This document shows, one piece after another, positions 1 through 64,000 of a stretch of 64,000 bases of DNA (positions within the stretch are counted from its first letter, which is position 1; every line of letters starts with the position of its first letter). Source of the stretch: Verrucomicrobiales bacterium (GTDB lineage: Bacteria; Verrucomicrobiota; Verrucomicrobiia; Verrucomicrobiales; DEV007). The translations under genes and the position numbers were made by a program. The stretch spans positions 62,001 to 126,000 of the forward strand of contig JARGPJ010000008.1 in NCBI GenBank assembly GCA_029212615.1, in the 5' to 3' direction. Under the pieces are notes generated by a model. It saw only the letters and a list, made by a program, of their open reading frames with translations, ran no database searches and had not been told where the DNA came from.

Positions 1-840
1 CGTGAATTGCTGGGGGGGCTCACGATTGCTCTTGATTGCGCCAACGGAGCCAGTTATGAAACCAGTGAAGCAATCCTGCGTTCTCTTGGCGCAAAGGTGA
101 AAGTTTTTCATCACCATCCGAACGGGATCAATATCAATGAAGGTTGCGGCTGCACCCATGCAGAGGTGATCGAATCCCTCGTCAAAGAGCATGGCGCAGA
201 TGTTGGCGTTTCTCATGACGGCGATGCCGACCGCGTTCTTCTTTGTGATGAAACGGGATCAGTCCTCGACGGGGACGAGCTCATGGCCATCGCCGCTATT
301 GCGATGATTGAAGCGGGGACGCTCAAGGACAGCACTCTTGTCTCTACCGTGATGAGCAATGCCGGTCTCGATGAAGCGGTTGCGGCTGCGGGTGGTAAGG
401 TGGTCAGGGCCGGGGTCGGCGATCGCTACGTTCTCGAGATGATGCGGGAACACGGCTACAATCTGGGCGGCGAGCAAAGCGGGCATTTCATTTTTCACGA
501 TCACAATACGACCGGCGACGGGATCGTCTCCGCGGTGCAACTATTGAAAACGGTTCGTGAAAGCGGAAAACCCTTAAGCGAACTGCGGAAAGTGCTGACC
601 AAGTTTCCGCAGGCCCAGCGTAATGTGAGGGTATCAGCGAAGAAAGACGTCACTGAACTTACCGCCGCTTCAAAAATTGACGAAGTGAGCGCGCTGCTGG
701 GTGATGCCGGGCGCATTATGCTTCGCTATTCCGGGACCGAACCACTCCTGCGAATCCTCATTGAAGGACGCGATGAAGCACAGATCAATGAATGGGCCGA
801 TCAACTCGTCGAGCTGATCGCCGACGAAATCGGGGAGTGA
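1..840 (+). CDS. glmM: Phosphoglucosamine mutase, C-terminal part (5' end outside window)
   Basis: GlmM converts glucosamine-6-phosphate to glucosamine-1-phosphate on the route to UDP-GlcNAc, the precursor of peptidoglycan and LPS. The reading frame is open to the first base, so the N-terminal third, with the active-site phosphoserine, lies outside the window. The visible part has the Mg-binding DGDADR loop (bases 217-234), the GEQSGH sugar-binding segment (near base 471) and the C-terminal phosphate-binding loop RYSGTEP near base 722. These separate GlmM from ordinary phosphomannomutases with good confidence. The stop codon overlaps the bioD start in an ATGA arrangement, so the two are probably translationally coupled, although the pathways are unrelated. 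Confidence 0.93.
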   Translation, partial: RELLGGLTIALDCANGASYETSEAILRSLGAKVKVFHHHPNGININEGCGCTHAEVIESLVKEHGADVGVSHDGDADRVLLCDETGSVLDGDELMAIAAIAMIEAGTLKDSTLVSTVMSNAGLDEAVAAAGGKVVRAGVGDRYVLEMMREHGYNLGGEQSGHFIFHDHNTTGDGIVSAVQLLKTVRESGKPLSELRKVLTKFPQAQRNVRVSAKKDVTELTAASKIDEVSALLGDAGRIMLRYSGTEPLLRILIEGRDEAQINEWADQLVELIADEIGE

Positions 841-1460
841 TGGCGAAGGCGGTCTTCATCACGGGGACGGATACCGATGTGGGGAAGACCTGGGTCGCCG
901 TCCGGCTTATCGAGTTGATGAGAAGGCGCGGCATCAGGGCTGTGGGAATGAAGCCGATCGAATGTGGAAGCGACGATGACAGCCGCGCTCTCCATGCTGC
1001 CGCCGCTGATGCCGGTGTGACATTGGAGGAGGTGAACCCGGTGCATCTCGATGAGCCCGTGGCCCCGGCTGCGGTTTCGGAACCGGTCGAGATCTGCTTC
1101 GAAGAACTCAAGACGGCCTTCGGGAAGCTCAGTGAGAAGGCGGATTTTGTCGTCGTCGAAGGAGCCGGGGGATGGCTTGTTCCGATTGATACCGAAAAGT
1201 CGGTTGCTGATCTCGCGGCCTGCCTCGGGGTGCCTGTCGTCGTCGTAGCCGCGAACCGCCTCGGCTGCCTGAATCACACGCTTCTCACGGCGCAGGCGAT
1301 CCATTCGGCAGGGGTGGAGCTTCGAGGGGTTTTTCTGAATCTGTTCGGCGCTGAAGACCTCTCACAGCAGAGCAATGCCGATCAGTTGAGACAAAGGCTC
1401 GACGAAGTCCCACTCATTGATCAGGATCTCGAAGCCCTTGCGGATTTATGCCTTCAATGA
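840..1460 (+). CDS. bioD: Dethiobiotin synthetase
   Basis: ATP-dependent dethiobiotin synthetase closes the ureido ring of 7,8-diaminopelargonate with CO2, the penultimate step of biotin synthesis, in the cytoplasm. The 206-residue product starts with the P-loop GTDTDVGKT (residues 9-17), has the substrate lysine motif KPIECG (K38), and the EGAGGWLVPI segment typical of BioD. I chose the ATG at 840, which overlaps the glmM stop codon; an upstream in-frame extension would only read glmM sequence in another frame. Length fits the family (about 220 residues). No other biotin gene is in the window, so the rest of the pathway must be elsewhere. Confidence 0.93.
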   Translation: MAKAVFITGTDTDVGKTWVAVRLIELMRRRGIRAVGMKPIECGSDDDSRALHAAAADAGVTLEEVNPVHLDEPVAPAAVSEPVEICFEELKTAFGKLSEKADFVVVEGAGGWLVPIDTEKSVADLAACLGVPVVVVAANRLGCLNHTLLTAQAIHSAGVELRGVFLNLFGAEDLSQQSNADQLRQRLDEVPLIDQDLEALADLCLQ

Positions 1461-2020
1461 TGGATTCAGCCCTAAGCCTGCCCTTTTATCTGTTACCTCT
1501 CGCTGTGGGGATCATGGCATTGATCCTGGGCTGGGTGATGGGGCGGCTTTCAATGAAAAAGAGTGCCCCGCTTTTGCCGACTGAACCCGAAAAGGCGGTC
1601 AATGAGGAGGAAGAGGACGATCCCACTGCGCCGATTGTGCCCATGATTGAAATGGCGAGGTCTCCTCATGATCGTCATCGCGATCTTGCCGTCGGGAAGG
1701 GCATCGTCAGACAGATTGATTTCCTCGATACGATGATGAAAAGCGCGGAGAAGAAAGGGGATTCTGATACGGCGAACCAGCTCGCCCTGCTTCGCAAAGA
1801 GTTCGAAGGGTTATTGAAGGAATGTGCCGTTGAAGCCTTTGATTTCCCGCCCGAAACGATCGTTTCCGCTGTAATGCGGGGTCAAATTCAGATTGTTGGC
1901 GGGAGCACCGCCGATGGGGAAAGAACGCGAATTGCGGAAATGGTCCGGTGTGGATTCACCTACCTTCATGGAGATGAAGACCCCATGATTATCCGGAAAG
2001 CAGAGGTCCTGATTAAGTAG
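1457..2020 (+). CDS. Membrane-anchored GrpE-like protein
   Basis: The protein has about 187 residues. An N-terminal hydrophobic segment rich in Leu/Ile/Gly (about residues 7-27) is followed by an acidic linker rich in Glu and Asp, then a domain that resembles the GrpE nucleotide-exchange factor. That domain has a helix ending in LLRKEFEGLLKE, then a small beta-rich end with the pattern RCGFTYLHGDEDPMIIRKAEVLI, like the GrpE wing. GrpE normally releases ADP from DnaK in the cytosol; a membrane-tethered form would be unusual, and the function is inferred. Two starts fit: ATG 1457, overlapping the bioD stop, and ATG 1448. No DnaK or DnaJ gene is nearby. Confidence 0.6.
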   Translation: MMDSALSLPFYLLPLAVGIMALILGWVMGRLSMKKSAPLLPTEPEKAVNEEEEDDPTAPIVPMIEMARSPHDRHRDLAVGKGIVRQIDFLDTMMKSAEKKGDSDTANQLALLRKEFEGLLKECAVEAFDFPPETIVSAVMRGQIQIVGGSTADGERTRIAEMVRCGFTYLHGDEDPMIIRKAEVLIK

Positions 2021-2023
2021 AGG

Positions 2024-2635
2024 CTATCTCTTCCTTAAGCGCAGTCGGTTCATCGATTTTCCCTCTGCAAGCCACTGTTCCTCGAAGTCGGTCTTCGGGT
2101 AGAAGAAGTCCCCCTCCTCCCAGGGCTCACGTTCGAAAAAGTCGCAGTTCTCCTGAACCTCAAGTGCTTCGGTGAAATAGTCGGAAGCGTCAGTCATGAA
2201 GAGGAGTTCCCCTCCGTCTTCGATCAGGTCATGCAGTGATTGTAGAAACGGGAGCTGGCACATCTGCCGGCGCCGGGCGTGTTTCTTTTTTGGCCACGGG
2301 TCAGGGCAGAGGAAATGAATGCGGCGGAAAGTGTTGGCAGGGAGGAGCCATTTGATCGCGTAGTTTGAGTCCGCTCGCATCACTCTGGCATTGAGGAGGC
2401 CTGCCCGGTCAATTTTCCGGTTCACTTTGCGAACCCGCCCGAGGAGGCGTTCGATGCCGAGGAAGCGTGTTTCGGGAGTGCCTTCGGCGATGCGGGCCAG
2501 GAACGAGCCGTCGCCACAGCCGAGGTCAAGATCGATCGGGGCATCCCCGGGAAACAGGTCCTCCCGCGTCAGTCGCGAAAACCAGTCATCGGGATAGAGT
2601 TCGTGAGGAAAAGGAAATGGTTCCACTTTTGGCAT
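2024..2635 (-). CDS. trmB: tRNA (guanine-N7-)-methyltransferase
   Basis: TrmB uses S-adenosylmethionine to methylate G46 in the variable loop of tRNAs. The SAM-binding glycine loop DLDLGCGDGSFL is near the N-terminus, followed by the acidic end of strand 2 (GIERL), the aspartate of RADSNYA, the highly characteristic PDPWPKKKHARRR motif, and a C-terminal TDASDYF segment. The frame can be extended to a TTG at 2671, but the ATG at 2635 gives a normal 203-residue protein that begins with the usual proline-rich lead. It is convergent with the GrpE-like gene, with only three bases between the stop codons. Confidence 0.93.
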   Translation of the reverse strand: MPKVEPFPFPHELYPDDWFSRLTREDLFPGDAPIDLDLGCGDGSFLARIAEGTPETRFLGIERLLGRVRKVNRKIDRAGLLNARVMRADSNYAIKWLLPANTFRRIHFLCPDPWPKKKHARRRQMCQLPFLQSLHDLIEDGGELLFMTDASDYFTEALEVQENCDFFEREPWEEGDFFYPKTDFEEQWLAEGKSMNRLRLRKR

Positions 2636-2836
2636 TGAAGGTGACTGTGGCGAGGAACCCGTGAAATTCAAATGCCGCGAGGCTCTCGTTTCTGTTCTTT
2701 ATCCTGATCACAGTCGCTTTTGGGCGTTGCAGGTGAAAAGGAAAGGCGTTCCTGCAGGGGCCATTTGACTGTATGCGTTGATCCCGGTTCTCTTCTGGGA
2801 GCTTGCATGAGGAGTTGGGAAGTATTATCTCACGGG

Positions 2837-3502
2837 ATGCGTCGACTTGTTTTTCTTGTCCTTTTCATGCTGGGTTCCTTCGTGGAGGCAAAGGACTTAC
2901 CGGAGGGGTTTGTCTACCTGAAAGAGGTCGATCCGACAATTAAAACGGATCTTCGTTATGCCTCATCCAATAATTTTGTGGGAACCCGTGTCGATGGCTA
3001 TCGGGCGAAGAAAGTGATCATCACGGAGAAGGCAGCGGAGGCATTGAAACGGATTCAGGCAGATCTGAAGAAAGAGGGATATGCCTTGAAAGTCTTTGAT
3101 GCCTATCGACCGAAGCAGGCAGTGAATCATTTTGTTCGGTGGGCCCGTGACCGGAAGAATACGCGGACGAAGGCGAAGTATTATCCTGACCTGCCTAAAA
3201 GTGCTCTGGTCGGGGGAGGTTATATTTCGGGTCTCTCCCGCCACTCAAGTGGCAGCACAGTAGATCTCACTCTTGTGAATTCTGCGGGGAAGGAGCTTGA
3301 TATGGGAACCCCTTTTGATTTTTTTGGCGGGGCATCCGCCCATAGCTCACAGATTCCGACTCCCGAACAACAGGCGAATCGCCGTAAGCTCAAAGCAGCA
3401 ATGGAACGGGGCGGTTTCCGCTCCTATTACAAGGAGTGGTGGCATTACACCCTGCGGGGGGAGCCTTTCGCGGGGCAGTATTTTGATTTTCCGGTGCAAT
3501 GA
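2837..3502 (+). CDS. Secreted D-alanyl-D-alanine dipeptidase (VanX/DdpX type, M15D)
   Basis: A zinc peptidase predicted to split free D-Ala-D-Ala. From the ATG at 2837 the product is 221 residues with a clean signal peptide (residues 1-18, ending in VEA). Conserved features are the arginine in the DAYRP segment, the zinc-binding SRHSSGSTVD motif (H136, D143) and the EWWH motif (catalytic E200, zinc ligand H203). An upstream ATG at 2807 would only lengthen the signal-peptide n-region and has a better-spaced GGGAG, so it remains possible. No vanH or vanA is adjacent, so this is more likely a dipeptide scavenger or cell-wall recycling enzyme than a glycopeptide-resistance gene. The stop lies 11 bases from that of the convergent PepSY gene. 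Confidence 0.88.
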   Translation: MRRLVFLVLFMLGSFVEAKDLPEGFVYLKEVDPTIKTDLRYASSNNFVGTRVDGYRAKKVIITEKAAEALKRIQADLKKEGYALKVFDAYRPKQAVNHFVRWARDRKNTRTKAKYYPDLPKSALVGGGYISGLSRHSSGSTVDLTLVNSAGKELDMGTPFDFFGGASAHSSQIPTPEQQANRRKLKAAMERGGFRSYYKEWWHYTLRGEPFAGQYFDFPVQ

Positions 3503-3512
3503 CCTCCACCAG

Positions 3513-4037
3513 CTAGGTGCGATTTTTTCTCTTTCGTCTTCGCTTGGCGAGAATGGGAAGAAGGAAGAGCCAGATTCCTGAGACCCAGAGGATGAGGAGA
3601 ATGATCGCCGAGGGCAGGAAAACCCAGAGTTTGGCTCGTTCATGAAAGAAACTGCCATCGTGAATGCTTTCGATGAGATCAGACCGTCGGTAGGCGACCT
3701 GCAGCACTTCCCCGGTTTCATGGTGCAGCTGGATCTCCCACCGGTTCCCGGAGAGAACTTTCAAGATTCCCTTGCCGGGGCGGACATCGATTCTGTCTAC
3801 ATCATTCCAGGTGGAAATCTCAGCCTCCGGGATTTTCTGAATCACGGTGAGGATTTTCTCAAATGAAACCAGGGGCACTTCGCCTGAACCTTTTTGAGAG
3901 GGCGGCTGAATCCAGGCGACTTCCTTTTTGAGGAGGAGCACCAGGCCACTGAGAATCATGATCAGCACGGGAAGTGCGCAAATAAGGGCCCCCCAATAGT
4001 GGGTCTTTCGATTGATCCGGTTCCATTGAATCTTCAT
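3513..4037 (-). CDS. PepSY-associated transmembrane protein
   Basis: The protein has 174 residues with one hydrophobic helix near the N-terminus (about 15-37), a periplasmic PepSY-like domain in the middle (ends with the YRRSDLIESIHDGSFF pattern), and a second helix near the C-terminus (about 138-163) followed by an RRRKRK tail. The HYWGALICALPVLIMILSG start and the IHDGSFF motif are typical of short PepSY_TM proteins encoded next to TonB-dependent siderophore or haem receptors, where an inner-membrane reductase or uptake role has been proposed but not proven. It begins five bases after the TonB receptor stop, so the two are surely co-transcribed. Confidence 0.82.
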   Translation of the reverse strand: MKIQWNRINRKTHYWGALICALPVLIMILSGLVLLLKKEVAWIQPPSQKGSGEVPLVSFEKILTVIQKIPEAEISTWNDVDRIDVRPGKGILKVLSGNRWEIQLHHETGEVLQVAYRRSDLIESIHDGSFFHERAKLWVFLPSAIILLILWVSGIWLFLLPILAKRRRKRKNRT

Positions 4038-4042
4038 CCGGT

Positions 4043-6322
4043 TTAGAATTTGCGATTAACACCCAGCACAACGCCTCTACCTGGCTCGTTGCTTCCTGAT
4101 CCATGGGAACGGTAGGCTTCATCAAAGAGGTTTTCGATTCCAAAGTAGAAGGTGGTTGCCTCATCAAGTTCCCAGCCACTGTTCAGTTGGTATACCGCAT
4201 AGCCGGGTGTGCCTCCGGGGGGGATCCTCTGAGTATCACTTAGATCATTCGTATTCAATCGGTCGGCGTCCCCTGCGGCGATGACCGAGAGTTCTATCCA
4301 GTGTTTGTCGGAAGGAGACGTCCAGCGGATCCCCCCGCTTCCGATGACGGGCTGGATTCTCGAAAGGGGCTCCCGCGAGGCCACGGAGCTTCCCGAGACA
4401 AGAAAAACGTCTGATTCGCCTTCGACCCATGAGATATTGCCGAAGACTGAGAATCCTCCTTCGAATCGATACTCCATCCCGGCTTCGATACCCTGAACGA
4501 ATCCGCCGGCGCTGTTTTGTTTGGTGACTTCCCTTAACCCGTCAATGGTACGACCTGTCGGTGTGCTTGTGATGAAGTCACTGATATTTGTCCGGTAAAT
4601 GGAGAAATTGGAAATCAGGTTCTTTGTTCGAACCTTCATTCCGATTTCATAGGTCAGAAACTGTTCCGGCTCGAGTTGAACAGCTGCGGACTCAATTTCG
4701 TCACTTCGGCTGCCGCCGGATCGCGACAAGTCGGCGAGATTGGGGGCACGGAAAGATTCACTGATGCCGGCAAATATTGAGTATTCATCGTTCCCCGTAA
4801 GATCGTAGCTCATACGGGCTGAACCGACCGTGGTTGACCATGAATCTGAAAAAGAGGCCGCAGCTCCGGTTGCCGGGTCTTCATACCTTCCCACGTCTGC
4901 TTTCACCTGGCTGAATCGTCCCCCGATTGAAAGCCCGAGTCTTTCGGTGAGGTCGATGTCGTTCTGCAGGAAAAGACCAAACTGATCGAAGGAGGAATCG
5001 TCTCCGATAGGACCCTGGATTCGAACTCTGTCGACAGATCCGTCCGGGTTTAGATCGACCCGGTCGGAATCCACCTTGTCTCGATAATAATCGACACCAT
5101 AGGTCAGGTATCCCACCGGAGAGTCACTTCCCAGCTGGAAATCAATCCCCCACATATCTGAATCAAATGACTCGGCAAGGGAGTTTCCGGCTTCCCTGAT
5201 GCGATTTCCATCTTCCTGCCAGTTTTGGTAGGACAGAGTCAGGCTGGCTTCGTCGACGAAGCCATCAAGCTCCTCTCCGGATAGCTTGACGTAAGAGAGG
5301 CTTCTCTGCTGATCTTTAAGGCGCAGTCTATCGCTTCCGATTTCACTCCCTGCGAAGCTTACGCCGTAGATAGTGGAGTGAGTCCGCCAGACGTCGTCCT
5401 GGCTTAACAGTTGATGCGCTGCTGTGAAGGTCCAGTTGTCGGAGAGCGAGTAGTCGAATCGTGCATCATAGGCCCATTCGTCGTATCCGGTCCATGGCTG
5501 GGTTCCAATTCCGGCGGCCTTGACGTCACCGAAGTGTTTTGCGCTCCCGCCTAGATGGAATCCCCATTTTCCGCCGACGCCGGTTTGCATTTCAATACGC
5601 GATTGATGGCTTTGTTCAGCGCTACTCCATCGGTACCGGGTCTCACCGCCGGAGAAATGCTGATTGTCAGGAACTGATAAGTAGTCAGCCGACTTCGTTT
5701 CGATCGAGAGGGTTCCGCCGATAGCATCGCTCCCATAAGAAACCGAGCCGGGACCCTGAATCAGCTGAATCGTATCGATCGCAAAATGATCAATCAGTGA
5801 AAAATATTCGCTCGGGCCGTCGCGGTAGATTGAGTTGTTGTAACGAACACCGTCAATGACAGCTAAGGTGCGATAACCAGTGAATCCGCGAATATACGGG
5901 GATCCCTGTCCATTTGCTGTTTTCTGAATGAGCACCCCCGGAATTCGTTTGAGCGCCTCCGTGGTGTTTCGCACTTGTCGTTCTTCCAGGGTGGAAGCCG
6001 TAATCACTGAAACTGTGTAGGGGACATCGATCCATTCATCGCTGTTCAATCCGCTGTCCACTTCGACTGAAGCGGCCGGTTGAGCCGGGACTGTTTCCGG
6101 GCGTGAATAAGTGGTGTCACGTGGAACAGAAGTAACGTTCTCTTCAACTGAAGGACCGGATCGAATGACCGTTACATCGAGAACCTCGGAAGGGGATTCA
6201 TCGTCAATCACCAGTGGGCTTGAAGGAATGATGGAATCTTGAGATATTACGAAGCTGTCACCGAAGGCAAAAACAGTCAGTAGCAAGAGTATTAATCGAT
6301 CGGTCATCCTGTTCGTCCTCAT
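4043..6322 (-). CDS. TonB-dependent outer-membrane receptor (haem/iron type)
   Basis: A 759-residue outer-membrane active transporter. A signal peptide covers about residues 1-27; after a linker the plug domain runs from about 95 to 210, with the SVITASTLEERQVRNTTEAL, RGFTGYRTLAVIDGVR and IQGPGSVSYGSDAIGGT landmarks. The rest is a 22-strand barrel ending in a terminal Phe. The C-terminal pattern YRSHGSGSNEPGRG resembles haem/lactoferrin receptor families more than classic siderophore receptors, so haem or an iron complex is the best guess. The ATG overlaps the stop of the PstS-like gene and the PepSY-TM gene follows, so the three form an operon. The AraC-type regulator upstream may control it. 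Confidence 0.9.
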   Translation of the reverse strand: MRTNRMTDRLILLLLTVFAFGDSFVISQDSIIPSSPLVIDDESPSEVLDVTVIRSGPSVEENVTSVPRDTTYSRPETVPAQPAASVEVDSGLNSDEWIDVPYTVSVITASTLEERQVRNTTEALKRIPGVLIQKTANGQGSPYIRGFTGYRTLAVIDGVRYNNSIYRDGPSEYFSLIDHFAIDTIQLIQGPGSVSYGSDAIGGTLSIETKSADYLSVPDNQHFSGGETRYRWSSAEQSHQSRIEMQTGVGGKWGFHLGGSAKHFGDVKAAGIGTQPWTGYDEWAYDARFDYSLSDNWTFTAAHQLLSQDDVWRTHSTIYGVSFAGSEIGSDRLRLKDQQRSLSYVKLSGEELDGFVDEASLTLSYQNWQEDGNRIREAGNSLAESFDSDMWGIDFQLGSDSPVGYLTYGVDYYRDKVDSDRVDLNPDGSVDRVRIQGPIGDDSSFDQFGLFLQNDIDLTERLGLSIGGRFSQVKADVGRYEDPATGAAASFSDSWSTTVGSARMSYDLTGNDEYSIFAGISESFRAPNLADLSRSGGSRSDEIESAAVQLEPEQFLTYEIGMKVRTKNLISNFSIYRTNISDFITSTPTGRTIDGLREVTKQNSAGGFVQGIEAGMEYRFEGGFSVFGNISWVEGESDVFLVSGSSVASREPLSRIQPVIGSGGIRWTSPSDKHWIELSVIAAGDADRLNTNDLSDTQRIPPGGTPGYAVYQLNSGWELDEATTFYFGIENLFDEAYRSHGSGSNEPGRGVVLGVNRKF

Positions 6323-7167
6323 TGATGGGGTTCGTCACCGGGGCTTACCTTTATCAGACCTGTGGGAATACAGTGCATGCTTTTGAGAATCTCCATCCCC
6401 GCAGAACAATCAGTAAAATTAAGGAAATTGGTGACTTCAGTTTTCGGTTTCCTTTGGGTGAGAAGGTAGATGCCACGGGATAGCCGATAGGTTCCGCTTC
6501 TAATTTCACTTTCACCGGGCGGAATCCCATCGATCGAAATCGCGGAAATATGCTTATTCTCGACCAGGCGCACGGAGCTCGTAATGCCGATCGCACCCGG
6601 AGTGGCGTTCAGGGCATCGGCGAGATCACCTGACTTTGAATAAATCCGGATAGAAGAAGCCCAGGCTAGATTGGCCATCCCTTTGATTGAAGCTCTCACG
6701 ACTTCTGTGTCGACCTCGTCCTCCGGTCTCATCAGCAGGACGACGGGGAGATCCGGGCCTCCAAGGGTGCTCCAGTTGGTGATCTTTCCACTGAAGAGTG
6801 AGAGCAAACTTTCAGTGCTCAAGTTGTTGATCCGGACTGTTTCGTGCACAGCGAAGACCACCGCCATTCGTCCTATCTGGAAAACATCAAGTTGATGAGG
6901 TTCTGTTCTCTCAGGTTCGATTCCGTGGCTGGCGGAGGCAATCTGAATAGAATCTGCGGCAAGAGCTTCAATCCTTTCGGTCGTGCTCATGCCGGTTCCG
7001 ACTTTGATTTCAGGACTGTCGGGCGTTTCAGAAAAGCCCGTAGCAAGCGCCTGGACAATGGGGCGGGCCCCGTTTGAGCCGTCGATCTTTATTGGGTCGG
7101 CAGCCTTTGAAAAATATCCGGTCGAGAGAGACAGGAAAAGTGTCAGGCGTAACCAAATCCCTTTCAT
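6319..7167 (-). CDS. PstS-like periplasmic binding protein
   Basis: The protein has 282 residues with a signal peptide (to about residue 22) and a type-2 periplasmic-binding fold. The DGSNGARPIVQALATGF start and the later SLLSLFSGKITNWSTLGG segment match the PstS/PBP_like_2 family that binds phosphate or similar oxyanions. No Pst permease or ATPase genes are present; instead the gene overlaps the start of a TonB receptor. Here it may hand over a ligand after outer-membrane uptake, or sense one; that is inference. A strong hairpin terminator lies 24-58 bases upstream of its start, so it may have its own promoter or depend on read-through. Confidence 0.8.
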   Translation of the reverse strand: MKGIWLRLTLFLSLSTGYFSKAADPIKIDGSNGARPIVQALATGFSETPDSPEIKVGTGMSTTERIEALAADSIQIASASHGIEPERTEPHQLDVFQIGRMAVVFAVHETVRINNLSTESLLSLFSGKITNWSTLGGPDLPVVLLMRPEDEVDTEVVRASIKGMANLAWASSIRIYSKSGDLADALNATPGAIGITSSVRLVENKHISAISIDGIPPGESEIRSGTYRLSRGIYLLTQRKPKTEVTNFLNFTDCSAGMEILKSMHCIPTGLIKVSPGDEPHQ

Positions 7168-7190
7168 GCTGAGAAAAACGGAGGGGTAAA

Positions 7191-7225
7191 GACAAAAGCA
7201 GTTCCGTGACTCTTCACGGAACTGC
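7191..7225 (-). terminator. Intrinsic terminator after the beta-barrel gene
   Basis: A perfect 12-bp stem (7198-7209 with 7214-7225) closes on a four-base loop. On the minus strand it is followed at once by TTTTGTCTTT. It lies 28 bases beyond the beta-barrel stop codon and just before the PstS-like start codon, so it should separate or attenuate expression of the downstream PstS/TonB/PepSY genes. Confidence 0.8.
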
Positions 7226-7252
7226 CAACCAAGGGGGTGTTATCAAAGAATG

Positions 7253-8314
7253 TTACTTGCCGTGGCGTTTGTTTGCTTCCCACTCGTAACCAAAGGTAAT
7301 TCCGGCATGAATTTTTTCGTGCTCATCCCAGTTGCGTCCGCCGCTTGAGGCAGTATTTCCGTCATCGCTCCATCCGGAAACCTGTACGAGCGCACCTGCT
7401 GTGATCCACCATGGCTTGTCACTCGGATCCCAGTGGATGGTTGGCCCGACATAGAGGCCCCACTGGAACTGGTCACCAATCGCATACTCATTGAAATCCC
7501 AGTTCGAAGGCGAATTGTCATCACCGTAGGCTCCTGCGACGACATCGTAAGGTGAAAGGGCGTCAGTCTGCCAGCGAGTCTCAAGACCAATCCAGATGTC
7601 CTTTTTCAACTCATAAGAGACACCCAGGGCGAGGTCCGGGGCAATTTCCTCCTCGAGGATTTCGCCACCTTTGCGTTGCTCGTGCTCAAGTTTACCATGA
7701 AAGGCAAGTTGGAGGCGGTCATCCATCAAGCTCTTCTGAATGAAGATTTGAGGGGTCAACGCGTCCTGGTTGATTCGGCCGCCGTCGAGTCTGTAGGCAA
7801 CCCGGTGGTCAAATGAGAGACCGAATGAAAGGCCGAATGAGTCTTCAAAAGGATCGAGGACATTGTACTTGGTGTTAAACTCAAATCCACCCAGCTGTGT
7901 GCCTGTGTAATTCCCGAGAGTTCCGTTGATTCCGCCCGGAGTAGGATTCCGCTCATTCATTGGTCCCCAGGGAACATTGCGGTAATCGTGATGGAAGAGG
8001 AAAACGGAGGCGCCGAAAGTCAGTTTATCAGTGATGCCGTATTCGATTTCAGGACGAAAATCGTGGAACTGGTAGCTTCCTTCGAGTTTACCAATGCGGG
8101 AGACATTCTTGAGTTTGAATTCCCAGCTGCCCTGTTCACGAACTTTCGTTCCTTTGGTGTAGATCCAGAGGTTTTCATCGGGATGATCCTCTTCTTCATA
8201 GACACCCTTTGCTTCGATCGGGCTTTTGTCGTGAAAATACTCTCCTCCAACTGCAGGAAGAACCGTTGCAAGAGCAAGTAGAAACAGGCTCCAGGGTTTG
8301 ATGCGATGTGTCAT
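7253..8314 (-). CDS. Outer-membrane beta-barrel protein, function unknown
   Basis: The protein has 353 residues. Residues 1-23 are a signal peptide. The mature part alternates hydrophobic and polar residues in many short strands, with frequent Tyr/Trp/Phe girdle residues and Asp/Asn-Gly turns, as in porin-like barrels; the WEFKLKNVSRIGKLEGSYQF and RPEIEYGITDKLTFGASVF pieces are typical strand-turn-strand. It ends in WEANKRHGK rather than a terminal Phe. I do not recognise a specific family. It sits between the AraC regulator and the PstS/TonB operon on the same strand and is followed by a strong terminator, so it may be the most highly expressed gene of the locus. Confidence 0.7.
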   Translation of the reverse strand: MTHRIKPWSLFLLALATVLPAVGGEYFHDKSPIEAKGVYEEEDHPDENLWIYTKGTKVREQGSWEFKLKNVSRIGKLEGSYQFHDFRPEIEYGITDKLTFGASVFLFHHDYRNVPWGPMNERNPTPGGINGTLGNYTGTQLGGFEFNTKYNVLDPFEDSFGLSFGLSFDHRVAYRLDGGRINQDALTPQIFIQKSLMDDRLQLAFHGKLEHEQRKGGEILEEEIAPDLALGVSYELKKDIWIGLETRWQTDALSPYDVVAGAYGDDNSPSNWDFNEYAIGDQFQWGLYVGPTIHWDPSDKPWWITAGALVQVSGWSDDGNTASSGGRNWDEHEKIHAGITFGYEWEANKRHGK

Positions 8315-8355
8315 TTGAATGTGATGTGGTTACTGAGACCGTGTCTCATTTGAAT
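8308..8355 (-). promoter_or_regulatory. Candidate AraC-type operator (direct repeats plus palindrome)
   Basis: The ten bases TCATTTGAAT occur at 8311-8320 and again at 8346-8355, 35 bases apart, and the 15-base palindrome TGAGACCGTGTCTCA lies between them (8334-8348). All are directly upstream of, or overlap, the beta-barrel start codon, next to an AraC-family gene. AraC proteins commonly bind direct repeats, so this is a plausible target; binding is not shown. Confidence 0.35.
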
Positions 8356-8427
8356 TAAATCATCATATTCGGTGTAAATCGATGCGCTAATTTTATTAGA
8401 GGAAATTTTTAGCGGTGGGATGCGTAC

Positions 8428-9342
8428 TTATTTGGTACCCTTTCCGTGTTTTGATCGATACTCCAGAGGAAGCATTCCGACTTCTTCCTGAAAGGCCTTG
8501 CTGAAGTGACTAAGGCTACGGTAGCCAATCTCGAGACAGGTTTCACTGGTGTTTAAGTCACCCCGCTCCAGTAATTCTTTCGCTTTCGCGATTCTGGTCT
8601 CGCGTAGAAATTGACGAATGGTTCGAGATTCCTGCTGGGAAAAGTTGCGGCTCAGATAGGCGGAACTACAGCCAACTTCTTCTGCGATACTCCTTAGATT
8701 GAATGGTTTCCCGAGGTCCCGCTTGATAATCGACTTGGCATTTTCGATCCGATTTACCATCTTTCCCCCGATCGGGTTTGAGCTTGCGGGGCTGGAATAG
8801 AAGAAGCGCGTGATCACCTCACGAACCCGGCTTTCGTAGTGCCCGGAGGCATCCGGCCCCTTTTCATCAGTCCTTCTGAATTCTTTAAACAGTCTGTCAG
8901 CGGTGGCGCTATCCATCGTGAAAGATGCTTCGTGTGGAGTGTTGATATCATCGAACAGAGAATCCCAAATCACGGGATGAAGTTCGCTTGATGACCCTTG
9001 GAGCAAGTTGGTCATGAAAGTGAGCGAAAACCCGAGGATGATTGAATCGATCGTCGAACCACCGCCGAACAGGATTGACGCATCAGAGGCGTTGGGAAAT
9101 GAGACGAATGTCACCGAATCGCTCTGATTCGAGACCAAATCTTCGTTTTTAAGGTGAGCCGAGCTTGTTCCTTCCCGTTGAAGAACGAGGAGAACTGAGG
9201 GTCTGGTGACTCTATATTCGTGTACAACTTCGCAGTGACCTTCCAGGGTAAGCCCCCAGAGTGTTGAACTTATCGCTTTGCCAAAGAGTGATTTTAGAAA
9301 AATACCAATGTGAGACTCAGTCCCATTAGGAGCAAATTGCAA
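8428..9342 (-). CDS. AraC-family transcriptional regulator (PchR-like)
   Basis: The product is 304 residues. The C-terminal third (about 200-300) has the two helix-turn-helix motifs of AraC proteins: FNLRSIAEEVGCSSAYLSRNF and ETCLEIGYRSLSHFSKAFQEE followed by GMLPLEYR. The N-terminal 190 residues are a sensor domain without a clear cupin motif; the overall plan resembles PchR-type regulators that respond to siderophores. The only early start codon in frame is TTG at 9342, directly after an in-frame stop. It lies on the same strand as the beta-barrel and TonB genes that it probably regulates. Confidence 0.85.
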   Translation of the reverse strand: MQFAPNGTESHIGIFLKSLFGKAISSTLWGLTLEGHCEVVHEYRVTRPSVLLVLQREGTSSAHLKNEDLVSNQSDSVTFVSFPNASDASILFGGGSTIDSIILGFSLTFMTNLLQGSSSELHPVIWDSLFDDINTPHEASFTMDSATADRLFKEFRRTDEKGPDASGHYESRVREVITRFFYSSPASSNPIGGKMVNRIENAKSIIKRDLGKPFNLRSIAEEVGCSSAYLSRNFSQQESRTIRQFLRETRIAKAKELLERGDLNTSETCLEIGYRSLSHFSKAFQEEVGMLPLEYRSKHGKGTK

Positions 9343-9532
9343 TAAATTGCTTTAATGATGTCTTGTCTTCTTTGTGATTGAAGCTCGCATGTCTGCCCTG
9401 CGATTGATGTCGGCGGGAGGCGCAAGCGGAAGTGATTCAACCTTTCGGTGGGTAAAGTTGAACCGTTTCTGATCGAAGGGGTCTATCCACGTGAATTGAC
9501 AATTGATCGTCGATTGTGGATCTTTGCCCCGA

Positions 9533-9901
9533 ATGAAAACCAGCCTCGCCATCTTTCTGATGATCTGCCTTCAGGTGGCGATGTCTCCTTTGTGTCTCTG
9601 CTTCGGGGCAGAGGCGACAGAGGAGGAGCCCGCCAAATCATGTTGTCATGCGCCCGTGGATGTCGATACAGCTCCCTGTCCGCATTGTGATCAGGAATTG
9701 CCGATTTCGGCCACGGCTCCGGTAAAGGGCGATTTTGATGCTGAGCCTCCGGAATGGCACGGATCTGCCCTCTTTTTCGGCGTGAGCCTTTTGGAAGGGG
9801 GCGGTGTGGAGCAGCCGGCAATCCCGGCGCAGCGGGTTCCTGATGAAATCGATCCTCCTCCTTTCCTTTACCAAGAGGTTTTCGGGGTTTACCTGATTTG
9901 A
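9533..9901 (+). CDS. Small secreted Cys-rich protein of the metal island
   Basis: The product is 122 residues with a signal peptide (about residues 1-22). The mature part has a short cluster of potential metal ligands, SCCHAPVDVDTAPCPHC, then a low-complexity Pro/Glu-rich tail. The pattern recalls the small Cys/His-rich proteins often encoded next to copper efflux genes, but I recognise no named family. ATG 9533 was chosen because it starts the signal peptide directly; an in-frame start at 9503 is less likely. It heads the plus-strand arm that continues with a double CxxC-type protein and a copper ATPase. A distant likeness to the secreted protein at 20282-20659 is noted there. Confidence 0.6.
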   Translation: MKTSLAIFLMICLQVAMSPLCLCFGAEATEEEPAKSCCHAPVDVDTAPCPHCDQELPISATAPVKGDFDAEPPEWHGSALFFGVSLLEGGGVEQPAIPAQRVPDEIDPPPFLYQEVFGVYLI

Positions 9902-10068
9902 TATTCGAAACCGGATGTGGCGTTCAATTTTTCGATCCCGAACGCCGTCGGTAAATTCGCACCTGTCTTCGGAGATCGGATATGGCGGGGTAGTGTCCCG
10001 CGATAATTCAGAAGGCTGGAAGATCGATCCACTGTTCTATTCAATTCAAAACCATATCTTTATTTAAA

Positions 10069-10440
10069 ATGAAATTTATTTACCCTGTTCTCTTTGCCGC
10101 GGTTGCCGCTTTTACTTTTCTTGGATCCGTTCAGGCGGATGAGTCCTCGGTCATCAATGATACCTGCCCGATCAAGGGTAAGAGCGTTGATGGATCGAAG
10201 TCTGTCGAATACACCGCCACCTTTTGCTGTGACAAATGCGTGGCCAAGTTCGAGAAAGATCCGGCCAAGTATGCAGAAAAACTGGCTTCCGCTGAAGAGG
10301 GGAAATGCCCTTTCTCCGGCAAGGTCAATGATCCTGAAGCGACCGCGACCGTGAGCATCGGTGTCTGCTGTGGCGGCTGCGAAAAGAAAGTTTCCGCCGA
10401 TCCCTTGAAGTATCTCGGTGACGCTGAGAAGAAGTCTTAA
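10069..10440 (+). CDS. Secreted protein with two YHS/TRASH-like cysteine modules
   Basis: The product is 123 residues; residues 1-23 form a signal peptide. Two similar modules follow: CPIKGKSVD...FCCDKCVAKFEKDPAKY and CPFSGKVND...VCCGGCEKKVSADPLKY. Each has CPxxGKxxx, a CCxxC pair and a DPxKY end, the pattern of YHS/TRASH-type metal-binding domains, here duplicated in a periplasmic protein. It lies 256 bases before a Cu(I) ATPase gene and after another Cys-rich secreted protein, so periplasmic copper or silver binding is likely. No Shine-Dalgarno sequence precedes the ATG; the leader is AT-rich. A hairpin that may terminate transcription follows the stop. Confidence 0.7.
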   Translation: MKFIYPVLFAAVAAFTFLGSVQADESSVINDTCPIKGKSVDGSKSVEYTATFCCDKCVAKFEKDPAKYAEKLASAEEGKCPFSGKVNDPEATATVSIGVCCGGCEKKVSADPLKYLGDAEKKS

Positions 10441-10452
10441 AGACGATGAACG

Positions 10453-10484
10453 AAGCCGCCGCTGAGAATGTCGGCGGCGGCTTT
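10453..10484 (+). terminator. Hairpin after the YHS-like gene
   Basis: A perfect 10-bp inverted repeat (AAGCCGCCGC at 10453-10462, complement at 10474-10483) with an 11-base loop starts 13 bases after the stop codon. Only a short TTT follows, so termination may be partial and allow some read-through into the ATPase gene. Confidence 0.5.
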
Positions 10485-10696
10485 GATTCGCTCAATCTGT
10501 TGAGGGGGGAGATTCTGCAGGCTATCTCACTCATTTTGCCCCCCTTTTTCTCCTCGAGGTGCTTTCTTCACGTAGAAAGGGAAGGAAAATCTTCTCCCGG
10601 GGCGCTTTTGTCTTCATCTGCTCATCCGATGGGTAGTGTGGCAGGTGAGGAAGCACTTTCTTCTTCGCGGTCTCACCCTTAATTATTCGGAACCCA

Positions 10697-13015
10697 ATGA
10701 ATCAAGAATCGGAACACTCCTGCTGCGGGGGCGCAGGCGGGCACCGGGCTGAAGCCGTTGTCCCTGCCGTGTCGGGCCGGGAATTTGTCTGTCCGATGCA
10801 TCCCGAGATCGTCTCTGACCAGCCGGGGGATTGTCCCAAATGTGGAATGGCGCTGGAGCAGGCCGGGCCGCCGGGAGGGGTTCTCTACACTTGCCCGATG
10901 CATCCTGAAATCGAGGAGGCCCGGCCGGGGGATTGCCCCAAGTGCGGAATGCCGCTGGAGCCGAATACCGTCGATGCCGGGGTGGACACTCATGCTGCGG
11001 AGGAGATCCGGGATCTCTCGCGAAGGTTCTGGATGGGGCTTGCCTTAACCATTCCTGTTTTCTTCATCGCGATGGGAAAAATGGTGCCACCCCTGCAGAT
11101 GGAGAGCTGGCTTCCTTCATCTGTTTCGAAGTGGATCGAATTGATCCTTACCGTTCCGGTCGTCTTCCGGGCGGGGGGGATTTTCTTTAAAAAGGGATGG
11201 AATTCGATTTTGAATCGCCATCTTAATATGTTCACCCTCATCATGATCGGGGTGGGGGCGGCATTCGGGTATAGCTTGATCGCCGTACTGTTCCCCGGGG
11301 TTTTTCCGGATTCATTGAAGACGCACGGAACCGGGAGTTCCTCCGGTGAGCCTGCACTGTACTTTGAGGCGGCAGCAGTGATTACTGTTCTCGTTCTTCT
11401 CGGACAGCTTCTCGAAGCCCGGGCGCGTGGTCGCACGGGGGAGGCGATTCAGTCACTCATCGGGCTCGCGGCCAATGAGGCTCATCGTCTCGTTGATGAC
11501 AAAGAAGAGGATGTCCCGATCGATCAGGTTCTTCGGGGCGATCTGCTTCGAGTTAAGCCCGGCGAAAAAATTCCGCTGGATGGCGTGGTCGTTGAAGGAA
11601 AGAGTCACGTCGATGAGTCGATGATCACGGGCGAACCGAATCCGGTGGAGCGCGCTGCCGGTGATGCCGTCATCGGTGCGACGGTGAACCAGACGGGCGC
11701 ATTTACGATGCGTGCGGAGAAGGTCGGAGGTGAAACGGTGCTCTCACAGATTATCGAACTCGTCGCTGAAGCTCAACGAAGCCGGGCTCCGATCCAGAAG
11801 CTGGCCGACACCGTGGCAAGCTGGTTTGTCCCTGCCGTTTTTCTGATCGCAGTGATTACCTTTGTCGTTTGGTTGGCAATCGGGCCGGCCCCTGCAATCT
11901 CGTACGCGATTGTTAACGCCGTCGCGGTGCTCATCATTGCGTGCCCCTGTGCGCTTGGACTGGCCACGCCGATGTCGATCATGGTCGGGATCGGACGAGC
12001 GGCTCAGGCAGGGATTTTAATTAAAAATGCGGAAGCGCTGGAGCGGATCGAGAAAGTGGATGTGCTCATTACGGACAAAACCGGAACGCTCACGGCAGGG
12101 CAACCTGAAGTCGTCGGGATGATGCCATCCGAAGTGGCGACGGAAGAGTCACTTCTCAGTGTGGCGGCCGCTCTCGAAAGGCAAAGTGAACATCCTCTCG
12201 CGCGGGCGATCATCGCTCATGCGACGGAACAGTCTATCGAGGCTGCGGCCGCGGAGGATTTCACCTCTCATCCCGGTGGTGGGGTTAGCGGAAGAGTGGG
12301 TGGCGAGGTCGCTTTTATCGGTAAAGCCGATTTCCTTGAGGCGAAAGGGTTCACCTTCTCCGGAGCCCAGGAGGAAGCGGCGCGACGATGGCAGGGCGAA
12401 GCGAAGACGGTCGTCCGGGTGGGACGGGGCGACGAGGTCCTCGGCATCATTGCGATAGGTGATGCCATTAAGGAATCCACCCCGAAGGCTATCGAGCGAC
12501 TTCATCGGGAAGGCATCCGCATCGTTATGGCAACAGGGGACAATGAGACTACGGCCAGGGTGGTTGGGGCGGAGCTTGGTATCGATGAGATTCATGCGGA
12601 GATGTCACCGGAGGACAAGATTAAGCTGGTACAGGAACTGAAAACTTCCGGGTCAATCGTTGCCATGGCAGGCGACGGGATCAATGACGCTCCGGCTCTG
12701 GCCGAAGCTGACGTCGGTATAGCGATGGGCACGGGCACGGACGTTGCCATTGAAAGCGCGGCCATCACGCTGGTGAAAGGTGACCTTGAAGGAATTGCCG
12801 GCGCTGTCCTCGTCGGGAGAAAGGTGATGCGGAATATTCGTCAGAACCTGGTCTTTGCCTTCGGCTATAACGCCCTCGGAGTTCCAGTGGCTGCCGGCAT
12901 TCTTTACCCGTTCTTCGGTCTATTGCTCAGCCCGATGATCGCAGGAGCTGCCATGAGTTTCAGTTCGGTCTCTGTGATCACCAATTCTCTGAGGCTGCGA
13001 CGAATGAAGTTATAG
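10697..13015 (+). CDS. Cu(I)/Ag(I)-exporting P1B-type ATPase with two HMBD motifs
   Basis: A 772-residue CopA/SilP-like ATPase that pumps Cu(I) or Ag(I) out of the cytoplasm. Two N-terminal heavy-metal-binding domains carry CPMHPEI...CPKCGM (residues 32-51 and 66-85), after a CCGGAGGH start; there is no classical HMA GMTCxxC domain. Further on are the CPC transport motif (C416, C418), phosphorylation site DKTGT (D460), the HP motif ([10 protein letters not shown]), [10 protein letters not shown], and the P1B-1 signatures YN (FGYNALG) in the seventh and MxxSS (MSFSSVS) in the eighth helix, which point to monovalent copper or silver. It is convergent with the CDF gene, seven bases away. The surrounding pump and Cys-rich proteins support the role. 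Confidence 0.95.
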
Positions 13016-13022
13016 TGGAGGC

Positions 13023-13916
13023 TTAGCTGGTTTCCCCCCGCTCCGGGGAGGGCTCCCGTTGCGGGCAGCAATCGCCGGGGCGCTCAATTTCGAGAGTGAC
13101 ATGTTCAAAGGCATCGTCAGCGAGGATTCTACGGACCGCGTTTTTGATTGAGACGATGTCTTCGGCTTCATTGCTAATGACAAGGTGGGCGGAAAGGACG
13201 TGGCTCTCGCCGTCAATTGACCAGCAGTGGACATGGTGAATGGATTCAACCCCTTCGATCTTTAACACGGCTTTCTCAAAGTTGCTTACTTCGAACCCCT
13301 CGGGGGTTGTCTGGAGAAAAACGGCGCCAACTTTCCTGAGGCTTCCGCCGACGTTCCACAGAATGAAAAGGGAAATGCCGATGGAGAGAAGTGAGTCGAT
13401 GACGGGAAGATCCCAAATCATCATGATGCCGGCTCCGATCAGAACCGCCACCCAGCCCAGGACATCTTCGATGAGGTGCCAACTGACCAGTTTCTCGGTG
13501 AGCGAAGATCCGCGACGAACCCGGAGGACGGCTGCGCCGTTGAAGAGAATCCCGAGCACGGCCAGTCCCATCATGCCGCCGGCGTTAACTTCAGCGGGGT
13601 CAAAGATTCGCGCGATTGAATGCCAGAGAGCGAAACTGAGACCAATGATGAGGATCACTCCCGTGATGAGCCCGCCGATGAGCCGATAGCGGCGATAGCC
13701 GTATGTGTAGCTTGGGGTCCGACCTTTTTCCGAAAGGCGGTCAAAGTACCAGGCGAGCCCGAGGGAGAGTGAATCTCCCAGGTCGTGAACCGCGTCGGTC
13801 AGAATCGCGACACTGTTGGTCCAGAGGCCTCCGATGATCTCAACCACCGTGAACCCCAGGTTGAGAAAAAACGCAACCTTGAGGTTCTCCCGACTGTGAT
13901 GGTGATGATGAGACAC
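13023..13916 (-). CDS. Cation diffusion facilitator (CzcD-like)
   Basis: A 297-residue inner-membrane divalent metal/proton antiporter. The N-terminus is SHHHHHSREN. Six predicted helices follow, with the paired metal-site motifs in helix 2 (AILTDAVHDLGDS) and helix 5 (HLIEDVLGW), the HxxxD-type arrangement of zinc/cobalt CDF exporters. A cytoplasmic C-terminal domain contains VHHVHCWSIDG and HVTLEIE and ends in GDCCPQREPSPER, with a vicinal Cys pair. The start is GTG (13916). It is the last gene of the minus-strand efflux operon, 21 bases after the His-rich lipoprotein. Zn, Co or Cd is the usual substrate, which broadens the island beyond copper. Confidence 0.9.
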   Translation of the reverse strand: MSHHHHHSRENLKVAFFLNLGFTVVEIIGGLWTNSVAILTDAVHDLGDSLSLGLAWYFDRLSEKGRTPSYTYGYRRYRLIGGLITGVILIIGLSFALWHSIARIFDPAEVNAGGMMGLAVLGILFNGAAVLRVRRGSSLTEKLVSWHLIEDVLGWVAVLIGAGIMMIWDLPVIDSLLSIGISLFILWNVGGSLRKVGAVFLQTTPEGFEVSNFEKAVLKIEGVESIHHVHCWSIDGESHVLSAHLVISNEAEDIVSIKNAVRRILADDAFEHVTLEIERPGDCCPQREPSPERGETS

Positions 13917-13937
13917 GGTGACGGGGAAGCAGGCGGA

Positions 13938-14465
13938 TTAGTGGGCGTGATCGCAAGTGCAGGCGTATTCCTTGTTTTCACAGCTCGGGCAGTCGGCGAG
14001 ATTCAAATTGAACTTCTCAGTGACTTTATCAGACTCAGGGGTTGGTGTGATCATGATAACGACAGGGAAGTCATTGCCTTCTGGAAACGCAATGTCGGAG
14101 ATGAGGGTGTCACCTTCCTTTGTAAACTTCATTCGAGTAGGATTTGATCGGTCACCTCCAATAAGGCTGACTTTCTGACCGGCAATTGGCTGGAGTTTTT
14201 CGTCATCATTGACAGCGGAGATGCGAACTTTCCGGTCTTCGGTGACGAAGAATTCCAGGTGAGGCTCGACCGAGGTAAGAAGGCGCCCTCCATTCGGTCC
14301 GGCCTCGATGCCATCATGGTCATGGTGCTCATCGTGGTCTCCTTCTTCATGTTCTGCATGCTTGTGTTCCGCATGGTCATGATCTTCCTCTGCGCACCCA
14401 ATCGAAGTGAGGGTAAAAGCTGAGGCGGCGAGGAGAAGGCTCAGGGGTGAGATTAATTTTTTCAT
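13938..14465 (-). CDS. His-rich lipoprotein of the efflux operon
   Basis: The product is 175 residues. A signal peptide ends in a lipobox (LTSIGC, Cys24), so it is probably lipid-anchored. Next is an acidic histidine tract of about 30 residues with repeated HDH/HAEH units, a beta-rich middle domain, and a C-terminal CPSCENKEYACTCDHAH with four cysteines and two histidines. Both ends look like metal-binding tails, so the role may be metal capture or delivery to the pump. It lies between the RND pump gene (30 bases upstream) and the CDF gene. I know no named family for the whole protein. Confidence 0.72.
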   Translation of the reverse strand: MKKLISPLSLLLAASAFTLTSIGCAEEDHDHAEHKHAEHEEGDHDEHHDHDGIEAGPNGGRLLTSVEPHLEFFVTEDRKVRISAVNDDEKLQPIAGQKVSLIGGDRSNPTRMKFTKEGDTLISDIAFPEGNDFPVVIMITPTPESDKVTEKFNLNLADCPSCENKEYACTCDHAH

Positions 14466-14495
14466 CGTATTTGGATTTTATGGGTTCAGTTGTGT

Positions 14496-17400
14496 TTATT
14501 GGGCAGCAGCAGCCTTTCGAGCAATGGCAAGATCGGCAGAGCGGCGACAAAAGGTGTAGAAAGCGGCAGGGGTCACGAGGAGTCCGAGTAAGGTCGAACT
14601 CACCAAGCCACCGACGATTACAATGGCGACGGGATTCAGTATTTCTTTCCCCGGATCACCGGCGGCGAGGACGAGGGGGGTCAGGGCTATGCCGGCTGAG
14701 AGGGCCGTCATGAGCACGGGAACGAGACGTTCCTCGGTTCCCCGGATGACCATTTTCAGGTCGAACGATTCTTTCTCATGCCGCATCAGATGAAGGTAGT
14801 GCGAAAGCATCATGATCGTGTTGCGGGCCGCAATTCCTGAAATGGCGATGAATCCCACGAGCGTTGCGATACTGACGGTGTCCAGAGTCAGTTTCGTGAG
14901 AATGATTCCGCCAATTAGTGAAATAGGGATGTTCGAAAGAACGAGGACAACGAAGGAGGCGCTTCGGAAGTAACTGAAGAGGAGGAAAACGATGACGAGA
15001 AGGATCGCGATCGACATCATGGCGATGCGGCGTTTGGCATCCGCTTGAGCCTGATACTCACCCTCGTAAGAGAGGAGGTATCCTGACGGGAGCTTCACTT
15101 TCGCGGCGACGTCTTCCTGAAGTTGCTCCACGGCCCGGTTTAAGTCTCCGACCGTTGGATTGATAGAAACCACGAAGCGACGTTGCGTGTTTTCCCGTAG
15201 AATTGTGTTAGGGCCACTGGCCTGACGGATGTCGGCGACATAGCTCAGAGGGATCATCTGTCCTGAAATGGTATCGATATAGAGCTGATTGAGTCGCTCC
15301 GGCGATTCGCGCCACTCGGCAGGAAGCCGGACGACCAGATCGTAGGTGCGCTGGTTTTCGTAGACCTCGGCAACGACTTCGCCGCCCATGAGGCTGGCGA
15401 GTTCTTCATTGAGTTCCCCGGGGCGGACCCCGTAGGCAAGTGCCCGTTTCCGGTCGACTTCGATACGCAGTTGAGGGATAGGGGCCTGCTGTTCGATCCG
15501 CGCTTCTTCGAGTCCGGGGATCTTTCTGGCGACTTCAGCAATCTCGTTCCCGAGGCGGCGCAGTTCCTCAAGGTCCGGGCCGTAAATTTTCACCGCCACC
15601 TTTGCGGAGACACCGCTGAGCATGTGACCGATACGGTCGGCAAGAGGGGCACTCATGGCACTGAAAGTGCCGGGGAGTCCTTTCATTGTTTTCCTGATCT
15701 CCTCAAGGATCTCGTCGCGGTTTCGGTTCTCACTTTCAGTGAACTCAATATCAAACTCAACGGTTGATACCGGCACGACGTGGTCGCCACGTTCGGCGCG
15801 TCCGGCGCGGTATCCGACCGTTTCGACCTCAGGAATCTGAAGAAGCAAATCGACCGCCGTGTTGGCGAGATCGGTCGTCTGTTTGAGAGAAGTGCCCGGT
15901 GCCGCGGCGGTGGCAACGACTGCAGTCGGTTCGCGGAAGGCAGGCAGGAAGTTCCCTCCCATGCCGGCGTAGAGGAATCCTGAGAGAACTATAAGGCCCA
16001 GCGAAAGAGCGATGACGAGGAGGGGTTGGGAAAGGGCAAATTTGAGGGCGGTGTTTCGGAAAATTGATTTGAGTCCACGCACCACGAAAAAGTCGCCATG
16101 ATCTTTGCCCGCCTTCGGATTCAGCAGGTAGGAGCTCAGGACAGGGATCACGGTTAGCGAGACAACAAACGAAGCCGCCATGCTGATGATCGTTGCAATC
16201 GCGATGGGGGCAAAGAGCCGGCCCTCGACTCCGCTGAGACCCAGTAGCGGAACAAAAACAAGAATGATGAGAATGGTCGCGTAGAGAATGGATGACCTCA
16301 CCTCCCCTGAAGCGAGGGCGATGATTTCCAGTTTGGACCCGGGCTCCGGATCCGCCGCTCTTTCTCTAAGTCGTCGGAACACATTTTCGACATCGACTAT
16401 TGCGTCATCGACCACCATTCCGATTGCGACTGCGAACCCGCCGAGAGTCATCGAATTTACGGTCAGTCCCATGAGGTCAAAGACGAGAACTGAGACGGCT
16501 AGCGAAAGTGGAATCGCGGTTAGAGTGATGAGCGTCACACGAAGATTGAAGAGGAAGAGGAAAAGGACGATGGCAACCATGATCGCCCCGTCGCGCAGCG
16601 CCTCCTCCAGATTGCCGATCGCCAGCTCAATGAAATCAGCCTGGCGATAGAGAACTACGATTTCGGCTCCGTCAGGCAGAGTGGTCTCGAGTTCTTTCAG
16701 CTTTTCCTCGACTCGATGGGTCAGTCCGATGGTGTCGAATCCGGGGGATTTTGTGACGCTGAGAATGACACCGGGGTAGCCAAGGGCGTCACTGTTTTCG
16801 GACGCCTTCAAGTGCTTTGATCCCATCGCGGCATCGCCTCGCATCGGTTCGATTCCCCAGACGACTTTTGCGACGTCGCCGATGCGGATCGGGCGATCCT
16901 CCTCGTAGGAGACGACGGTGTCGGCGACCTCATCGGGATTGCTCGTCATCGCGAGATTCCTGACCATGATCTCTTGAGAGGATTCGGTGAGAAATCCGCC
17001 GGTGGTATTTCGAACCGCCGTCGCGGCGGCTTCGCGGAGCTCTTCGAAGCTGACGCCCAGCGCGAGCATTTCGTTGGGGAGAGGCTGGATCTGGAGTTGT
17101 TTCACTCCGCCCCCCATGCCAAGGACTTCAGCGATCCCGGGAACGGAGCGAATGCCGGTTGAAAAAGTCCAATCGGCGAGGGTCCGCAGATCGCGGGGAG
17201 ACGTCTCACCTGTCGGGTCTGTGATCCCGACAAGCATGATTTCCCCCATCAGCGATGCGACCGGTGTCATGTAGGAATTGATGCCTTCGGGCAGGCTTTC
17301 GGTTGCGCTGCCGAGACGTTCCTGAACAAATTGACGGGCCTGATAAATATCGGTATCCCAGTCAAATTCCACAAAGATAAGTGAAAGAGAGATATCGTTG

Positions 17401-17654
17401 ACGGAGCGGAGACGCGAAACACCGTTCACTCCCATGAGGGCATTCTCCAGGGGAAGAGTAATGAGCGTTTCAACTTCTTCAGGGGCGAATCCAGGTGCTT
17501 CTGTGAGGATTGTGACGGTGGGTTTGGTGAGGTCTGGAAGTACCTCCACCGGCAGCTCTGTGATTTTCTTGATTCCCAGGCCCAGGAGGAGGAGGGCCAG
17601 GGCAAGAATAAGCGTGCGCTGAGCGAGGGAAAAGCGGATGAGGGCGTTGAGCAT
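14496..17654 (-). CDS. Heavy-metal efflux RND transporter (CusA/CzcA type)
   Basis: A 1052-residue inner-membrane proton-driven pump of the HME-RND class, working with the adaptor and TolC-like genes just upstream. It has the N-terminal hydrophobic start, an LPVEVLPDLTKPTVTI signature, periplasmic loops after helices 1 and 7, and the charged helix-4 motif VVDDAIVDVENVFRRLRE that marks the metal-ion subgroup. Cu/Ag is suggested by the nearby Cu(I) ATPase; a Met-bearing DRIGHMLSGVSAKVAVKIYG region corresponds to the CusA/CzcA porter domain, but the substrate cannot be fixed by eye. It follows the adaptor gene by 75 bases. Confidence 0.93.
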   Translation of the reverse strand: MLNALIRFSLAQRTLILALALLLLGLGIKKITELPVEVLPDLTKPTVTILTEAPGFAPEEVETLITLPLENALMGVNGVSRLRSVNDISLSLIFVEFDWDTDIYQARQFVQERLGSATESLPEGINSYMTPVASLMGEIMLVGITDPTGETSPRDLRTLADWTFSTGIRSVPGIAEVLGMGGGVKQLQIQPLPNEMLALGVSFEELREAAATAVRNTTGGFLTESSQEIMVRNLAMTSNPDEVADTVVSYEEDRPIRIGDVAKVVWGIEPMRGDAAMGSKHLKASENSDALGYPGVILSVTKSPGFDTIGLTHRVEEKLKELETTLPDGAEIVVLYRQADFIELAIGNLEEALRDGAIMVAIVLFLFLFNLRVTLITLTAIPLSLAVSVLVFDLMGLTVNSMTLGGFAVAIGMVVDDAIVDVENVFRRLRERAADPEPGSKLEIIALASGEVRSSILYATILIILVFVPLLGLSGVEGRLFAPIAIATIISMAASFVVSLTVIPVLSSYLLNPKAGKDHGDFFVVRGLKSIFRNTALKFALSQPLLVIALSLGLIVLSGFLYAGMGGNFLPAFREPTAVVATAAAPGTSLKQTTDLANTAVDLLLQIPEVETVGYRAGRAERGDHVVPVSTVEFDIEFTESENRNRDEILEEIRKTMKGLPGTFSAMSAPLADRIGHMLSGVSAKVAVKIYGPDLEELRRLGNEIAEVARKIPGLEEARIEQQAPIPQLRIEVDRKRALAYGVRPGELNEELASLMGGEVVAEVYENQRTYDLVVRLPAEWRESPERLNQLYIDTISGQMIPLSYVADIRQASGPNTILRENTQRRFVVSINPTVGDLNRAVEQLQEDVAAKVKLPSGYLLSYEGEYQAQADAKRRIAMMSIAILLVIVFLLFSYFRSASFVVLVLSNIPISLIGGIILTKLTLDTVSIATLVGFIAISGIAARNTIMMLSHYLHLMRHEKESFDLKMVIRGTEERLVPVLMTALSAGIALTPLVLAAGDPGKEILNPVAIVIVGGLVSSTLLGLLVTPAAFYTFCRRSADLAIARKAAAAQ

Positions 17655-17729
17655 TCTGTTGGAAGAAGTTGGGTGGCGAAGAAGCGGAGGAGGTTTCGTG
17701 GCTGCGAGCGATGCGCTCGAAGCCGGTCG

Positions 17730-18869
17730 CTAAACGGGCTTATTCTTCAGTGATCTTTGGGCGAGGATGATCGTGGCGAGCGTGGTGACGGCAGCCCATG
17801 CAATGATGACCCAAAACCAGGGGGATTCCCCGTTTCCGGTTTCCGGGTTTGAATTGACTCCGGTTTTGGCTGCCTTTTGCACGTCCGTTATTTCAGAGCC
17901 ATCTTCATTGTGTTCATGGCCGTGTGCGGCATCGAGTGCTTCTTTCAATGACATGCCGCTTCCGCTGCCCGCAAAGCTGAGGGCGTAGGACCCGCGGGTA
18001 ACGACTTCGTCGCCGGGAAAGAGGCCGGCGATGACTTCGACGAAGGCATCGTTTTGTTCGCCGAGGACGACGGGGGCCCTTACAAAGGCATTGGGCAGTT
18101 CGTAGTCTTTGATGAAGACGACTCGTTTTGTGGGGTCTCCCTGAATCGCCGTGCGGGGCACCGCCATGATATCTTCACGGCGTTTGGTGATGATGGAAAA
18201 CTCTGCCCGCATTCCCGGCTGGAGGAGGCCGCCTCGATTCTCCAGTTCAAAGATCCCTTCGATCGCGCCGGCTTCGCGATCAGCCTCCACTCCGAAGCGT
18301 GCTAGGGTTGCCTCAATGACCTCGTCGCCGAGGGCGGGGATGCGAATTTTCGCGACGGTTCCGGGGACGATTCCCTGCGCTTCCGGTTCGGGGATCTTCG
18401 CCGTTGCCCACAGTCGTGACCGGTCAGCGACATCAAGTAAGTCAGAGGCAGGCTCCACCGGTTCCCCGATGCGAACATGGGAATCCACCACGAGTCCCCC
18501 CTGAAGTGCCTTCAGGTCAATCGTCGGGGGAGGGTTGCCGGGCTGGCGACTTTCGACTCGGGCGAGGACATCGCCCGCATTGACGAAATCTCCTACGTGA
18601 GCGTTGAGCTCAACGACACGGCCGGCAATGCGGGATGATAGAGCGGAACGGCTTGCCGGGATCTCCTCGATTCTGCCAATCGCAAAGACAGTGGTTTCGA
18701 AGGTTTCCTCCGTGACTTCAATCGTTTGAATCTGGAGGTTTCTCTTCGCGGTATCATCGAGGATCACGGTGTTGGCGGCGCGGGCTGGATCAATCGCGTC
18801 TTCGGCGGTGGCAGCAGTGCCTCCGGAGAGAAGAAGAGGGATGAGGAGGAGGTAGGAAATGGTTCGCAT
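17730..18869 (-). CDS. RND efflux adaptor (CusB/CzcB-like) with C-terminal helix
   Basis: The product is 379 residues from ATG 18869; the open frame extends to 18914, but that part overlaps the TolC gene. A signal peptide (about 1-23) leads into the barrel-sandwich and beta-barrel domains of periplasmic membrane-fusion proteins, with the RVVELNAHVGDFVNAGDVL lipoyl-like turn and the GMRAEFSIITKR segment. The hairpin between the two lipoyl halves is very short or missing. The C-terminus is unusual: a His-bearing loop (AAHGHEHNEDG) and then one strong hydrophobic helix (about 348-368) before RSLKNKPV. An adaptor anchored at its C-terminus is uncommon. Confidence 0.88.
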   Translation of the reverse strand: MRTISYLLLIPLLLSGGTAATAEDAIDPARAANTVILDDTAKRNLQIQTIEVTEETFETTVFAIGRIEEIPASRSALSSRIAGRVVELNAHVGDFVNAGDVLARVESRQPGNPPPTIDLKALQGGLVVDSHVRIGEPVEPASDLLDVADRSRLWATAKIPEPEAQGIVPGTVAKIRIPALGDEVIEATLARFGVEADREAGAIEGIFELENRGGLLQPGMRAEFSIITKRREDIMAVPRTAIQGDPTKRVVFIKDYELPNAFVRAPVVLGEQNDAFVEVIAGLFPGDEVVTRGSYALSFAGSGSGMSLKEALDAAHGHEHNEDGSEITDVQKAAKTGVNSNPETGNGESPWFWVIIAWAAVTTLATIILAQRSLKNKPV

Positions 18870-18879
18870 CTTAAAATTC

Positions 18880-20157
18880 TTATTTGGAAGAGGTGGTGAG
18901 TCCCGGATAGGCACCGGTGGCGAGTCGCACTTGAGCAGCGGCGCGTTCGTATTCAGCGACGAATTCGAGAGAGGCGGTTTTCAGTTCAAGCACCTGCTCC
19001 TGAGCCCGTTGCACTTGAATGAGACTCGCCTGGCCCTGTTGGTAGGCTTTTCGAAATTCTTCGAGGTTGGTCTCGGCGAGATCGAGAATTTCACCGGAGG
19101 CATCGCGAGCCAGTTCCCAGGAGTCAGACCGCCGGTGAAAGGCTTCTTCGCATTCGCTGCGGATACGGAAGCGAACGGCATCGACTCCCTTCTCGGCTGC
19201 TTCCTCATTGATCCGGGCCAGTTCAATCCCTTCCTGGTTCCTGTTCCTCAGGGGGAGGGGAATGGAGATGCCGAATCCGGTGAAGGTATTTCCTTCACGA
19301 CCGAGGGGTTCATCGATCGCTTCCTCCTGTTCGACAAAGAGCCGTAGGGAGACATCCTGCCATCGTTTCGCCTCTTCCAGGGTGACCGCAGCGGCGGCTT
19401 CATCGGTTTTGGCGAGGGCTAGCACGTAGTCGGGACGTTGGCGCAAGACTGTGTCGAGCGAGATATTTATCCCGGGCTTACGGCCGGGGACGGTGAATCG
19501 GGTTCCCGCCTGCACCGGGGTGTCAGCATCAAGGCCAATCACCTCGACGAGGTCGAGGAGGTTTTGCTTCTCGAGGGCTTCAAGGGATTTGGACTGTTGC
19601 TCGAGAGTGCGCCCGTTCAGTGTTGCCTGCATCACATCAAGTGAAGAGACGAGACCTTCTTTGGCCTGCTTCTTGAGGAAGTTAACAATCTCAAGATTGA
19701 GCTGAACGAGCTCACGGCTCACGGCCATTTTCTCGCGGGTAGCCACGAGATTGACGAGAGCGAGATCGACACGGCCCGCGAGTTCCCGGTGTTGCTCTGC
19801 GATTTCGGCTTCTGCGAGGATGACCTGGTAGCGGCGTAAATTTTTCTCATGCTTCAGTTTCGCGGTGAGGGGAAACTTCTGGGTGAAGCCAATTTCGTGA
19901 ACGCTTTCGTCGTCATCCTTGCCGAATCCGTCGCCGCTCCGTGATATTTCGAATTCGGGATTCTCAAGACGACCTGACCACCGCAGCCGGCTCGCCGCGC
20001 GGCTGATTTCGAGGGTGGCAATGGCAAGCTCGCGATTGTTTTGATAGGCAAGGCGAATTGCCTCATCACGCGACAGAGTCTCTGCCACGACGAGCGGACC
20101 CGTCGAGAGAAAAGAGAGGATTAGAATGAGCCGGATTGTTCCGCTCGAAGTGTTCAT
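18880..20157 (-). CDS. TolC-family outer-membrane efflux protein (CzcC/CusC-like)
   Basis: The product is 425 residues with a signal peptide (about 1-26) and two repeats of long amphipathic helices that form the periplasmic tunnel; a FGISIPLPLRNRNQEGIELA segment marks the second half, and LSRDEAIRLAYQNNRELAIA marks the first. Together with the adaptor and CusA-like pump it forms a tripartite complex that moves metal ions across the whole envelope. It is the first gene of the pump set; the adaptor ATG is 10 bases after its stop. A short Cys/His-rich secreted protein lies upstream on the same strand. Confidence 0.9.
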   Translation of the reverse strand: MNTSSGTIRLILILSFLSTGPLVVAETLSRDEAIRLAYQNNRELAIATLEISRAASRLRWSGRLENPEFEISRSGDGFGKDDDESVHEIGFTQKFPLTAKLKHEKNLRRYQVILAEAEIAEQHRELAGRVDLALVNLVATREKMAVSRELVQLNLEIVNFLKKQAKEGLVSSLDVMQATLNGRTLEQQSKSLEALEKQNLLDLVEVIGLDADTPVQAGTRFTVPGRKPGINISLDTVLRQRPDYVLALAKTDEAAAAVTLEEAKRWQDVSLRLFVEQEEAIDEPLGREGNTFTGFGISIPLPLRNRNQEGIELARINEEAAEKGVDAVRFRIRSECEEAFHRRSDSWELARDASGEILDLAETNLEEFRKAYQQGQASLIQVQRAQEQVLELKTASLEFVAEYERAAAQVRLATGAYPGLTTSSK

Positions 20158-20281
20158 GGTAAGTTATATCTGAATTCTACTTCCTCTGAGAACGGCAGAG
20201 GACCGCGCATGGCATCGTCCCGTGAATTCGGGAGATGGCTCTTGAAGGGCGAAGAAGGAAACTTCGCCTTACGCTGAGAAA

Positions 20282-20659
20282 TCAGATAAGAAAGCAACCG
20301 GTGAGTACCGGAACCGGGGGCGACGGCGGAGTCACCGGATCATCGGGCGGAAACTTCGATAACACCGGCAAGAATGAAGACTCCGATTTGGAGGCAAAAA
20401 GCGAGAAGGGTAGATCAACCGGAGCCGTTTCCCCCGGCAGCCTCAGGTGGGGTGAAGTGGTTGCGTCTTCGATGAGAGATTCGCATTGCCCGTCGCACGG
20501 GGATTTCTCATCCTCGTGATCGTGATCACCGTGGCAATGATGGTCGGCATGCAGATCAATCCCACCGGCCCAGGCAGCCTGGCAGCTACTCACCGTCGAT
20601 CCCAGGCTGAGAGCCAGGAAGATCTGCGGAAGGAGCAGGCTGAGGAGGAATCGGGGCAT
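20282..20659 (-). CDS. Small secreted His/Cys-rich protein upstream of the efflux operon
   Basis: The product is 125 residues from ATG 20659 (signal peptide about 1-29). The mature N-terminus holds a ligand cluster, DLHADHHCHGDHDHEDEKSP, then CDGQC; the rest is Ser/Pro-rich and ends in LTGCFLI. The open frame runs up to 20797, but the extra 46 residues would sit before the signal peptide. Layout (signal peptide, short Cys/His cluster, Pro-rich tail ending in hydrophobic LI) is like that of the secreted protein at 9533-9901, so the two may share a role such as metal sensing or buffering in the periplasm. No named family recognised. Confidence 0.62.
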   Translation of the reverse strand: MPRFLLSLLLPQIFLALSLGSTVSSCQAAWAGGIDLHADHHCHGDHDHEDEKSPCDGQCESLIEDATTSPHLRLPGETAPVDLPFSLFASKSESSFLPVLSKFPPDDPVTPPSPPVPVLTGCFLI

Positions 20660-20809
20660 CACTGCATGAACTAAATAGGGCGCTTCTTGAAAAGTCAACA
20701 GGGTTCGTTTGAGTGCCGAACAGGGTTGAATCCGAAATCTTGAGATTTTCCTGACCCGAACACTGGCGCAATTCGGGAAAAGAGTTAAGATCCTCACCCC
20801 ACTCGACTA

Positions 20810-23623
20810 ATGAAAGCCTCCCGCTATCAGACGGACACCGCTGATCCTTCTCAATTCGCCCCAGGCCAGCGCTGGGTAAGTGAAACTCAGACCGAGTTTG
20901 GTCTCGCCTTGATACTTAAATGCGACTCCACCGTCGTGCAGGCCTTTTACCCGGCCGTGGGTGAAACGATTACCTACGCCGCTCGAAACGCCCCCCTCCG
21001 GCGTGTCGAGTTTGAGACGGGCGACACCGTGAAAGACCAGGAAGGGAATTCGTTTTCTGTCGCCGGTGTTCGTGTCGAAAATAAGTGCCTCATTTATCTT
21101 GATCATGATGGCAACGAACTCCCCGAGAGCAGCCTCTCGGACACGATGAATGTGCAACGGCCGGAGCAGCGCCTTCTTTCCGGAGTGAGTGACGAACCTC
21201 GCTTATGGAGTCTTCGCCAGTCGGCGATCCGTAATCAGCAGGAAGCCCGCTCACGTGACATTCGCGGTCTCGTCGGCGCTCGTGTCTCGCTCATCCCCCA
21301 TCAGCTTTACATTGCCGAGGAAGTCGCCAACCGCCAGGCGCCCCGTGTTCTCCTTGCTGATGAGGTCGGCCTTGGGAAAACGATTGAAGCCTGTCTCATT
21401 TTGCAGCGACTGCATCTCAGCGGTCGTGCGAAGCGGATCCTTATCCTCCTTCCTGACGCCCTCGTGAACCAATGGTTCGTTGAGCTTTATCGTCGCTTTG
21501 CAATGTCCTTTGCGATCTTCGATGAAGAGCGCGCCGCGGCGATTGAGACGGGAGGTGCGGAAGGGGAGCCGGATCCTGACAAACCTGCGAATCCATTCTT
21601 TGATGATCAGCTCGTTCTCTGTGCCACCTCGTGGCTGGCGGGGAATCCGAAGCGTGCGCAGCAGGCGGCGAATGCGGAGTGGGATCTGACGATTGTAGAT
21701 GAGGCTCACCACCTCGAGTGGTCGGTTGACTCCTCGAGCCCGGAGTATGATGCAGTCGAGAGAATTGCCGAAAAGTCGGCGGGACTCCTCCTTCTCACGG
21801 CGACTCCTGAGCAACTCGGTCAGGAAGGGCATTTTGCCCGTCTTCGTCTTCTCGACCCTTCGCGCTTTTCCAGTCTTGAAGAATTTATTAAAGAGTCGGA
21901 GCAATTCCGTGCGATCTCGGATCTCGCCGACCGTCTCAATGGCGAAGAGAAACTCAGGAAGACAGATCTTAAACAGTTGGAGAAACTTCTCGATAAGGAA
22001 GTCGCGACGAAACTCGCCGAAGTTGATACTCCTGCCATACGGGAGTCCTGCCGAAACTCGTTGATCGACCTTCACGGCCCGGGTCGGGTCCTCTTTCGCA
22101 ACCGCCGCATTGTGCTGGACACCTTTCCGCAGCGCATTGCTCATCTCAATCCGCTCGCGGTGGATCCTGAGGATGCTTTCGTCATGAAGATGGATTGGCT
22201 CGCGGGTCTCATGCGAAAAGATCCGGACTCCAAGTTTCTTCTCATCACTCATGCCCGTGAGACTGTCGAGGCGATTGAGGAATCGCTTCGGGAACGCATC
22301 AGCGCGCAGGCGACCGTGTTTCATGAAGGGCTTTCTCTTTTGCAGCGTGATAAGAATGCGGCCTGGTTTGCTGACATGGAAATGGGGGCAAAGCTCCTGA
22401 TCTGTTCGGAGATTGGTTCAGAAGGTCGTAACTTTCAGTTCGCTCAGAATCTGGTTCTCTTTGATCTGCCGGGCGACCCCGGTTTGCTCGAGCAGCGCAT
22501 CGGCCGGCTCGACCGCATCGGTCAGACAGGGGATATTCACATTCATGTTCCTTTCGTGGAAGGCACCGCGGAAGAGTTGAAGGCAATGTGGTATCACAAC
22601 GGTCTCGGCGCTTTCGAGCACACCCTCCATGGAGCCGGTCCGATTCACCGTGAGTTTTCCGATGAAATTGCGAAGCTGTGCGAGGCTTCTGCGGAAGAAC
22701 GGGAAAGCGCGCTTCCCGACCTGCTCGACCGCACCCGTGCTTTTAAGAAAGAGATTGATGCTGAACTCGAAAAAGGCCGCGACCATCTTCTTGAGGTCAG
22801 TTCGTTCGACCGCGATCAGGGGCAGGCGCTCGTCTCGCAGATTGAAGACATAGATGAGGACACTCGACTTGAGTATCTCATGCTGAAGCTCTTCGATCAC
22901 TTCGGCGTTACTGTCGAAGATCTTGAAGACCGATGCTACCTGCTTCTTCCTGAGCACCTCTTCTCCGCTGAGGCTTTTCCGGGTCTGCCTGAAGAAGGGC
23001 TTTCGGTGACTTTTTCCCGGGAAGTGGCGTTGAAGCGCGAGGAGATCACTTTCCTGTCAGCCGACCATCCTATGGTCATCAGCTCCATCGACAGCTTTCT
23101 TTCGAAAGATCACGGCAACTCCGCTTTCTTCCGTCTTGAAAAGGCCGGCGAGCAATTGCTCATGGTTGAGACGGTTTCTGTGCTTGAGTGCATTGCTCCG
23201 GCGCACCTCCATGCTGACCGTTTTCTGCCGTCGAAGCCAATCCGTCAGATCGTGGATCAGAAGGGGCGTAATCGTACCGAGGATTTCACTATCGAGCGGA
23301 TCCGGAACGACGGAAGACCGGGACCTTCGAATTTCCTTCGTGAAAAATCCAAGGCGCTCAAAGGAGCGGTGCCTCCGATCATGGAAGTCGCGGCCAACGA
23401 GTCTGAAGACATCGCGGATGAATATCGTAAGGAAGCCATCGAAACGATGAGTGAGCAATACGATGCTGAGATCGAACGCCTTAAGCGCCTCAAAGAGATG
23501 GGACATCCCGTCCGTGATATCGAAATCACGATGGCTGAGGAGGAAAAAAATCAGCTCAAAAAGTACCTCGGAGACACGCCTTTGAAGGTTGATTCCGTCC
23601 GCCTCATCCTTGCGATGACTTGA
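20810..23623 (+). CDS. rapA: RNA polymerase-associated SWI2/SNF2 ATPase RapA
   Basis: A 937-residue ATPase (E. coli RapA has 968) that binds RNA polymerase and helps recycle it after transcription. The N-terminal part has the Tudor-like RapA signature (FAPGQRWVSETQTEFGLA), then LIPHQLYIAEEVANRQAPRV before the Walker A motif LADEVGLGKT (G187-T191) and DEAH box (297-300), TATPEQLGQEGHFARLRLLDP, and the C-terminal helicase half with GSEGRNFQFAQNLVLFDLP and QRIGRLDRIGQ. The match to gammaproteobacterial RapA along the motor domain is very strong by memory. It is divergent from the metal island, with about 150 bases between. Confidence 0.93.
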   Translation: MKASRYQTDTADPSQFAPGQRWVSETQTEFGLALILKCDSTVVQAFYPAVGETITYAARNAPLRRVEFETGDTVKDQEGNSFSVAGVRVENKCLIYLDHDGNELPESSLSDTMNVQRPEQRLLSGVSDEPRLWSLRQSAIRNQQEARSRDIRGLVGARVSLIPHQLYIAEEVANRQAPRVLLADEVGLGKTIEACLILQRLHLSGRAKRILILLPDALVNQWFVELYRRFAMSFAIFDEERAAAIETGGAEGEPDPDKPANPFFDDQLVLCATSWLAGNPKRAQQAANAEWDLTIVDEAHHLEWSVDSSSPEYDAVERIAEKSAGLLLLTATPEQLGQEGHFARLRLLDPSRFSSLEEFIKESEQFRAISDLADRLNGEEKLRKTDLKQLEKLLDKEVATKLAEVDTPAIRESCRNSLIDLHGPGRVLFRNRRIVLDTFPQRIAHLNPLAVDPEDAFVMKMDWLAGLMRKDPDSKFLLITHARETVEAIEESLRERISAQATVFHEGLSLLQRDKNAAWFADMEMGAKLLICSEIGSEGRNFQFAQNLVLFDLPGDPGLLEQRIGRLDRIGQTGDIHIHVPFVEGTAEELKAMWYHNGLGAFEHTLHGAGPIHREFSDEIAKLCEASAEERESALPDLLDRTRAFKKEIDAELEKGRDHLLEVSSFDRDQGQALVSQIEDIDEDTRLEYLMLKLFDHFGVTVEDLEDRCYLLLPEHLFSAEAFPGLPEEGLSVTFSREVALKREEITFLSADHPMVISSIDSFLSKDHGNSAFFRLEKAGEQLLMVETVSVLECIAPAHLHADRFLPSKPIRQIVDQKGRNRTEDFTIERIRNDGRPGPSNFLREKSKALKGAVPPIMEVAANESEDIADEYRKEAIETMSEQYDAEIERLKRLKEMGHPVRDIEITMAEEEKNQLKKYLGDTPLKVDSVRLILAMT

Positions 23624-23658
23624 AAACCTTATCCAAAGGCCGCAAGCTCGGCATCTGA

Positions 23659-25791
23659 ATGGCAAGATCCGGGAAAACCTCGTCGAAGCGGGGAAAGGCG
23701 TCGACGAAACGAGGCCGTCGAGAAAGACAGATGAAGGGTGGCTGGATACAGCACCCTTTCGTCCGGCTTATCATCGTGGTGGGATTGTTTGCCTGTTTTC
23801 TGGGCCTGCTTATTCTGGGGATGGTCTTGTTTAACTATGACCGTCAGGCGGCACGGTATGACATCTCAGCGGTGGGTCGCATTCCTCAGGAAACCCGGGT
23901 GCTCGATGCCTCGGGTGAGCTCATAGGCTACCTCCATGGCGAGGATGTGGGAATTCCGGTGCCTCTGGAATCAGTCTCTCCTCATTTTCTTGATGCACTT
24001 ATTTCACGGGAGGACGCCCGATTTTACCGACACCACGGGATCGATCGGTATGGATTGATCAGGGCCTGGCTGCGGAATTTGAAAGAAGGACAAACGGTTC
24101 AGGGTGCGAGCACAATCACGATGCAGCTGACCCGAATGAGTTACGGCCTGACGGGACGAACGATTCAGCGAAAGCTTCTCGAAATGGCAATCGCCCGGCG
24201 CATCGAAAAGCATTATTCAAAGGAGGAGATTCTCAGCCAATACGTCAATCGCGTCTTTCTCGGCACGGGGATGAACGGAATCGAGCAGGCGGCGCAGGGC
24301 TACTTCGGGAAGAGTTCGTCCGATTTAACCCTTCCTGAAGCGGCCATGCTTGCCGGGGTGATTCGTGCTCCGAATGGTTTCTCGCCCTTTCGAAGTTATG
24401 AGACCGCTCTTCGCGAAATGCGAAGCACCCTCGCACGGATGGAGGACGAAGGAGTTATCTCGAGGAAGGAGCTCAAAGCACTGGTGGAAGAGCGACCGAC
24501 AGTTCTTCCTCAGTCCCGCTGGATGGAGATGTTGAAGGTGCAGAGCAAGGTCTCGGGACAGACGCACTTGCTTCAGATGGTCGAAGACCGTGTCGCGGAA
24601 TTACTGCCCTCTTATGCCGGTGTCGGGGGGCTTACCATTCAAACGACATTCGACATTCGATTGCAGGGAGCTTCGGATTGGTCGGTGAATCAGAGGCTGG
24701 CGGCTCTGGAAGGGGAGGCCGGATATCCGAATCCCAGGTTGTCAGGTCATGAAGCGGGCGATCCTGCCTACGTCCAGGCGGCAGTGACGGTAGTCGAAAA
24801 TTACACCGGGGCGATTCGTGCAGTGACGGGAGGACGCGATTTTACACACAGCGCTTTCAACCGGGCCACCCAGGCGAGACGGCCGATGGGGTCCACTTTT
24901 AAACCTCTGGTCTATGGCACGGCCTTTGAGCGGGGGCTCTTTCCCGGTGTTTTAATTAGCGATGCAGCGATCGCGGCAGGGGAAATTCGCTGGGATAAAA
25001 TCGGGTGGAGCCCTCAGAACTCCGACGGTGTTTTCGGCCATTCGATGCCGGCTGAGATTGGGCTCATTAAGTCCAGGAATACGATGACGGCCCGTGTCGG
25101 TGAATGGGCCGGGATCGATAACGTTCTCGCGATGATGAAACACGCCGGTCTCGGACAGAGCGAGACAGAGATTTCCCCGACGATCTATATTGGAACAGTC
25201 GGCGCCAGCGTGAGGGATGTCGCGAGCGCCTATTCTGTTTTTGCAACGGGAGGGATTCGCCATCGTCCCTACTTTATTGGAACGATCAATGACCGCGACG
25301 ATTCCCTTTTGTATCAGCACGAGGGGGAGAGCTACCGTGTTCTTTCCCCCGGTGCCGCCTGGCTCACTTCCACTATTTTAAAACGCGTTCTTGAGGACGG
25401 CGGAACCGGAGCCGGCCTGCGGGCGGCCGGTTTTTTTGCGCCGGCGGGGGGTAAAACCGGCACGACGAACGATTTTTATGATGCCTGGTTCGCCGGATAC
25501 ACGAGTCGGCTGTCTGCAAGCGTCTGGGTGGGACTGGATCAACCGGGAACCATCATGGAAGGTGCCTACGGCGGAAAAGTGGCGATGCCGATCTGGCAGG
25601 ACATCATGGGTGAAGCACAGCGCCTCGGTTACGAATTCACTGATTTTGCCCCACCTGAGGAAGTGATCGAGATGCAGCTTTGCCGGATCACGGGTCAACT
25701 CGCGAATGAGAAGTGCAGGGCGGCCGATACAGTTTACGTCGAGCAGGTTCCTCATGATCTGATCCCGCGTGAGTTTTGCCGGAAGCATTAA
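23659..25791 (+). CDS. Class A penicillin-binding protein (glycosyltransferase/transpeptidase)
   Basis: A 710-residue bifunctional peptidoglycan synthase. A Lys/Arg-rich cytoplasmic N-terminus precedes one transmembrane helix (about 35-57). The GT51 domain has the catalytic EDARFYRHHGID (E118), QGASTITMQL and RKLLEMAIARRIEKHYSKEEIL motifs. The transpeptidase domain has SxxK (S412-T-F-K), SRN and KTGT near residue 596. The tail contains three cysteines (CRITG, NEKCR, REFCRKH), as in PBP1C-like proteins. The gene follows rapA by 35 bases. Length and motifs suggest a PBP1A/1C relative; which one is uncertain. Confidence 0.92.
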   Translation: MARSGKTSSKRGKASTKRGRRERQMKGGWIQHPFVRLIIVVGLFACFLGLLILGMVLFNYDRQAARYDISAVGRIPQETRVLDASGELIGYLHGEDVGIPVPLESVSPHFLDALISREDARFYRHHGIDRYGLIRAWLRNLKEGQTVQGASTITMQLTRMSYGLTGRTIQRKLLEMAIARRIEKHYSKEEILSQYVNRVFLGTGMNGIEQAAQGYFGKSSSDLTLPEAAMLAGVIRAPNGFSPFRSYETALREMRSTLARMEDEGVISRKELKALVEERPTVLPQSRWMEMLKVQSKVSGQTHLLQMVEDRVAELLPSYAGVGGLTIQTTFDIRLQGASDWSVNQRLAALEGEAGYPNPRLSGHEAGDPAYVQAAVTVVENYTGAIRAVTGGRDFTHSAFNRATQARRPMGSTFKPLVYGTAFERGLFPGVLISDAAIAAGEIRWDKIGWSPQNSDGVFGHSMPAEIGLIKSRNTMTARVGEWAGIDNVLAMMKHAGLGQSETEISPTIYIGTVGASVRDVASAYSVFATGGIRHRPYFIGTINDRDDSLLYQHEGESYRVLSPGAAWLTSTILKRVLEDGGTGAGLRAAGFFAPAGGKTGTTNDFYDAWFAGYTSRLSASVWVGLDQPGTIMEGAYGGKVAMPIWQDIMGEAQRLGYEFTDFAPPEEVIEMQLCRITGQLANEKCRAADTVYVEQVPHDLIPREFCRKH

Positions 25792-25883
25792 ATTGCTAAA
25801 AAGACTTAAAATACGCGTGATTCCTCCTGTTTTCATCATTGCTGAATTCAGTTAGGCGAGTCTAGTCTTCACACCCCGTGTAT

Positions 25884-27545
25884 ATGAGCCAGCCCTCCGC
25901 GAAACAGCCATCAGTCTATCATCCTTTTGCGACGTTTTCTTTTGTTTGGGCGGTTACCACTTTGGTTCATCAGCTTGCATTCACTTTCTGGACGGAGTCG
26001 TGGCAGGGCTGGGTCCTCGTGGCAACAGCGATCGCAACGATATTCAGGCCTGCCTGTACGCTTCGCTTCACCTTTCTGGTGGGCGCTTCCCTGGTGAATC
26101 TCTGGCACAAGTTGCCCTTTGTCCCGAATCACATTTTGTTCGAAGGCATGCTGCACCTCATCATGCTGCTTGGTGCGTTGAGTTTTTTCTGGAAAGGTCA
26201 GGGACGCGGGGCGATGCAGGGGAAGGGTGTTTCGTGGAGGCGGCAGCTCCCTTTCCTTATCGGTGCGGTGGCATTCAAGGTCGCTTATTTTCAATTGCCT
26301 GAACCATGGCAGGGTCATGGTCTTGGTGCGCTCACGACCCTTCTTTTACTTTTCGGGATCGGGAGGTTTCTTTCCAAAGGGGAAGTGATTGGGAAAGGCG
26401 ATGACTTTCTCGCGAGGTTCGCTCCGGTGATCCGGGTGGCGGTGGTGATCATGTACCTGTGGGCGGTGGTCCAGAAATTGAATTGGGATTACTTCAATGC
26501 TGATGTCTCCTGTGCCGGCAAATTGCACCGGGAGATTAACGCGTATTTCGGGTCGATTCTGCCGGAGGCTCCCTGGGCGCTCGTCGCGGCGGCGGTCGGA
26601 TCGCTCGTTTTCGAGTTGGGAATCCCTTTGCTTCTCAGTTTCAAAAAAACCCGTTATGCGGGTTTTGTTGCCGCCATCGGATTTCACCTTTGGCTGTCGA
26701 TCCATCCTGCCGCCGGTATTTTCAGCTTTTCATCGTTGATTCTCGCCTTCCTTGTCTTTTTTCTGCCTTTTTCCTGGGGCGAGCAGCTTCAGTTGCTGTG
26801 GAATCGCCATCTTACCTGGTTTGGAAAAGGGGATGAAGCAAAGGGCCGGCAGCGTGCCCGCTGGATGGTGGTGCTTCTTTTCTTCGTCACGCTCATTGCG
26901 CAGGGCATGCTTTATCTGACGATCGCACGAAGCTACGAAGTGTTTGATCAGGCCAACCGGGTTGGCTTCTACGCGTTCTTTGGGTGGGGCTGTTGGCTGG
27001 GAGCCAGTTATCTCATCGCCGGATGGAAGGCTGGACGTAAAAGTGAGGCGCTGCCGAACCGGCTTGCCTTCAGTTTTGTTTTGATTGGTCTGGCGCCGGT
27101 ATTGCTGAACGGGCTTCAGCCCTGGATTGGGGGGCGGACGCAGACCTCTTTCTCGATGTACAGCAACCTCCGGTCAGAAGGCACAAGTAATCATATGTTC
27201 CTGAAGCGGATTGATTTGCTCAAACTGCAGACTGACATGGTCGAAGTGCTGCAATCTTCGCCGAATATTTTAGGTCCCTCTGAACGTCCGCGGGGAATTC
27301 AGCAATTTGCGAATATTGGACACCGAATCCTCCCGTGGTTTGAATTTCGTCGACTCGTCAGTGAAATGCCGGGTGATTTTGAAGTCACTTATCTTCGTGA
27401 CGGTAAAGAACTGGAACTCGGTCGCCGCGAAGGGGAAATCTACGGGGACGACTCTGCTTTTGTAGAGATTCCGTTGCTGAAGCGAAAGTTTCTCTGGTTT
27501 CGCCGTCTTGAGGCTCTTGATGGGCCGATGACGTGCACGCATTAA
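25884..27545 (+). CDS. Polytopic membrane protein, HTTM-like
   Basis: The product is 553 residues from ATG 25884 (an in-frame GTG lies at 25878). It has roughly ten or more hydrophobic helices and a soluble C-terminal domain of about 130 residues that probably faces the periplasm. A VVQKLNWDYFNADVSCAGKLHREI segment followed by GFHLWLSIHPAAGIFSF recalls the HTTM / vitamin-K-dependent carboxylase-like membrane domain found in several bacteria, but this assignment is tentative. No neighbour suggests a role. No obvious enzyme motif besides the paired His/Lys residues in those helices. Confidence 0.55.
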   Translation: MSQPSAKQPSVYHPFATFSFVWAVTTLVHQLAFTFWTESWQGWVLVATAIATIFRPACTLRFTFLVGASLVNLWHKLPFVPNHILFEGMLHLIMLLGALSFFWKGQGRGAMQGKGVSWRRQLPFLIGAVAFKVAYFQLPEPWQGHGLGALTTLLLLFGIGRFLSKGEVIGKGDDFLARFAPVIRVAVVIMYLWAVVQKLNWDYFNADVSCAGKLHREINAYFGSILPEAPWALVAAAVGSLVFELGIPLLLSFKKTRYAGFVAAIGFHLWLSIHPAAGIFSFSSLILAFLVFFLPFSWGEQLQLLWNRHLTWFGKGDEAKGRQRARWMVVLLFFVTLIAQGMLYLTIARSYEVFDQANRVGFYAFFGWGCWLGASYLIAGWKAGRKSEALPNRLAFSFVLIGLAPVLLNGLQPWIGGRTQTSFSMYSNLRSEGTSNHMFLKRIDLLKLQTDMVEVLQSSPNILGPSERPRGIQQFANIGHRILPWFEFRRLVSEMPGDFEVTYLRDGKELELGRREGEIYGDDSAFVEIPLLKRKFLWFRRLEALDGPMTCTH

Positions 27546-27829
27546 GTCGCTTTCGACACTTTCTGAAGAGAAATGGATGGTCCGGGCCGGTAGAGCAAAG
27601 CCCCCGGGCAATTCACTGGCCCTTCCCGGGCTTCAGTTTGACTTTACGACTCAGCGAGGTGCTCCGCGTGGTCAAAGACGCAGCTTTCGAAAGCGGAAAG
27701 AAGTGAAATTTTACCGTCTTCAAGAGTGACCTCACGGCGTAGCTCCCGTCATTCGCTTTCCAGTCAGAAGCGCGTTTCCACGATGTTCGTTTCTTGTCAG
27801 ATGCGAACCATGAGAGAATACTCGCGGTA

Positions 27830-28798
27830 ATGAAGACGCCCTATTTTCCGATGTTCCGCCGACTTTGCTGCTCATTAGCCGCCCTTTTACTCTTGTTTCC
27901 GAGTCTTGGCTCAGGCGGGCACTGGATCATTGATCCACACACTCATTTCAAGGGCGAGGCCCAAATTGCGGTGGAGCAGGAAGGGAAGGCACCCGACTCC
28001 CGGAACAGTCTCGCTCGAGTCGTAACGCCGGATGACTACCGCGCCCTTGCGGAGCGACTGGAGATTCAATCCACTCTCGTGGTCGAGGCCGTCGATCAGG
28101 ATCGACCGGACTTCAATGATTGGGTTCTCTCGGAGGGAAAAGCATCCGACCTTGTTTGTGGATACATTGCCCGCGGGGACTTGAATTCAGATGACTTCCT
28201 CATGCACTATGAGCGATATCAGAAAACGGGCTATCTCAACGGCTATCGTTTCCGCCGCGAAGAATTGAACGGGTACCTTTCGAGCGAGACCGCGCGGGCT
28301 CACCTCTCCCGGCTTGAACGGGACGGTATGGTCATTGACCTTCTCGTCGATCCTTCCCATGCCCCGGACGTCATCCAGCTCGCTCGCGAGTATCCGAAGC
28401 TTTCCATTGTCATCAATCATTGCTTCCGCGCCCGCATGGTCGATGGCTCGATTGATGACGAATGGAAAGAGGCGGTCGCTGCCTGTGCCGGGTTTCCGAA
28501 TGTATTCATGAAGATCTCCAGCATCCTGAACTTTGCCGGCACCAAACCTTTCACTGAAACGGCGCCCGGAGAGATGGCTTACTACCTTCCTGTGCTAAAA
28601 CCCTGCTTCGATGCGTTTGGCGAGGATCGCGTCATCTTCGCCACCAATTGGGGTGTTTCAGCCCATTATGGCGAGGTGGATGATGTCGTTCGTATTGTCT
28701 CGGAGTTTCTTAAGACTCAAAGTGAGAGTGCGCTGCGAAAAGGCATGCGGGAAAACGCGCTGCGCGTTTACGGGATCCCTGAAAAGAACCTGCGGTGA
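27830..28798 (+). CDS. Secreted amidohydrolase-family protein (COG3618-like)
   Basis: The product is 322 residues from ATG 27830, with a signal peptide (to about residue 32, ending GSGG). It then has the metal-binding DPHTHF motif at the first strand of a TIM barrel, IVINHCFRAR (metal His), and a FATNWGVS motif at the last strand, where Amidohydrolase_2 enzymes often have GSDWP or GSNFP. This places it with lactonase/decarboxylase-like hydrolases of the COG3618 group; the substrate is unknown. An upstream TTG at 27794 would add 12 residues and is less likely. It is convergent with the M16 peptidase gene. Confidence 0.78.
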   Translation: MKTPYFPMFRRLCCSLAALLLLFPSLGSGGHWIIDPHTHFKGEAQIAVEQEGKAPDSRNSLARVVTPDDYRALAERLEIQSTLVVEAVDQDRPDFNDWVLSEGKASDLVCGYIARGDLNSDDFLMHYERYQKTGYLNGYRFRREELNGYLSSETARAHLSRLERDGMVIDLLVDPSHAPDVIQLAREYPKLSIVINHCFRARMVDGSIDDEWKEAVAACAGFPNVFMKISSILNFAGTKPFTETAPGEMAYYLPVLKPCFDAFGEDRVIFATNWGVSAHYGEVDDVVRIVSEFLKTQSESALRKGMRENALRVYGIPEKNLR

Positions 28799-28874
28799 AG
28801 GATCGAAAGGGCGAATAAGTCGCCTCTCTGAACCTTCCACAGAAATTGCCGCCCGCCGCTTCAACGCCTTCCGG

Positions 28875-30152
28875 CTAAGCGCAGGTCTTCCGCCATTCTT
28901 TGAGGAGGGCATCACTTTCTCCGGGACCCACGAGTGCTGAAGAAAAAGCCATGGGGTCGAAGAGGCGCTGAGCAGCTTCATTGACCTCGTCGAGAGTTGT
29001 TTCCATGATGCGGCGGTGAGCCTCGTTCGGGTCTTTCATTTCGTCGAAAAACATCAAACACTCTCCTGCCCACATCATTTGCGAGGCGGTATTTTCGAGG
29101 CTGATGCGACTTTGTCCGACGATAAACGACTTTGCTTCTTCCAGCTCACTGATGGCAACGCCGTCTTTGACGAGGTCATTCGCGATCCTGGAAATTGAAC
29201 TGAGCGCTTCCTCCAGATTTCCGGGGCTCAGGGCGAGGAAGATTTGCGCGAGGCCGGCATCATCAAAAGAAACAAGATCACTTTGGACTTCGTAGCAGAG
29301 GGCCCGTTCCTCACGAAGCTCCTGGAAAAGACGTGAGCTCATGTTCTCGCCGAGAATCACACTGAGCAGTTTCATCGCATAGCGGGCCGGGTCATGACGG
29401 TTCACTCCTTCGAATGAGAGTGCGAGGTGCGTTTGCTCCTGATCCTCTTCCTCCTCAAATCGATGGGCAGGCTGGGGGTCGGGTGCCGCGGCGAAGGGGA
29501 TGGGGGCGCCGGGTTCCAAATCCCGGAACTTCAGCTGCACGAGTTCGGCCACCTGTTTCGGATCGATGTTTCCTGCGACCGAGATGACTGTATTTTCTCC
29601 ACAGTAGGCCCGCCGGAAGAAACTGAGGACATCGTCGCGCTGAAACGATTCAAGGCTCGCGCTCGTTCCGGTAATGGACCGGCCCAGGGGGTGCTTTTTC
29701 CCCCAGGTGGCTTCACTGATGAGGTCTTCCAACCATTGCGAGGGCAAATCCCGGACCATTGCAATCTCTTCGTGGATGACCTGTTTTTCGCATTCAAGGT
29801 CACCCGGATCGAGGACAGGGCGGAGGTAAAGATCGGATAGCACGTCGAACAGTTTTTCAAACTGTCCCGCCGGCGCTTTGGCATGATAAGCCGTGTGGTC
29901 TTCAACGGTGTAGCCGTCGATGGAAGAGCCGAGACTCTCGATCTCGCGGGAGATGCGCTCTGCAGATCGTGTCGGGGTTCCTTTGAAGAGCATGTGTTCG
30001 ACAAGGTGAGCCATGCCGTGCTCTTTGGGATGTTCATGGCGACTCCCCGCGTCAGTCCATAGCCCCACGGCAACGCTTTCCATGTGAGGCATGAAGGTCG
30101 TGGCAAGGCGGACACCGTTGTCGAGTCGGTGAAGTTGATGTTCGAATGGCAT
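28875..30152 (-). CDS. M16-family zinc peptidase
   Basis: The product is 425 residues, the usual length for a single M16B subunit. The inverted zinc motif HLVEHMLFKG (H49, E52, H53) and the downstream glutamate of EKQVIHEEIAM are present, so this subunit should be catalytic. The C-terminal half carries FEGVNRHDPARYAMKLLSVILGENMSSRLFQELREE, the conserved interface segment. There is no signal peptide, so it is probably cytoplasmic, like the YmxG/PqqL-type processing peptidases. It is divergent from the OpcA-like gene, with 80 bases between the starts. Confidence 0.93.
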   Translation of the reverse strand: MPFEHQLHRLDNGVRLATTFMPHMESVAVGLWTDAGSRHEHPKEHGMAHLVEHMLFKGTPTRSAERISREIESLGSSIDGYTVEDHTAYHAKAPAGQFEKLFDVLSDLYLRPVLDPGDLECEKQVIHEEIAMVRDLPSQWLEDLISEATWGKKHPLGRSITGTSASLESFQRDDVLSFFRRAYCGENTVISVAGNIDPKQVAELVQLKFRDLEPGAPIPFAAAPDPQPAHRFEEEEDQEQTHLALSFEGVNRHDPARYAMKLLSVILGENMSSRLFQELREERALCYEVQSDLVSFDDAGLAQIFLALSPGNLEEALSSISRIANDLVKDGVAISELEEAKSFIVGQSRISLENTASQMMWAGECLMFFDEMKDPNEAHRRIMETTLDEVNEAAQRLFDPMAFSSALVGPGESDALLKEWRKTCA

Positions 30153-30232
30153 TTTGAGTAAAGAGGGAACGAACTGTGCTCTATCCCCTTTCTGTTTTCC
30201 ACCTCGAAAAATGCAGCTATGATTTCAAAGAA

Positions 30233-31339
30233 ATGAGCACTGCTACTTTACCCACCCTCCCCGCTTTTCAAATCCTCGGTCAACCTGTGCAGATTTCGAG
30301 GATTGAGAAGGAATTGCAACGACTCTTCATGGATGGTGAAGAGGACGGAGTCGGCGTGGCCCGTGCCTCACTCATTAATTTGGCGCTCTACAGTGAAAAT
30401 CAGGATCAACTGGAGGAGGATGCATCCGTGTTGGGGGAACTCACCAATGAATCGGCCTGCCGTTCCCTGTTGATCAATGCGGACACGCACGCCGCCGAAA
30501 TGACCGCCCAGGCCTGGGTGCAGGTTCACTGTCAAATTGATCGAAACGGGCGAAAGACAGTCTGCACCGAGCAGATCAGTTTCTTTCTGACCGGAGATTC
30601 ACCCGGTATGTTGCGGAATATCGTCTTTGCGCACCTCGATTCTGACCTCCCTCTCGCTTTCTGGTGGCGGGGGGAATTATCTGATGCTTTCGAACGGGGT
30701 TTATATTCCCGTATTGATCGCTTTCTCTTTGATAGCGAATCCTGGGCATCCCCGCGGAATCAGATCATCCGGCTCGTTGCGGCGCAGGAAGAGTCGACAT
30801 CTCCTTTCGTGATGCATGACCTTGCCTTCACCCGGTTGAACTCCATCCGGCAGGCGGTTGCGAATGCGTTTGATCGACCCGGTATCGCGCAGCAGATTTC
30901 AGGCTTGAAGGAAGTGAAACTTCGTTTCGCGGAGGGCTATCGAATGAGTGCCATTTACCTGGCTGCCTGGATTGCGCACCGGGTCGGGTCCAGTCTCGAT
31001 TTCAGTCAGTCCAGTGCGGAACATTTTGCCTTCGTTTCGATGCGCAAGGGAGCTCCGGGCAGTTTTGTCATTGAAATAGGCCCGCTTGATGAAAGCCGCA
31101 AAGGGACCGTGGAAGTGGATTTTGATCTCCCGGGTTCCCGCATTGAAATCAGTAACTGTCAGACCCGGAATTTCATGCGGACCCTCACGCATCGCGAGGA
31201 TTGCTCGACTGATGAAGACTGGCTTCCCTCGAAAAAGCTTACCGATGTCGCTCTCGTCGGAGATATCCTGAACCGGGCTGGTAGAAACCGGACCTATTCC
31301 GATGTCCTGCCGCTCGTTCAGGAGATTTTGACCCTTTAG
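30233..31339 (+). CDS. OpcA-like glucose-6-phosphate dehydrogenase assembly protein
   Basis: The product is 368 residues from ATG 30233. It carries the features of the OpcA family: a mid region TEQISFFLTGDSPGMLRNIVFAHLDSDLPLAFWWRGELSDAFERGLYSRIDRFLFDSESW, similar to the LPxxxWW...Y..aDRlivDS pattern, and a substrate-like C-terminal domain. OpcA in cyanobacteria and actinobacteria activates the Zwf enzyme of the oxidative pentose phosphate pathway. Neither zwf nor other pentose phosphate genes are near, so the partner is unknown here. The open frame reaches 30176, but ATG 30233 begins the conserved domain. Confidence 0.78.
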   Translation: MSTATLPTLPAFQILGQPVQISRIEKELQRLFMDGEEDGVGVARASLINLALYSENQDQLEEDASVLGELTNESACRSLLINADTHAAEMTAQAWVQVHCQIDRNGRKTVCTEQISFFLTGDSPGMLRNIVFAHLDSDLPLAFWWRGELSDAFERGLYSRIDRFLFDSESWASPRNQIIRLVAAQEESTSPFVMHDLAFTRLNSIRQAVANAFDRPGIAQQISGLKEVKLRFAEGYRMSAIYLAAWIAHRVGSSLDFSQSSAEHFAFVSMRKGAPGSFVIEIGPLDESRKGTVEVDFDLPGSRIEISNCQTRNFMRTLTHREDCSTDEDWLPSKKLTDVALVGDILNRAGRNRTYSDVLPLVQEILTL

Positions 31340-31359
31340 GGAACCCCGGGGTGCTGTTT

Positions 31360-31398
31360 CATAAAAATGCAGCCGGACGAGTTTCCTCATCCGGCTGC
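31360..31398 (-). terminator. Minus-strand hairpin overlapping a small ORF stop
   Basis: GCAGCCGGA at 31369-31377 pairs with TCCGGCTGC at 31390-31398; on the minus strand it is followed by ATTTTTATG, the order expected of an intrinsic terminator. It lies between the OpcA-like gene and recJ, both plus strand, so it fits best as the end of a short minus-strand transcript. It may also act weakly for the plus strand. Confidence 0.45.
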
Positions 31399-31554
31399 GC
31401 GGTTCCCTTGCGGGGTGTTCGCGAATTCCAGAGCTCCCCTGATTGAATCTCTGAACTTCACCAGATGAATCGGGAACGATTCACGTTTGATTGCAAAAAG
31501 TGCACTTTTTTCGAAATCGGTAAATCGATGCGAATCAGCGGGAAACAGTTTCAT
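31387..31554 (-). CDS. Possible 55-residue small protein
   Basis: A minus-strand reading frame in the gap between the OpcA-like gene and recJ encodes 55 residues, starting MKLFPADSHRFTDFEKSALF and ending in a Gly/Asn/Arg-rich tail. An AAGAAG sequence lies just upstream of the ATG, and the stop codon falls inside the stem of a hairpin that ends in a T tract on the same strand. These signs together suggest a real small gene, but there is no family match and codon bias cannot be judged at this length. A longer frame to 31668 would overlap recJ and is less likely. Confidence 0.35.
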   Translation of the reverse strand: MKLFPADSHRFTDFEKSALFAIKRESFPIHLVKFRDSIRGALEFANTPQGNRAAG

Positions 31555-31595
31555 GGGCTTCTTTACACGATCCCTAATTTCTTTAGAGTGCCGCG

Positions 31596-33293
31596 ATGTC
31601 AGTCGACCAAAGGTGGATAGTAGAGCCGAAGCCGGATCAGGATCTCGTTCGCGAGTATGCTGAGGCACTCTCGCTGGCTCCTATTGTCGTCGAACTGGCG
31701 ATTCAGCGTGGGTATGCAGGACGTGAGGAGCTTGAGAAGTTTCTTTATCCTCGGCTCAATGATTTAGGAGACCCTTTCGCTCTTCCGGAAGCCGGGAAAG
31801 CCGTCATGCGAATCTTTGAAGCCGCTGACGAAGGGCAAACGGTCATCTTATACGGTGACTACGATGTCGATGGTGTCAGTTCGATCGCCCTGCTTGATTC
31901 AATCTTGCGCGCCTATGGCATCAAAACACACTGTTTCCTTCCGACCCGGCTCGAGGAAGGATACGGCCTGAGCCTGAAGGGAATCGATAACTGCCTCGCT
32001 TCGACACAGGCCAGCCTGCTCATTGCAGCCGATTGCGGAACTAATTCCCGGGAAGAGTCTCTGGTTCTTAGAGAGTTGGGCATTGACCTGATCGTCCTCG
32101 ACCACCACGAACCGTCTTCTGAAGGAACGGCAGAATGCATTGCGCTCGTGAATCCGAAGATGAGCGATGCCTTTCACTACCTCTGTACTGCCGGGGTGGT
32201 CTTCAAAATTGCACATGCCTTGTTGAAGGAGCGACCTCTTGCGAATTTTGACCTGAAGAACTATCTCGATTTCGTCGCTCTGGGAACGATTGCCGACATT
32301 GTCCCTCTGGAAGGGGAGAACCGGATCTTTGCGCGGCGCGGTCTCTCTCAGCTTGATCAGACGATTCATCCCGGACTGGCGGCTTTGAAAAATATTGCCG
32401 GAGTGAGTTCTCCCTCCCGCTCAAATGATGTCGGGTTCAAGTTGGGGCCGAGAATCAATGCGGCGGGGCGCCTCGATACGGCTGAGGCTTCGTTAAGGCT
32501 GATGCTCTGTCAGGACGAATCGGAAGCCGTAGTTCTGGCTCAGGCTCTCGACCAACAGAATCGTGACCGGCAGGAGCTGGAGCAGAAGACCCGGGAGGAA
32601 GCCGAGAAAATGATCTCTGATCTTCCTGTCGAGGATCGTGCCCACGGAATCGTTGTCGGAGCGAGAGGATGGCATCCCGGCGTGGTCGGGATTGTGGCCT
32701 CCCGGATTACAAAGCAGTATTATCGACCCGCATTTATCGTCGCGATCAATGAAGACGGACTCGGCAAAGGAAGTGGACGAAGCGTGTCCGGCATTTCACT
32801 GGTTCATGCCCTCGAAGCATCCAGTGATGCGATCGAAACCGGCGGGGGTCATGATATGGCCGCCGGTGTCAGTGTGAGGGAGGAGAATCTCGAATGGTTC
32901 CGGCAGTCCTTTGTCGATGATGTTGCCGCCCAGGTGAAGGGGGATACGCTCATTCCCAAGTTGCACATTGATGCGCGCGTCGCACTTGCTGATCTCTCTC
33001 TGGAGCTGCTTGACAGTTACGAACTCCTGCGTCCCTTCGGGGCGGGGAATCCTCAGCCGCTCTTCATGGCATCGGGGGTCCAGATTGACGAAGCGCCGAG
33101 AGTGATCAAAGAGAAGCACCTGAAATTTCGCTTTTATCAGGGAGCAGCCAGGCACGATGGGATTTATTTTAATTCCGCTCACCTTGATCTGCCGAAACCG
33201 CCCTGGGACATCGCTTTCACCATCGATCGGAATGAGTGGCGGGGCCGGGTTCAGCTGAACATGGTAATTCAATCGATTCGGAAGGCGGGTTGA
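31596..33293 (+). CDS. recJ: Single-stranded-DNA-specific exonuclease RecJ
   Basis: A 565-residue 5'-3' exonuclease of recombination and mismatch repair (E. coli RecJ has 577 residues). It has the DHH-family motifs LYGDYDVDGVSS (D88-D92), the DCGT motif, VLDHHEP (D169-H171), FVALGTIADIVPL, and the DHHA1 end with GGGHDMAAGVSV. The C-terminal OB-like domain (FGAGNPQPLF, LKFRFY) is present, so the protein looks complete. ATG 31596 is well placed. A hairpin after the stop may end the transcript. Confidence 0.95.
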   Translation: MSVDQRWIVEPKPDQDLVREYAEALSLAPIVVELAIQRGYAGREELEKFLYPRLNDLGDPFALPEAGKAVMRIFEAADEGQTVILYGDYDVDGVSSIALLDSILRAYGIKTHCFLPTRLEEGYGLSLKGIDNCLASTQASLLIAADCGTNSREESLVLRELGIDLIVLDHHEPSSEGTAECIALVNPKMSDAFHYLCTAGVVFKIAHALLKERPLANFDLKNYLDFVALGTIADIVPLEGENRIFARRGLSQLDQTIHPGLAALKNIAGVSSPSRSNDVGFKLGPRINAAGRLDTAEASLRLMLCQDESEAVVLAQALDQQNRDRQELEQKTREEAEKMISDLPVEDRAHGIVVGARGWHPGVVGIVASRITKQYYRPAFIVAINEDGLGKGSGRSVSGISLVHALEASSDAIETGGGHDMAAGVSVREENLEWFRQSFVDDVAAQVKGDTLIPKLHIDARVALADLSLELLDSYELLRPFGAGNPQPLFMASGVQIDEAPRVIKEKHLKFRFYQGAARHDGIYFNSAHLDLPKPPWDIAFTIDRNEWRGRVQLNMVIQSIRKAG

Positions 33294-33323
33294 GAAGTGT
33301 AGCGACGATGCTTTTCTTCATTT

Positions 33324-33359
33324 CCTGAAACCGCCGGGGTTGGGCGCGGTTTCATCAGG
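33324..33359 (+). terminator. Hairpin downstream of recJ
   Basis: CCTGAAACCGC (33324-33334) pairs with a second arm at 33346-33359 that has a three-base bulge. No T tract follows, so this is a weak candidate terminator for recJ. Confidence 0.35.
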
Positions 33360-33381
33360 TCCCTCCACTCTTGTGATTCAC

Positions 33382-34749
33382 ATGTTTGATACTTTTGCTC
33401 CCCGGCTCGCCCTTGGTATTGGTTTCTCTTTTCTTGTTCTGGCTTCCAGTGCCGGGCGTGAGTGGCAACGGGTTGACGGCACGAGCTTTGATGCTGATTT
33501 TTTCTTTAAAGACAGCCGGGAAACCTGGTTTAAAGATCACGAAGGCAAACTCTATGTGCTCGAGAACACTGAGGTTTCGTCAGAGGATCGTGAGTTTATT
33601 GAGCGTCTGGAGGGGTATCTCACTGACCTGAAATTTCAGCCATGGCCACGTCAGATTCTGCCGGTCGAGGGGGTTCGCCTCACCGGTGGCCCTGAAACCT
33701 ACCGGACCTTAAACTTTCAGCTCTTCTCCGGGGGGAGTGATCAGGCCCTGGTGAACGAAACCGGCACTATTCTTGAGAATGCTTATCATATGATCGGGCA
33801 GCTTCCGCTCCCCCTCGACCCTTCCCCTCCACAGCCTCTCAAACACTTCACGGTACGCATGCTCGATCGTGCGCAATTCGAGTCTTCCTTCGGAAACTCC
33901 GTCAAAAACCTTTACCCGGAAAAAGTTAAGGGGGCCTACATGGCGAAGCCGAGGGAACTCTGGCTGCCGCTCGACGCCTCTCCAGCCCCCGACTTCACCG
34001 CAACGCTCGTGCATGAGATGGCGCATCAGTCGATGCATGACTGGCTTCCTCTCCTTCCGCTCTGGTTTATTGAAGGGATGGCGGAGTACCTTGCCACAAT
34101 CCCCTATCAAAACCAGATTTTCCGTTTTGATCAGAGCGAGAGCGGACTGCGGGAGGTTCTCAAGTCACGCTACGGATCGCCGCCTCTCCGGATCGCTCAT
34201 CCAGCCCGCATCCTTTCGACCGAAAGCTGGGATAACAGCAGTAATGACTATCTGTCCTCACTTTTTCTTGTGTTTTATCTCGCCGAGTATGATCGCGACG
34301 GGAAAGGAACCGGACTTCAAGCCTATCTCGGCGAAATTGAGAAAGCGCGGAACCAGACCGATACCTGGTTCTCCGAGATTCAGGCGGTGGCGGATGACTA
34401 TAACAGCCGGGTTCAACAATTCAGAAGTGACCTTGCCCGCTACAAAGGGGCTCTTGAATCAGCAAAGAGTGAACTTCGCGATGGGAAACGTGCCTTTGTG
34501 AGAGAGTCAGGGCCGGGAAAAGTAGTCATTGCCGGATCGCCTGCGATTCCGTCACGCCCGGTCGCGCCGACACGTCCGGAGGGACTCCCCGAGGCCGTTA
34601 CCGAAATCAATCAGGAAGCGGGAAATGTGATTGTCTCCGCAAAGCAGGCGGCGATCATGCAATTATTGCAGGGTCGAAGCTTCGAAGAATTCGCCGGGGA
34701 AATGAAGAACTCTTTTCACTCACGCGGATTCCCCATCGAATACCGGTGA
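33382..34749 (+). CDS. Secreted gluzincin-like putative metallopeptidase
   Basis: The product is 455 residues from ATG 33382 with a signal peptide (about 1-24). The central domain has LVHEMAHQSMHDWLPLLPLWFIEGMAEYLA: an HExxH motif followed by a Glu in EGMAEY some 20 residues on, the arrangement of gluzincins such as the peptidase MA-like group. The N-terminal part contains an SH3-like or SLA1-like stretch (WQRVDGTSFDADFFFKD). A C-terminal coiled-coil-like region (VAPTRPEGLP linker, then helices) may mediate interactions. It is probably periplasmic or exported. The substrate is unknown. It follows recJ on the same strand. Confidence 0.68.
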   Translation: MFDTFAPRLALGIGFSFLVLASSAGREWQRVDGTSFDADFFFKDSRETWFKDHEGKLYVLENTEVSSEDREFIERLEGYLTDLKFQPWPRQILPVEGVRLTGGPETYRTLNFQLFSGGSDQALVNETGTILENAYHMIGQLPLPLDPSPPQPLKHFTVRMLDRAQFESSFGNSVKNLYPEKVKGAYMAKPRELWLPLDASPAPDFTATLVHEMAHQSMHDWLPLLPLWFIEGMAEYLATIPYQNQIFRFDQSESGLREVLKSRYGSPPLRIAHPARILSTESWDNSSNDYLSSLFLVFYLAEYDRDGKGTGLQAYLGEIEKARNQTDTWFSEIQAVADDYNSRVQQFRSDLARYKGALESAKSELRDGKRAFVRESGPGKVVIAGSPAIPSRPVAPTRPEGLPEAVTEINQEAGNVIVSAKQAAIMQLLQGRSFEEFAGEMKNSFHSRGFPIEYR

Positions 34750-34794
34750 GGTGGTCACTCGGTGGGGATGAAGGTCCAGGCACGGACGCGCTCT

Positions 34795-37197
34795 TTAAAC
34801 CAGCACCGCATCGAGCACTTCGTCGACAGTGCTCATGGGGAGGATCTTGAGCTTTTTACGCGCTGACTCGGGAATGTCGGGGACGTCCTTCATGTTTTCC
34901 GAGGGGACGAGGATGGTTTTCACTCCGGCTTGAAGAGCGCCGAGGGCTTTTTCCTTGAGGCCGCCGATGGGGAGAACGTCGCCCCGGAGATTGATTTCCC
35001 CGGTCATCGCGATGTCTTTGTTTACCGCGCGATCGGCAAAGAGAGAGGCGAGGGCGGTGTACATGGCGCAGCCGGCGGAAGGACCGTCTTTGGGCACCGC
35101 CCCGGCAGGAACGTGAACGTGGACGTCGTATTTTTCGAAGGCTTCGTTCTCTATCCCGAGCTTTTCCGCATTTTGTCGCACGAGGCTCCAGGCTGCCTGC
35201 ATCGATTCTTTCATGACATCGCCGATCTGTCCGGTCAGCTTGATGTTTCCTTTTCCGGGAAAGCGAATCGCTTCGATGTTGAGGACTTCTCCCCCGACCG
35301 GCGTGTAAGCGAGGCCGTTGACGACGCCGGGGTGGCTGGTGTGGCTCTTCGTCTCGCTGGCGTATTTCGGAGGACCGAGGACTTCTTCGATGAACTCAGG
35401 CGTCACCTTGATGGCGGTGGTGTCATCCATCGCCACTTTCGCGGCGACGGAGCGGCAGATGCTTCCGATCTCGCGTTCCAGATTCCTCACCCCGGCTTCA
35501 CGGGTATAATCCTCGATCACGACGCGGAGAGACGCTTTGTTCCAGCGGCAGTGCCGGACTTTCAGGCCATTTTCCTTAAGCTGTCGTTTCACGAGGTAGC
35601 GGCTCGCGATTTCGACTTTCTCCTCTGCGGTGTAGCCGGGGAGAGAGATGATTTCCATGCGGTCGCGCAGGGGGGCGGGGATGGGATCAATCGTGTTGGC
35701 GGTGGAGATAAAAATGATCTGACTGAGATCGAAAGGAACGTCGAGATAGCGATCGGTGAAATCGTGGTTTTGCCGTGGATCAAGCACTTCGAGCAGGGCG
35801 CTTGCAGGGTCGCCCCGGAAGTCATTTCCGATCTTATCAACTTCATCGAGCATGAGAACCGGATTGCGCGTCCCGGCGCGGCGGATTTCCTGAATGAGCC
35901 GGCCCGGCATGGAGCCAATATAGGTTCGGCGGTGACCGCGAATCTCCGACTCGTCGCGGAGGCCGCCGACGGCGATGCGGGCAAACTCGCGACCGAGGGC
36001 TTCAGCGATGGAGCGCCCCAGGCTGGTCTTTCCGACGCCGGGAGGCCCGAGGAGGCAGAGGATAGGCCCCCGTCCGTCCGGATTCAGTTTTCTCACGGCA
36101 AGGTATTCGAGGAGGCGGCGTTTCACCTTTTCGAGGCCGAAGTGATCGCGATCGAGGATCGCGCTTGCCCGTTCGAGATCTTCGTTGTCGTCGCTGAGTT
36201 TACTCCAGGGGAGCTCAGCCATCGTCTCGAGGTAGCTCACGATAACGGAGTGCTCCGGACTCGCCGGTGGAATAATGTCGAGGCGCTTCAGCTCACGCTC
36301 GGCAGCTTCCATGGCCTCGGCGGGGAGTTTGGCGGCGACGAGACGGTCACGGAGGTCTTCGCTCTGCTCTTCAGAGCCGTCGCCTTCGCCCAGCTCGCGC
36401 TGAATCGCCCGCAGCTGCTCGCGGAGATAGGCGCGGCGTTGTGCATCTGAAAATTCGTCCTCAACGTCGGCTCGCAGTTTCTGCTGAAGCTCAGCAATAT
36501 GAAGCTGATTGTTCAGCACGGTTTGAACCTCTTCGGCCCGTTTCCCCACTCGTGTCTGCTCGAGCAGCGCCTGCTTTTGAGGAATGTCGAGGCTGAGGTT
36601 AGTGGCGAGGAAATCAGTGAGGATGGAAGAGGAATCGATCCCTTTCAGCGCTTGCGTGGCCTCATCCGGAATTCCGGGGCTCAATTCGATGAAGCGCTCC
36701 GCTGACTCCCGAAGATTCTTCAGCGTCGCTTTCCACACGGCGTTTTCTTTCGGGAACTTGTTCTCGAGGATCTCAAAGCGGGCTTTGAGGTAGGGCTTCT
36801 GGGAGGTGAATTTAGTGAGGCGAATCCGCTCGACGACCTGGATGAGAACCAGCATTTCATCGTCCTCCTGTTTGATCATGCGGAGAACGTTTCCGAGAAC
36901 GCCGACATGATAGATGTCCTGCGAACCGGGGACATCGAGTTCCGAATCCTTCTGGGTCGCGAGACCGAGCAGCTTTCCATTGGGGAGGAGTTCCTCCAGC
37001 AGCTGTTGGCTTGCGGGACGCTCGATCGTGAGCGGAGCGACGGTTCCGGGGAACAGGACGGTGCCGCGAAGCGGCATCACGGGGATGACGCCCGGCATGT
37101 CACTTCTCCACTCGGGGAGTTCGGCGTTTGGTTGACTCGTCGAGATTTCAATAATCTCTCCTGAGGAGTCGTTTAGCATTTGCTCAAAATCTTCCAT
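34795..37197 (-). CDS. lon: ATP-dependent protease Lon
   Basis: An 800-residue LonA protease that degrades misfolded and regulatory proteins in the cytosol. The N-terminal substrate-binding domain (PVMPLRGTVLFPGTVAPL) is followed by a coiled coil, the AAA+ module with Walker A GPPGVGKTSLG, and the protease domain with the Ser-Lys dyad (S707 in DGPSAGC; K748 in GGLKEKALGA). Length is normal for LonA. Forty-five bases upstream on the same strand lies an Hsp20-type chaperone gene, so the pair is probably a heat-shock unit; a sigma-32-like promoter was looked for but not convincingly found. Confidence 0.96.
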   Translation of the reverse strand: MEDFEQMLNDSSGEIIEISTSQPNAELPEWRSDMPGVIPVMPLRGTVLFPGTVAPLTIERPASQQLLEELLPNGKLLGLATQKDSELDVPGSQDIYHVGVLGNVLRMIKQEDDEMLVLIQVVERIRLTKFTSQKPYLKARFEILENKFPKENAVWKATLKNLRESAERFIELSPGIPDEATQALKGIDSSSILTDFLATNLSLDIPQKQALLEQTRVGKRAEEVQTVLNNQLHIAELQQKLRADVEDEFSDAQRRAYLREQLRAIQRELGEGDGSEEQSEDLRDRLVAAKLPAEAMEAAERELKRLDIIPPASPEHSVIVSYLETMAELPWSKLSDDNEDLERASAILDRDHFGLEKVKRRLLEYLAVRKLNPDGRGPILCLLGPPGVGKTSLGRSIAEALGREFARIAVGGLRDESEIRGHRRTYIGSMPGRLIQEIRRAGTRNPVLMLDEVDKIGNDFRGDPASALLEVLDPRQNHDFTDRYLDVPFDLSQIIFISTANTIDPIPAPLRDRMEIISLPGYTAEEKVEIASRYLVKRQLKENGLKVRHCRWNKASLRVVIEDYTREAGVRNLEREIGSICRSVAAKVAMDDTTAIKVTPEFIEEVLGPPKYASETKSHTSHPGVVNGLAYTPVGGEVLNIEAIRFPGKGNIKLTGQIGDVMKESMQAAWSLVRQNAEKLGIENEAFEKYDVHVHVPAGAVPKDGPSAGCAMYTALASLFADRAVNKDIAMTGEINLRGDVLPIGGLKEKALGALQAGVKTILVPSENMKDVPDIPESARKKLKILPMSTVDEVLDAVLV

Positions 37198-37242
37198 ACA
37201 AAAAGGGAGGCAGTCCGAATCAGGAGCCTCCTGAAATAAAAA

Positions 37243-37653
37243 TCAATTCCGGGCGAGAGGGAGGATAATCCAGAGGAGCCCGTTCTCCTGTTTAGCGGTG
37301 ACCCGGTTACGGTCAACTTCGGCGGGGAGGACGATTTCCCTCCCGAATTTCCCACTTTCAATCTCCATGGTCAGAACCTGCCGACACTGGCTGGAGGCAT
37401 CCCTGGTTGGCAGGGGCGACCTCCGATCGCCAGAGATGCGAACTCTGTCGGGAAGGACATCCACGTGAATATGTTCCTTCGTGACCCCGGCGAGATCGAC
37501 CCAGATCTCAAAACGGTCATCGTAGCGGTAGGCATTGATTTCCGGCATCCATCCCTGAGGGGACTGGAATCCGGAAAAATGCAGACGATTCAGATCGGAG
37601 GCAACTTCGTCAGTGCGACCAATCATGCGTGTGAGACGAACCTTTCGCGACAT
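37243..37653 (-). CDS. Hsp20-family small heat-shock protein
   Basis: The alpha-crystallin domain is seen in PEINAYRYDDRFEIWVDLAGVTKEHIHVDV, RVRISGDRR, and the C-terminal GREIVLPAEVDRNRVTAKQENGLLWIILPL, with the usual GLL signature. It binds unfolded proteins and holds them for refolding. ATG 37653 gives 136 residues; ATG 37626 would shorten the N-terminus by nine. Earlier starts in the open frame would overlap the divergent sulfatase gene and are rejected. Its place directly upstream of lon suggests joint stress control. Confidence 0.88.
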   Translation of the reverse strand: MSRKVRLTRMIGRTDEVASDLNRLHFSGFQSPQGWMPEINAYRYDDRFEIWVDLAGVTKEHIHVDVLPDRVRISGDRRSPLPTRDASSQCRQVLTMEIESGKFGREIVLPAEVDRNRVTAKQENGLLWIILPLARN

Positions 37654-37774
37654 GAAGGGAAGCCTAGAAGAGTTTGCCGGCAATTTCAATTCTTCTGAGG
37701 CGCATTGAAGTGAAGGAAAGTGACACGGTTTTGCTTGGGTTCGTTTCGTGATCGTGTGATCCTCAAGACAGCTT

Positions 37775-39247
37775 ATGAAGTGCGTCTCCTCCTTTTTAAC
37801 AATCATGGCCCTCTCCCTCTCTCTGCAGGCAGAGGGGAAATTAAATTTCGTGTTCATTCTTGCTGACGATCTTGGCTACAATGATGTCGGGTTTAATAAT
37901 CCTGACACTTTCTACGAGACTCCGAATCTGGACCAGTTGGCTGCCAGCGGCATGGTGTTTACGGATTTTTATGCCGCCTCGCAGGTTTGTTCGCCAACCC
38001 GTGCCAGTATCCTGACCGGGAAGTATCCGGCGCGGCTGGATACGACCAATTTTTTCTCGGGGAGAAGAGGGGGAACCTTTGCCTCCGCGGATTTCGATAC
38101 GGTGATGCCTTCTGCCGAAATCACTCTCGCTGAGACATTGAAAGAGAACGGGTATCAAACCTTCTTTGCAGGGAAGTGGCATCTCGGCGGGAAAGGTCAC
38201 CTCCCGACAGATCAGGGCTTCGATATCAACAAAGGGGGCGGCGAAAACGGGCTCCCCCGCAGCTACTTTTCTCCCTACAAAAATGTCGAGAATCTGCCTG
38301 CCGGACCCGAGGGTGAATTCTTAACGAATCGCCTCTCCCGGGAATCGGTGAAATTTCTGAATCAGGTTTCGAAGTCAGAGGATCCCTTCCTCCTCTACCT
38401 TTCCTTCTACAGCGTCCATACACCGTTGCAGGCTCCGAAGCGACTTGTTGAGAAATACGAGGCGAAGGCGAAGAAACTGGGGATCGGCGGGGAAGCCGGA
38501 AGTTTTGATCTCGAGAAAGAACGGCAGGTATGGCCTGACACGACGGAGCCGAGAAAACTCCGGATCCGCCAGGATCACACGACCTACGCGGCCATGGTTG
38601 AAAGTCTTGACAGTGCTGTCGGGCGTGTCCTTGGGCAGCTTGATCAGCTAAACCTGCGTGACAACACCGCGATTGTTTTCATGTCAGACAACGGGGGAAC
38701 CTCCACCTCTGAGGGGCATCCTACGTCGAACCTTCCCCTGCGAGGGGGCAAGGGCTGGATGTATGAAGGGGGCGTTCGTGAGCCTATGCTGATACGCTGG
38801 CCCGGCGTCACCGCTGCGGGAACCCGGTGCACGGTTCCCGCGGTGAGTACCGATTTCTATCCCACCCTGCTGGACATGGCAGGTATTCCTGCCCGGCCTG
38901 ATCAGCATGTCGATGGACGCAGCCTTGTCCCGGTCCTGCGAAATCCTTTCGCCAAATTTGATCGCGGCCCGATCTTCTTTCACTACCCTCATTATTCCAA
39001 TCAGGGGGGCTTTCCCGCGAGTGCGATCAGGAAAGGGGAGTACAAGTTGATACAGGATCTCGAGGACGGAGCCTTCGAGCTTTATCATCTGGCGACCGAT
39101 ATCGAGGAGCACAATAACCTTGAGCAGCTCGAGAGTGAAAGGGTTAAAGAGCTGTCCGCGGAACTCGACGCCTGGCGTCGCGAAGTCGAAGCCAAGCCCC
39201 TGAAAAAGAATCCTGACACCGGTGCTGAGCCGCCAGTTCTCTGGTAG
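37775..39247 (+). CDS. Secreted sulfatase, cysteine type
   Basis: A 490-residue sulfatase of the arylsulfatase A class. A signal peptide (about 1-19) is followed by the metal site ADDLGYNDVG (D31, D32), and the active-site motif CSPTRASILTG with C72, which a formylglycine-generating enzyme must modify before the enzyme works; none is in the window. GKWHLGGKG, the second metal motif SDNGG and a C-terminal DGRSLVPVLRN segment are present. Such enzymes are abundant in Verrucomicrobiota and strip sulfate from algal or host glycans. The next gene, 12 bases on, is an esterase-like hydrolase, so both may act on a sulfated, acetylated polysaccharide. Confidence 0.93.
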   Translation: MKCVSSFLTIMALSLSLQAEGKLNFVFILADDLGYNDVGFNNPDTFYETPNLDQLAASGMVFTDFYAASQVCSPTRASILTGKYPARLDTTNFFSGRRGGTFASADFDTVMPSAEITLAETLKENGYQTFFAGKWHLGGKGHLPTDQGFDINKGGGENGLPRSYFSPYKNVENLPAGPEGEFLTNRLSRESVKFLNQVSKSEDPFLLYLSFYSVHTPLQAPKRLVEKYEAKAKKLGIGGEAGSFDLEKERQVWPDTTEPRKLRIRQDHTTYAAMVESLDSAVGRVLGQLDQLNLRDNTAIVFMSDNGGTSTSEGHPTSNLPLRGGKGWMYEGGVREPMLIRWPGVTAAGTRCTVPAVSTDFYPTLLDMAGIPARPDQHVDGRSLVPVLRNPFAKFDRGPIFFHYPHYSNQGGFPASAIRKGEYKLIQDLEDGAFELYHLATDIEEHNNLEQLESERVKELSAELDAWRREVEAKPLKKNPDTGAEPPVLW

Positions 39248-39259
39248 AAAGATCCCGCT

Positions 39260-41194
39260 ATGAACCGGCTTCCGACCCTGCTCTTTGTCTGTTTTCTGAG
39301 CCTCAGCTCGCAGGCGGAGGAGGCGGTCGTGACTCTGGACGATTTTCACCCCTTCCGTGCCCCTGAGGAGATTGGAAAGTGGGAGGATAGAAAACAGGAT
39401 ATCCGAACCCGGATTCTCGTGTCGGCCGGTCTCCTGCCGATGCCGGAGAAGACTCCGCTCCGGGCAAAGCGTTTTGGCGTGATCGAACGCGAGGGCTTTA
39501 AGGTCGAGCGGGTTTACTTTGAGTCGTATCCCGGTCATTTCGTCACGGGTAGTCTTTTCTCTCCACACGGGGAGACGGAAGCGAACGGGCTCGTCGACGG
39601 GAAACGCCCCGGTGTGCTCTGCCCGCACGGTCATTGGGCGGATGGTCGTTTTTATGATTCGCTGGGACGCGACGGGCATCGCGGGGCGATTGCTCAGATT
39701 GCGAAGGGGGGCGAACGGTTTGCGGCCGCGGCGAGGAATCCGATCATTGCGCGCTGCGTCCAGCTCGCCCGCATGGGCTGTGTTGTCTTTGTTTTTGACA
39801 CCATTGGAAACGCCGATTCAAAGCAGCTCGTCGAGCACCGGCGCGGTTCCCGGGAGGGAATGAACGGGTCCCGGTTGGGGGAATGGGGCTTTGTCAGCCC
39901 ACAGGCAACGCTCCGTCTGCAAACGAACTTCGGGCTTCAAACCTGGAATAGTGTCAGAGCGATGGATTTCCTTACCTCATTGGAAGAAGTCGATCAGGGG
40001 CGCCTTCTTGTGACGGGGGCGAGCGGGGGGGCGACTCAAACAATGATCCTCTCCGCGATTGATGAGCGGGTCGACATTGCCTTTCCTGCGGTGATGGTCA
40101 GCACCGGAATGCAGGGAGGCTGCACCTGTGAGAACAGCCACTATTTACGCGTCGGTCAGGGGAACATCGATATTGCGGCTGCTTTTGCTCCGAAGCCCCT
40201 TGGGCTCACGGCAGCAGATGACTGGACCGTTGAATTGGAGAGTAAGGGGCACCCGGATTTAAAGTCGCTCTACCGACAGCTCAAGGCACCGAAGAATTAC
40301 GAGGCGCACTTCGATATTCATTTCTATCACAACTTCAATCATGTTTCCCGCACCCACCTTTACGGCTTTGTGAATGAGCATTTTAAGCTCGGTTTTGATG
40401 AGCCGGTTCTGGAGTCTGATTTTGAGTATCTGAAGCGGGAGGATCTCAGCGTCTGGGATGCGCTCGAGACTAAGCCGGCGCATTATCTTACCGGGGCAGA
40501 TCACGAGCGGGCTTTGAACAGGGTTTGGGCGGAGGCTTCTGAGAAGGCCATCGCAAAAGATCCGGAAGCGTTTCGGATGGGGTGGGCTGTGATTCTTGAT
40601 GCGGCGTCTCTTCCCCCGTCACCGCCTGCCTTTGACCTGACAGGGAAATCGAGGAAAGGGAGTAAAGTAGAGATCGCGGGAATCCTTTCGCTGAAAAATC
40701 GATCTGTTCCGGTGAACGTTTACTACCCTGAAAGCTGGAACGGGGAGGTCGTGATTCATCTCGATGCCGCTGAGCCTGATCACGGTGATGCCGCAGTGCT
40801 TCGACCCACTCTCTCGACAGGATGGAATGCCTCCGCTACTTTGACGGTGAAGGAGAATGTTCCCGTTGACAGTTGGCAGCGCTCGCCGGTCTACTTTTAT
40901 GGTTACAACGATGCGAATTTTACCCGTCGCGCTCATGAAGTTGCCGCCGCTGTCTCAATGGCGGTGAGCCATCCTGATTGGGAGGTCGAGAAGATTTCAG
41001 TTCACGGCGAAGGTGAAAAGGCAGCACTCGCTCTCGCTGCAAAATTTCTCGTTGGGGAGGCGATCGATGAGCTGAAGATCGACCTGAAAGACTTTCGCTT
41101 TGAGTCGGCGAGAGATTTCAGGGACGACAACATGGTTCCCGGGTCCGTGAAATATGGCGATGTCGAAGGGCTCCGGAAAGCGGTGAATCAATAG
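39260..41194 (+). CDS. Secreted alpha/beta hydrolase, acetyl-xylan-esterase-like
   Basis: The product is 644 residues with a signal peptide (about 1-19). The N-terminal domain has the fold order of AXE1-type esterases: LCPHGHWADGRF, then VQLARMGCVVFVFDTIG, and the nucleophile elbow GASGGA with S255. The second half has DFHIYHNFNH-like metal or acid residues and a long C-terminal domain. It follows the sulfatase directly and probably removes acyl groups from the same sugar. A decayed copy of its last 300 bases lies at 48652-48948 beside short repeats, showing that this gene was partly duplicated. Confidence 0.78.
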   Translation: MNRLPTLLFVCFLSLSSQAEEAVVTLDDFHPFRAPEEIGKWEDRKQDIRTRILVSAGLLPMPEKTPLRAKRFGVIEREGFKVERVYFESYPGHFVTGSLFSPHGETEANGLVDGKRPGVLCPHGHWADGRFYDSLGRDGHRGAIAQIAKGGERFAAAARNPIIARCVQLARMGCVVFVFDTIGNADSKQLVEHRRGSREGMNGSRLGEWGFVSPQATLRLQTNFGLQTWNSVRAMDFLTSLEEVDQGRLLVTGASGGATQTMILSAIDERVDIAFPAVMVSTGMQGGCTCENSHYLRVGQGNIDIAAAFAPKPLGLTAADDWTVELESKGHPDLKSLYRQLKAPKNYEAHFDIHFYHNFNHVSRTHLYGFVNEHFKLGFDEPVLESDFEYLKREDLSVWDALETKPAHYLTGADHERALNRVWAEASEKAIAKDPEAFRMGWAVILDAASLPPSPPAFDLTGKSRKGSKVEIAGILSLKNRSVPVNVYYPESWNGEVVIHLDAAEPDHGDAAVLRPTLSTGWNASATLTVKENVPVDSWQRSPVYFYGYNDANFTRRAHEVAAAVSMAVSHPDWEVEKISVHGEGEKAALALAAKFLVGEAIDELKIDLKDFRFESARDFRDDNMVPGSVKYGDVEGLRKAVNQ

Positions 41195-41274
41195 GGTCAG
41201 GTCGACACCTTAACCCTGTTTGATCAATCGGGTCCGTTAGATCGATAAGGGGAGCCCCGGCCCTGCACCCGGAA

Positions 41275-42246
41275 CTAAAGCTCCACCTGACTCGCCCACT
41301 CGAGGTTTTCGAGATACCATTCGACGGTGCGGTCGAGGCCTTCCTCGAGATCGAACTGTGGTTCCCAGTCGAGCACTTCTTTCGCTTTTCGAATATCAGC
41401 GGAGGTGTCGATCATCTCAGAAGCGCTCATTTCTTTGAAAACAAGCTCAGCCTTCTTCCCGAGACGATCTTCGATCATGCGGATGAAATCGAGGAGCACG
41501 ATAGGCTTTTTCCCGCCGCCGAGATTGATGACATCATAGCCCATCGGCTTTGCAGCAAGAAGGGTGCCCGAAGCAATGTCATCGACATAAGTGAAGTCAC
41601 GGGTTTGCGAGCCATCACCGAAAACGGTGATGGGGGTGCCTTCCTGAATCCACTTGATGAATCGGAAAGGGGCCATGTCAGGGCGCCCTGCGGGGCCGTA
41701 GACGGTGAAGTAACGCAGAATCGTCACGTCGGTCTGAAAAAGGTGGTGATAGGTGTAGCACATCACCTCAGCGGCCTTCTTGGACGCCGCATAGGGCGAG
41801 AGTGGCTGCTCGACGGGTAAGTCTTCGCGGAAAGGCATCGCATGGCCGGCGTAGAGTGAAGAAGTGGAAGCGAGGACGAGTTTCGGGATGTCATACTCGC
41901 GCATCAATTCGAGAATGTTCAGGGCTCCCTGAGCATTGGACTGCATGTAGACATGCGGATTCTCGATGCTGTAGCGAACTCCGGCGCGGGCAGCGAGGTT
42001 GAAAATGACATCGAAGGAGTGCTTTTCAAAGATCGGCTTGAGATCGTAGAGGTTTTCGATGTCCGCTTCGTAGAAGGAATAGTTTTCCCGATCAGCGAGC
42101 CGGGCGACGCGATGGTCTTTGATGCGCTTGTCGTAGGCATCGTTCATGTTGTCGAGTCCCACGACTTCGACACCACTCTCAAGTAGTTGGTGGACAACAC
42201 GGTTGGCAATGAATCCGGCAGCACCGGTGACAAGGGCAGATTTCAT
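41275..42246 (-). CDS. NAD-dependent nucleotide-sugar epimerase (UDP-glucuronate epimerase-like)
   Basis: The product is 323 residues from ATG 42246. The Rossmann motif VTGAAGFIANR opens the protein, followed by NLAARAGVRYSIENP, the catalytic S-YAASKKAAE motif (YxxxK) and RYFTVYGPAGRPDMAPFRFIK, which matches UDP-glucuronate 4-epimerases. It converts UDP-GlcA to UDP-GalA for polysaccharide synthesis. A longer frame to 42276 adds ten residues without support. It is followed upstream on the same strand by an oxidoreductase gene, 78 bases apart. Confidence 0.88.
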   Translation of the reverse strand: MKSALVTGAAGFIANRVVHQLLESGVEVVGLDNMNDAYDKRIKDHRVARLADRENYSFYEADIENLYDLKPIFEKHSFDVIFNLAARAGVRYSIENPHVYMQSNAQGALNILELMREYDIPKLVLASTSSLYAGHAMPFREDLPVEQPLSPYAASKKAAEVMCYTYHHLFQTDVTILRYFTVYGPAGRPDMAPFRFIKWIQEGTPITVFGDGSQTRDFTYVDDIASGTLLAAKPMGYDVINLGGGKKPIVLLDFIRMIEDRLGKKAELVFKEMSASEMIDTSADIRKAKEVLDWEPQFDLEEGLDRTVEWYLENLEWASQVEL

Positions 42247-42323
42247 AGAAAGGGGACTCTCCACTGCACAACGCAAAATCTCCAGAGAGAAAAACGGAAA
42301 CCGTGATTTTACCGCCTGCCCTC

Positions 42324-43373
42324 TCAGGGTAGATGAACTTTCGCACCGTCGTTCTTAGCGCTCTCGTAGATGGCACAGATCAGCGCGACGGCACGCCGCG
42401 CTTCGTGCCCGTCGACGCTGGGGGGACGGCCTTCACGGATCGCGGTGACCACGTCTTCAAAGTTCAGCCGGTGGCCTTCAAAATTAATCGCTTTCGGGTC
42501 ATTGGCACCGATACCTTTGGCCTCGCTGTTTTGCATCAAGCCGGAGAGGACGGCTTCGTCTTCCGGGGCTGCCTCCGCAAAATCCCAAACGCGGAACTTT
42601 TCGTCGGCAAGAAAGGCTGATCCCCGGTCGCCGCAGAGGTGCACTTCCGCGGGATGCCCGGTCGATGACCAGCAGGCGGTTGAGCCCTGGATCACACCCC
42701 GGGCGCCGTTTTTGAACTCCAGAATGGCGACAGCGGTGTCTTCCACCTCAATTCCCTCATGCGCGAGACAGGCCATCGATGCTGAGACTGAGGCGACATC
42801 ACCCGCGAGGTAGATGAGCTGATCGATGAGGTGGATCGATTGGTTCATGAGTGCGCCGCCCCCATCCAGCGCCCAGGTGCCCCGCCAGGCACCGGAGTCA
42901 TAGTAGGCCTGATCGCGATACCATTTTACGTAGGCGTCGCACATCGTGAGTTGACCGAAGCGCTCCTGATCAGTTGCTGCTTTGAACGCTTCCATCGCCG
43001 GGTGAAAACGGCGATTGAAGATTCCGGCGAGTGTTACGCCGGCGTCTTCGCAGGCGCCGATCATGAGGTCGATTCGCTCGGGAGTGACTTCGAGAGGCTT
43101 CTCGCAGATGACGTGCTTGCCCGCTTTCGCCGCCGCGAGCGCCGGCTCGAGATGGGCGCCGCTCGGGGTCGCAATCGTCACGATGTCGAGTTCAGGATCA
43201 TTGAGAAAGGCATCGAGGTCGGTGTAGCCGATTCCGCCATTCTCAGCGACGAGCTCGTCGACCGCTTCCTGACGTCTTCCGTAGAAAGAATGAAGTTCGC
43301 CTCCCTCCATCGCCTCGATCGCTTTGGCGTGAAAGTTGGCGATCATGCCGGCTCCGATGATTCCGAATTTCAT
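42324..43373 (-). CDS. Gfo/Idh/MocA-family oxidoreductase
   Basis: A 349-residue NAD(P)-dependent oxidoreductase. The Rossmann motif GIIGAGMIANFHAKAI starts the protein, and ICEKPLEVTPE holds the catalytic EKP. GGALMNQSIHLIDQL matches the second-domain signature of this family. Substrates are usually sugars or inositol; here it may act on a nucleotide sugar with the adjacent epimerase. The start codon is 55 bases from the stop of the Nramp-like gene, same strand, so epimerase, oxidoreductase and transporter may share a transcript. Confidence 0.9.
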   Translation of the reverse strand: MKFGIIGAGMIANFHAKAIEAMEGGELHSFYGRRQEAVDELVAENGGIGYTDLDAFLNDPELDIVTIATPSGAHLEPALAAAKAGKHVICEKPLEVTPERIDLMIGACEDAGVTLAGIFNRRFHPAMEAFKAATDQERFGQLTMCDAYVKWYRDQAYYDSGAWRGTWALDGGGALMNQSIHLIDQLIYLAGDVASVSASMACLAHEGIEVEDTAVAILEFKNGARGVIQGSTACWSSTGHPAEVHLCGDRGSAFLADEKFRVWDFAEAAPEDEAVLSGLMQNSEAKGIGANDPKAINFEGHRLNFEDVVTAIREGRPPSVDGHEARRAVALICAIYESAKNDGAKVHLP

Positions 43374-43428
43374 GAATGAGGGTCGCAGGATGGGTTCAGG
43401 GATAGAGAAAAGGAAGGGGTGCCGTCAC

Positions 43429-45129
43429 TCAGGTGGCATCTTTTTTGTTCTTCGAAATAAATCCGATGATTCCAATGACAAAGAGAATGGCGAGGACTGC
43501 GATGCCGACTTTACCCATCGGAAAGGAGCCGAGGTTCTTGTCTTTAATCGCCCAGATCGATCCGAAGGTCGCCAGTCCGGTTGCAATGAACATGAGAACG
43601 TTCCAGATAACACGCTTGCCGCCGGTGGGCATCGCATTGCCGAGGAGCTTCTTCGAATTCATCATGAGGAGGAAAATGAAGTAGGCGATCGGGAGGAGCG
43701 AGCTGCCGATCACCGAGGTGGGGACGGCAAAGGCGGCCTTCGACTCCGCTGTCCAGATGTAGGGACTGCAGAGGCCGATGAATCCCGGAATGAGACTCCC
43801 GAGGAAGTGCAGCTTTTTGTCACCGGGGCGTCCCATGGCCTCGCAAAGGCAGAAACCATTGATCAACATGAGAATGATGATCGTTGAAAGAGCCATGCCG
43901 AGAACTCCGATGCCGAAGATGATTTTCCCAATGCCGGGGCCGGCCAGTGAGGAGAGCGATTTGGCGAGGTCGGAATCTTTCCGGTCCACGAGCATCGCCG
44001 CCATCCGGCGGTCTTCGAGTGGAAGCGCGTCGCGGAGTTCGGCCACTTTCGCTTCGAGCGCTTTGCCTTCGAGACCATTAAGATCGGTGGCATATCGCGT
44101 TGAAACGAATTTGTCAGCGACGCTGGCAAAGCCGGGCTCCTTTCCGGCGATAACCGTTCCGTCTTCATTCAGGATATCATTCGTTTTGGCGTGAAACTGA
44201 CTGGCCGCTGCGATCACAATACATGCTGTCGCGATCACGAAAGGGATGACGAGGCCGGTACCGAGATCAAAAATAGCGAGTCCGCGGTGATGACCTCCCC
44301 AGCCTTTTCGAAGCATGGAGTAGGGGAGGAGAAAGGTCATGTTGATCCCGACCGCCGTGCCGAAGGCGGCGATCACTTTGCTTTTCTGCACGCTGGAAAC
44401 GCTCTCACGCCAAATGGCGCCACTTTCTTCACCCGTTGCCGCGATCGCCACCTCGATGGCCGGAGCGGGATCACGGATATCTGAAAGATTGGGAATGAAG
44501 CCGGTGAGGATCTCACCCCAGTTCAAATCACCCATCATGGTGAGGCGAACGACGACGAGAAAGAACGAGACCACGACGATCCCGACCATTGTCTTGAGGA
44601 TGCCTTCAAATATTTTGACTCCTTTGCTGTCGGAATCATAGGCACGAACAACCAGTGCCGCAGCGATGAGAAGTACGACACCAACGATCCATTCCGTGGC
44701 TTTTACTCCTTCCAGTGAGGGAATCAGGTTTTGTTGCACGGCACCGGTCCCGAGAGCGAACTGTGGGAGGCACCAGACAATATTAGCCATCATCGCTGCG
44801 ATGAGCCAGGCCCAGCCCAGTACCGGGCTGACGTGCTCGTTGATCGCAGCAAAGGGGCGTTTTCCCGTGGCGAGGGTGACGTAGGCGATTGCGCTGAGCA
44901 TCACCACACCGAGAATCATCGCGAGGGGTTGCAGCCACATCAAGTTGTAGCCCATCATCACTCCGAGGAAGAGTGCTCCTGCGAGGGAGCCGCCCCCCAG
45001 CGTGATCGCGGCCTGAAGCCAGCCCGGTCCGGTCTTCTTTGTATAGTATTTGAGGCGGGCACCGAGAGGCTGCGTGCTGAGAGCTTCGAGCTCCGCGACC
45101 TCCTGCTGGTTGACTTCTGGTTCGCTCAT
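43429..45129 (-). CDS. Nramp-like transporter without canonical metal ligands
   Basis: A 566-residue inner-membrane protein with about 11 helices and the overall plan of the Nramp family (KKTGPGWLQAAI start; internal repeats). The canonical helix-1 DPGN motif reads TLGGGS here, and the helix-6 MPH motif reads INMTFLLPYSML, so the usual Asp, Asn and Met/His metal ligands are missing. A hydrophilic insert of about 70 residues, rich in charged residues (FHAKTNDILNEDGTV to DRKDSDLAKS), lies between two helices in the C-terminal half. Substrate could be a divalent metal coordinated differently, or something else. It may be co-transcribed with the oxidoreductase and epimerase genes downstream. Confidence 0.78.
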   Translation of the reverse strand: MSEPEVNQQEVAELEALSTQPLGARLKYYTKKTGPGWLQAAITLGGGSLAGALFLGVMMGYNLMWLQPLAMILGVVMLSAIAYVTLATGKRPFAAINEHVSPVLGWAWLIAAMMANIVWCLPQFALGTGAVQQNLIPSLEGVKATEWIVGVVLLIAAALVVRAYDSDSKGVKIFEGILKTMVGIVVVSFFLVVVRLTMMGDLNWGEILTGFIPNLSDIRDPAPAIEVAIAATGEESGAIWRESVSSVQKSKVIAAFGTAVGINMTFLLPYSMLRKGWGGHHRGLAIFDLGTGLVIPFVIATACIVIAAASQFHAKTNDILNEDGTVIAGKEPGFASVADKFVSTRYATDLNGLEGKALEAKVAELRDALPLEDRRMAAMLVDRKDSDLAKSLSSLAGPGIGKIIFGIGVLGMALSTIIILMLINGFCLCEAMGRPGDKKLHFLGSLIPGFIGLCSPYIWTAESKAAFAVPTSVIGSSLLPIAYFIFLLMMNSKKLLGNAMPTGGKRVIWNVLMFIATGLATFGSIWAIKDKNLGSFPMGKVGIAVLAILFVIGIIGFISKNKKDAT

Positions 45130-45290
45130 GAAAAAATCCGGGGATATAGGGGTGGTTGAAAACGTTGCGCGATCTTAACGACTCACCTCTGTGCGTCAAG
45201 AACCGGCACCGGCGCATCCCGTTGCGGATTTTGGTCACCCTCATGCAGGACTGTCAGGGCGGGATGAATTGGGTGCTCCGGGTTTTGAGA

Positions 45291-45382
45291 AGGGACAGGT
45301 TATTTATCGAGGTTATTTATCGAGAAGGGATAGGAAGATCAGATAGATAACCTGTCCCTGTGAAATCTGTCCCTGTGAAATC
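45291..45382. repeat. Inverted pair of short repeats (copies 1, 2 and a partial)
   Basis: AGGGACAGGTTATTTATC (45291-45308) and GATAGATAACCTGTCCCT (45342-45359) are inverted copies with one mismatch, 33 bases apart. The second is followed by two overlapping copies of CTGTCCCTGTGAAATC (45352-45367 and 45367-45382). They fill much of the gap between the Nramp-like and DUF1549/1553 genes. The rest of that gap (45130-45290) shows no gene. Confidence 0.85.
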
Positions 45383-45395
45383 GAGAGGGAGCTGT

Positions 45396-47330
45396 CTATT
45401 TTATGTAAATGAACCGGGCCGTATTCAGCGCCGCAATCGAAATATCTCTGAAGGCGGCTTCTTCATCCCTGGTAAGGGCAGGAAGCAGCCTTTCGCGTTC
45501 AGCGCTTGTTGGGAATCGACTGAATAGTCCGAGGAATATTGCGTCGAGTTGCTCACTTGCCCCTTTGTTCGCTCCAACGGTTCGTGCATATTTTGAGTAA
45601 GGATTCACAAGGGCGGTACTCAACTCACCATTGAGAAGTGCGAGTGCCTGCGGGACAGAGGCATGTCTGTTTGCGTTATTTGCATTGAGCCGGTCGGACT
45701 GGCCGAAGTCTCGCAAAAAGTGCCCCCGGGGCGCAGGCGATGAAAGCTCGCAGGCCCGGTAAAGTTGGTAGTGTGTTGCTTTCCATTCGTCAAATAACGC
45801 CGCGCCGGCAAGCGCCGGGAATCCGGGTTCGTGGCGAAAGCGGTTAAGGCTTGCGAAAAACGCTTTCTGTTTTTCGGCGAGGGCATCGGCCTTGTTCGAA
45901 GGGAGCCTTCCGCTGGAGGAGGTAAGCTTGCGCCCTTCGGAGGATCCTAGCCATTTCATCACTCCGAGAGGGTTGTCATCGGGCATTTTCCCGGCGCGAA
46001 AGCGAACATCGGATAGATAACGCTCCCGATAGATCGCCGATTTCAGGTTGGGGCGTTCTCCATCTTCAGTGATGAACATGACGAGGGAATCCCATAGTTG
46101 TTCAGCTGACATGCGGCGAAGCAGTGGACCCTGGAAATAGTAGGGCTCACCCGGAGCAATGTTCTTCGCGGTGGTTTCACGTTGGTAGACCTTTGAATTC
46201 AGCACGGTGCGGAGAAAGTCCTTCAGGTCGAAGTCATTGCCAACGAGTTGCTGAATGAGAACCTCTTCCAGTTCCGGGGTAAATGACGGGGCGCCATCGC
46301 GAATATCATCCGTATCGATGACCAGTGACCTGCCGAATAGTTCTTCCCAGAGACGATTCACGACGACGCGGGCGAAGCGGGGATTCCGGGGCGAGGCCAT
46401 CCAGCGGGCAAATTCCTCGACCGTGCTGGCTTTCGGGGCAAGGCCGGAAGTGGAACCCGGCACAATTTGGGGAGTGATGACATCTCCGGGTGATGCGTCC
46501 GGATACTGATAATCGTGCGGAAGGCGGAGCGGCCAGTCGCGTTCTGCTGTGGTCGCAAATCGCATCGGGGTCGTAACCCGGTTGATGGCGACTTTAAGGC
46601 CGGACGGCACAGGGTCGGGAGAGCGGGTGATTTGCTCGTAAACTTCGGGGTATTTGAGCGTGCGAACTGGATACGTGAAGGCCGCCATTCGGTAGAAATC
46701 CATCTGAGTCCAATGATCGAAGGGGTGATCGTGGCATTGAGCGCATTCAATCCGGGTGCCGAGAAAGATTCGCATGGTGATCGCAAAATGATCCAGCGGC
46801 ATCCCGAAATCACGTTGGTAAAATCCGACTGCCCCGGCATTCTCGGGCTCCCAGACGTTTCCGGTCCGACTCACCAAATCGATGACGAAATCGTCATAGG
46901 GTTTGTTTTCACGAAGGGCCTGCAGAAGCCATTCAGAATAGGCTGAGCCGACAATGCTGCTGCGGGTGATTTCCCCGTCGGTCGTCAGGCGGAGCAGGTC
47001 CGACCAGAAATGGAACCAGTGTTTTGAATAGCCGTCCGAACCCAGGAGCATTTCAATGAGCATGCTCCGTAGGTTGATATCCGATGAAGTGAGGAATGAT
47101 TTTGCTTCGTCAATGGTTGGCAGACGGCCAATGGCGTCCAAATACACACGCCGAAGGAAAGTGGCGTCATTTACTAATGAGTTCGGGGCGATCCCATGAG
47201 CAGATAGTTCTGCGGCAACCGCTGAATCAATCAAGTTTGCCGGATCGTTTGCCGTCAGGAGTAGTGGCAACCAGCAAAGGGTGATCGAAAGCAGGGTATG
47301 CTTAAATCCGGGAAGAAACTTCTGAACCAC
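45396..47330 (-). CDS. DUF1549/DUF1553 domain protein (PSD1-like)
   Basis: The product is 644 residues with a signal peptide (about 1-27); start codon is GTG 47330 because no ATG lies nearby in frame. An N-terminal DUF1549 region (LRRVYLDAIGRLPTIDEAKSFL) contains the IECAQCHDHPFDHW motif, a CxxCH that could bind haem c. The C-terminal DUF1553 region (VNRLWEELFGRSLV, RMSAEQLWDS) completes the pairing that is typical of Planctomycetota and Verrucomicrobiota. Usually an extra cytochrome domain is N-terminal in the larger versions. Its biochemical role is not known; such genes often neighbour DUF1501 genes, but none is seen here. Confidence 0.9.
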   Translation of the reverse strand: MVQKFLPGFKHTLLSITLCWLPLLLTANDPANLIDSAVAAELSAHGIAPNSLVNDATFLRRVYLDAIGRLPTIDEAKSFLTSSDINLRSMLIEMLLGSDGYSKHWFHFWSDLLRLTTDGEITRSSIVGSAYSEWLLQALRENKPYDDFVIDLVSRTGNVWEPENAGAVGFYQRDFGMPLDHFAITMRIFLGTRIECAQCHDHPFDHWTQMDFYRMAAFTYPVRTLKYPEVYEQITRSPDPVPSGLKVAINRVTTPMRFATTAERDWPLRLPHDYQYPDASPGDVITPQIVPGSTSGLAPKASTVEEFARWMASPRNPRFARVVVNRLWEELFGRSLVIDTDDIRDGAPSFTPELEEVLIQQLVGNDFDLKDFLRTVLNSKVYQRETTAKNIAPGEPYYFQGPLLRRMSAEQLWDSLVMFITEDGERPNLKSAIYRERYLSDVRFRAGKMPDDNPLGVMKWLGSSEGRKLTSSSGRLPSNKADALAEKQKAFFASLNRFRHEPGFPALAGAALFDEWKATHYQLYRACELSSPAPRGHFLRDFGQSDRLNANNANRHASVPQALALLNGELSTALVNPYSKYARTVGANKGASEQLDAIFLGLFSRFPTSAERERLLPALTRDEEAAFRDISIAALNTARFIYIK

Positions 47331-47437
47331 ACATAAATGATCCGGTAATCCTTCGTAGAATAAACGGACTAATCGCCCCTGATGACGTTATCCCGTCCGA
47401 AGATCAACGGGTATTGTTTATCAAGGCTGAAGGCGAT

Positions 47438-48526
47438 TCAAGGTGCCACCGTTACCGATCCGGGTTGGCCGCGGAAGGCGCTGATGATCAGGTTACTTCC
47501 GGGAGAACCCACGTGGTAGTGATAGCCGCGCTTTTCATCGTAGTGGCCGCCGCATTCGTCCAGATCCCCGGGAGTGTTGCCCTCTTCGTCAAGGTGGGCA
47601 AAGAGACCGAAGCCGTCGAGGGCATAGCCGATCATGGGAGCATGGCCATCGGGCTGGGCAATCTCTTTGGTGTGACCGGTTGCGGCGTGGTAGTGGTATC
47701 CTTCATGGGGATTGATGTGGCCGCCTGCATCATCAAAGGGGGCAATGGTGTGGGCTGCAATGATTGCCTCGAGCGGCGCGGGAGGATCGAAGTTAACTCC
47801 GTTAAAGGCGACACCGATTCCACCCTGCCCTGCTCCTCGCCCGCCGCGGGGGCGCGGTGGGGCTTCGTGCGATTCGTGATGACCCTCTTCGTCGTGATGG
47901 TGGGGAGGCGGCCCGCCTTTTTCGCCTTTTTCGCCGGGCCCACCGGGACCTCCACCAATGAACAGGGGTTCATCAAGAAGGACCGGGTTCACGGGAATGA
48001 CGTAGGTGGTTATCTTGTCAGCGACCCATTCGGGGCGGCCTTCGACAACATAATGGTGGTAGTCCGGATCAACGTCCGGGCGGGCGGCTGCTTCAAAAGC
48101 CTCTCTGGTATCCGTGATTCGTATGGATCCATCTTCACGATAAAGCTTCCACTCCGGATCGTTGTAGAGTTCGGCAATGTTTTTAACGAAGGGGCCATCG
48201 ACGTCATAGATTTGACCGTCTTTCAGCCAGATCCCGCCGGCTTTTTTGTCGTCCGTGATCGTTTTCGGGGCCCATGGTCCCATTTGGTGTTCGTGTGGTT
48301 TGGAGTAGGCCTGGATCACGTAGCATAAGGCAGTGGAACCATCGGAAAGAGTGCGTTCCTCCTTTACGATCTCGCCGACAAGAGCTTCTGAAATAAAGTG
48401 TGACGGGTCTACCGCAACGACACGATTTTCTGTCACTGGCTTAGTTTCTGGACCGTCTTTAGAGCAGGAGACGCCGGAAATGACGCAGAGGAGGGCTGTC
48501 AGTGGGACGAGGAAAGGGCGCTTCAT
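47438..48526 (-). CDS. YHYH-domain lipoprotein
   Basis: The product is 362 residues. The signal peptide ends in a lipobox (SGVSC, Cys21). The YHYH domain is in the C-terminal half, with GYHYHAATGH and KRGYHYHVGS motifs, and IGYALDGFGLFAHLD. The middle of the protein has a low-complexity stretch of Gly/Pro/Lys followed by a long His/Glu run (residues about 200-240), which may bind metal. YHYH proteins are secreted, of unknown biochemical function. No partner genes are visible. Confidence 0.83.
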   Translation of the reverse strand: MKRPFLVPLTALLCVISGVSCSKDGPETKPVTENRVVAVDPSHFISEALVGEIVKEERTLSDGSTALCYVIQAYSKPHEHQMGPWAPKTITDDKKAGGIWLKDGQIYDVDGPFVKNIAELYNDPEWKLYREDGSIRITDTREAFEAAARPDVDPDYHHYVVEGRPEWVADKITTYVIPVNPVLLDEPLFIGGGPGGPGEKGEKGGPPPHHHDEEGHHESHEAPPRPRGGRGAGQGGIGVAFNGVNFDPPAPLEAIIAAHTIAPFDDAGGHINPHEGYHYHAATGHTKEIAQPDGHAPMIGYALDGFGLFAHLDEEGNTPGDLDECGGHYDEKRGYHYHVGSPGSNLIISAFRGQPGSVTVAP

Positions 48527-48651
48527 TTCGTAGGTTGCGTTTTAGTGGTCAGCGAACCTACCACCTTACCCCGTGATGGCGCAAGGTCTGGCCCCCACCG
48601 GAGAACGCAAAGAAGGGACAGGTTAATTATGCTAAGGAGGGACAGGTTAAT
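48527..48651 (+). repeat. Two direct repeats (copies 4 and 5) upstream of a gene fragment
   Basis: AGGGACAGGTTAATTAT (48614-48630) and AGGGACAGGTTAATT (48638-48652) lie in the same orientation, 24 bases apart. The first is preceded by GAGAACGCA (48601-48609), which also precedes the copy next to the transposase (49900-49908). The second copy directly adjoins the gene fragment that follows. Confidence 0.85.
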
Positions 48652-48948
48652 TTTTACGGTTACAACGATGCGAATTTTGCCCGTTGCGCTCATAAAGTTG
48701 TCGCCGCTGTCTCAATGGTAGTGAATCATCCAGACTGGAAGCTCACGAAGGTTTCAGTTCACGGCGAGGGTGAAAATGCAGCAGTGGATCTCGCTGCGAA
48801 ATGCTTTGCCGGGGGGTGATCAATGGGCTTCAGATTGATCTGAGGGGGGCGATTAGAGCCGGTAGACGATTTTAGGGATCACAATATGGTTCACGGATCC
48901 GTGAAATACGGTGATGTCGAAGGGCTTTGCAATGCTGTGATTCAATAG
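48652..48948 (+). pseudogene. Decayed 3' fragment of the acetyl-xylan-esterase-like gene
   Basis: This stretch reads FYGYNDANFARCAHKVVAAVSM and on to KYGDVEGL, the same order as the last 98 residues of the hydrolase at 39260-41194 (bases about 40898-41194). The identity is clear in both parts, but a frame-breaking deletion with stop codons (near 48819) splits it and substitutions are common, so it is not functional. Only the C-terminal end is present and the homology begins at a repeat copy. The remaining gap up to 49158 shows no gene. Confidence 0.85.
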
Positions 48949-49158
48949 GGTTAAATCGCCAGCTTAGTCCCTACCAAATATCACTTGAGGAAGGTCGTTG
49001 AATTTCAATCAGATGAAATGTCGGAATAGAAATCGCCTGGAGGGACATGCTCCGCTATATCCGCGTTGCCACAAAAGAGATGTTCCCTCAGTCGCTTAAG
49101 ATTTGCACAAGTTACCCTAACCGAAACGAACCGATAATCTGCAGGTTTTTGTAGGATA

Positions 49159-49728
49159 CTAGAGCACTTTCAAAGCAACCAGCGTTGGCTTGTTTAAGGC
49201 GCCTGTCACCGCGATTCGGTGATCATTTTGGAATTGGCGAATAGCTGATTTTGTCATCTTCCCAATAATTCCATCAATGCTCCCTGAATAGTAACCACGA
49301 TTCTTTAGCTCTATTTGCGCCGCCACCTCAATGGGATAAGTGGCAAACGGTGCGCACGCGATATATGCTGGCCGGGCTAGAACTTTCCACCCAGCATACA
49401 CACCCAGGGGAGCTACGTAGAGCGTATTCACGGTGACGGGAGCAGAATGATAAATTCCGCCGCGATAAACATATCCGCGCCTATAGCCGGTGAAACCTGC
49501 AGACACGCGAGTCGCAGTATTCCCATTCGGTCCTGTCACGGTCACTTTTCCTGCTCCAAATCGACCAACTCTCCCGCCAGACGCATCAATGGATCCCCCA
49601 TTCGGACCGGTAGCCGATACACTACCTCCCCCAAATCGCGGCCTGGCCTCTGCGGTCGCTATTGCCCCGAGTATGACCCATATGCAGAGCAGGAGAAATG
49701 TCGGGTTTGTGAACGGTCTCAAAGACAT
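49159..49728 (-). CDS. Secreted peptidoglycan-binding-domain protein
   Basis: The product is 189 residues from ATG 49728, with a signal peptide (about 1-28; the open frame extends to 49782 without benefit). A Gly/Ser-rich section contains the repeat TGPNGGSIDASGGRVGRFGAGKVTVTGPNGNTATR, with two TGPNG units. The C-terminal 60 residues are a PG_binding_1 domain (VAAQIELKNRGYYSGSIDGIIGKMTKSAIRQFQNDH) that binds peptidoglycan. It may anchor to the cell wall; no enzyme domain is seen. Confidence 0.72.
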   Translation of the reverse strand: MSLRPFTNPTFLLLCIWVILGAIATAEARPRFGGGSVSATGPNGGSIDASGGRVGRFGAGKVTVTGPNGNTATRVSAGFTGYRRGYVYRGGIYHSAPVTVNTLYVAPLGVYAGWKVLARPAYIACAPFATYPIEVAAQIELKNRGYYSGSIDGIIGKMTKSAIRQFQNDHRIAVTGALNKPTLVALKVL

Positions 49729-49899
49729 GTTTCTCAGTGAGGATTGTTGTTTTTTATTCAATACAGTGTTGCTCGTGTTCATGACAGCTAACTAAACTCA
49801 CGGGCACTCTGATTGGTTACACTTTTTATTTCTTTCGACTCCAGGGAGCCAGTCGAAGATGAAAATGAACTTCCGCGTGGGCCCTTCAGCACTCTTGCA

Positions 49900-49934
49900 G
49901 AGAACGCAGACGAGAAGGGACAGGTTGTTTATTG
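49900..49934 (+). repeat. Repeat copy 6, left flank of the transposase gene
   Basis: AGGGACAGGTTGTTTATTG (49916-49934) is preceded by GAGAACGCA (49900-49908). It lies 47 bases before the transposase start codon, in the opposite orientation to the copies that follow the gene. Confidence 0.85.
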
Positions 49935-49981
49935 TTCAAAATAGCAGTTGAAATGCAAGTGTTCACTTTTACACTTTAAGC

Positions 49982-51013
49982 ATGAGGTATTCCCGGATCA
50001 AAGGTGAAGGACTCCGTTACTTTCACTGCATCTCCCGTGTCGTTGACCGGCGGTTCATTTTTAACGACGCCGAAAAGGAATATTTTGTCTCCCTCATGCG
50101 GAAACTGGAAGCCTTTCACGGCATGCGGGTGGTCACCTATTGCGTCATGTCGAACCACTTCCACCTGCTCATCGAGGAGCCGGATCGCGAGACGCTCCCG
50201 CCTCTCGACCGGGAAACCCTCCTCAAGCGCATGGGCTTTCTCTACAAGGCGCACACCATCCGAACCGTCCGCGAAGAACTGAATCGTGCCGCCCAATCAG
50301 GCAACACCCAATGGGAACAGGAAATTCTGGACCGCTACCGCCGTCGCATGGGCGACCTCTCCGCCTTCATGAAAGACCTCAAACAGCGGTTTTCCCAATG
50401 GTACAACCGTCGTGAAGGTCGGCGCGGCACCCTATGGGAAGATCGCTTTAAGAGCCTCCTCGTTGAAGGTGACACCAAAGCACTCATGACCGTCGCTGCC
50501 TACATCGATCTGAATCCGATTCGTGCCGGCATCGTTGAAAAAGTGGAATCCTATCGCTGGTGCGGCTATGCCTCGGCCGTGGCAGGAAACCGCTGGGCCC
50601 GTGAGGGGCTGAGACGGATCTGGGGACAATCTCCGGCCATCAGCGCCGGGGAAGACGAACTGGATTGGGACACGGTGAGCCCTCAATACCGACTCTGGTT
50701 GTATCAGGAAGGGGTCGAAAAGAAGCAGGCTGAGACCGGAAAGAAAGCCAGGCGCAAAGGCTTCACCGAAGAGGAGCTTGAAGAAACGATCGCGTCAGGC
50801 GGGCAACTTCCCCTGCCGTCTGTCCTGAGAAAACGAGTGCGTTACTTCAGTGACGGAGCCGTTCTCGGCAGTGCTGATTTTGTAAATCGAATCTTCGCGC
50901 ATCAAAGGGAAAAGCACGGGCTGAAGCGAAAGACCGGAGCGAGGCGGATGAAAGACGCCGCCTGGGAGGGACTTCATGTCATGCGCGACCTCACCGTCGA
51001 CCGGATTGGCTGA
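49982..51013 (+). CDS. REP-associated tyrosine transposase (RAYT)
   Basis: The product is 343 residues, longer than the 165 of the E. coli RAYT and longer than most IS200 TnpA. The HUH motif is CVMSNHFHLLIEEP (H59, H61); the catalytic tyrosine is probably Y174 in AAYIDLNPIRAGIV, a motif conserved among these proteins. Other signatures are LKQRFSQWYNRREGRRGTLWEDRFKS. RAYTs are single-copy, domesticated Y1 enzymes that nick short palindromic repeats (REPs) and may help spread or control them. Here inverted copies of the local repeat flank the gene and more lie on either side. The last 130 residues are an extension of unknown use. Confidence 0.92.
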   Translation: MRYSRIKGEGLRYFHCISRVVDRRFIFNDAEKEYFVSLMRKLEAFHGMRVVTYCVMSNHFHLLIEEPDRETLPPLDRETLLKRMGFLYKAHTIRTVREELNRAAQSGNTQWEQEILDRYRRRMGDLSAFMKDLKQRFSQWYNRREGRRGTLWEDRFKSLLVEGDTKALMTVAAYIDLNPIRAGIVEKVESYRWCGYASAVAGNRWAREGLRRIWGQSPAISAGEDELDWDTVSPQYRLWLYQEGVEKKQAETGKKARRKGFTEEELEETIASGGQLPLPSVLRKRVRYFSDGAVLGSADFVNRIFAHQREKHGLKRKTGARRMKDAAWEGLHVMRDLTVDRIG

Positions 51014-51230
51014 AAAAAGGTTTAAGCGGAGGATAAAAGGAGCACTTCCCGGGGATACCAGTGCCTGGACGTCTGTTCCAGTGCGACTGAGGTGGCTGAG
51101 GGCTGCCTTATTGAGGGATTATCGCGCTCAGGCAGGAGAAAAATTGCATTATTCGTCGGGGCCGAGTCGATGTTCGCTGCGTCGAAGCAATATGGAATAG
51201 AGCCGCATCAGGAGAAGCATGAGGGCTCAA

Positions 51231-51293
51231 TAGATAACCTGTCCCTGTGCAGGGGGGCTTTCCGGGGATCGGGGCTATAAATAACCTGTCCGT
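51231..51293 (-). repeat. Repeat copies 7 and 8, right flank of the transposase gene
   Basis: TAGATAACCTGTCCCTG (51231-51247) and the variant ATAAATAACCTGTCCGT (51277-51293) point opposite to the copy left of the transposase gene. The rest of 51014-51341 shows no clear gene; short reading frames there match nothing I know. Confidence 0.82.
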
Positions 51294-51341
51294 GCTATGC
51301 TCTTGAGGAGTAGCTCGGGGGAGAGGAGCGAGTTCGGCCAG

Positions 51342-52202
51342 CTAGCCCAACTCGAAGGTGGTGATTCCGAAAGTCCTGTCCCAATCCGTTGCCGGGGGCT
51401 TGCCGTGGTACATCCTTGCGCAGCCGAACACCTCACGCATTCCGTGGCGCTCTGCCAGGGCCATCGCACCAGCATTTCGCTCGGGGGCGTCGAGCGAGAT
51501 GGCCTGCCCGTCAGCGCGGTCGCTTAGCGCGGCAAACAAAGACTGAGCGATGTCCGGGTTGTCGGCAAAGAGCGGGCCGATCTTGAATCCCTCCCGGCAT
51601 TCTCGCATTACCCCGTAGCCCTGCAATTTCTTACCGACCATCAGTCCGATGGCGGAGGCGTTCGGTATCTCGATCCAGCGGCGGAGGAATTCTGTTCGAT
51701 CGCATCCAAAACAGTTCCGGTCATATCGTGCCAATTCATCAAACGGTACCTCATCAAGTCCAACAATCCCGGGATCTGGTGTGCAGGTTTGTCCGACCCC
51801 TTCCATTCGCAGGTTGCGGTGGCTGAACTCAAAGCCGCCGCGCCCGTACCATTCCTGCATGTCGAAGACGCCATCCATGCCGATCGCGGCGTCTGCGTCC
51901 AATCGCCCGCGCAGGGTGTCGCGGCGGTGATGCCAGAGTTTCGCCCCAATCCCTCGTCCGCGTAAATCTTCGCGCACGATAAAGAACCCCATGAAACCGA
52001 ACGCCCGGCCGTAGGAAACGATCGATCCCGTTGCGACGAGCTCGCCCTCGTATTCGGCACCGAGATAGCCATCCGGATCAGTCTGCCAAAACACGTCGGC
52101 GTCGTGTAACCCGGGGTTCCATCCTTCCGCCGCTGCCCAGTCCACGGCGACGTTGAATTCATCGCGCGTGAGGGGCCGTAGAATAATGGAGTCGAGGTTC
52201 AT
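51342..52202 (-). CDS. Double GNAT-family acetyltransferase
   Basis: The product is 286 residues. The first GNAT half holds YLGAEYEGELVATGSIVSYGRAFGFMGFFIVREDLRGRGIG, with the acetyl-CoA pyrophosphate loop RxxGxG (RGRGIGAKL). A second, shorter GNAT-like half follows (VGKKLQGYGVMRECREGFKIGPLFADNPDIAQSLF), as in Acetyltransf_1 plus Acetyltransf_18 proteins. The substrate (small molecule or protein amine) is unknown. It lies just past the transposase flank and could be cargo of this region, though many such genes are ordinary. Confidence 0.85.
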   Translation of the reverse strand: MNLDSIILRPLTRDEFNVAVDWAAAEGWNPGLHDADVFWQTDPDGYLGAEYEGELVATGSIVSYGRAFGFMGFFIVREDLRGRGIGAKLWHHRRDTLRGRLDADAAIGMDGVFDMQEWYGRGGFEFSHRNLRMEGVGQTCTPDPGIVGLDEVPFDELARYDRNCFGCDRTEFLRRWIEIPNASAIGLMVGKKLQGYGVMRECREGFKIGPLFADNPDIAQSLFAALSDRADGQAISLDAPERNAGAMALAERHGMREVFGCARMYHGKPPATDWDRTFGITTFELG

Positions 52203-52398
52203 CGGAGAGGGGGCTCTGACATATTCAGTTTGGTATCGCTGTCCGCAAACGGCGCGGCGGGATCTAAAAATTTATACCTCCGATTTCAGTCTCGAGAGAA
52301 GGTGAGAGTGGCGATCCTGTGAACCCTTTCCTGACAGAAGGTTAGAGCTATGGCGCGTGGTCTACCGCGCCGCCTTCAGTGCCTTGTTCTGTGCCTGT

Positions 52399-52833
52399 CT
52401 AATGTCCCGATTTTTTGATCGTTATCGACTCACCCTCGATACCGGCGTAGAAGACGATAATCTCAGCCGGTACATTCCCGTCATTTCTCCCGTAGTGCCA
52501 TGTGTCCACCACCTCAATGATGGAATCATTTGGCTTGAGGCGTAACACTTTACCCGATTTTGTCGTGACAGTGAGTTCGCCTTTGAGCAAAACACCAGCG
52601 TTGATGCCTGGATGCCTATGCATCGGTAGCGTGTGTTTCGGCGGTACCGTTATTCTCAAAATGGTAACCTCTGGCGTTCCTCTTTCGTATGGCGGCAATT
52701 TCTGGCCGTCCCAACTCTTTGTCGACTTGGCCAACTGAGTCGATTTAACACTGGTGGCATACTTTGGTGACGCACAACCAACGAACAGGAAGGCGAAAAG
52801 AATGCCGTATAGAGATTTGTTCATTATCTTCAT
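52399..52833 (-). CDS. Cupin-domain lipoprotein
   Basis: The product is 144 residues. The signal peptide ends in a lipobox (FVGC, Cys20), so it is probably membrane-anchored. The cupin core has motif 1 PMHRHPGINAGVLLKGEL (metal His pair and Glu-type position) and motif 2 VVDTWHYGRNDG. Such proteins may bind small molecules or act as dioxygenase-like enzymes; no substrate can be named. ATG 52833 was chosen; ATG 52824 is also possible. A short hairpin (52352-52371) lies after the stop. The 196 bases between this gene and the GNAT show nothing else. Confidence 0.7.
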   Translation of the reverse strand: MKIMNKSLYGILFAFLFVGCASPKYATSVKSTQLAKSTKSWDGQKLPPYERGTPEVTILRITVPPKHTLPMHRHPGINAGVLLKGELTVTTKSGKVLRLKPNDSIIEVVDTWHYGRNDGNVPAEIIVFYAGIEGESITIKKSGH

Positions 52834-53015
52834 GCAAGGTCAAAGGCTGACCGCCCCGATACCGGGATCGCAGCCTTGCCGGGAGTGTAGTGATTCGAAT
52901 ACGGAAAGTCAATCGACTCGCGGCGGGTATCGGCTGGTTTGTTAGCAATTCGTCGATCTACCCTGAAGATAGTCGAAACATGATGGTTGAAACCTCACTC
53001 CTGATCCTCTTATGG

Positions 53016-53471
53016 CTAGGGTTGAGGGTAGTGGATTCCATACTTGGCGCTAATCGCGACAATCTTGCTCATGTCCGGTTCCCCTCCGCTGGAAAACTCA
53101 TCAGCGCACTCCGAGAAGAAATTGTCAAATCCTCCGGGCATCGTCTGAATCAACATCTGTAACGGTTCTTTATTCGGATTTCTAAAGGTGTGGATAGTGC
53201 CGCGAGGCATGAACACTGCGGTTCCGGCCGGCACTTCGATCCAGCTCCCATCCTTCAGGAATTCAGCTGGCCCTGAAAGAGGCCAGAACCACTCGTCCTC
53301 GTTGTCGTGATAGTGAGGCGGGGGCCCGCCGCCGGGAGGGGTGACATTAGTCCACATGGTCAACTTTCCCCCTGTATCTTCGACTCCCAAGTGAAGGATC
53401 ATTTCATCGCCAAACGCGCGAATGACACGTGCTTCGTTTGGTCGGCGAATGGTAGTAGGGGAGTCAATCAT
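53016..53471 (-). CDS. Cupin-domain protein
   Basis: The product is 151 residues from ATG 53471; the open frame also begins with a GTG at 53513, adding 14 residues. Motif 1 is PPHYHDNEDEWFWPLSGPAEF and motif 2 PRGTIHTFRNPNKEPLQML, typical of cytosolic cupins related to quercetinase or sugar-binding types. No signal peptide is present in this start choice. It is the second cupin in 700 bases on the same strand; the two are not close in sequence. Function unknown. Confidence 0.72.
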   Translation of the reverse strand: MIDSPTTIRRPNEARVIRAFGDEMILHLGVEDTGGKLTMWTNVTPPGGGPPPHYHDNEDEWFWPLSGPAEFLKDGSWIEVPAGTAVFMPRGTIHTFRNPNKEPLQMLIQTMPGGFDNFFSECADEFSSGGEPDMSKIVAISAKYGIHYPQP

Positions 53472-53568
53472 AGCAGTCTGGATTTTTTTGTTTGGCGGGA
53501 CATCACAGCTCACAGAATCCCTGGCCGGGAGCTGGCGTTGATATCCGGGTTGAGTGTCATAGATCGTA

Positions 53569-53587
53569 ATAAATAGCCTGTCCCTGT
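53569..53587 (-). repeat. Repeat copy 9
   Basis: AATAAATAGCCTGTCCCTGT is a variant copy with one change in the core; flanking bases TCCTCTGTGTCCTCT echo, in the complementary sense, the GAGAACGCA region next to other copies. Confidence 0.6.
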
Positions 53588-53612
53588 CCTCTGTGTCCTC
53601 TACTGTCCTCTT

Positions 53613-55538
53613 TCATCGTTTGGCTGCTGGCGCTGCCACAGATACATCTACATCTGAACATGTTGCAGTGATCCTCAGATGGGAATGCGAGGGTAAACGG
53701 TCGTCACTGACCCGGTTGTCTCTGCCAGTGACGTTCTCGCTGTCTTCAAAATCAAAGCCAATGTGGTTCCCCGGCTCCGAGTAGACGCGCCAATCATTGA
53801 TCGTCGCTTCTACGAGGTTGTTGGCGAAGGTTGAGTCCTGGATAAATCTTATCGAGTAAGCTTGGTTCATGCGATTGTTGCACACGATGTTATTTTCGAT
53901 CGTAAGGTGCTTGTTCCAGTTCTTGACGTCGCCTTCCACGATAAAACTCGCTCTGTTGCAGTTGGCGATGAGATTGTTGCGGATAATACCCACGTCAATG
54001 GTGTCGTATTCAGCGTCCAGGCCAGTGCCGCTTAGATTCAGCCCCTTGCTACCACCATTGTAGATTCTGTTGCCTTCAATCCAGCAACGGTCCGAGTGCA
54101 TCCAGAGGCTATTCCGGAATGCACCCCGTATGGTCAGGTTGCGCACGACGGTTTGCGTGGTAGCTGCATCCAGGTCTCCGACTTCACCGGCATGGAAGGC
54201 GTCGTCACGGGTGTATTCTAAGACCAAGTTCTCCATCCAGCTCTTCTCGCCCTTGTTGTTAACCCCGCCGGAAGCAGCGCCCATGACGCGCCCCCCGGAG
54301 CGAACAAACTGGTTGTTGATGCAACGGATAAAGGGTTGGACATGCTTAACGATGAAATAGCGTCCGCGGCAGCCTTCCACCCGGCAGTTATTGATGACGA
54401 CATCCTCGCAACCGTTGAAGTTATTGAAGGCGTCACCACCCCGGTGGGATGTTACGGCCCAGCATCCAACCTTGAGTTCCTTTTCAAATCGCCCCCAGCT
54501 AGTGAGTTTGAGGTCAAACATTCCATCGCCACGTGCAGATTCAGCCCATGACTTCTCTATTGGATAGGAAACACCTTTGCTACCGATGCGCTGGTTGTTC
54601 TCCGCATCGAGGAAATAGATATCCTTGTAGTGCTTCATCTCTTCAAAGTTGCCGTACACCTCAGTATTAACCTTGACCGTGATTGTTCCCCTGGCGCGGT
54701 CGATGGAGGTGATCTTGCCCGCATACTGCATGAGTGAGTCAGTTGTATAATCGAGGGTGAAGTTTTTCACTTGGATGTGCCGGGATCCCCGGGCAAAGAA
54801 GAATCCAGCATCGCGTGCCAGGGTTATGACCTCCTTCTTGCCCCGTTTTCTCCTTTTGGTAGCCTTGTCCTCCTGAGCCAAAGCTGCTGCCTTCAGAATG
54901 ATTTTGGATCCTCGTCCATCAATAATGAGATTTCTCGCCCCTGTCACATTCAGGAGAGTTCCTTCACCGGGCTCCTGCCTCTTTCTTGTGTCTTTCAGGG
55001 TTTGGGTCAGATGAAAGGAATGCTTGACCGGGAAACGGAGCATGGCTCCCTTTCCGGCGTTCTCCCTGGCCATCGCCAGCTTTCTCTTGATGTCGTCATA
55101 GGAGTCATTCTTCAGGACATCGACAACGTAGGCTGGGTTTTTGATCTCGAAGTGCTCTGATGCTGAGACCGCCTTCCGGTTGCCGTTTGAATCCCTGTAG
55201 AGCACCCGCCAGAAATATTGTTGTCCCGCTTTTAATTCTATCGTTGGACTGTAATGGGCGATGCATGCAGGGACCGTGTCCTGATCCACTACATGCTTGA
55301 AGGATGAGTCCTCCGCGATCTGAACGTGATAGGCCCCATCGAAGGGATAAGCGACGGCATCATCCCAATTGAACCGGGGCATGGTTTGATAAACGGTATC
55401 GGAAGCAGTTGGATAGGTCGCGTGAGGCGCCCCGGCCCATGCAGAACCGCACATCATAAGCACCAGGGCCGCAGTTGGAACTGCAGCACCAGGATTCAGC
55501 TTTACGGGATTCTGCATCATCATCAGGTGGCACTTCAT
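53613..55538 (-). CDS. Secreted right-handed beta-helix protein with N-terminal Ig-like domain
   Basis: The product is 641 residues from ATG 55538 (the open frame extends to 55721). A signal peptide ends near residue 35 (SAWA). An N-terminal region of about 100 residues looks like a fibronectin/Ig-like domain (YWRVLYRDSNGN). Then come many short strand repeats with VVINNCRVEG, VVRNLTIRGAFRNSLWM, IIRNNLIANCN and ENNIVCNNRM, typical of parallel beta-helix proteins such as pectate lyases and polysaccharide-binding proteins. No catalytic Asp/Lys pattern can be fixed by eye. Probably extracellular and acting on glycans; the exact class is uncertain. Confidence 0.8.
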   Translation of the reverse strand: MKCHLMMMQNPVKLNPGAAVPTAALVLMMCGSAWAGAPHATYPTASDTVYQTMPRFNWDDAVAYPFDGAYHVQIAEDSSFKHVVDQDTVPACIAHYSPTIELKAGQQYFWRVLYRDSNGNRKAVSASEHFEIKNPAYVVDVLKNDSYDDIKRKLAMARENAGKGAMLRFPVKHSFHLTQTLKDTRKRQEPGEGTLLNVTGARNLIIDGRGSKIILKAAALAQEDKATKRRKRGKKEVITLARDAGFFFARGSRHIQVKNFTLDYTTDSLMQYAGKITSIDRARGTITVKVNTEVYGNFEEMKHYKDIYFLDAENNQRIGSKGVSYPIEKSWAESARGDGMFDLKLTSWGRFEKELKVGCWAVTSHRGGDAFNNFNGCEDVVINNCRVEGCRGRYFIVKHVQPFIRCINNQFVRSGGRVMGAASGGVNNKGEKSWMENLVLEYTRDDAFHAGEVGDLDAATTQTVVRNLTIRGAFRNSLWMHSDRCWIEGNRIYNGGSKGLNLSGTGLDAEYDTIDVGIIRNNLIANCNRASFIVEGDVKNWNKHLTIENNIVCNNRMNQAYSIRFIQDSTFANNLVEATINDWRVYSEPGNHIGFDFEDSENVTGRDNRVSDDRLPSHSHLRITATCSDVDVSVAAPAAKR

Positions 55539-55868
55539 TTTGATCTCTTTTCGTGGCGAGGCAATTTGGCTGGAAATTGGATTCGCTCCGGCCATGTCAG
55601 TTGACTTAGGTGGTGTGATCTGAGGTTCATTTTGTGGGCTATCTCGCTCTTGAGGCGAGACCAATCCTGCATGTTGAAGCGTTAAAATAATCAAGAAGCG
55701 AACCAAAACAGAATACGGCATGAATACAAAAGTATATCTCAGACTCGACGTCCAGAAAGCTCCAGCGTAGTTGCCGCCGAACCTGCCGACGGAAGCGACC
55801 TTCTATTCTGCGCCAGGTGGAGTGGGACAAACCTTTCCGTCGAATGTGGGCTCCTCGAATTCTTGATG

Positions 55869-56064
55869 GAACCTGTCCCTCTAATCATCAGGTTTGAGGG
55901 TCATAGATAGCCCAGGGTCATAGATAACCTGTCCCTCCAATCTTCTACTAATCATCAGGTTTGAGGGTCATAGATAACCTGTCCCTCCAATCCACTCCAA
56001 TCCAAACCACGCTTCGACTTCGTGGACTATCGATGAATCCTGTCCCTCCCATCCTGTCCCTCCC
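55869..56064 (-). repeat. Expanded cluster of repeat copies and longer direct repeats
   Basis: Copies of the core lie at 55869-55880, 55921-55936 and 55971-55986. They are embedded in longer direct repeats: a 29-base unit at 55881-55909 and 55948-55976, and another at 55914-55942 and 55964-55992. A 14-base unit ATCCTGTCCCTCCC is repeated at 56037-56050 and 56051-56064. The rest of 55539-56135 shows no gene. Confidence 0.85.
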
Positions 56065-56135
56065 ATCCGGAAAGCTGAAACTCATCTTTAAAAATTGTCG
56101 ATGGAATCCGGCCCTTCAATCGTGTTTGCTGAAGG

Positions 56136-56804
56136 GTGCCTTTTCTGTCGGTCATCATCCCCACGCTGAATGAAGCGGAGAACCTTCCCGCGACGCTGGA
56201 TTGTTTTCGTGCCGCCGGCATTGAAGAGGTGATCGTGGTGGACGGGGGGAGTGAAGACGGAACGGTTGAGCGGGCCGTGGCGGGAGGATCCCGCGTTCTG
56301 ACGGCTCCGGAACCGGGTCGGGCGGGACAAATGAATCTCGGAGCGCGTGAGTCGTCGGGCGAGGTGTTACTTTTTTCTCATGGCGACACCCGGATCCCTT
56401 CTCAGACTCTCAGGAATCTGGAGTTCGTGTTGAAGGAATCCCCTGAACTGGTCGGGGGTGGATTCGCGAGGCGTTTCGAATCCCGCTCCTGCCTGCTGAG
56501 GTTCACGGCGTGGTGCTCGGACTTTCGCGGTCGCTGGTGGGGGCTGTTTCTGGGGGATCAGGGGATCTTCGTGAAGCGATCAGTGTTTGAGGCGCTGCGG
56601 GGCTTTGATGAAGCGGTTGTTCCGGGAGAGGATCTTGATTTTTCCTATCGCATGGCGAAGGCGGGACGGACCTGTCTGGTCGGGCCGCCGGTGATGAGCT
56701 CTGCGCGACGCTTCGAAAAGCGGGGGGCTTTTCATCAGACACGGCTCGACCTGGTTGCGGCAAGACAAATCCTGAAGGCGGCGAAAGTGAGGACCCCGGC
56801 ATGA
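56136..56804 (+). CDS. Family 2 glycosyltransferase, TIGR04283-like
   Basis: The product is 222 residues, from GTG 56136. The GT-A motifs SVIIPTLNEAENLPATL and VVDGGSEDGTVERA (nucleotide-binding), LFSHGDTR (the DXD-like position) and EDLDFSYRMAKAG fit the short TIGR04283 group of membrane-associated glycosyltransferases, whose products are unknown. The start has no clear Shine-Dalgarno sequence. The stop overlaps the start of the mlaE-like gene, so translation may be coupled. Confidence 0.85.
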   Translation: MPFLSVIIPTLNEAENLPATLDCFRAAGIEEVIVVDGGSEDGTVERAVAGGSRVLTAPEPGRAGQMNLGARESSGEVLLFSHGDTRIPSQTLRNLEFVLKESPELVGGGFARRFESRSCLLRFTAWCSDFRGRWWGLFLGDQGIFVKRSVFEALRGFDEAVVPGEDLDFSYRMAKAGRTCLVGPPVMSSARRFEKRGAFHQTRLDLVAARQILKAAKVRTPA

Positions 56805-57574
56805 AACTACTCCGAAGGCTTATCTCTTATCATGGACAGCTCGGGATGCTCTTCGGGGAGGTCGCAGGGGCGCTTTTTCGCGGGCATGTTCGCTGGCGAC
56901 TCGTGATGTCACAGATTGTGGCAATCGGATTTGGCTCTCAGCTGGTGGTGATGATCACGGGAGCGTTCACCGGAGCGGTTTTCGCCGCGCAGTCGTTCTT
57001 TAAGTTCAGTGAGATTGGGATGGCGTCGGCAACGGGGCCGGTGGTTTCGATTGCGATGTGTCGCGAGCTCGGGCCGGTCCTTGCCGGGCTTATGGTCGCG
57101 GGGCGAATGGGGGCATCGATGGCGGCTGAGATCGGGACAATGAAAGTGACCGAGCAGATCGACGCCTTGCGGTCAATGGGGGTGAGTCCGGTCGATTACC
57201 TCGTTGTGCCGAGGATGCTGGCGATTCTGATTTCGATGCCGATTCTTGTCGCTGAGAGCATCGCCCTCGGGATTCTCGCCTCCGATGTATTGACGACGAA
57301 GATTTTCGGGGTGCCGGAAGTCTGGTACCGGTATCAGCTCATGAGTCACACGGGACCGGGAGATGTGATGAGCGGGGTCATCAAAGGGGCTTTCTTCGGT
57401 GTTCTCATCGCGTTGATTTCTTGTCGGCACGGGCTTCGCACGCAGGACGGTGCGGTTGGCGTTGGCGTTTCCACGACGAGGGCGGTGGTGGATTCGAGCC
57501 TCGCGATTCTCATTTCGAATCTCATCCTTACTTTGTTGCTCAATGAATTTTTCCCTATGGTTTCTCTGAACTAA
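56801..57574 (+). CDS. mlaE: MlaE-family ABC permease
   Basis: A 257-residue inner-membrane permease of the Mla-type phospholipid or lipid transport system. Five or six helices are seen with the family landmarks FSEIGMASATGPVVSIAMCRELGPVLAGLMVAGRMGASMAAEIGTMKVTEQIDALRSMGVSPVDYLVVPR, and the C-terminal LLLNEFFPM end. It works with the ATPase (next gene, overlapping TAATG) and the MCE protein after it. Confidence 0.93.
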   Translation: MKLLRRLISYHGQLGMLFGEVAGALFRGHVRWRLVMSQIVAIGFGSQLVVMITGAFTGAVFAAQSFFKFSEIGMASATGPVVSIAMCRELGPVLAGLMVAGRMGASMAAEIGTMKVTEQIDALRSMGVSPVDYLVVPRMLAILISMPILVAESIALGILASDVLTTKIFGVPEVWYRYQLMSHTGPGDVMSGVIKGAFFGVLIALISCRHGLRTQDGAVGVGVSTTRAVVDSSLAILISNLILTLLLNEFFPMVSLN

Positions 57575-58335
57575 TGGAAAAGAAGCCGACAGCGTCACCG
57601 TTTTTTGCCCTCTCAGGGGTGCGGACTTCCTTCGGGGACAAGGCTGTGCTGCGTGGCGTTGACCTTACGATCCCCTCAGGAAAGACCACTGTGATCCTCG
57701 GCGGGAGCGGAGCGGGAAAGAGCGTTCTCTTGAAGCATCTCAACGGGTTGATCCGGCCGGATGTCGGGAGTGTATCCGTGAACGGAGAAGAAATTCAGGG
57801 GATGGCGGAGAAGGAGCTTCTCACGCTGAGAAAGAGAATCGGGATTCTCTTTCAGGACGGTGCTCTTTTTGACTCAATGTCGGTGGGGGAGAACGTCGCC
57901 TTCCCCCTCCTGGAGCAGGGGTGGAAGGAGTCCGCGGAGATCGATGCCGCGGTGACGGCAGCGCTTGAGCTGGTCGGGTTGCCGGGGGAGAAAGCGAAGA
58001 TGCCGGCAAATCTTTCGGGAGGGATGAGAAAGCGGGCCTCGCTCGCGCGGGCGATGATTTTTCACCCTGAATGCCTCCTCTGCGACGAACCGACCGCCGG
58101 GCTTGACCCGATTTTGTCGGAGACCATTTCGCATCTCATTCGATCGCTGGTGCGAGAGCGTGAGACGACCGCCGTGGTGGTGACGCACGATTTGGGCGCG
58201 ATGCGCATCATGGCAGATCATGTCATTTTTCTGCGCGAGGGCACGGTCCGGTTTGCCGGAGATCTCGAGGCGATCGAAGCATCGGAGGATGAGAAAATTC
58301 GCGAATTTCTCTCGGCAACGGGCGGGGGAGGGTGA
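57574..58335 (+). CDS. mlaF: MlaF-like ABC transporter ATPase
   Basis: The product is 253 residues. Walker A GGSGAGKSVLLKHL, Q-loop FQDGALFDSM, signature NLSGGMRKRASLARAM and Walker B LLCDEPTAGLDPI are present. It powers MlaE-type lipid transport. It overlaps the permease gene at its start and is followed, 93 bases later, by the MCE gene. Confidence 0.94.
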   Translation: MEKKPTASPFFALSGVRTSFGDKAVLRGVDLTIPSGKTTVILGGSGAGKSVLLKHLNGLIRPDVGSVSVNGEEIQGMAEKELLTLRKRIGILFQDGALFDSMSVGENVAFPLLEQGWKESAEIDAAVTAALELVGLPGEKAKMPANLSGGMRKRASLARAMIFHPECLLCDEPTAGLDPILSETISHLIRSLVRERETTAVVVTHDLGAMRIMADHVIFLREGTVRFAGDLEAIEASEDEKIREFLSATGGGG

Positions 58336-58428
58336 GGTTTAAAGCCGCGTTGCTGAATCCCCCGTTTCACGGCATAGTGAAGGGCAGTCGTTTGAAGGGG
58401 AGAAATCTCAGGCTGCGATACGAAGCAT

Positions 58429-59436
58429 ATGGCATCCGGAAAACAGCGTACCGAGCTCTACGTCGGTTTATTTGTCCTCCTGGGATTACTTCTTCTGGGC
58501 GGTTTTGCTTTTCAGTTCGGAAGGTTTGGTTCGACGGGCGGGGAGACCTACCCTCTCACGGTGAAGGTGCGTGATGCCTCAGGCGTTCGAGTCGGATCAC
58601 CGGTGAGGATAGGCGGGCTCGACATCGGTTCGATCATTTCGGAGCCGTCCCTCGATGAGGATTTCAAAATTGTCTCGATCGAGGTCGAGATTCTGGAAGA
58701 CATGAAAATCCCGCGTGGCTCGATGGTGAACATCGGCACGAGCGGTCTCATGGGTGACCGCTATATCCGGATTTCGCCACCGGAGTCTGTCAATGCGGGC
58801 TTTTATGAACCGGGTGAAGAAGTTGCGGCTTCCTCGAGCGCTACGATTGATGATGTCGCGACGGGGGCTGTCGAAACGCTGGGGCAGGCGGAGCGGACCC
58901 TGGAGCAAATCGGTCAATCCGTGCGGCAGTTGAATGATATATTCCGCCGCTTTGACGAAGGGGTCATGGATGAGGCGAATGTCACGAATCTCAGACTGAC
59001 GATGGCGAACCTCCGCTCGGCGACGGAGAAGATCGACGCCGCTTCAGGAAGGATTGACCCTCTGCTCAAGGAAACGGGCGAAGCGATTTCGGCGGTGAAG
59101 GTGACGGCGGAGGAAGCGCAGGTCGCCGTGGCCGAGGTGGGCTCCGGTGTCGTGAATTTTTCGGAGACGCTGAGGAAGACCGATCCGGTGCTCCTGAAGT
59201 TTGATGCCACCCTCGGTGAATTGCGGGATACCCTCGACTCGATCAATGGACTGATGAAGGATGTGGAGGGCGGAGACGGACTTGCAGGTGCCCTGATGAC
59301 GGATGAAGCGCTTCGTGACGACTTGACCGAATTCATCGATAAGTTAGAGCGAAACGGGATTTTATTTTACCCGCGGGAAAGGCGCTTCTTCTTCAGACAT
59401 AAGAAGTCCGATACGGAGGCCGCCGGGAAACCCTGA
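58429..59436 (+). CDS. mlaD: MlaD-like MCE-domain protein
   Basis: The product is 335 residues: a single N-terminal helix (about 9-30), an MCE domain (about 39-120, with VKVRDASGVRVGSPVRIGGLDIG and MVNIGTSGLMGDRYIRI), then a long alpha-helical tail rich in Glu/Thr with heptad-like spacing. It forms the periplasmic lipid-binding ring of the Mla complex. E. coli MlaD is 183 residues; the longer tail is common in other groups. No mlaC or mlaA is seen here. Confidence 0.9.
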   Translation: MASGKQRTELYVGLFVLLGLLLLGGFAFQFGRFGSTGGETYPLTVKVRDASGVRVGSPVRIGGLDIGSIISEPSLDEDFKIVSIEVEILEDMKIPRGSMVNIGTSGLMGDRYIRISPPESVNAGFYEPGEEVAASSSATIDDVATGAVETLGQAERTLEQIGQSVRQLNDIFRRFDEGVMDEANVTNLRLTMANLRSATEKIDAASGRIDPLLKETGEAISAVKVTAEEAQVAVAEVGSGVVNFSETLRKTDPVLLKFDATLGELRDTLDSINGLMKDVEGGDGLAGALMTDEALRDDLTEFIDKLERNGILFYPRERRFFFRHKKSDTEAAGKP

Positions 59437-59456
59437 GGAGAAGGGGTGACGATTCG

Positions 59457-59951
59457 ATGAATTATCTTTTCATTTTTAAGCGATTTGAGATCTGGCTCTT
59501 TCTCGGGGTCGTCATTGCTTTACTGATTTTTGCCTTTCAACCGGTCGAGGAAGAGGCGGTCGCAGATCGTGTTGAGGAAGCAGAGGCCGTCAACACGCTT
59601 CAGCTGGAAGAAGTTGTTTCCGAGGCCGCGACGGAGGAGGATTCTTCCGCTCTGAAGGTCTCGAAGGTCAAGGTGGAGCCGACTGAACAGGGTCAAATCG
59701 TCGAGCTAACCCTCCTGGCCAGGTCGAAAACGGATCAGGATCTGGCACTGGACGGGAAAACATTACAGGCGAGGACGGAGACAGGCGCCGAGGTCCCGCG
59801 GTTTTTCGAGCCCTTTCAACCGCCCCAAACGGTGGGGTCGGAAGAGGAGTCGCTCGTGACCGTGAAGCTATGGCTTTCGAGCCCGGCGGAGTCGATTTGG
59901 CTGGATTTTCAAGGCGAACGGGTTGAAGCGGAACTGCCTGAAGAATCATGA
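59457..59951 (+). CDS. Single-pass membrane protein, function unknown
   Basis: The product is 164 residues. One helix near the N-terminus (about 9-27, LFLGVVIALLIFAF) is followed by an acidic stretch and a small beta-rich domain, probably periplasmic, with SKVKVEPTEQGQIVELTLLARSKTD. I recognise no family. It lies 20 bases after mlaD and its end overlaps the start of coaX, so it belongs to the same transcript and could be an accessory part of lipid transport. Confidence 0.6.
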   Translation: MNYLFIFKRFEIWLFLGVVIALLIFAFQPVEEEAVADRVEEAEAVNTLQLEEVVSEAATEEDSSALKVSKVKVEPTEQGQIVELTLLARSKTDQDLALDGKTLQARTETGAEVPRFFEPFQPPQTVGSEEESLVTVKLWLSSPAESIWLDFQGERVEAELPEES

Positions 59952-60700
59952 GTCAGTCAGCCGCCGAGTTTCTCCTTATCAACAATAACAACACCCGGAC
60001 GAAGTTCGCGTTGGCCGATCGCGACGGGCTCCGCGAGCATGAGTCGATCATGTCGCGGGAAGTGACGGAGGAAACGGTGGGTTCCCTCCTTGCTGACTGG
60101 TCGTGGGAGAAGGTCGTCCTCGCTTCGGTTGTGCCGAATAACGTGGTGGCACTCAAGGAGGTATCGGGTGACTGCCCTTTGATCGAGATCTCACACGAGC
60201 TTCCCATGGGCGTGGAAATTGATTTCCCTGATCCGTCGACGATCGGGGCTGACCGCCTCGCCAATGCCGCCGCCGTAGCCGGGGAATACCCGGGCAGGGG
60301 GGTCGTCGTGGTCGATTTCGGAACGGCAGTGACTTTTGATATCATCGACTCCCGGCCAGCCTACGTGGGCGGAGTGATCGCCCCCGGTCTCGATGCGATG
60401 CGCCACTATCTGCATCAGCGCACGGCTCTGCTTCCGGAGATCGAGATCGTCCGTCCGGAGACGGCGATTGGTAAATCGACGGAGGGAGCGATGCAGGCGG
60501 GTGCCTTTCACGGCTACCGGGGACTTGTTCGTGAAATCCTTTCGCAAATTGACACAGAAATGGATGGATCCGCAAAAGTGATTGCGACAGGAGGATATGC
60601 GGCTTTGATAGCGGACGAGTTTCCGGAGATCACCCTGGTCGAGCCGTTACTCACCATGCATGGCCTCCTCAAGGTGGCGATCCTCAATTTTCCCTCATGA
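59948..60700 (+). CDS. coaX: Type III pantothenate kinase with changed first motif
   Basis: A 250-residue CoaX that phosphorylates pantothenate in CoA synthesis. GADRLANAAAV and VVVDFGTAVTFDII, with the second and third conserved aspartates, and GGVIAPGLDAM are clear. The first motif, usually DxGNT with an essential aspartate, reads NNNNT (N12-T16), so both the Asp and the Gly are replaced. It may still be a working variant, or the role may have shifted. It overlaps the genes on both sides. Confidence 0.85.
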   Translation: MSQSAAEFLLINNNNTRTKFALADRDGLREHESIMSREVTEETVGSLLADWSWEKVVLASVVPNNVVALKEVSGDCPLIEISHELPMGVEIDFPDPSTIGADRLANAAAVAGEYPGRGVVVVDFGTAVTFDIIDSRPAYVGGVIAPGLDAMRHYLHQRTALLPEIEIVRPETAIGKSTEGAMQAGAFHGYRGLVREILSQIDTEMDGSAKVIATGGYAALIADEFPEITLVEPLLTMHGLLKVAILNFPS

Positions 60701-61626
60701 CAAACCCAAAGGCAATTGGCATCGACTTCGGCGGCACCTCCGTAAAACTGGCGGTGGTCGAAGGTTCGGAACTCCTCACTGATGTTCACCGCATCCCGAC
60801 CCAGAATTTTGTCGGCCCTGATCCGCTCATCGCGGCGATCACCGAGGCGGTCGGCACACTGAAAGAAACACACCCGGATGTGGTCGGTATCGGCGTCGGG
60901 GTTCCCGGTGCGGTCGACTACTCCAAAGGGGTGACTTATAATCTCACGAACGTGAAGGGATGGTCCGATGTGCCGCTCCGCGATAAGCTCGCGGAAACCA
61001 CAGGGATGCCAACCGTCCTGGATAATGACGCTAACTGCATGGCTTTTGCCGAGTGGAAATTCGGTGCCGGGCAGGGATATCACAATGTCCTCTGCGTCAC
61101 GCTCGGGACCGGTGTCGGGGGCGGTTTGATTCTCAATGATCAGCTTTATCGCGGCAGCACTTATGCAGCAGGGGAGATCGGTCAAATGAGCATTGATCTC
61201 GACGGGGTTGATGGCCCCTACGGAAACTCAGGAGCCCTGGAGCGATATATCGGCAATCGTCAGATCGGTGAAATGGCGGCCCGGATGTATGAGGAGAAAG
61301 GCATCGCGATTCCGGAAGATCACTCGCCGGAAGGCCTCGCCAGGCTTGCCCGGGAAGGGGATGAAGTGGCCCGCGCTGCCTGGTCCAAGGTCGCCTACTA
61401 TCTGGGTTCGAATTTGATGAGCACGATCTATCTGCTGAATCCTGACGCGATCGTGATCGGGGGAGGCGTTTCCTACGCCGGTGAGCTGCTCTTTGATCCT
61501 CTGAAGCGCCGACTTAAAGAAACCCTGACTCAGGAATGTTTCGGGCATCTCAGTGTCGTGAATGCCCGTTTCGGCAACACGGCTGGCATCATCGGATGTT
61601 CCGCGATGGCCGCTGAGCTGGTCTAG
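60697..61626 (+). CDS. ROK-family sugar kinase (glucokinase-like)
   Basis: A 309-residue ATP-dependent sugar kinase. The ATP motif GIDFGGTSVKLAVVEG, LDNDANCMAFAEW (catalytic Asp in DNDAN), LGTGVGGGLILN and the ROK signature region are present. The zinc site of typical ROK proteins (CxCGxxGCxE) reads PYGNSGALERY, without cysteines, so the metal site is lost or replaced. Glucose is the likely substrate, but other hexoses are possible. It overlaps coaX, the last plus-strand gene of the row. Confidence 0.9.
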   Translation: MTNPKAIGIDFGGTSVKLAVVEGSELLTDVHRIPTQNFVGPDPLIAAITEAVGTLKETHPDVVGIGVGVPGAVDYSKGVTYNLTNVKGWSDVPLRDKLAETTGMPTVLDNDANCMAFAEWKFGAGQGYHNVLCVTLGTGVGGGLILNDQLYRGSTYAAGEIGQMSIDLDGVDGPYGNSGALERYIGNRQIGEMAARMYEEKGIAIPEDHSPEGLARLAREGDEVARAAWSKVAYYLGSNLMSTIYLLNPDAIVIGGGVSYAGELLFDPLKRRLKETLTQECFGHLSVVNARFGNTAGIIGCSAMAAELV

Positions 61627-61636
61627 GCGTTCGGAG

Positions 61637-62689
61637 TCAGCCGGGGAAATCCCAGTCTGCAAAGGCCTGTGCCACGGCTCTGAAGGAAATCTGTTCCGCG
61701 GCGATGCGTTGGGATCGCTCGATGAGTTCGGCGTAATCCCCGTCATTCGTCAGTGCGGTAAGGAATTTTTCCTCATGGTCCGGTGTCTCATGACACAAAT
61801 CGGGGAAGGCCAGTTTCTCGATCGCTGAATTTCCTCCCGCACAAAGCGTTCGAGCGAGAAGGCAGTCTCCGGCGACCTGACCGGGGACGCCGCTGAGATC
61901 CCGTTGAAAAACGAGGCGATGACTGGCGAGAAGTCGCATGTAATCGAGGTAGGGCAGCGCTGAGGGGATGATCTGAAAGGTCCCTTCGGGAAAGAGGCGG
62001 GAGAGTTTCCGTAGACGTTTGAGGCCTCTGCTTCCTTCGGTGTTCACCACGCTGATGCGGGAGACGGGAGCTCTGCCTGAGATCGAAGCGAGGGCTTTGA
62101 TCGCCGTGAGGTGATTCCGTGAAGGGGTGCCGAACTCCCGTGTTCCGATAAAAATTCCGTCGCGCTCTTCTATGGGCAGGGAGAAATTCCATCCGGGGAG
62201 TTCGACGGGGTAGGGGGTGGGAATGAATCGCAATTTCGCGTTGAACCCGCCCCCCCCCAGCTCTGAGGGGCAAACCGGGGAAACAAAGGTCGGGGAGAGA
62301 ATGCCGTCGGCAAGAGCGATGATCTTTGCATAGGCCCTCTTCGCGCGGAGAGAGCGGAGCTGCTTCCGGATCTGGGCTTCGCTGCATTCCTTCCACGAAA
62401 CGATGACGGGAAGGCCGGAGTCTTTCAAGGTTTCCACCGCTTTGAGGCTGATCCAGGCCCGTTTGCGGATGAGAACGAGGGCCGCGTCGAAACGCTTCTC
62501 TTGAGCGATGAGTGCTTCCGTTGAGTCAAAAAAGGCTCCCCCGGTCGCGGCGGCGTAGGCGTGAAAGTTTACCGGGGCATGGACGCCACTGACGGGAGCG
62601 GCAGGGATTTTCCGATAGTCGAGAAAGGGATCACGACCTCCCGGATTGAGGACTGCGATGGAGACCGGAGACACGTCAGGATCGGTCAT
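61637..62689 (-). CDS. Glycosyltransferase-like protein (GT-B type)
   Basis: The product is 350 residues without a signal peptide. It has an N-terminal Rossmann-like region and a C-terminal region with GIFIGTREFGTPSRNHLTAIKAL and QRDLSGVPGQVAGDCLLARTLCAGG, which recall the GT-B family 1 transferases; the EX7E motif is not clear. It could build a cell-surface glycan. It is convergent with the ROK kinase, and tRNA-Val lies directly upstream on the same strand. Confidence 0.55.
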   Translation of the reverse strand: MTDPDVSPVSIAVLNPGGRDPFLDYRKIPAAPVSGVHAPVNFHAYAAATGGAFFDSTEALIAQEKRFDAALVLIRKRAWISLKAVETLKDSGLPVIVSWKECSEAQIRKQLRSLRAKRAYAKIIALADGILSPTFVSPVCPSELGGGGFNAKLRFIPTPYPVELPGWNFSLPIEERDGIFIGTREFGTPSRNHLTAIKALASISGRAPVSRISVVNTEGSRGLKRLRKLSRLFPEGTFQIIPSALPYLDYMRLLASHRLVFQRDLSGVPGQVAGDCLLARTLCAGGNSAIEKLAFPDLCHETPDHEEKFLTALTNDGDYAELIERSQRIAAEQISFRAVAQAFADWDFPG

Positions 62690-62699
62690 GAGAAAAAGA

Positions 62700-62774
62700 T
62701 GGTGCGCGATACTGGATTTGAACCAGTGACCCCCACCGTGTCAAGGTGATGCTCTACCCCTGAGCTAACCGCGC
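62700..62774 (-). tRNA. tRNA-Val (anticodon GAC)
   Basis: The minus strand folds into a full cloverleaf: acceptor stem GCGCGGT/ATCGCGC (one G-U pair), D arm, anticodon loop TTGACAC giving anticodon GAC, T arm ACTGG/CCAGT with TTCAAAT loop, discriminator A and a genome-encoded CCA end (62700-62702). The GAC anticodon reads GUC/GUU valine codons. A TTTTT tract follows the CCA. Confidence 0.95.
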
Positions 62775-62862
62775 ATTGCCCTCAGTTACGAGGGTCGCGA
62801 ATTTAGCCGCAGAGATTTTAATTCGCAACTGGAATATTCAAGTCTGTCGTTGAGGGTGGTTT

Positions 62863-63711
62863 GTGAAGAAGCTGAAGGGAATCGAAGGTCGTCACGAACT
62901 TGAGTGGCTTGGGGAAACGGTCTATACCGAATTTCACGCGACTGAAGAGTCGGTGAAGGGGACGGTTCTTATCCTTCATGGTCTCGGGGATCATATCGGG
63001 CGATACGCCTGGGCTCTTGAGTTGCTCTTAAACGCCGGGTATTCCGTTTTGGGTATCGACTGGCCGGGGTGCGGGAACTCCTCGGGGATTCGCGGGAATC
63101 TTCCCCGGGTCGATGAGGCAGAGCGACTTGTCGGGGAAATTCTGGAAAAGGCGGAGATCGATCCGGTGGGGGTCCTCGGGCATTCGACCGGAGGATTTTA
63201 CCTTGTTCAGTTTCTTGTCAGAGGCCTGCCTGCTCTCAGTTCCCTGAAATGGGTTTGGTTCTCTTCGCCTCTTCTCGATCCGGTTCACGGGCAGAATCCG
63301 CTTAAGGTTTTCGCAGCGAAGCTGCTGGTGAAAGTGATTCCGACCTTCACGCTGAGCACCGGCGTTTATCCCCGGGATTGCTTTCATACAGGGGGAGGAC
63401 CCCGTTCAGGAAACTTTGCCGAAGGCTGTCACAACCGGATTTCGTTGCGATTCGGAGAAGATTTACTCGATGAAGAAAAGATTGCGGTGGCATCAGCCGG
63501 GAAGATCCGGGCCGATCTTAAGATCCTCGTGACGCAGGGGGCCGCAGATCACGTTTGTTCCCCGAAATTGACGGAACCTTTTGTAAATCAACTGAAAGCG
63601 AAGTCGAAAGCGTTCCTTCTCATCTCCGGGTCGAGACATGAGCCGTTCCGGGAACCTGAATCCGCTCCGTTTTTTAATCATGTGAGAACGTGGTTGAGCG
63701 GCCGGGTCTGA
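62863..63711 (+). CDS. Alpha/beta hydrolase (monoacylglycerol lipase-like)
   Basis: The product is 282 residues from GTG 62863, preceded by GAGGG. The nucleophile elbow is GHSTGGF, and the oxyanion region LILHGLGDHIGRYAWALELL matches the hydrolase_4 (lysophospholipase/monoacylglycerol lipase) family; the acid and base lie in ADHVCSPKL and SRHEPFRE. It is probably cytoplasmic and acts on a lipid or ester. It follows tRNA-Val in divergent orientation. Confidence 0.85.
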   Translation: MKKLKGIEGRHELEWLGETVYTEFHATEESVKGTVLILHGLGDHIGRYAWALELLLNAGYSVLGIDWPGCGNSSGIRGNLPRVDEAERLVGEILEKAEIDPVGVLGHSTGGFYLVQFLVRGLPALSSLKWVWFSSPLLDPVHGQNPLKVFAAKLLVKVIPTFTLSTGVYPRDCFHTGGGPRSGNFAEGCHNRISLRFGEDLLDEEKIAVASAGKIRADLKILVTQGAADHVCSPKLTEPFVNQLKAKSKAFLLISGSRHEPFREPESAPFFNHVRTWLSGRV

Positions 63712-63732
63712 CTTTCCTTTCTTCACATCTTA

Positions 63733-63761
63733 TTGACATGGGACGCGAAATTTCGGACAAT
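63733..63761 (+). promoter_or_regulatory. Candidate sigma-70-type promoter of the FHA gene
   Basis: A perfect -35 box TTGACA (63733-63738) is followed after 17 bases by GACAAT (63756-63761), four of six to the -10 consensus. Transcription would then begin about eight bases on, at or near the ATG at 63769. Confidence 0.5.
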
Positions 63762-63768
63762 GCGCGTC

Positions 63769-64000
63769 ATGTCATCAAAATTTTCTCTCATTGTTAGTAT
63801 GCCGGACGAAGGTCCTGTGACTCACGATCTCACCGGGGATTCCCTTTCTTTAGGCCGCGGTCCGGACAACGATATTCAGGTTTTAGTCGCTGAGGTTTCC
63901 GTCAAACATGGCGAGCTGAAGGCTGAAGGCGAAGGCTTCAAAATCACGGATCTTGGTTCGACGAACGGAACGCTGGTCAACGGCGGCAAAGTCGGCGCGG
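63769..64000 (+). CDS. FHA-domain protein, N-terminal part (3' end outside window)
   Basis: The frame runs from ATG 63769 (alternative ATG 63760) to the window end. It encodes a forkhead-associated domain: LSLGRGPDNDIQVLVAEVSVKHGELKAEG (the RGP and SxxH phosphothreonine-binding signatures) and ITDLGSTNGTLVNG. FHA domains bind phosphothreonine in kinase signalling. The rest of the protein is not visible. Confidence 0.9.
   Translation, partial: MSSKFSLIVSMPDEGPVTHDLTGDSLSLGRGPDNDIQVLVAEVSVKHGELKAEGEGFKITDLGSTNGTLVNGGKVGA

Follow-up and report, generated by a model that had tools for sequence, protein, structure and literature searches.

The 64-kb stretch of Verrucomicrobiales DNA analyzed here (the window) holds a gene for a REP-associated tyrosine transposase (RAYT) amid short intergenic repeats, which raises the question of what these repeats are and how they relate to the enzyme. 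The original prediction described more than a dozen copies of one core between 45.3 and 56.1 kb around a lone RAYT, less hairpin-like than classic REPs and possibly recognized by a different rule. The window, the host genome, and related genomes were searched for the core, for copies and homologues of the gene, and for sequence features at their borders.

Distribution of the core repeat

With the core AGGGACAGGTTA as query, the window gave 7 exact matches, 11 at ≤1 mismatch, and 14 at ≤2 mismatches, the latter being confined to positions 45,291–56,061. Both orientations were present, and the rest of the window contained no match at ≤2 mismatches, as the original prediction had it. Shuffling the window 100 times yielded 2.55 matches on average and 8 at maximum, compared with the 14 found. 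Their location in intergenic gaps was borne out as well, since a reading of the ORF list placed 14 of 14 between likely genes. Two of these matches, at 49,916 and 51,235, form the left and right ends of the RAYT unit (Table 1). A comparison of positions 44,000–57,500 with Rfam gave no match. Within this region, a stretch of approximately 100 nt (52,836–52,936) showed short matches to nine genus genomes (73–90% identity over 43–98 nt) and was predicted to fold strongly as RNA (−38.4 kcal/mol, a value without shuffle comparison); it might represent a structured RNA or one more dispersed repeat.

The genome-wide search for the core that had been proposed was carried out with the 4.55-Mb host genome (21 contigs). 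It revealed 41 exact copies of AGGGACAGGTTA versus none for the reversed control, and 78 versus 16 matches when one mismatch was allowed. Leaving aside the copies that terminate a RAYT copy or fragment, 32 exact copies remained; 18 of these were situated at most 10 kb away from one of six RAYT copies or fragments of the same type, a zone that comprises 2.2% of the genome. Thus, the refuting case of copies spread evenly and unlinked to the RAYT type did not apply; as predicted, the repeats belong to this type of RAYT and cluster near its copies. With neighboring copies collapsed, 8 of 19 were located within 10 kb of such a copy or fragment.

Table 1. Features assigned in the window between 45,291 and 56,061
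Feature	Position	Strand	Basis
Inverted doublet of cores, REPIN/MITE-like, hairpin fold	45,291–45,359	.	AGGGACAGGTTA search; folding z −5.2
Tandem duplication, 13-nt unit, begins 6–8 nt into core	45,297–45,324	+	Duplication scan
Tandem duplication, 15-nt unit, flank plus first 7–8 nt of core	45,352–45,382	-	Duplication scan
Direct pair of cores, 24 nt apart	48,614–48,649	+	AGGGACAGGTTA search
RAYT/TIRYT transposon unit, 1,331 bp	49,916–51,246	+	Boundaries common to four genome copies, flanks unrelated
Left terminal repeat (AGGGACAGGTTGTTTATTG)	49,916–49,934	+	
Two degenerate TGTTC-N4-GAACA-like boxes before start codon	49,935–49,973	+	2 mismatches each
RAYT-type HUH tyrosine transposase gene, 343 aa	49,982–51,013	+	Pfam, NCBIfam, predicted fold
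Right terminal repeat, inverted (AGGGACAGGTTATCTATTG)	51,228–51,246	-	
Extra core, 1 mismatch, just beyond right end of unit	51,282–51,293	-	AGGGACAGGTTA search
Single core, 1 mismatch	53,574–53,585	-	AGGGACAGGTTA search
Five-core cluster, two exact, local tandem repeats	55,869–56,061	-	AGGGACAGGTTA search, duplication scan

The RAYT gene and its terminal repeats

A Y1 transposase gene is indeed located amid the repeats, but it is lone only within the window. Four full copies were found on different contigs of the genome (protein identities of 100, 99, 98, and 98%), in addition to two RAYT fragments and three diverged homologues at 47–52% identity. When the four copies were aligned together with their flanks, matching began at GGGACAGGTT, 65 nt upstream of the start codon, and stopped at the inverted repeat of the far end, with unrelated sequence outside. 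The units thus bounded have sizes of 1,330–1,332 bp and carry terminal inverted repeats of about 19 bp with the sequence (A/G)GGGACAG (GGGGACAG at one of the four left ends); the tetranucleotide GTAG is absent from the terminal repeat. Because four near-identical units share common ends and have unrelated flanks, the alignment indicates that the unit has moved in its entirety. On the sequence evidence, the repeats are the terminal inverted repeats of a multi-copy mobile RAYT unit together with those of its non-autonomous derivatives. No target duplication was seen in the flanks of the four units. A 2.35-kb stretch beside the element gave no syntenic empty site in 33 genus genomes, where its longer matches were 66–74% alike, so that the limits given for the inserted sequence are provisional.

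Properties of the predicted enzyme

The deduced protein scored 47.7 bits against the Pfam family Y1_Tnp, over its cut-off, and 68.7 bits against the NCBIfam model REP_Tyr_transpos, under the cut-off of 80; with this NCBIfam RAYT model, each of the 28 aligned members gave a match at E ≤ 0.001. The histidines of the HUH motif (H59 and H61) were invariant in the 28 sequences, as were Y174 and N178 of the class-2 tyrosine motif Y---NP, with P179 conserved at 90% or more. The predicted fold (mean pLDDT 80.8, pTM 0.83) was most similar to the E. coli RAYT in complex with a REP hairpin (4er8, E = 6.9e-5), followed by the transposases of ISDra2 and, more weakly, IS608. A C-terminal part of approximately 140 aa is present, with mixed confidence in the predicted model, and gave no match to an HTH family in Pfam at E ≤ 0.01.

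Core types and homologues in related genomes

RAYT homologues (E ≤ 1e-20) were identified in 44 of 74 family genomes with up to 33 matches per genome, and exact copies of AGGGACAGGTTA in 25 of the 74. In 32 relatives from the genus, AGGGACAGGTTA gave 59 matches versus 14 for the reversed control, whereas outside the genus 9 matches were opposed to 12 for the control. The AGGGACAGGTTA core is thus, as judged from its distribution, a genus-level feature, and part of the matches in relatives is due to chance. Other core types were also found. The ACAA type (AGGGACAGACAA) was represented by 55 exact copies (control: 6) distributed over 15 of the 33 genus genomes and was absent from the host genome. 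The ACCT type (AGGGACAGACCT) had 21 exact copies in the host genome (control: 0), among them the left ends of its three diverged RAYTs. Small arrays of AGGGACAGACCT cores were noted at three loci of this genome (L203, L204, and L209), and inspection by eye placed AATAG or a near form before most AGGGACAGACCT copies, which may represent a target or an extension of the repeat.

For 25 of 28 elements (three with unreadable left ends were dropped), protein identity correlated with left-end identity (Mantel r = 0.479, permutation P = 2e-4), a relation that common descent alone could give. The match between enzyme and core is not strict, as two members with 61% identity carry ACAA-type cores. In a different phylum, the gene for a homologue with 39% identity (Candidatus Aminicenantes, L030) is flanked by inverted GGGACAGACCC repeats, and six exact copies of GGGACAGACCCT are present in this genome (control: 0). 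The multi-copy groups of genomes G009, G012, and G051 showed no clear inverted right-end repeat, and only their left ends were used in the later counts. The thirteen RAYT copies of G051 (L107–L119), most of them about 92% alike, have the left-end motif GGGTC-N-GACC instead.

Tandem duplications adjoining the cores

Tandem units of 7–40 nt abutting a core, arrays included, were scored as duplications. They adjoined 13 of 40 exact AGGGACAGGTTA sites in the host genome, 18 of 60 in relatives (7 of 68 sites were omitted; 61 were kept, 60 without identical contexts), and 11 of 55 ACAA-type cores, whereas the frequency at random positions away from GGGACAG was 11/3000 and 29/3000, and 18/3000 in E. 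coli. At the left ends of family RAYTs, the frequency was 13 of 47 versus 6 of 1002 control motifs, a comparison of the best motif per left end with single control motifs that favors the left ends somewhat. No tandem duplication was found at AGGGACAGACCT cores (0/20), at Aminicenantes-type cores (0/7), or at REPs in five 50-kb stretches of E. coli K-12 (0/22; REPs located by a sequence pattern). Given the first two of these results, such duplications do not characterize the group as a whole.

The borders of 35 upstream duplications with units of 8–20 nt were located (202 sites at ≤1 mismatch, under a looser rule, upstream only, and without random control). Twenty of them ended 1–3 nt inside the core and 15 ended 4–8 nt inside, with clusters at 1–2 and 6–8 nt; none ended at 9–12 nt. 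Seven downstream duplications were flagged, of which four begin at +5 to +8 and the remaining three at +11 to +12. In its complement, the core has C|T steps twice, at +1 and +7; the TnpAREPs that have been studied cut at C|T (PMC8266576). Thirty of the 35 borders fell within 1 nt of +1 or +7 (binomial P = 1.4e-6 versus a uniform distribution over 0–12, the zones having been picked after part of the data had been seen). A strict rule that allows borders only at C|T was rejected as too strong, since just 15 of 35 fell exactly at these positions.

We interpret the tandem duplications as putative scars that nicking and rejoining left behind. Slippage during replication or instability of the repeats, acting without the enzyme, is a possible but less likely source. 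It would agree with the arrays of 20–40-nt units that are likewise present at cores and with the two core types that have no duplications. What argues against it is that the border ambiguity of simple upstream duplications (possible microhomology) amounts to only 0–4 nt, that the borders are concentrated in two core zones, and that none of 22 E. coli REPs had a duplication.

LexA-type boxes upstream of RAYT genes

The LexA-binding motif of Verrucomicrobia is reportedly TGTTC-N4-GAACA. Upstream of 65 distinct RAYT starts, this motif was present in perfect form in 9 cases, in 13 at ≤1 mismatch, and in 23 at ≤2 mismatches, whereas 613 other windows from the same loci gave 0, 1, and 27, respectively. 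Six perfect sites were found in the host genome (control: one). Three of them are RAYT promoters, with the motif 15–17 nt upstream of the start codon; the other three lie within open frames, none at a recognized SOS gene. The window's own RAYT has no good LexA-type box but only degenerate ones, whose score with a lexA-only matrix was reached in 3 of 1011 control windows. A possible link between box loss and bursts of copies was set aside, the numbers being too few.

From these counts we infer, more weakly than the mobility of the unit, that several family RAYTs may be repressed by LexA and that their transposition would rise after DNA damage. The left-end TGTTC-N4-GAACA might instead be a transposon hairpin, as at the ends of IS200/IS605 elements, a reading to which we assign a minor share of the probability. 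The motif lies inside the element, 24 of 44 base pairs flanking the motif are complementary compared with 11 expected by chance, and the three perfect sites apart from RAYTs sit in open frames. However, the motif also precedes, at the same place and with ≤1 mismatch, all five lexA genes that exceeded the family cut-off in seven genomes. Furthermore, TGGAC-N4-GAACA occurs 268–398 nt before the RecA domain of 7 of 7 recA genes, although this form was spotted afterwards and has two mismatches to TGTTC-N4-GAACA.

Short derivatives and their folding

A 76-bp form in the same genome (L023:2044–2119) retains both ends of the unit, and a form of approximately 400 bp (L011:2238–2639) has kept both ends plus the last 50 codons. 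Inverted core doublets of 58–90 bp are present in the window and on other contigs. By eye, GA precedes left ends and left-end-like copies. The positions of these deletion derivatives, inverted doublets, and solo ends indicate a concentration near the parent copies.

The inverted doublet at 45,288–45,362 had a predicted folding energy of −14.8 kcal/mol (z = −5.2 versus shuffles). Three inverted doublets gave z values of −3.0 to −5.9, and the 76-bp form only −1.7. Single cores and the direct pair reached 0 to −2.2 kcal/mol, at best equal to shuffles, and the left end of the window's unit folded only slightly better than shuffles (z = −0.9). The proposal that the repeats are less hairpin-like than classic REPs thus applies to single cores and the direct pair but not to inverted doublets such as the one at 45,288–45,362. 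A classic REPtron, in which a domesticated and immobile RAYT disperses palindromic REPs, would have the same nuclease fold; its REPINs resemble the inverted doublets, and some REPs are reported to cluster near RAYT genes (PMC2817692). It is nonetheless an improbable description of a gene with four near-identical full copies and a terminal repeat that contains no GTAG and forms no hairpin when single cores are folded. Segmental duplication or gene conversion in place of transposition is a very unlikely origin of the four copies, for although a central stretch of about 500 bp is identical or nearly so in all four and the ends differ more, suggesting some conversion, similarity ends at the terminal repeats and the flanks are unrelated.

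Discussion

The element in the window is probably a small transposon of the TIRYT kind with inverted repeats of about 19 bp that would move units and derivatives via single strands and leave scars behind, with several of its family members perhaps repressed by LexA. In this process, a RAYT-type HUH single-strand nuclease would recognize a terminal repeat composed of the shared GGGACAG and a clade-specific inner part, and would nick single-stranded DNA near the outer border and 6–7 nt inside the core. Full units and derivatives would be moved through single-strand intermediates, and failed or repeated nick-and-join events could give rise to short tandem duplications with borders near the two nicking places. 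Release of LexA repression, the more weakly supported step, would raise the transposition of several family members after DNA damage. That Verrucomicrobiales RAYT/TIRYT elements in general are SOS-switched single-strand transposons that move whole units and MITE-like derivatives, with two fixed nicks and border-specific duplications that record cutting, is proposed only tentatively and is rather doubtful.

A parallel to SOS control is provided by ISDra2, whose transposition is triggered by radiation. LexA control, if true, would tie RAYT mobility to DNA damage. The duplication scars could reveal the cleavage sites of TIRYT-type enzymes from sequence alone; the literature passages found on TIRYT/RAYT group 1 contained no biochemistry. 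RAYTs are described as low-copy and apparently non-transposing (PMC6006769, PMC2817692). A still-mobile RAYT unit beside diverged relatives in one genome offers a natural comparison of mobility kept and lost. A paper on the LexA-binding motif of Verrucomicrobia exists (cited in PMC8565304), and a paper naming both RAYT and LexA lists rayT with sigma70 (PMC7606416). Literature searches gave nothing that joins REP-associated tyrosine transposases with tandem duplication and no description of LexA control of RAYTs. The duplication scars at cores and the LexA-type boxes before RAYTs may therefore be new relative to the literature found, such absence being no proof of novelty.

Comparison with known systems

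In view of its inverted doublets and deletion derivatives, the window element is best classified, as far as sequence can place it, as a TIRYT/TIRtron of RAYT group 1 accompanied by MITEs and not as a GTAG-REP system. RAYT group 1 corresponds to TnpA_Y1 subclass 2.1 (PMC6006769). The expectation of a differing recognition rule was right insofar as the signal is unlike that of GTAG-REPs, but the kind is not new, since the TIRYT/TIRtron arrangement has already been named (PMC3733652). Shared with it are a RAYT-like enzyme with a long C-terminal part, inverted repeats instead of GTAG palindromes flanking the gene, and terminal repeats scattered as small families, dimers, or clusters. The TIRYT/TIRtron motif is GGGGWSAS in the majority, though not all, of the cases, and GGGACAG differs from it by one or two letters. 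Subclass 2.1 has a C-terminal HTH-like domain, whereas the window protein lacks a Pfam HTH match at the threshold given above. Unlike the TIRYT/TIRtron described, the unit found here is multi-copy and near identical, with deletion derivatives and duplication scars, and its relatives carry LexA-type boxes.

The RAYT/TnpAREP systems with GTAG REPs and REPINs (E. coli, Pseudomonas, and Stenotrophomonas) have in common with the window element the HUH fold, inverted doublets, a correspondence of enzyme and repeat, and in some cases local clustering; the class-2 enzymes share the HUH plus Y---NP motifs. In contrast to a REPtron, GTAG is missing here, the single repeat is no palindrome, and the enzyme gene is multiplied. 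Members of the IS200/IS605 family (IS608, ISDra2) resemble the element in the related nuclease fold, the multi-copy unit, and the lack of a visible target duplication. They differ from it in that the one-gene unit of the window has long terminal inverted repeats and a larger enzyme with the class-2 Y---NP motif. Their TnpA recognizes subterminal hairpins instead of inverted repeats; the window unit has inverted repeats and a left end that folds only slightly better than shuffles, and several relatives show a left-end palindrome. As in bacterial MITEs, the short forms retain both ends of the parent transposon, but the parent is here a RAYT-type single-strand enzyme.
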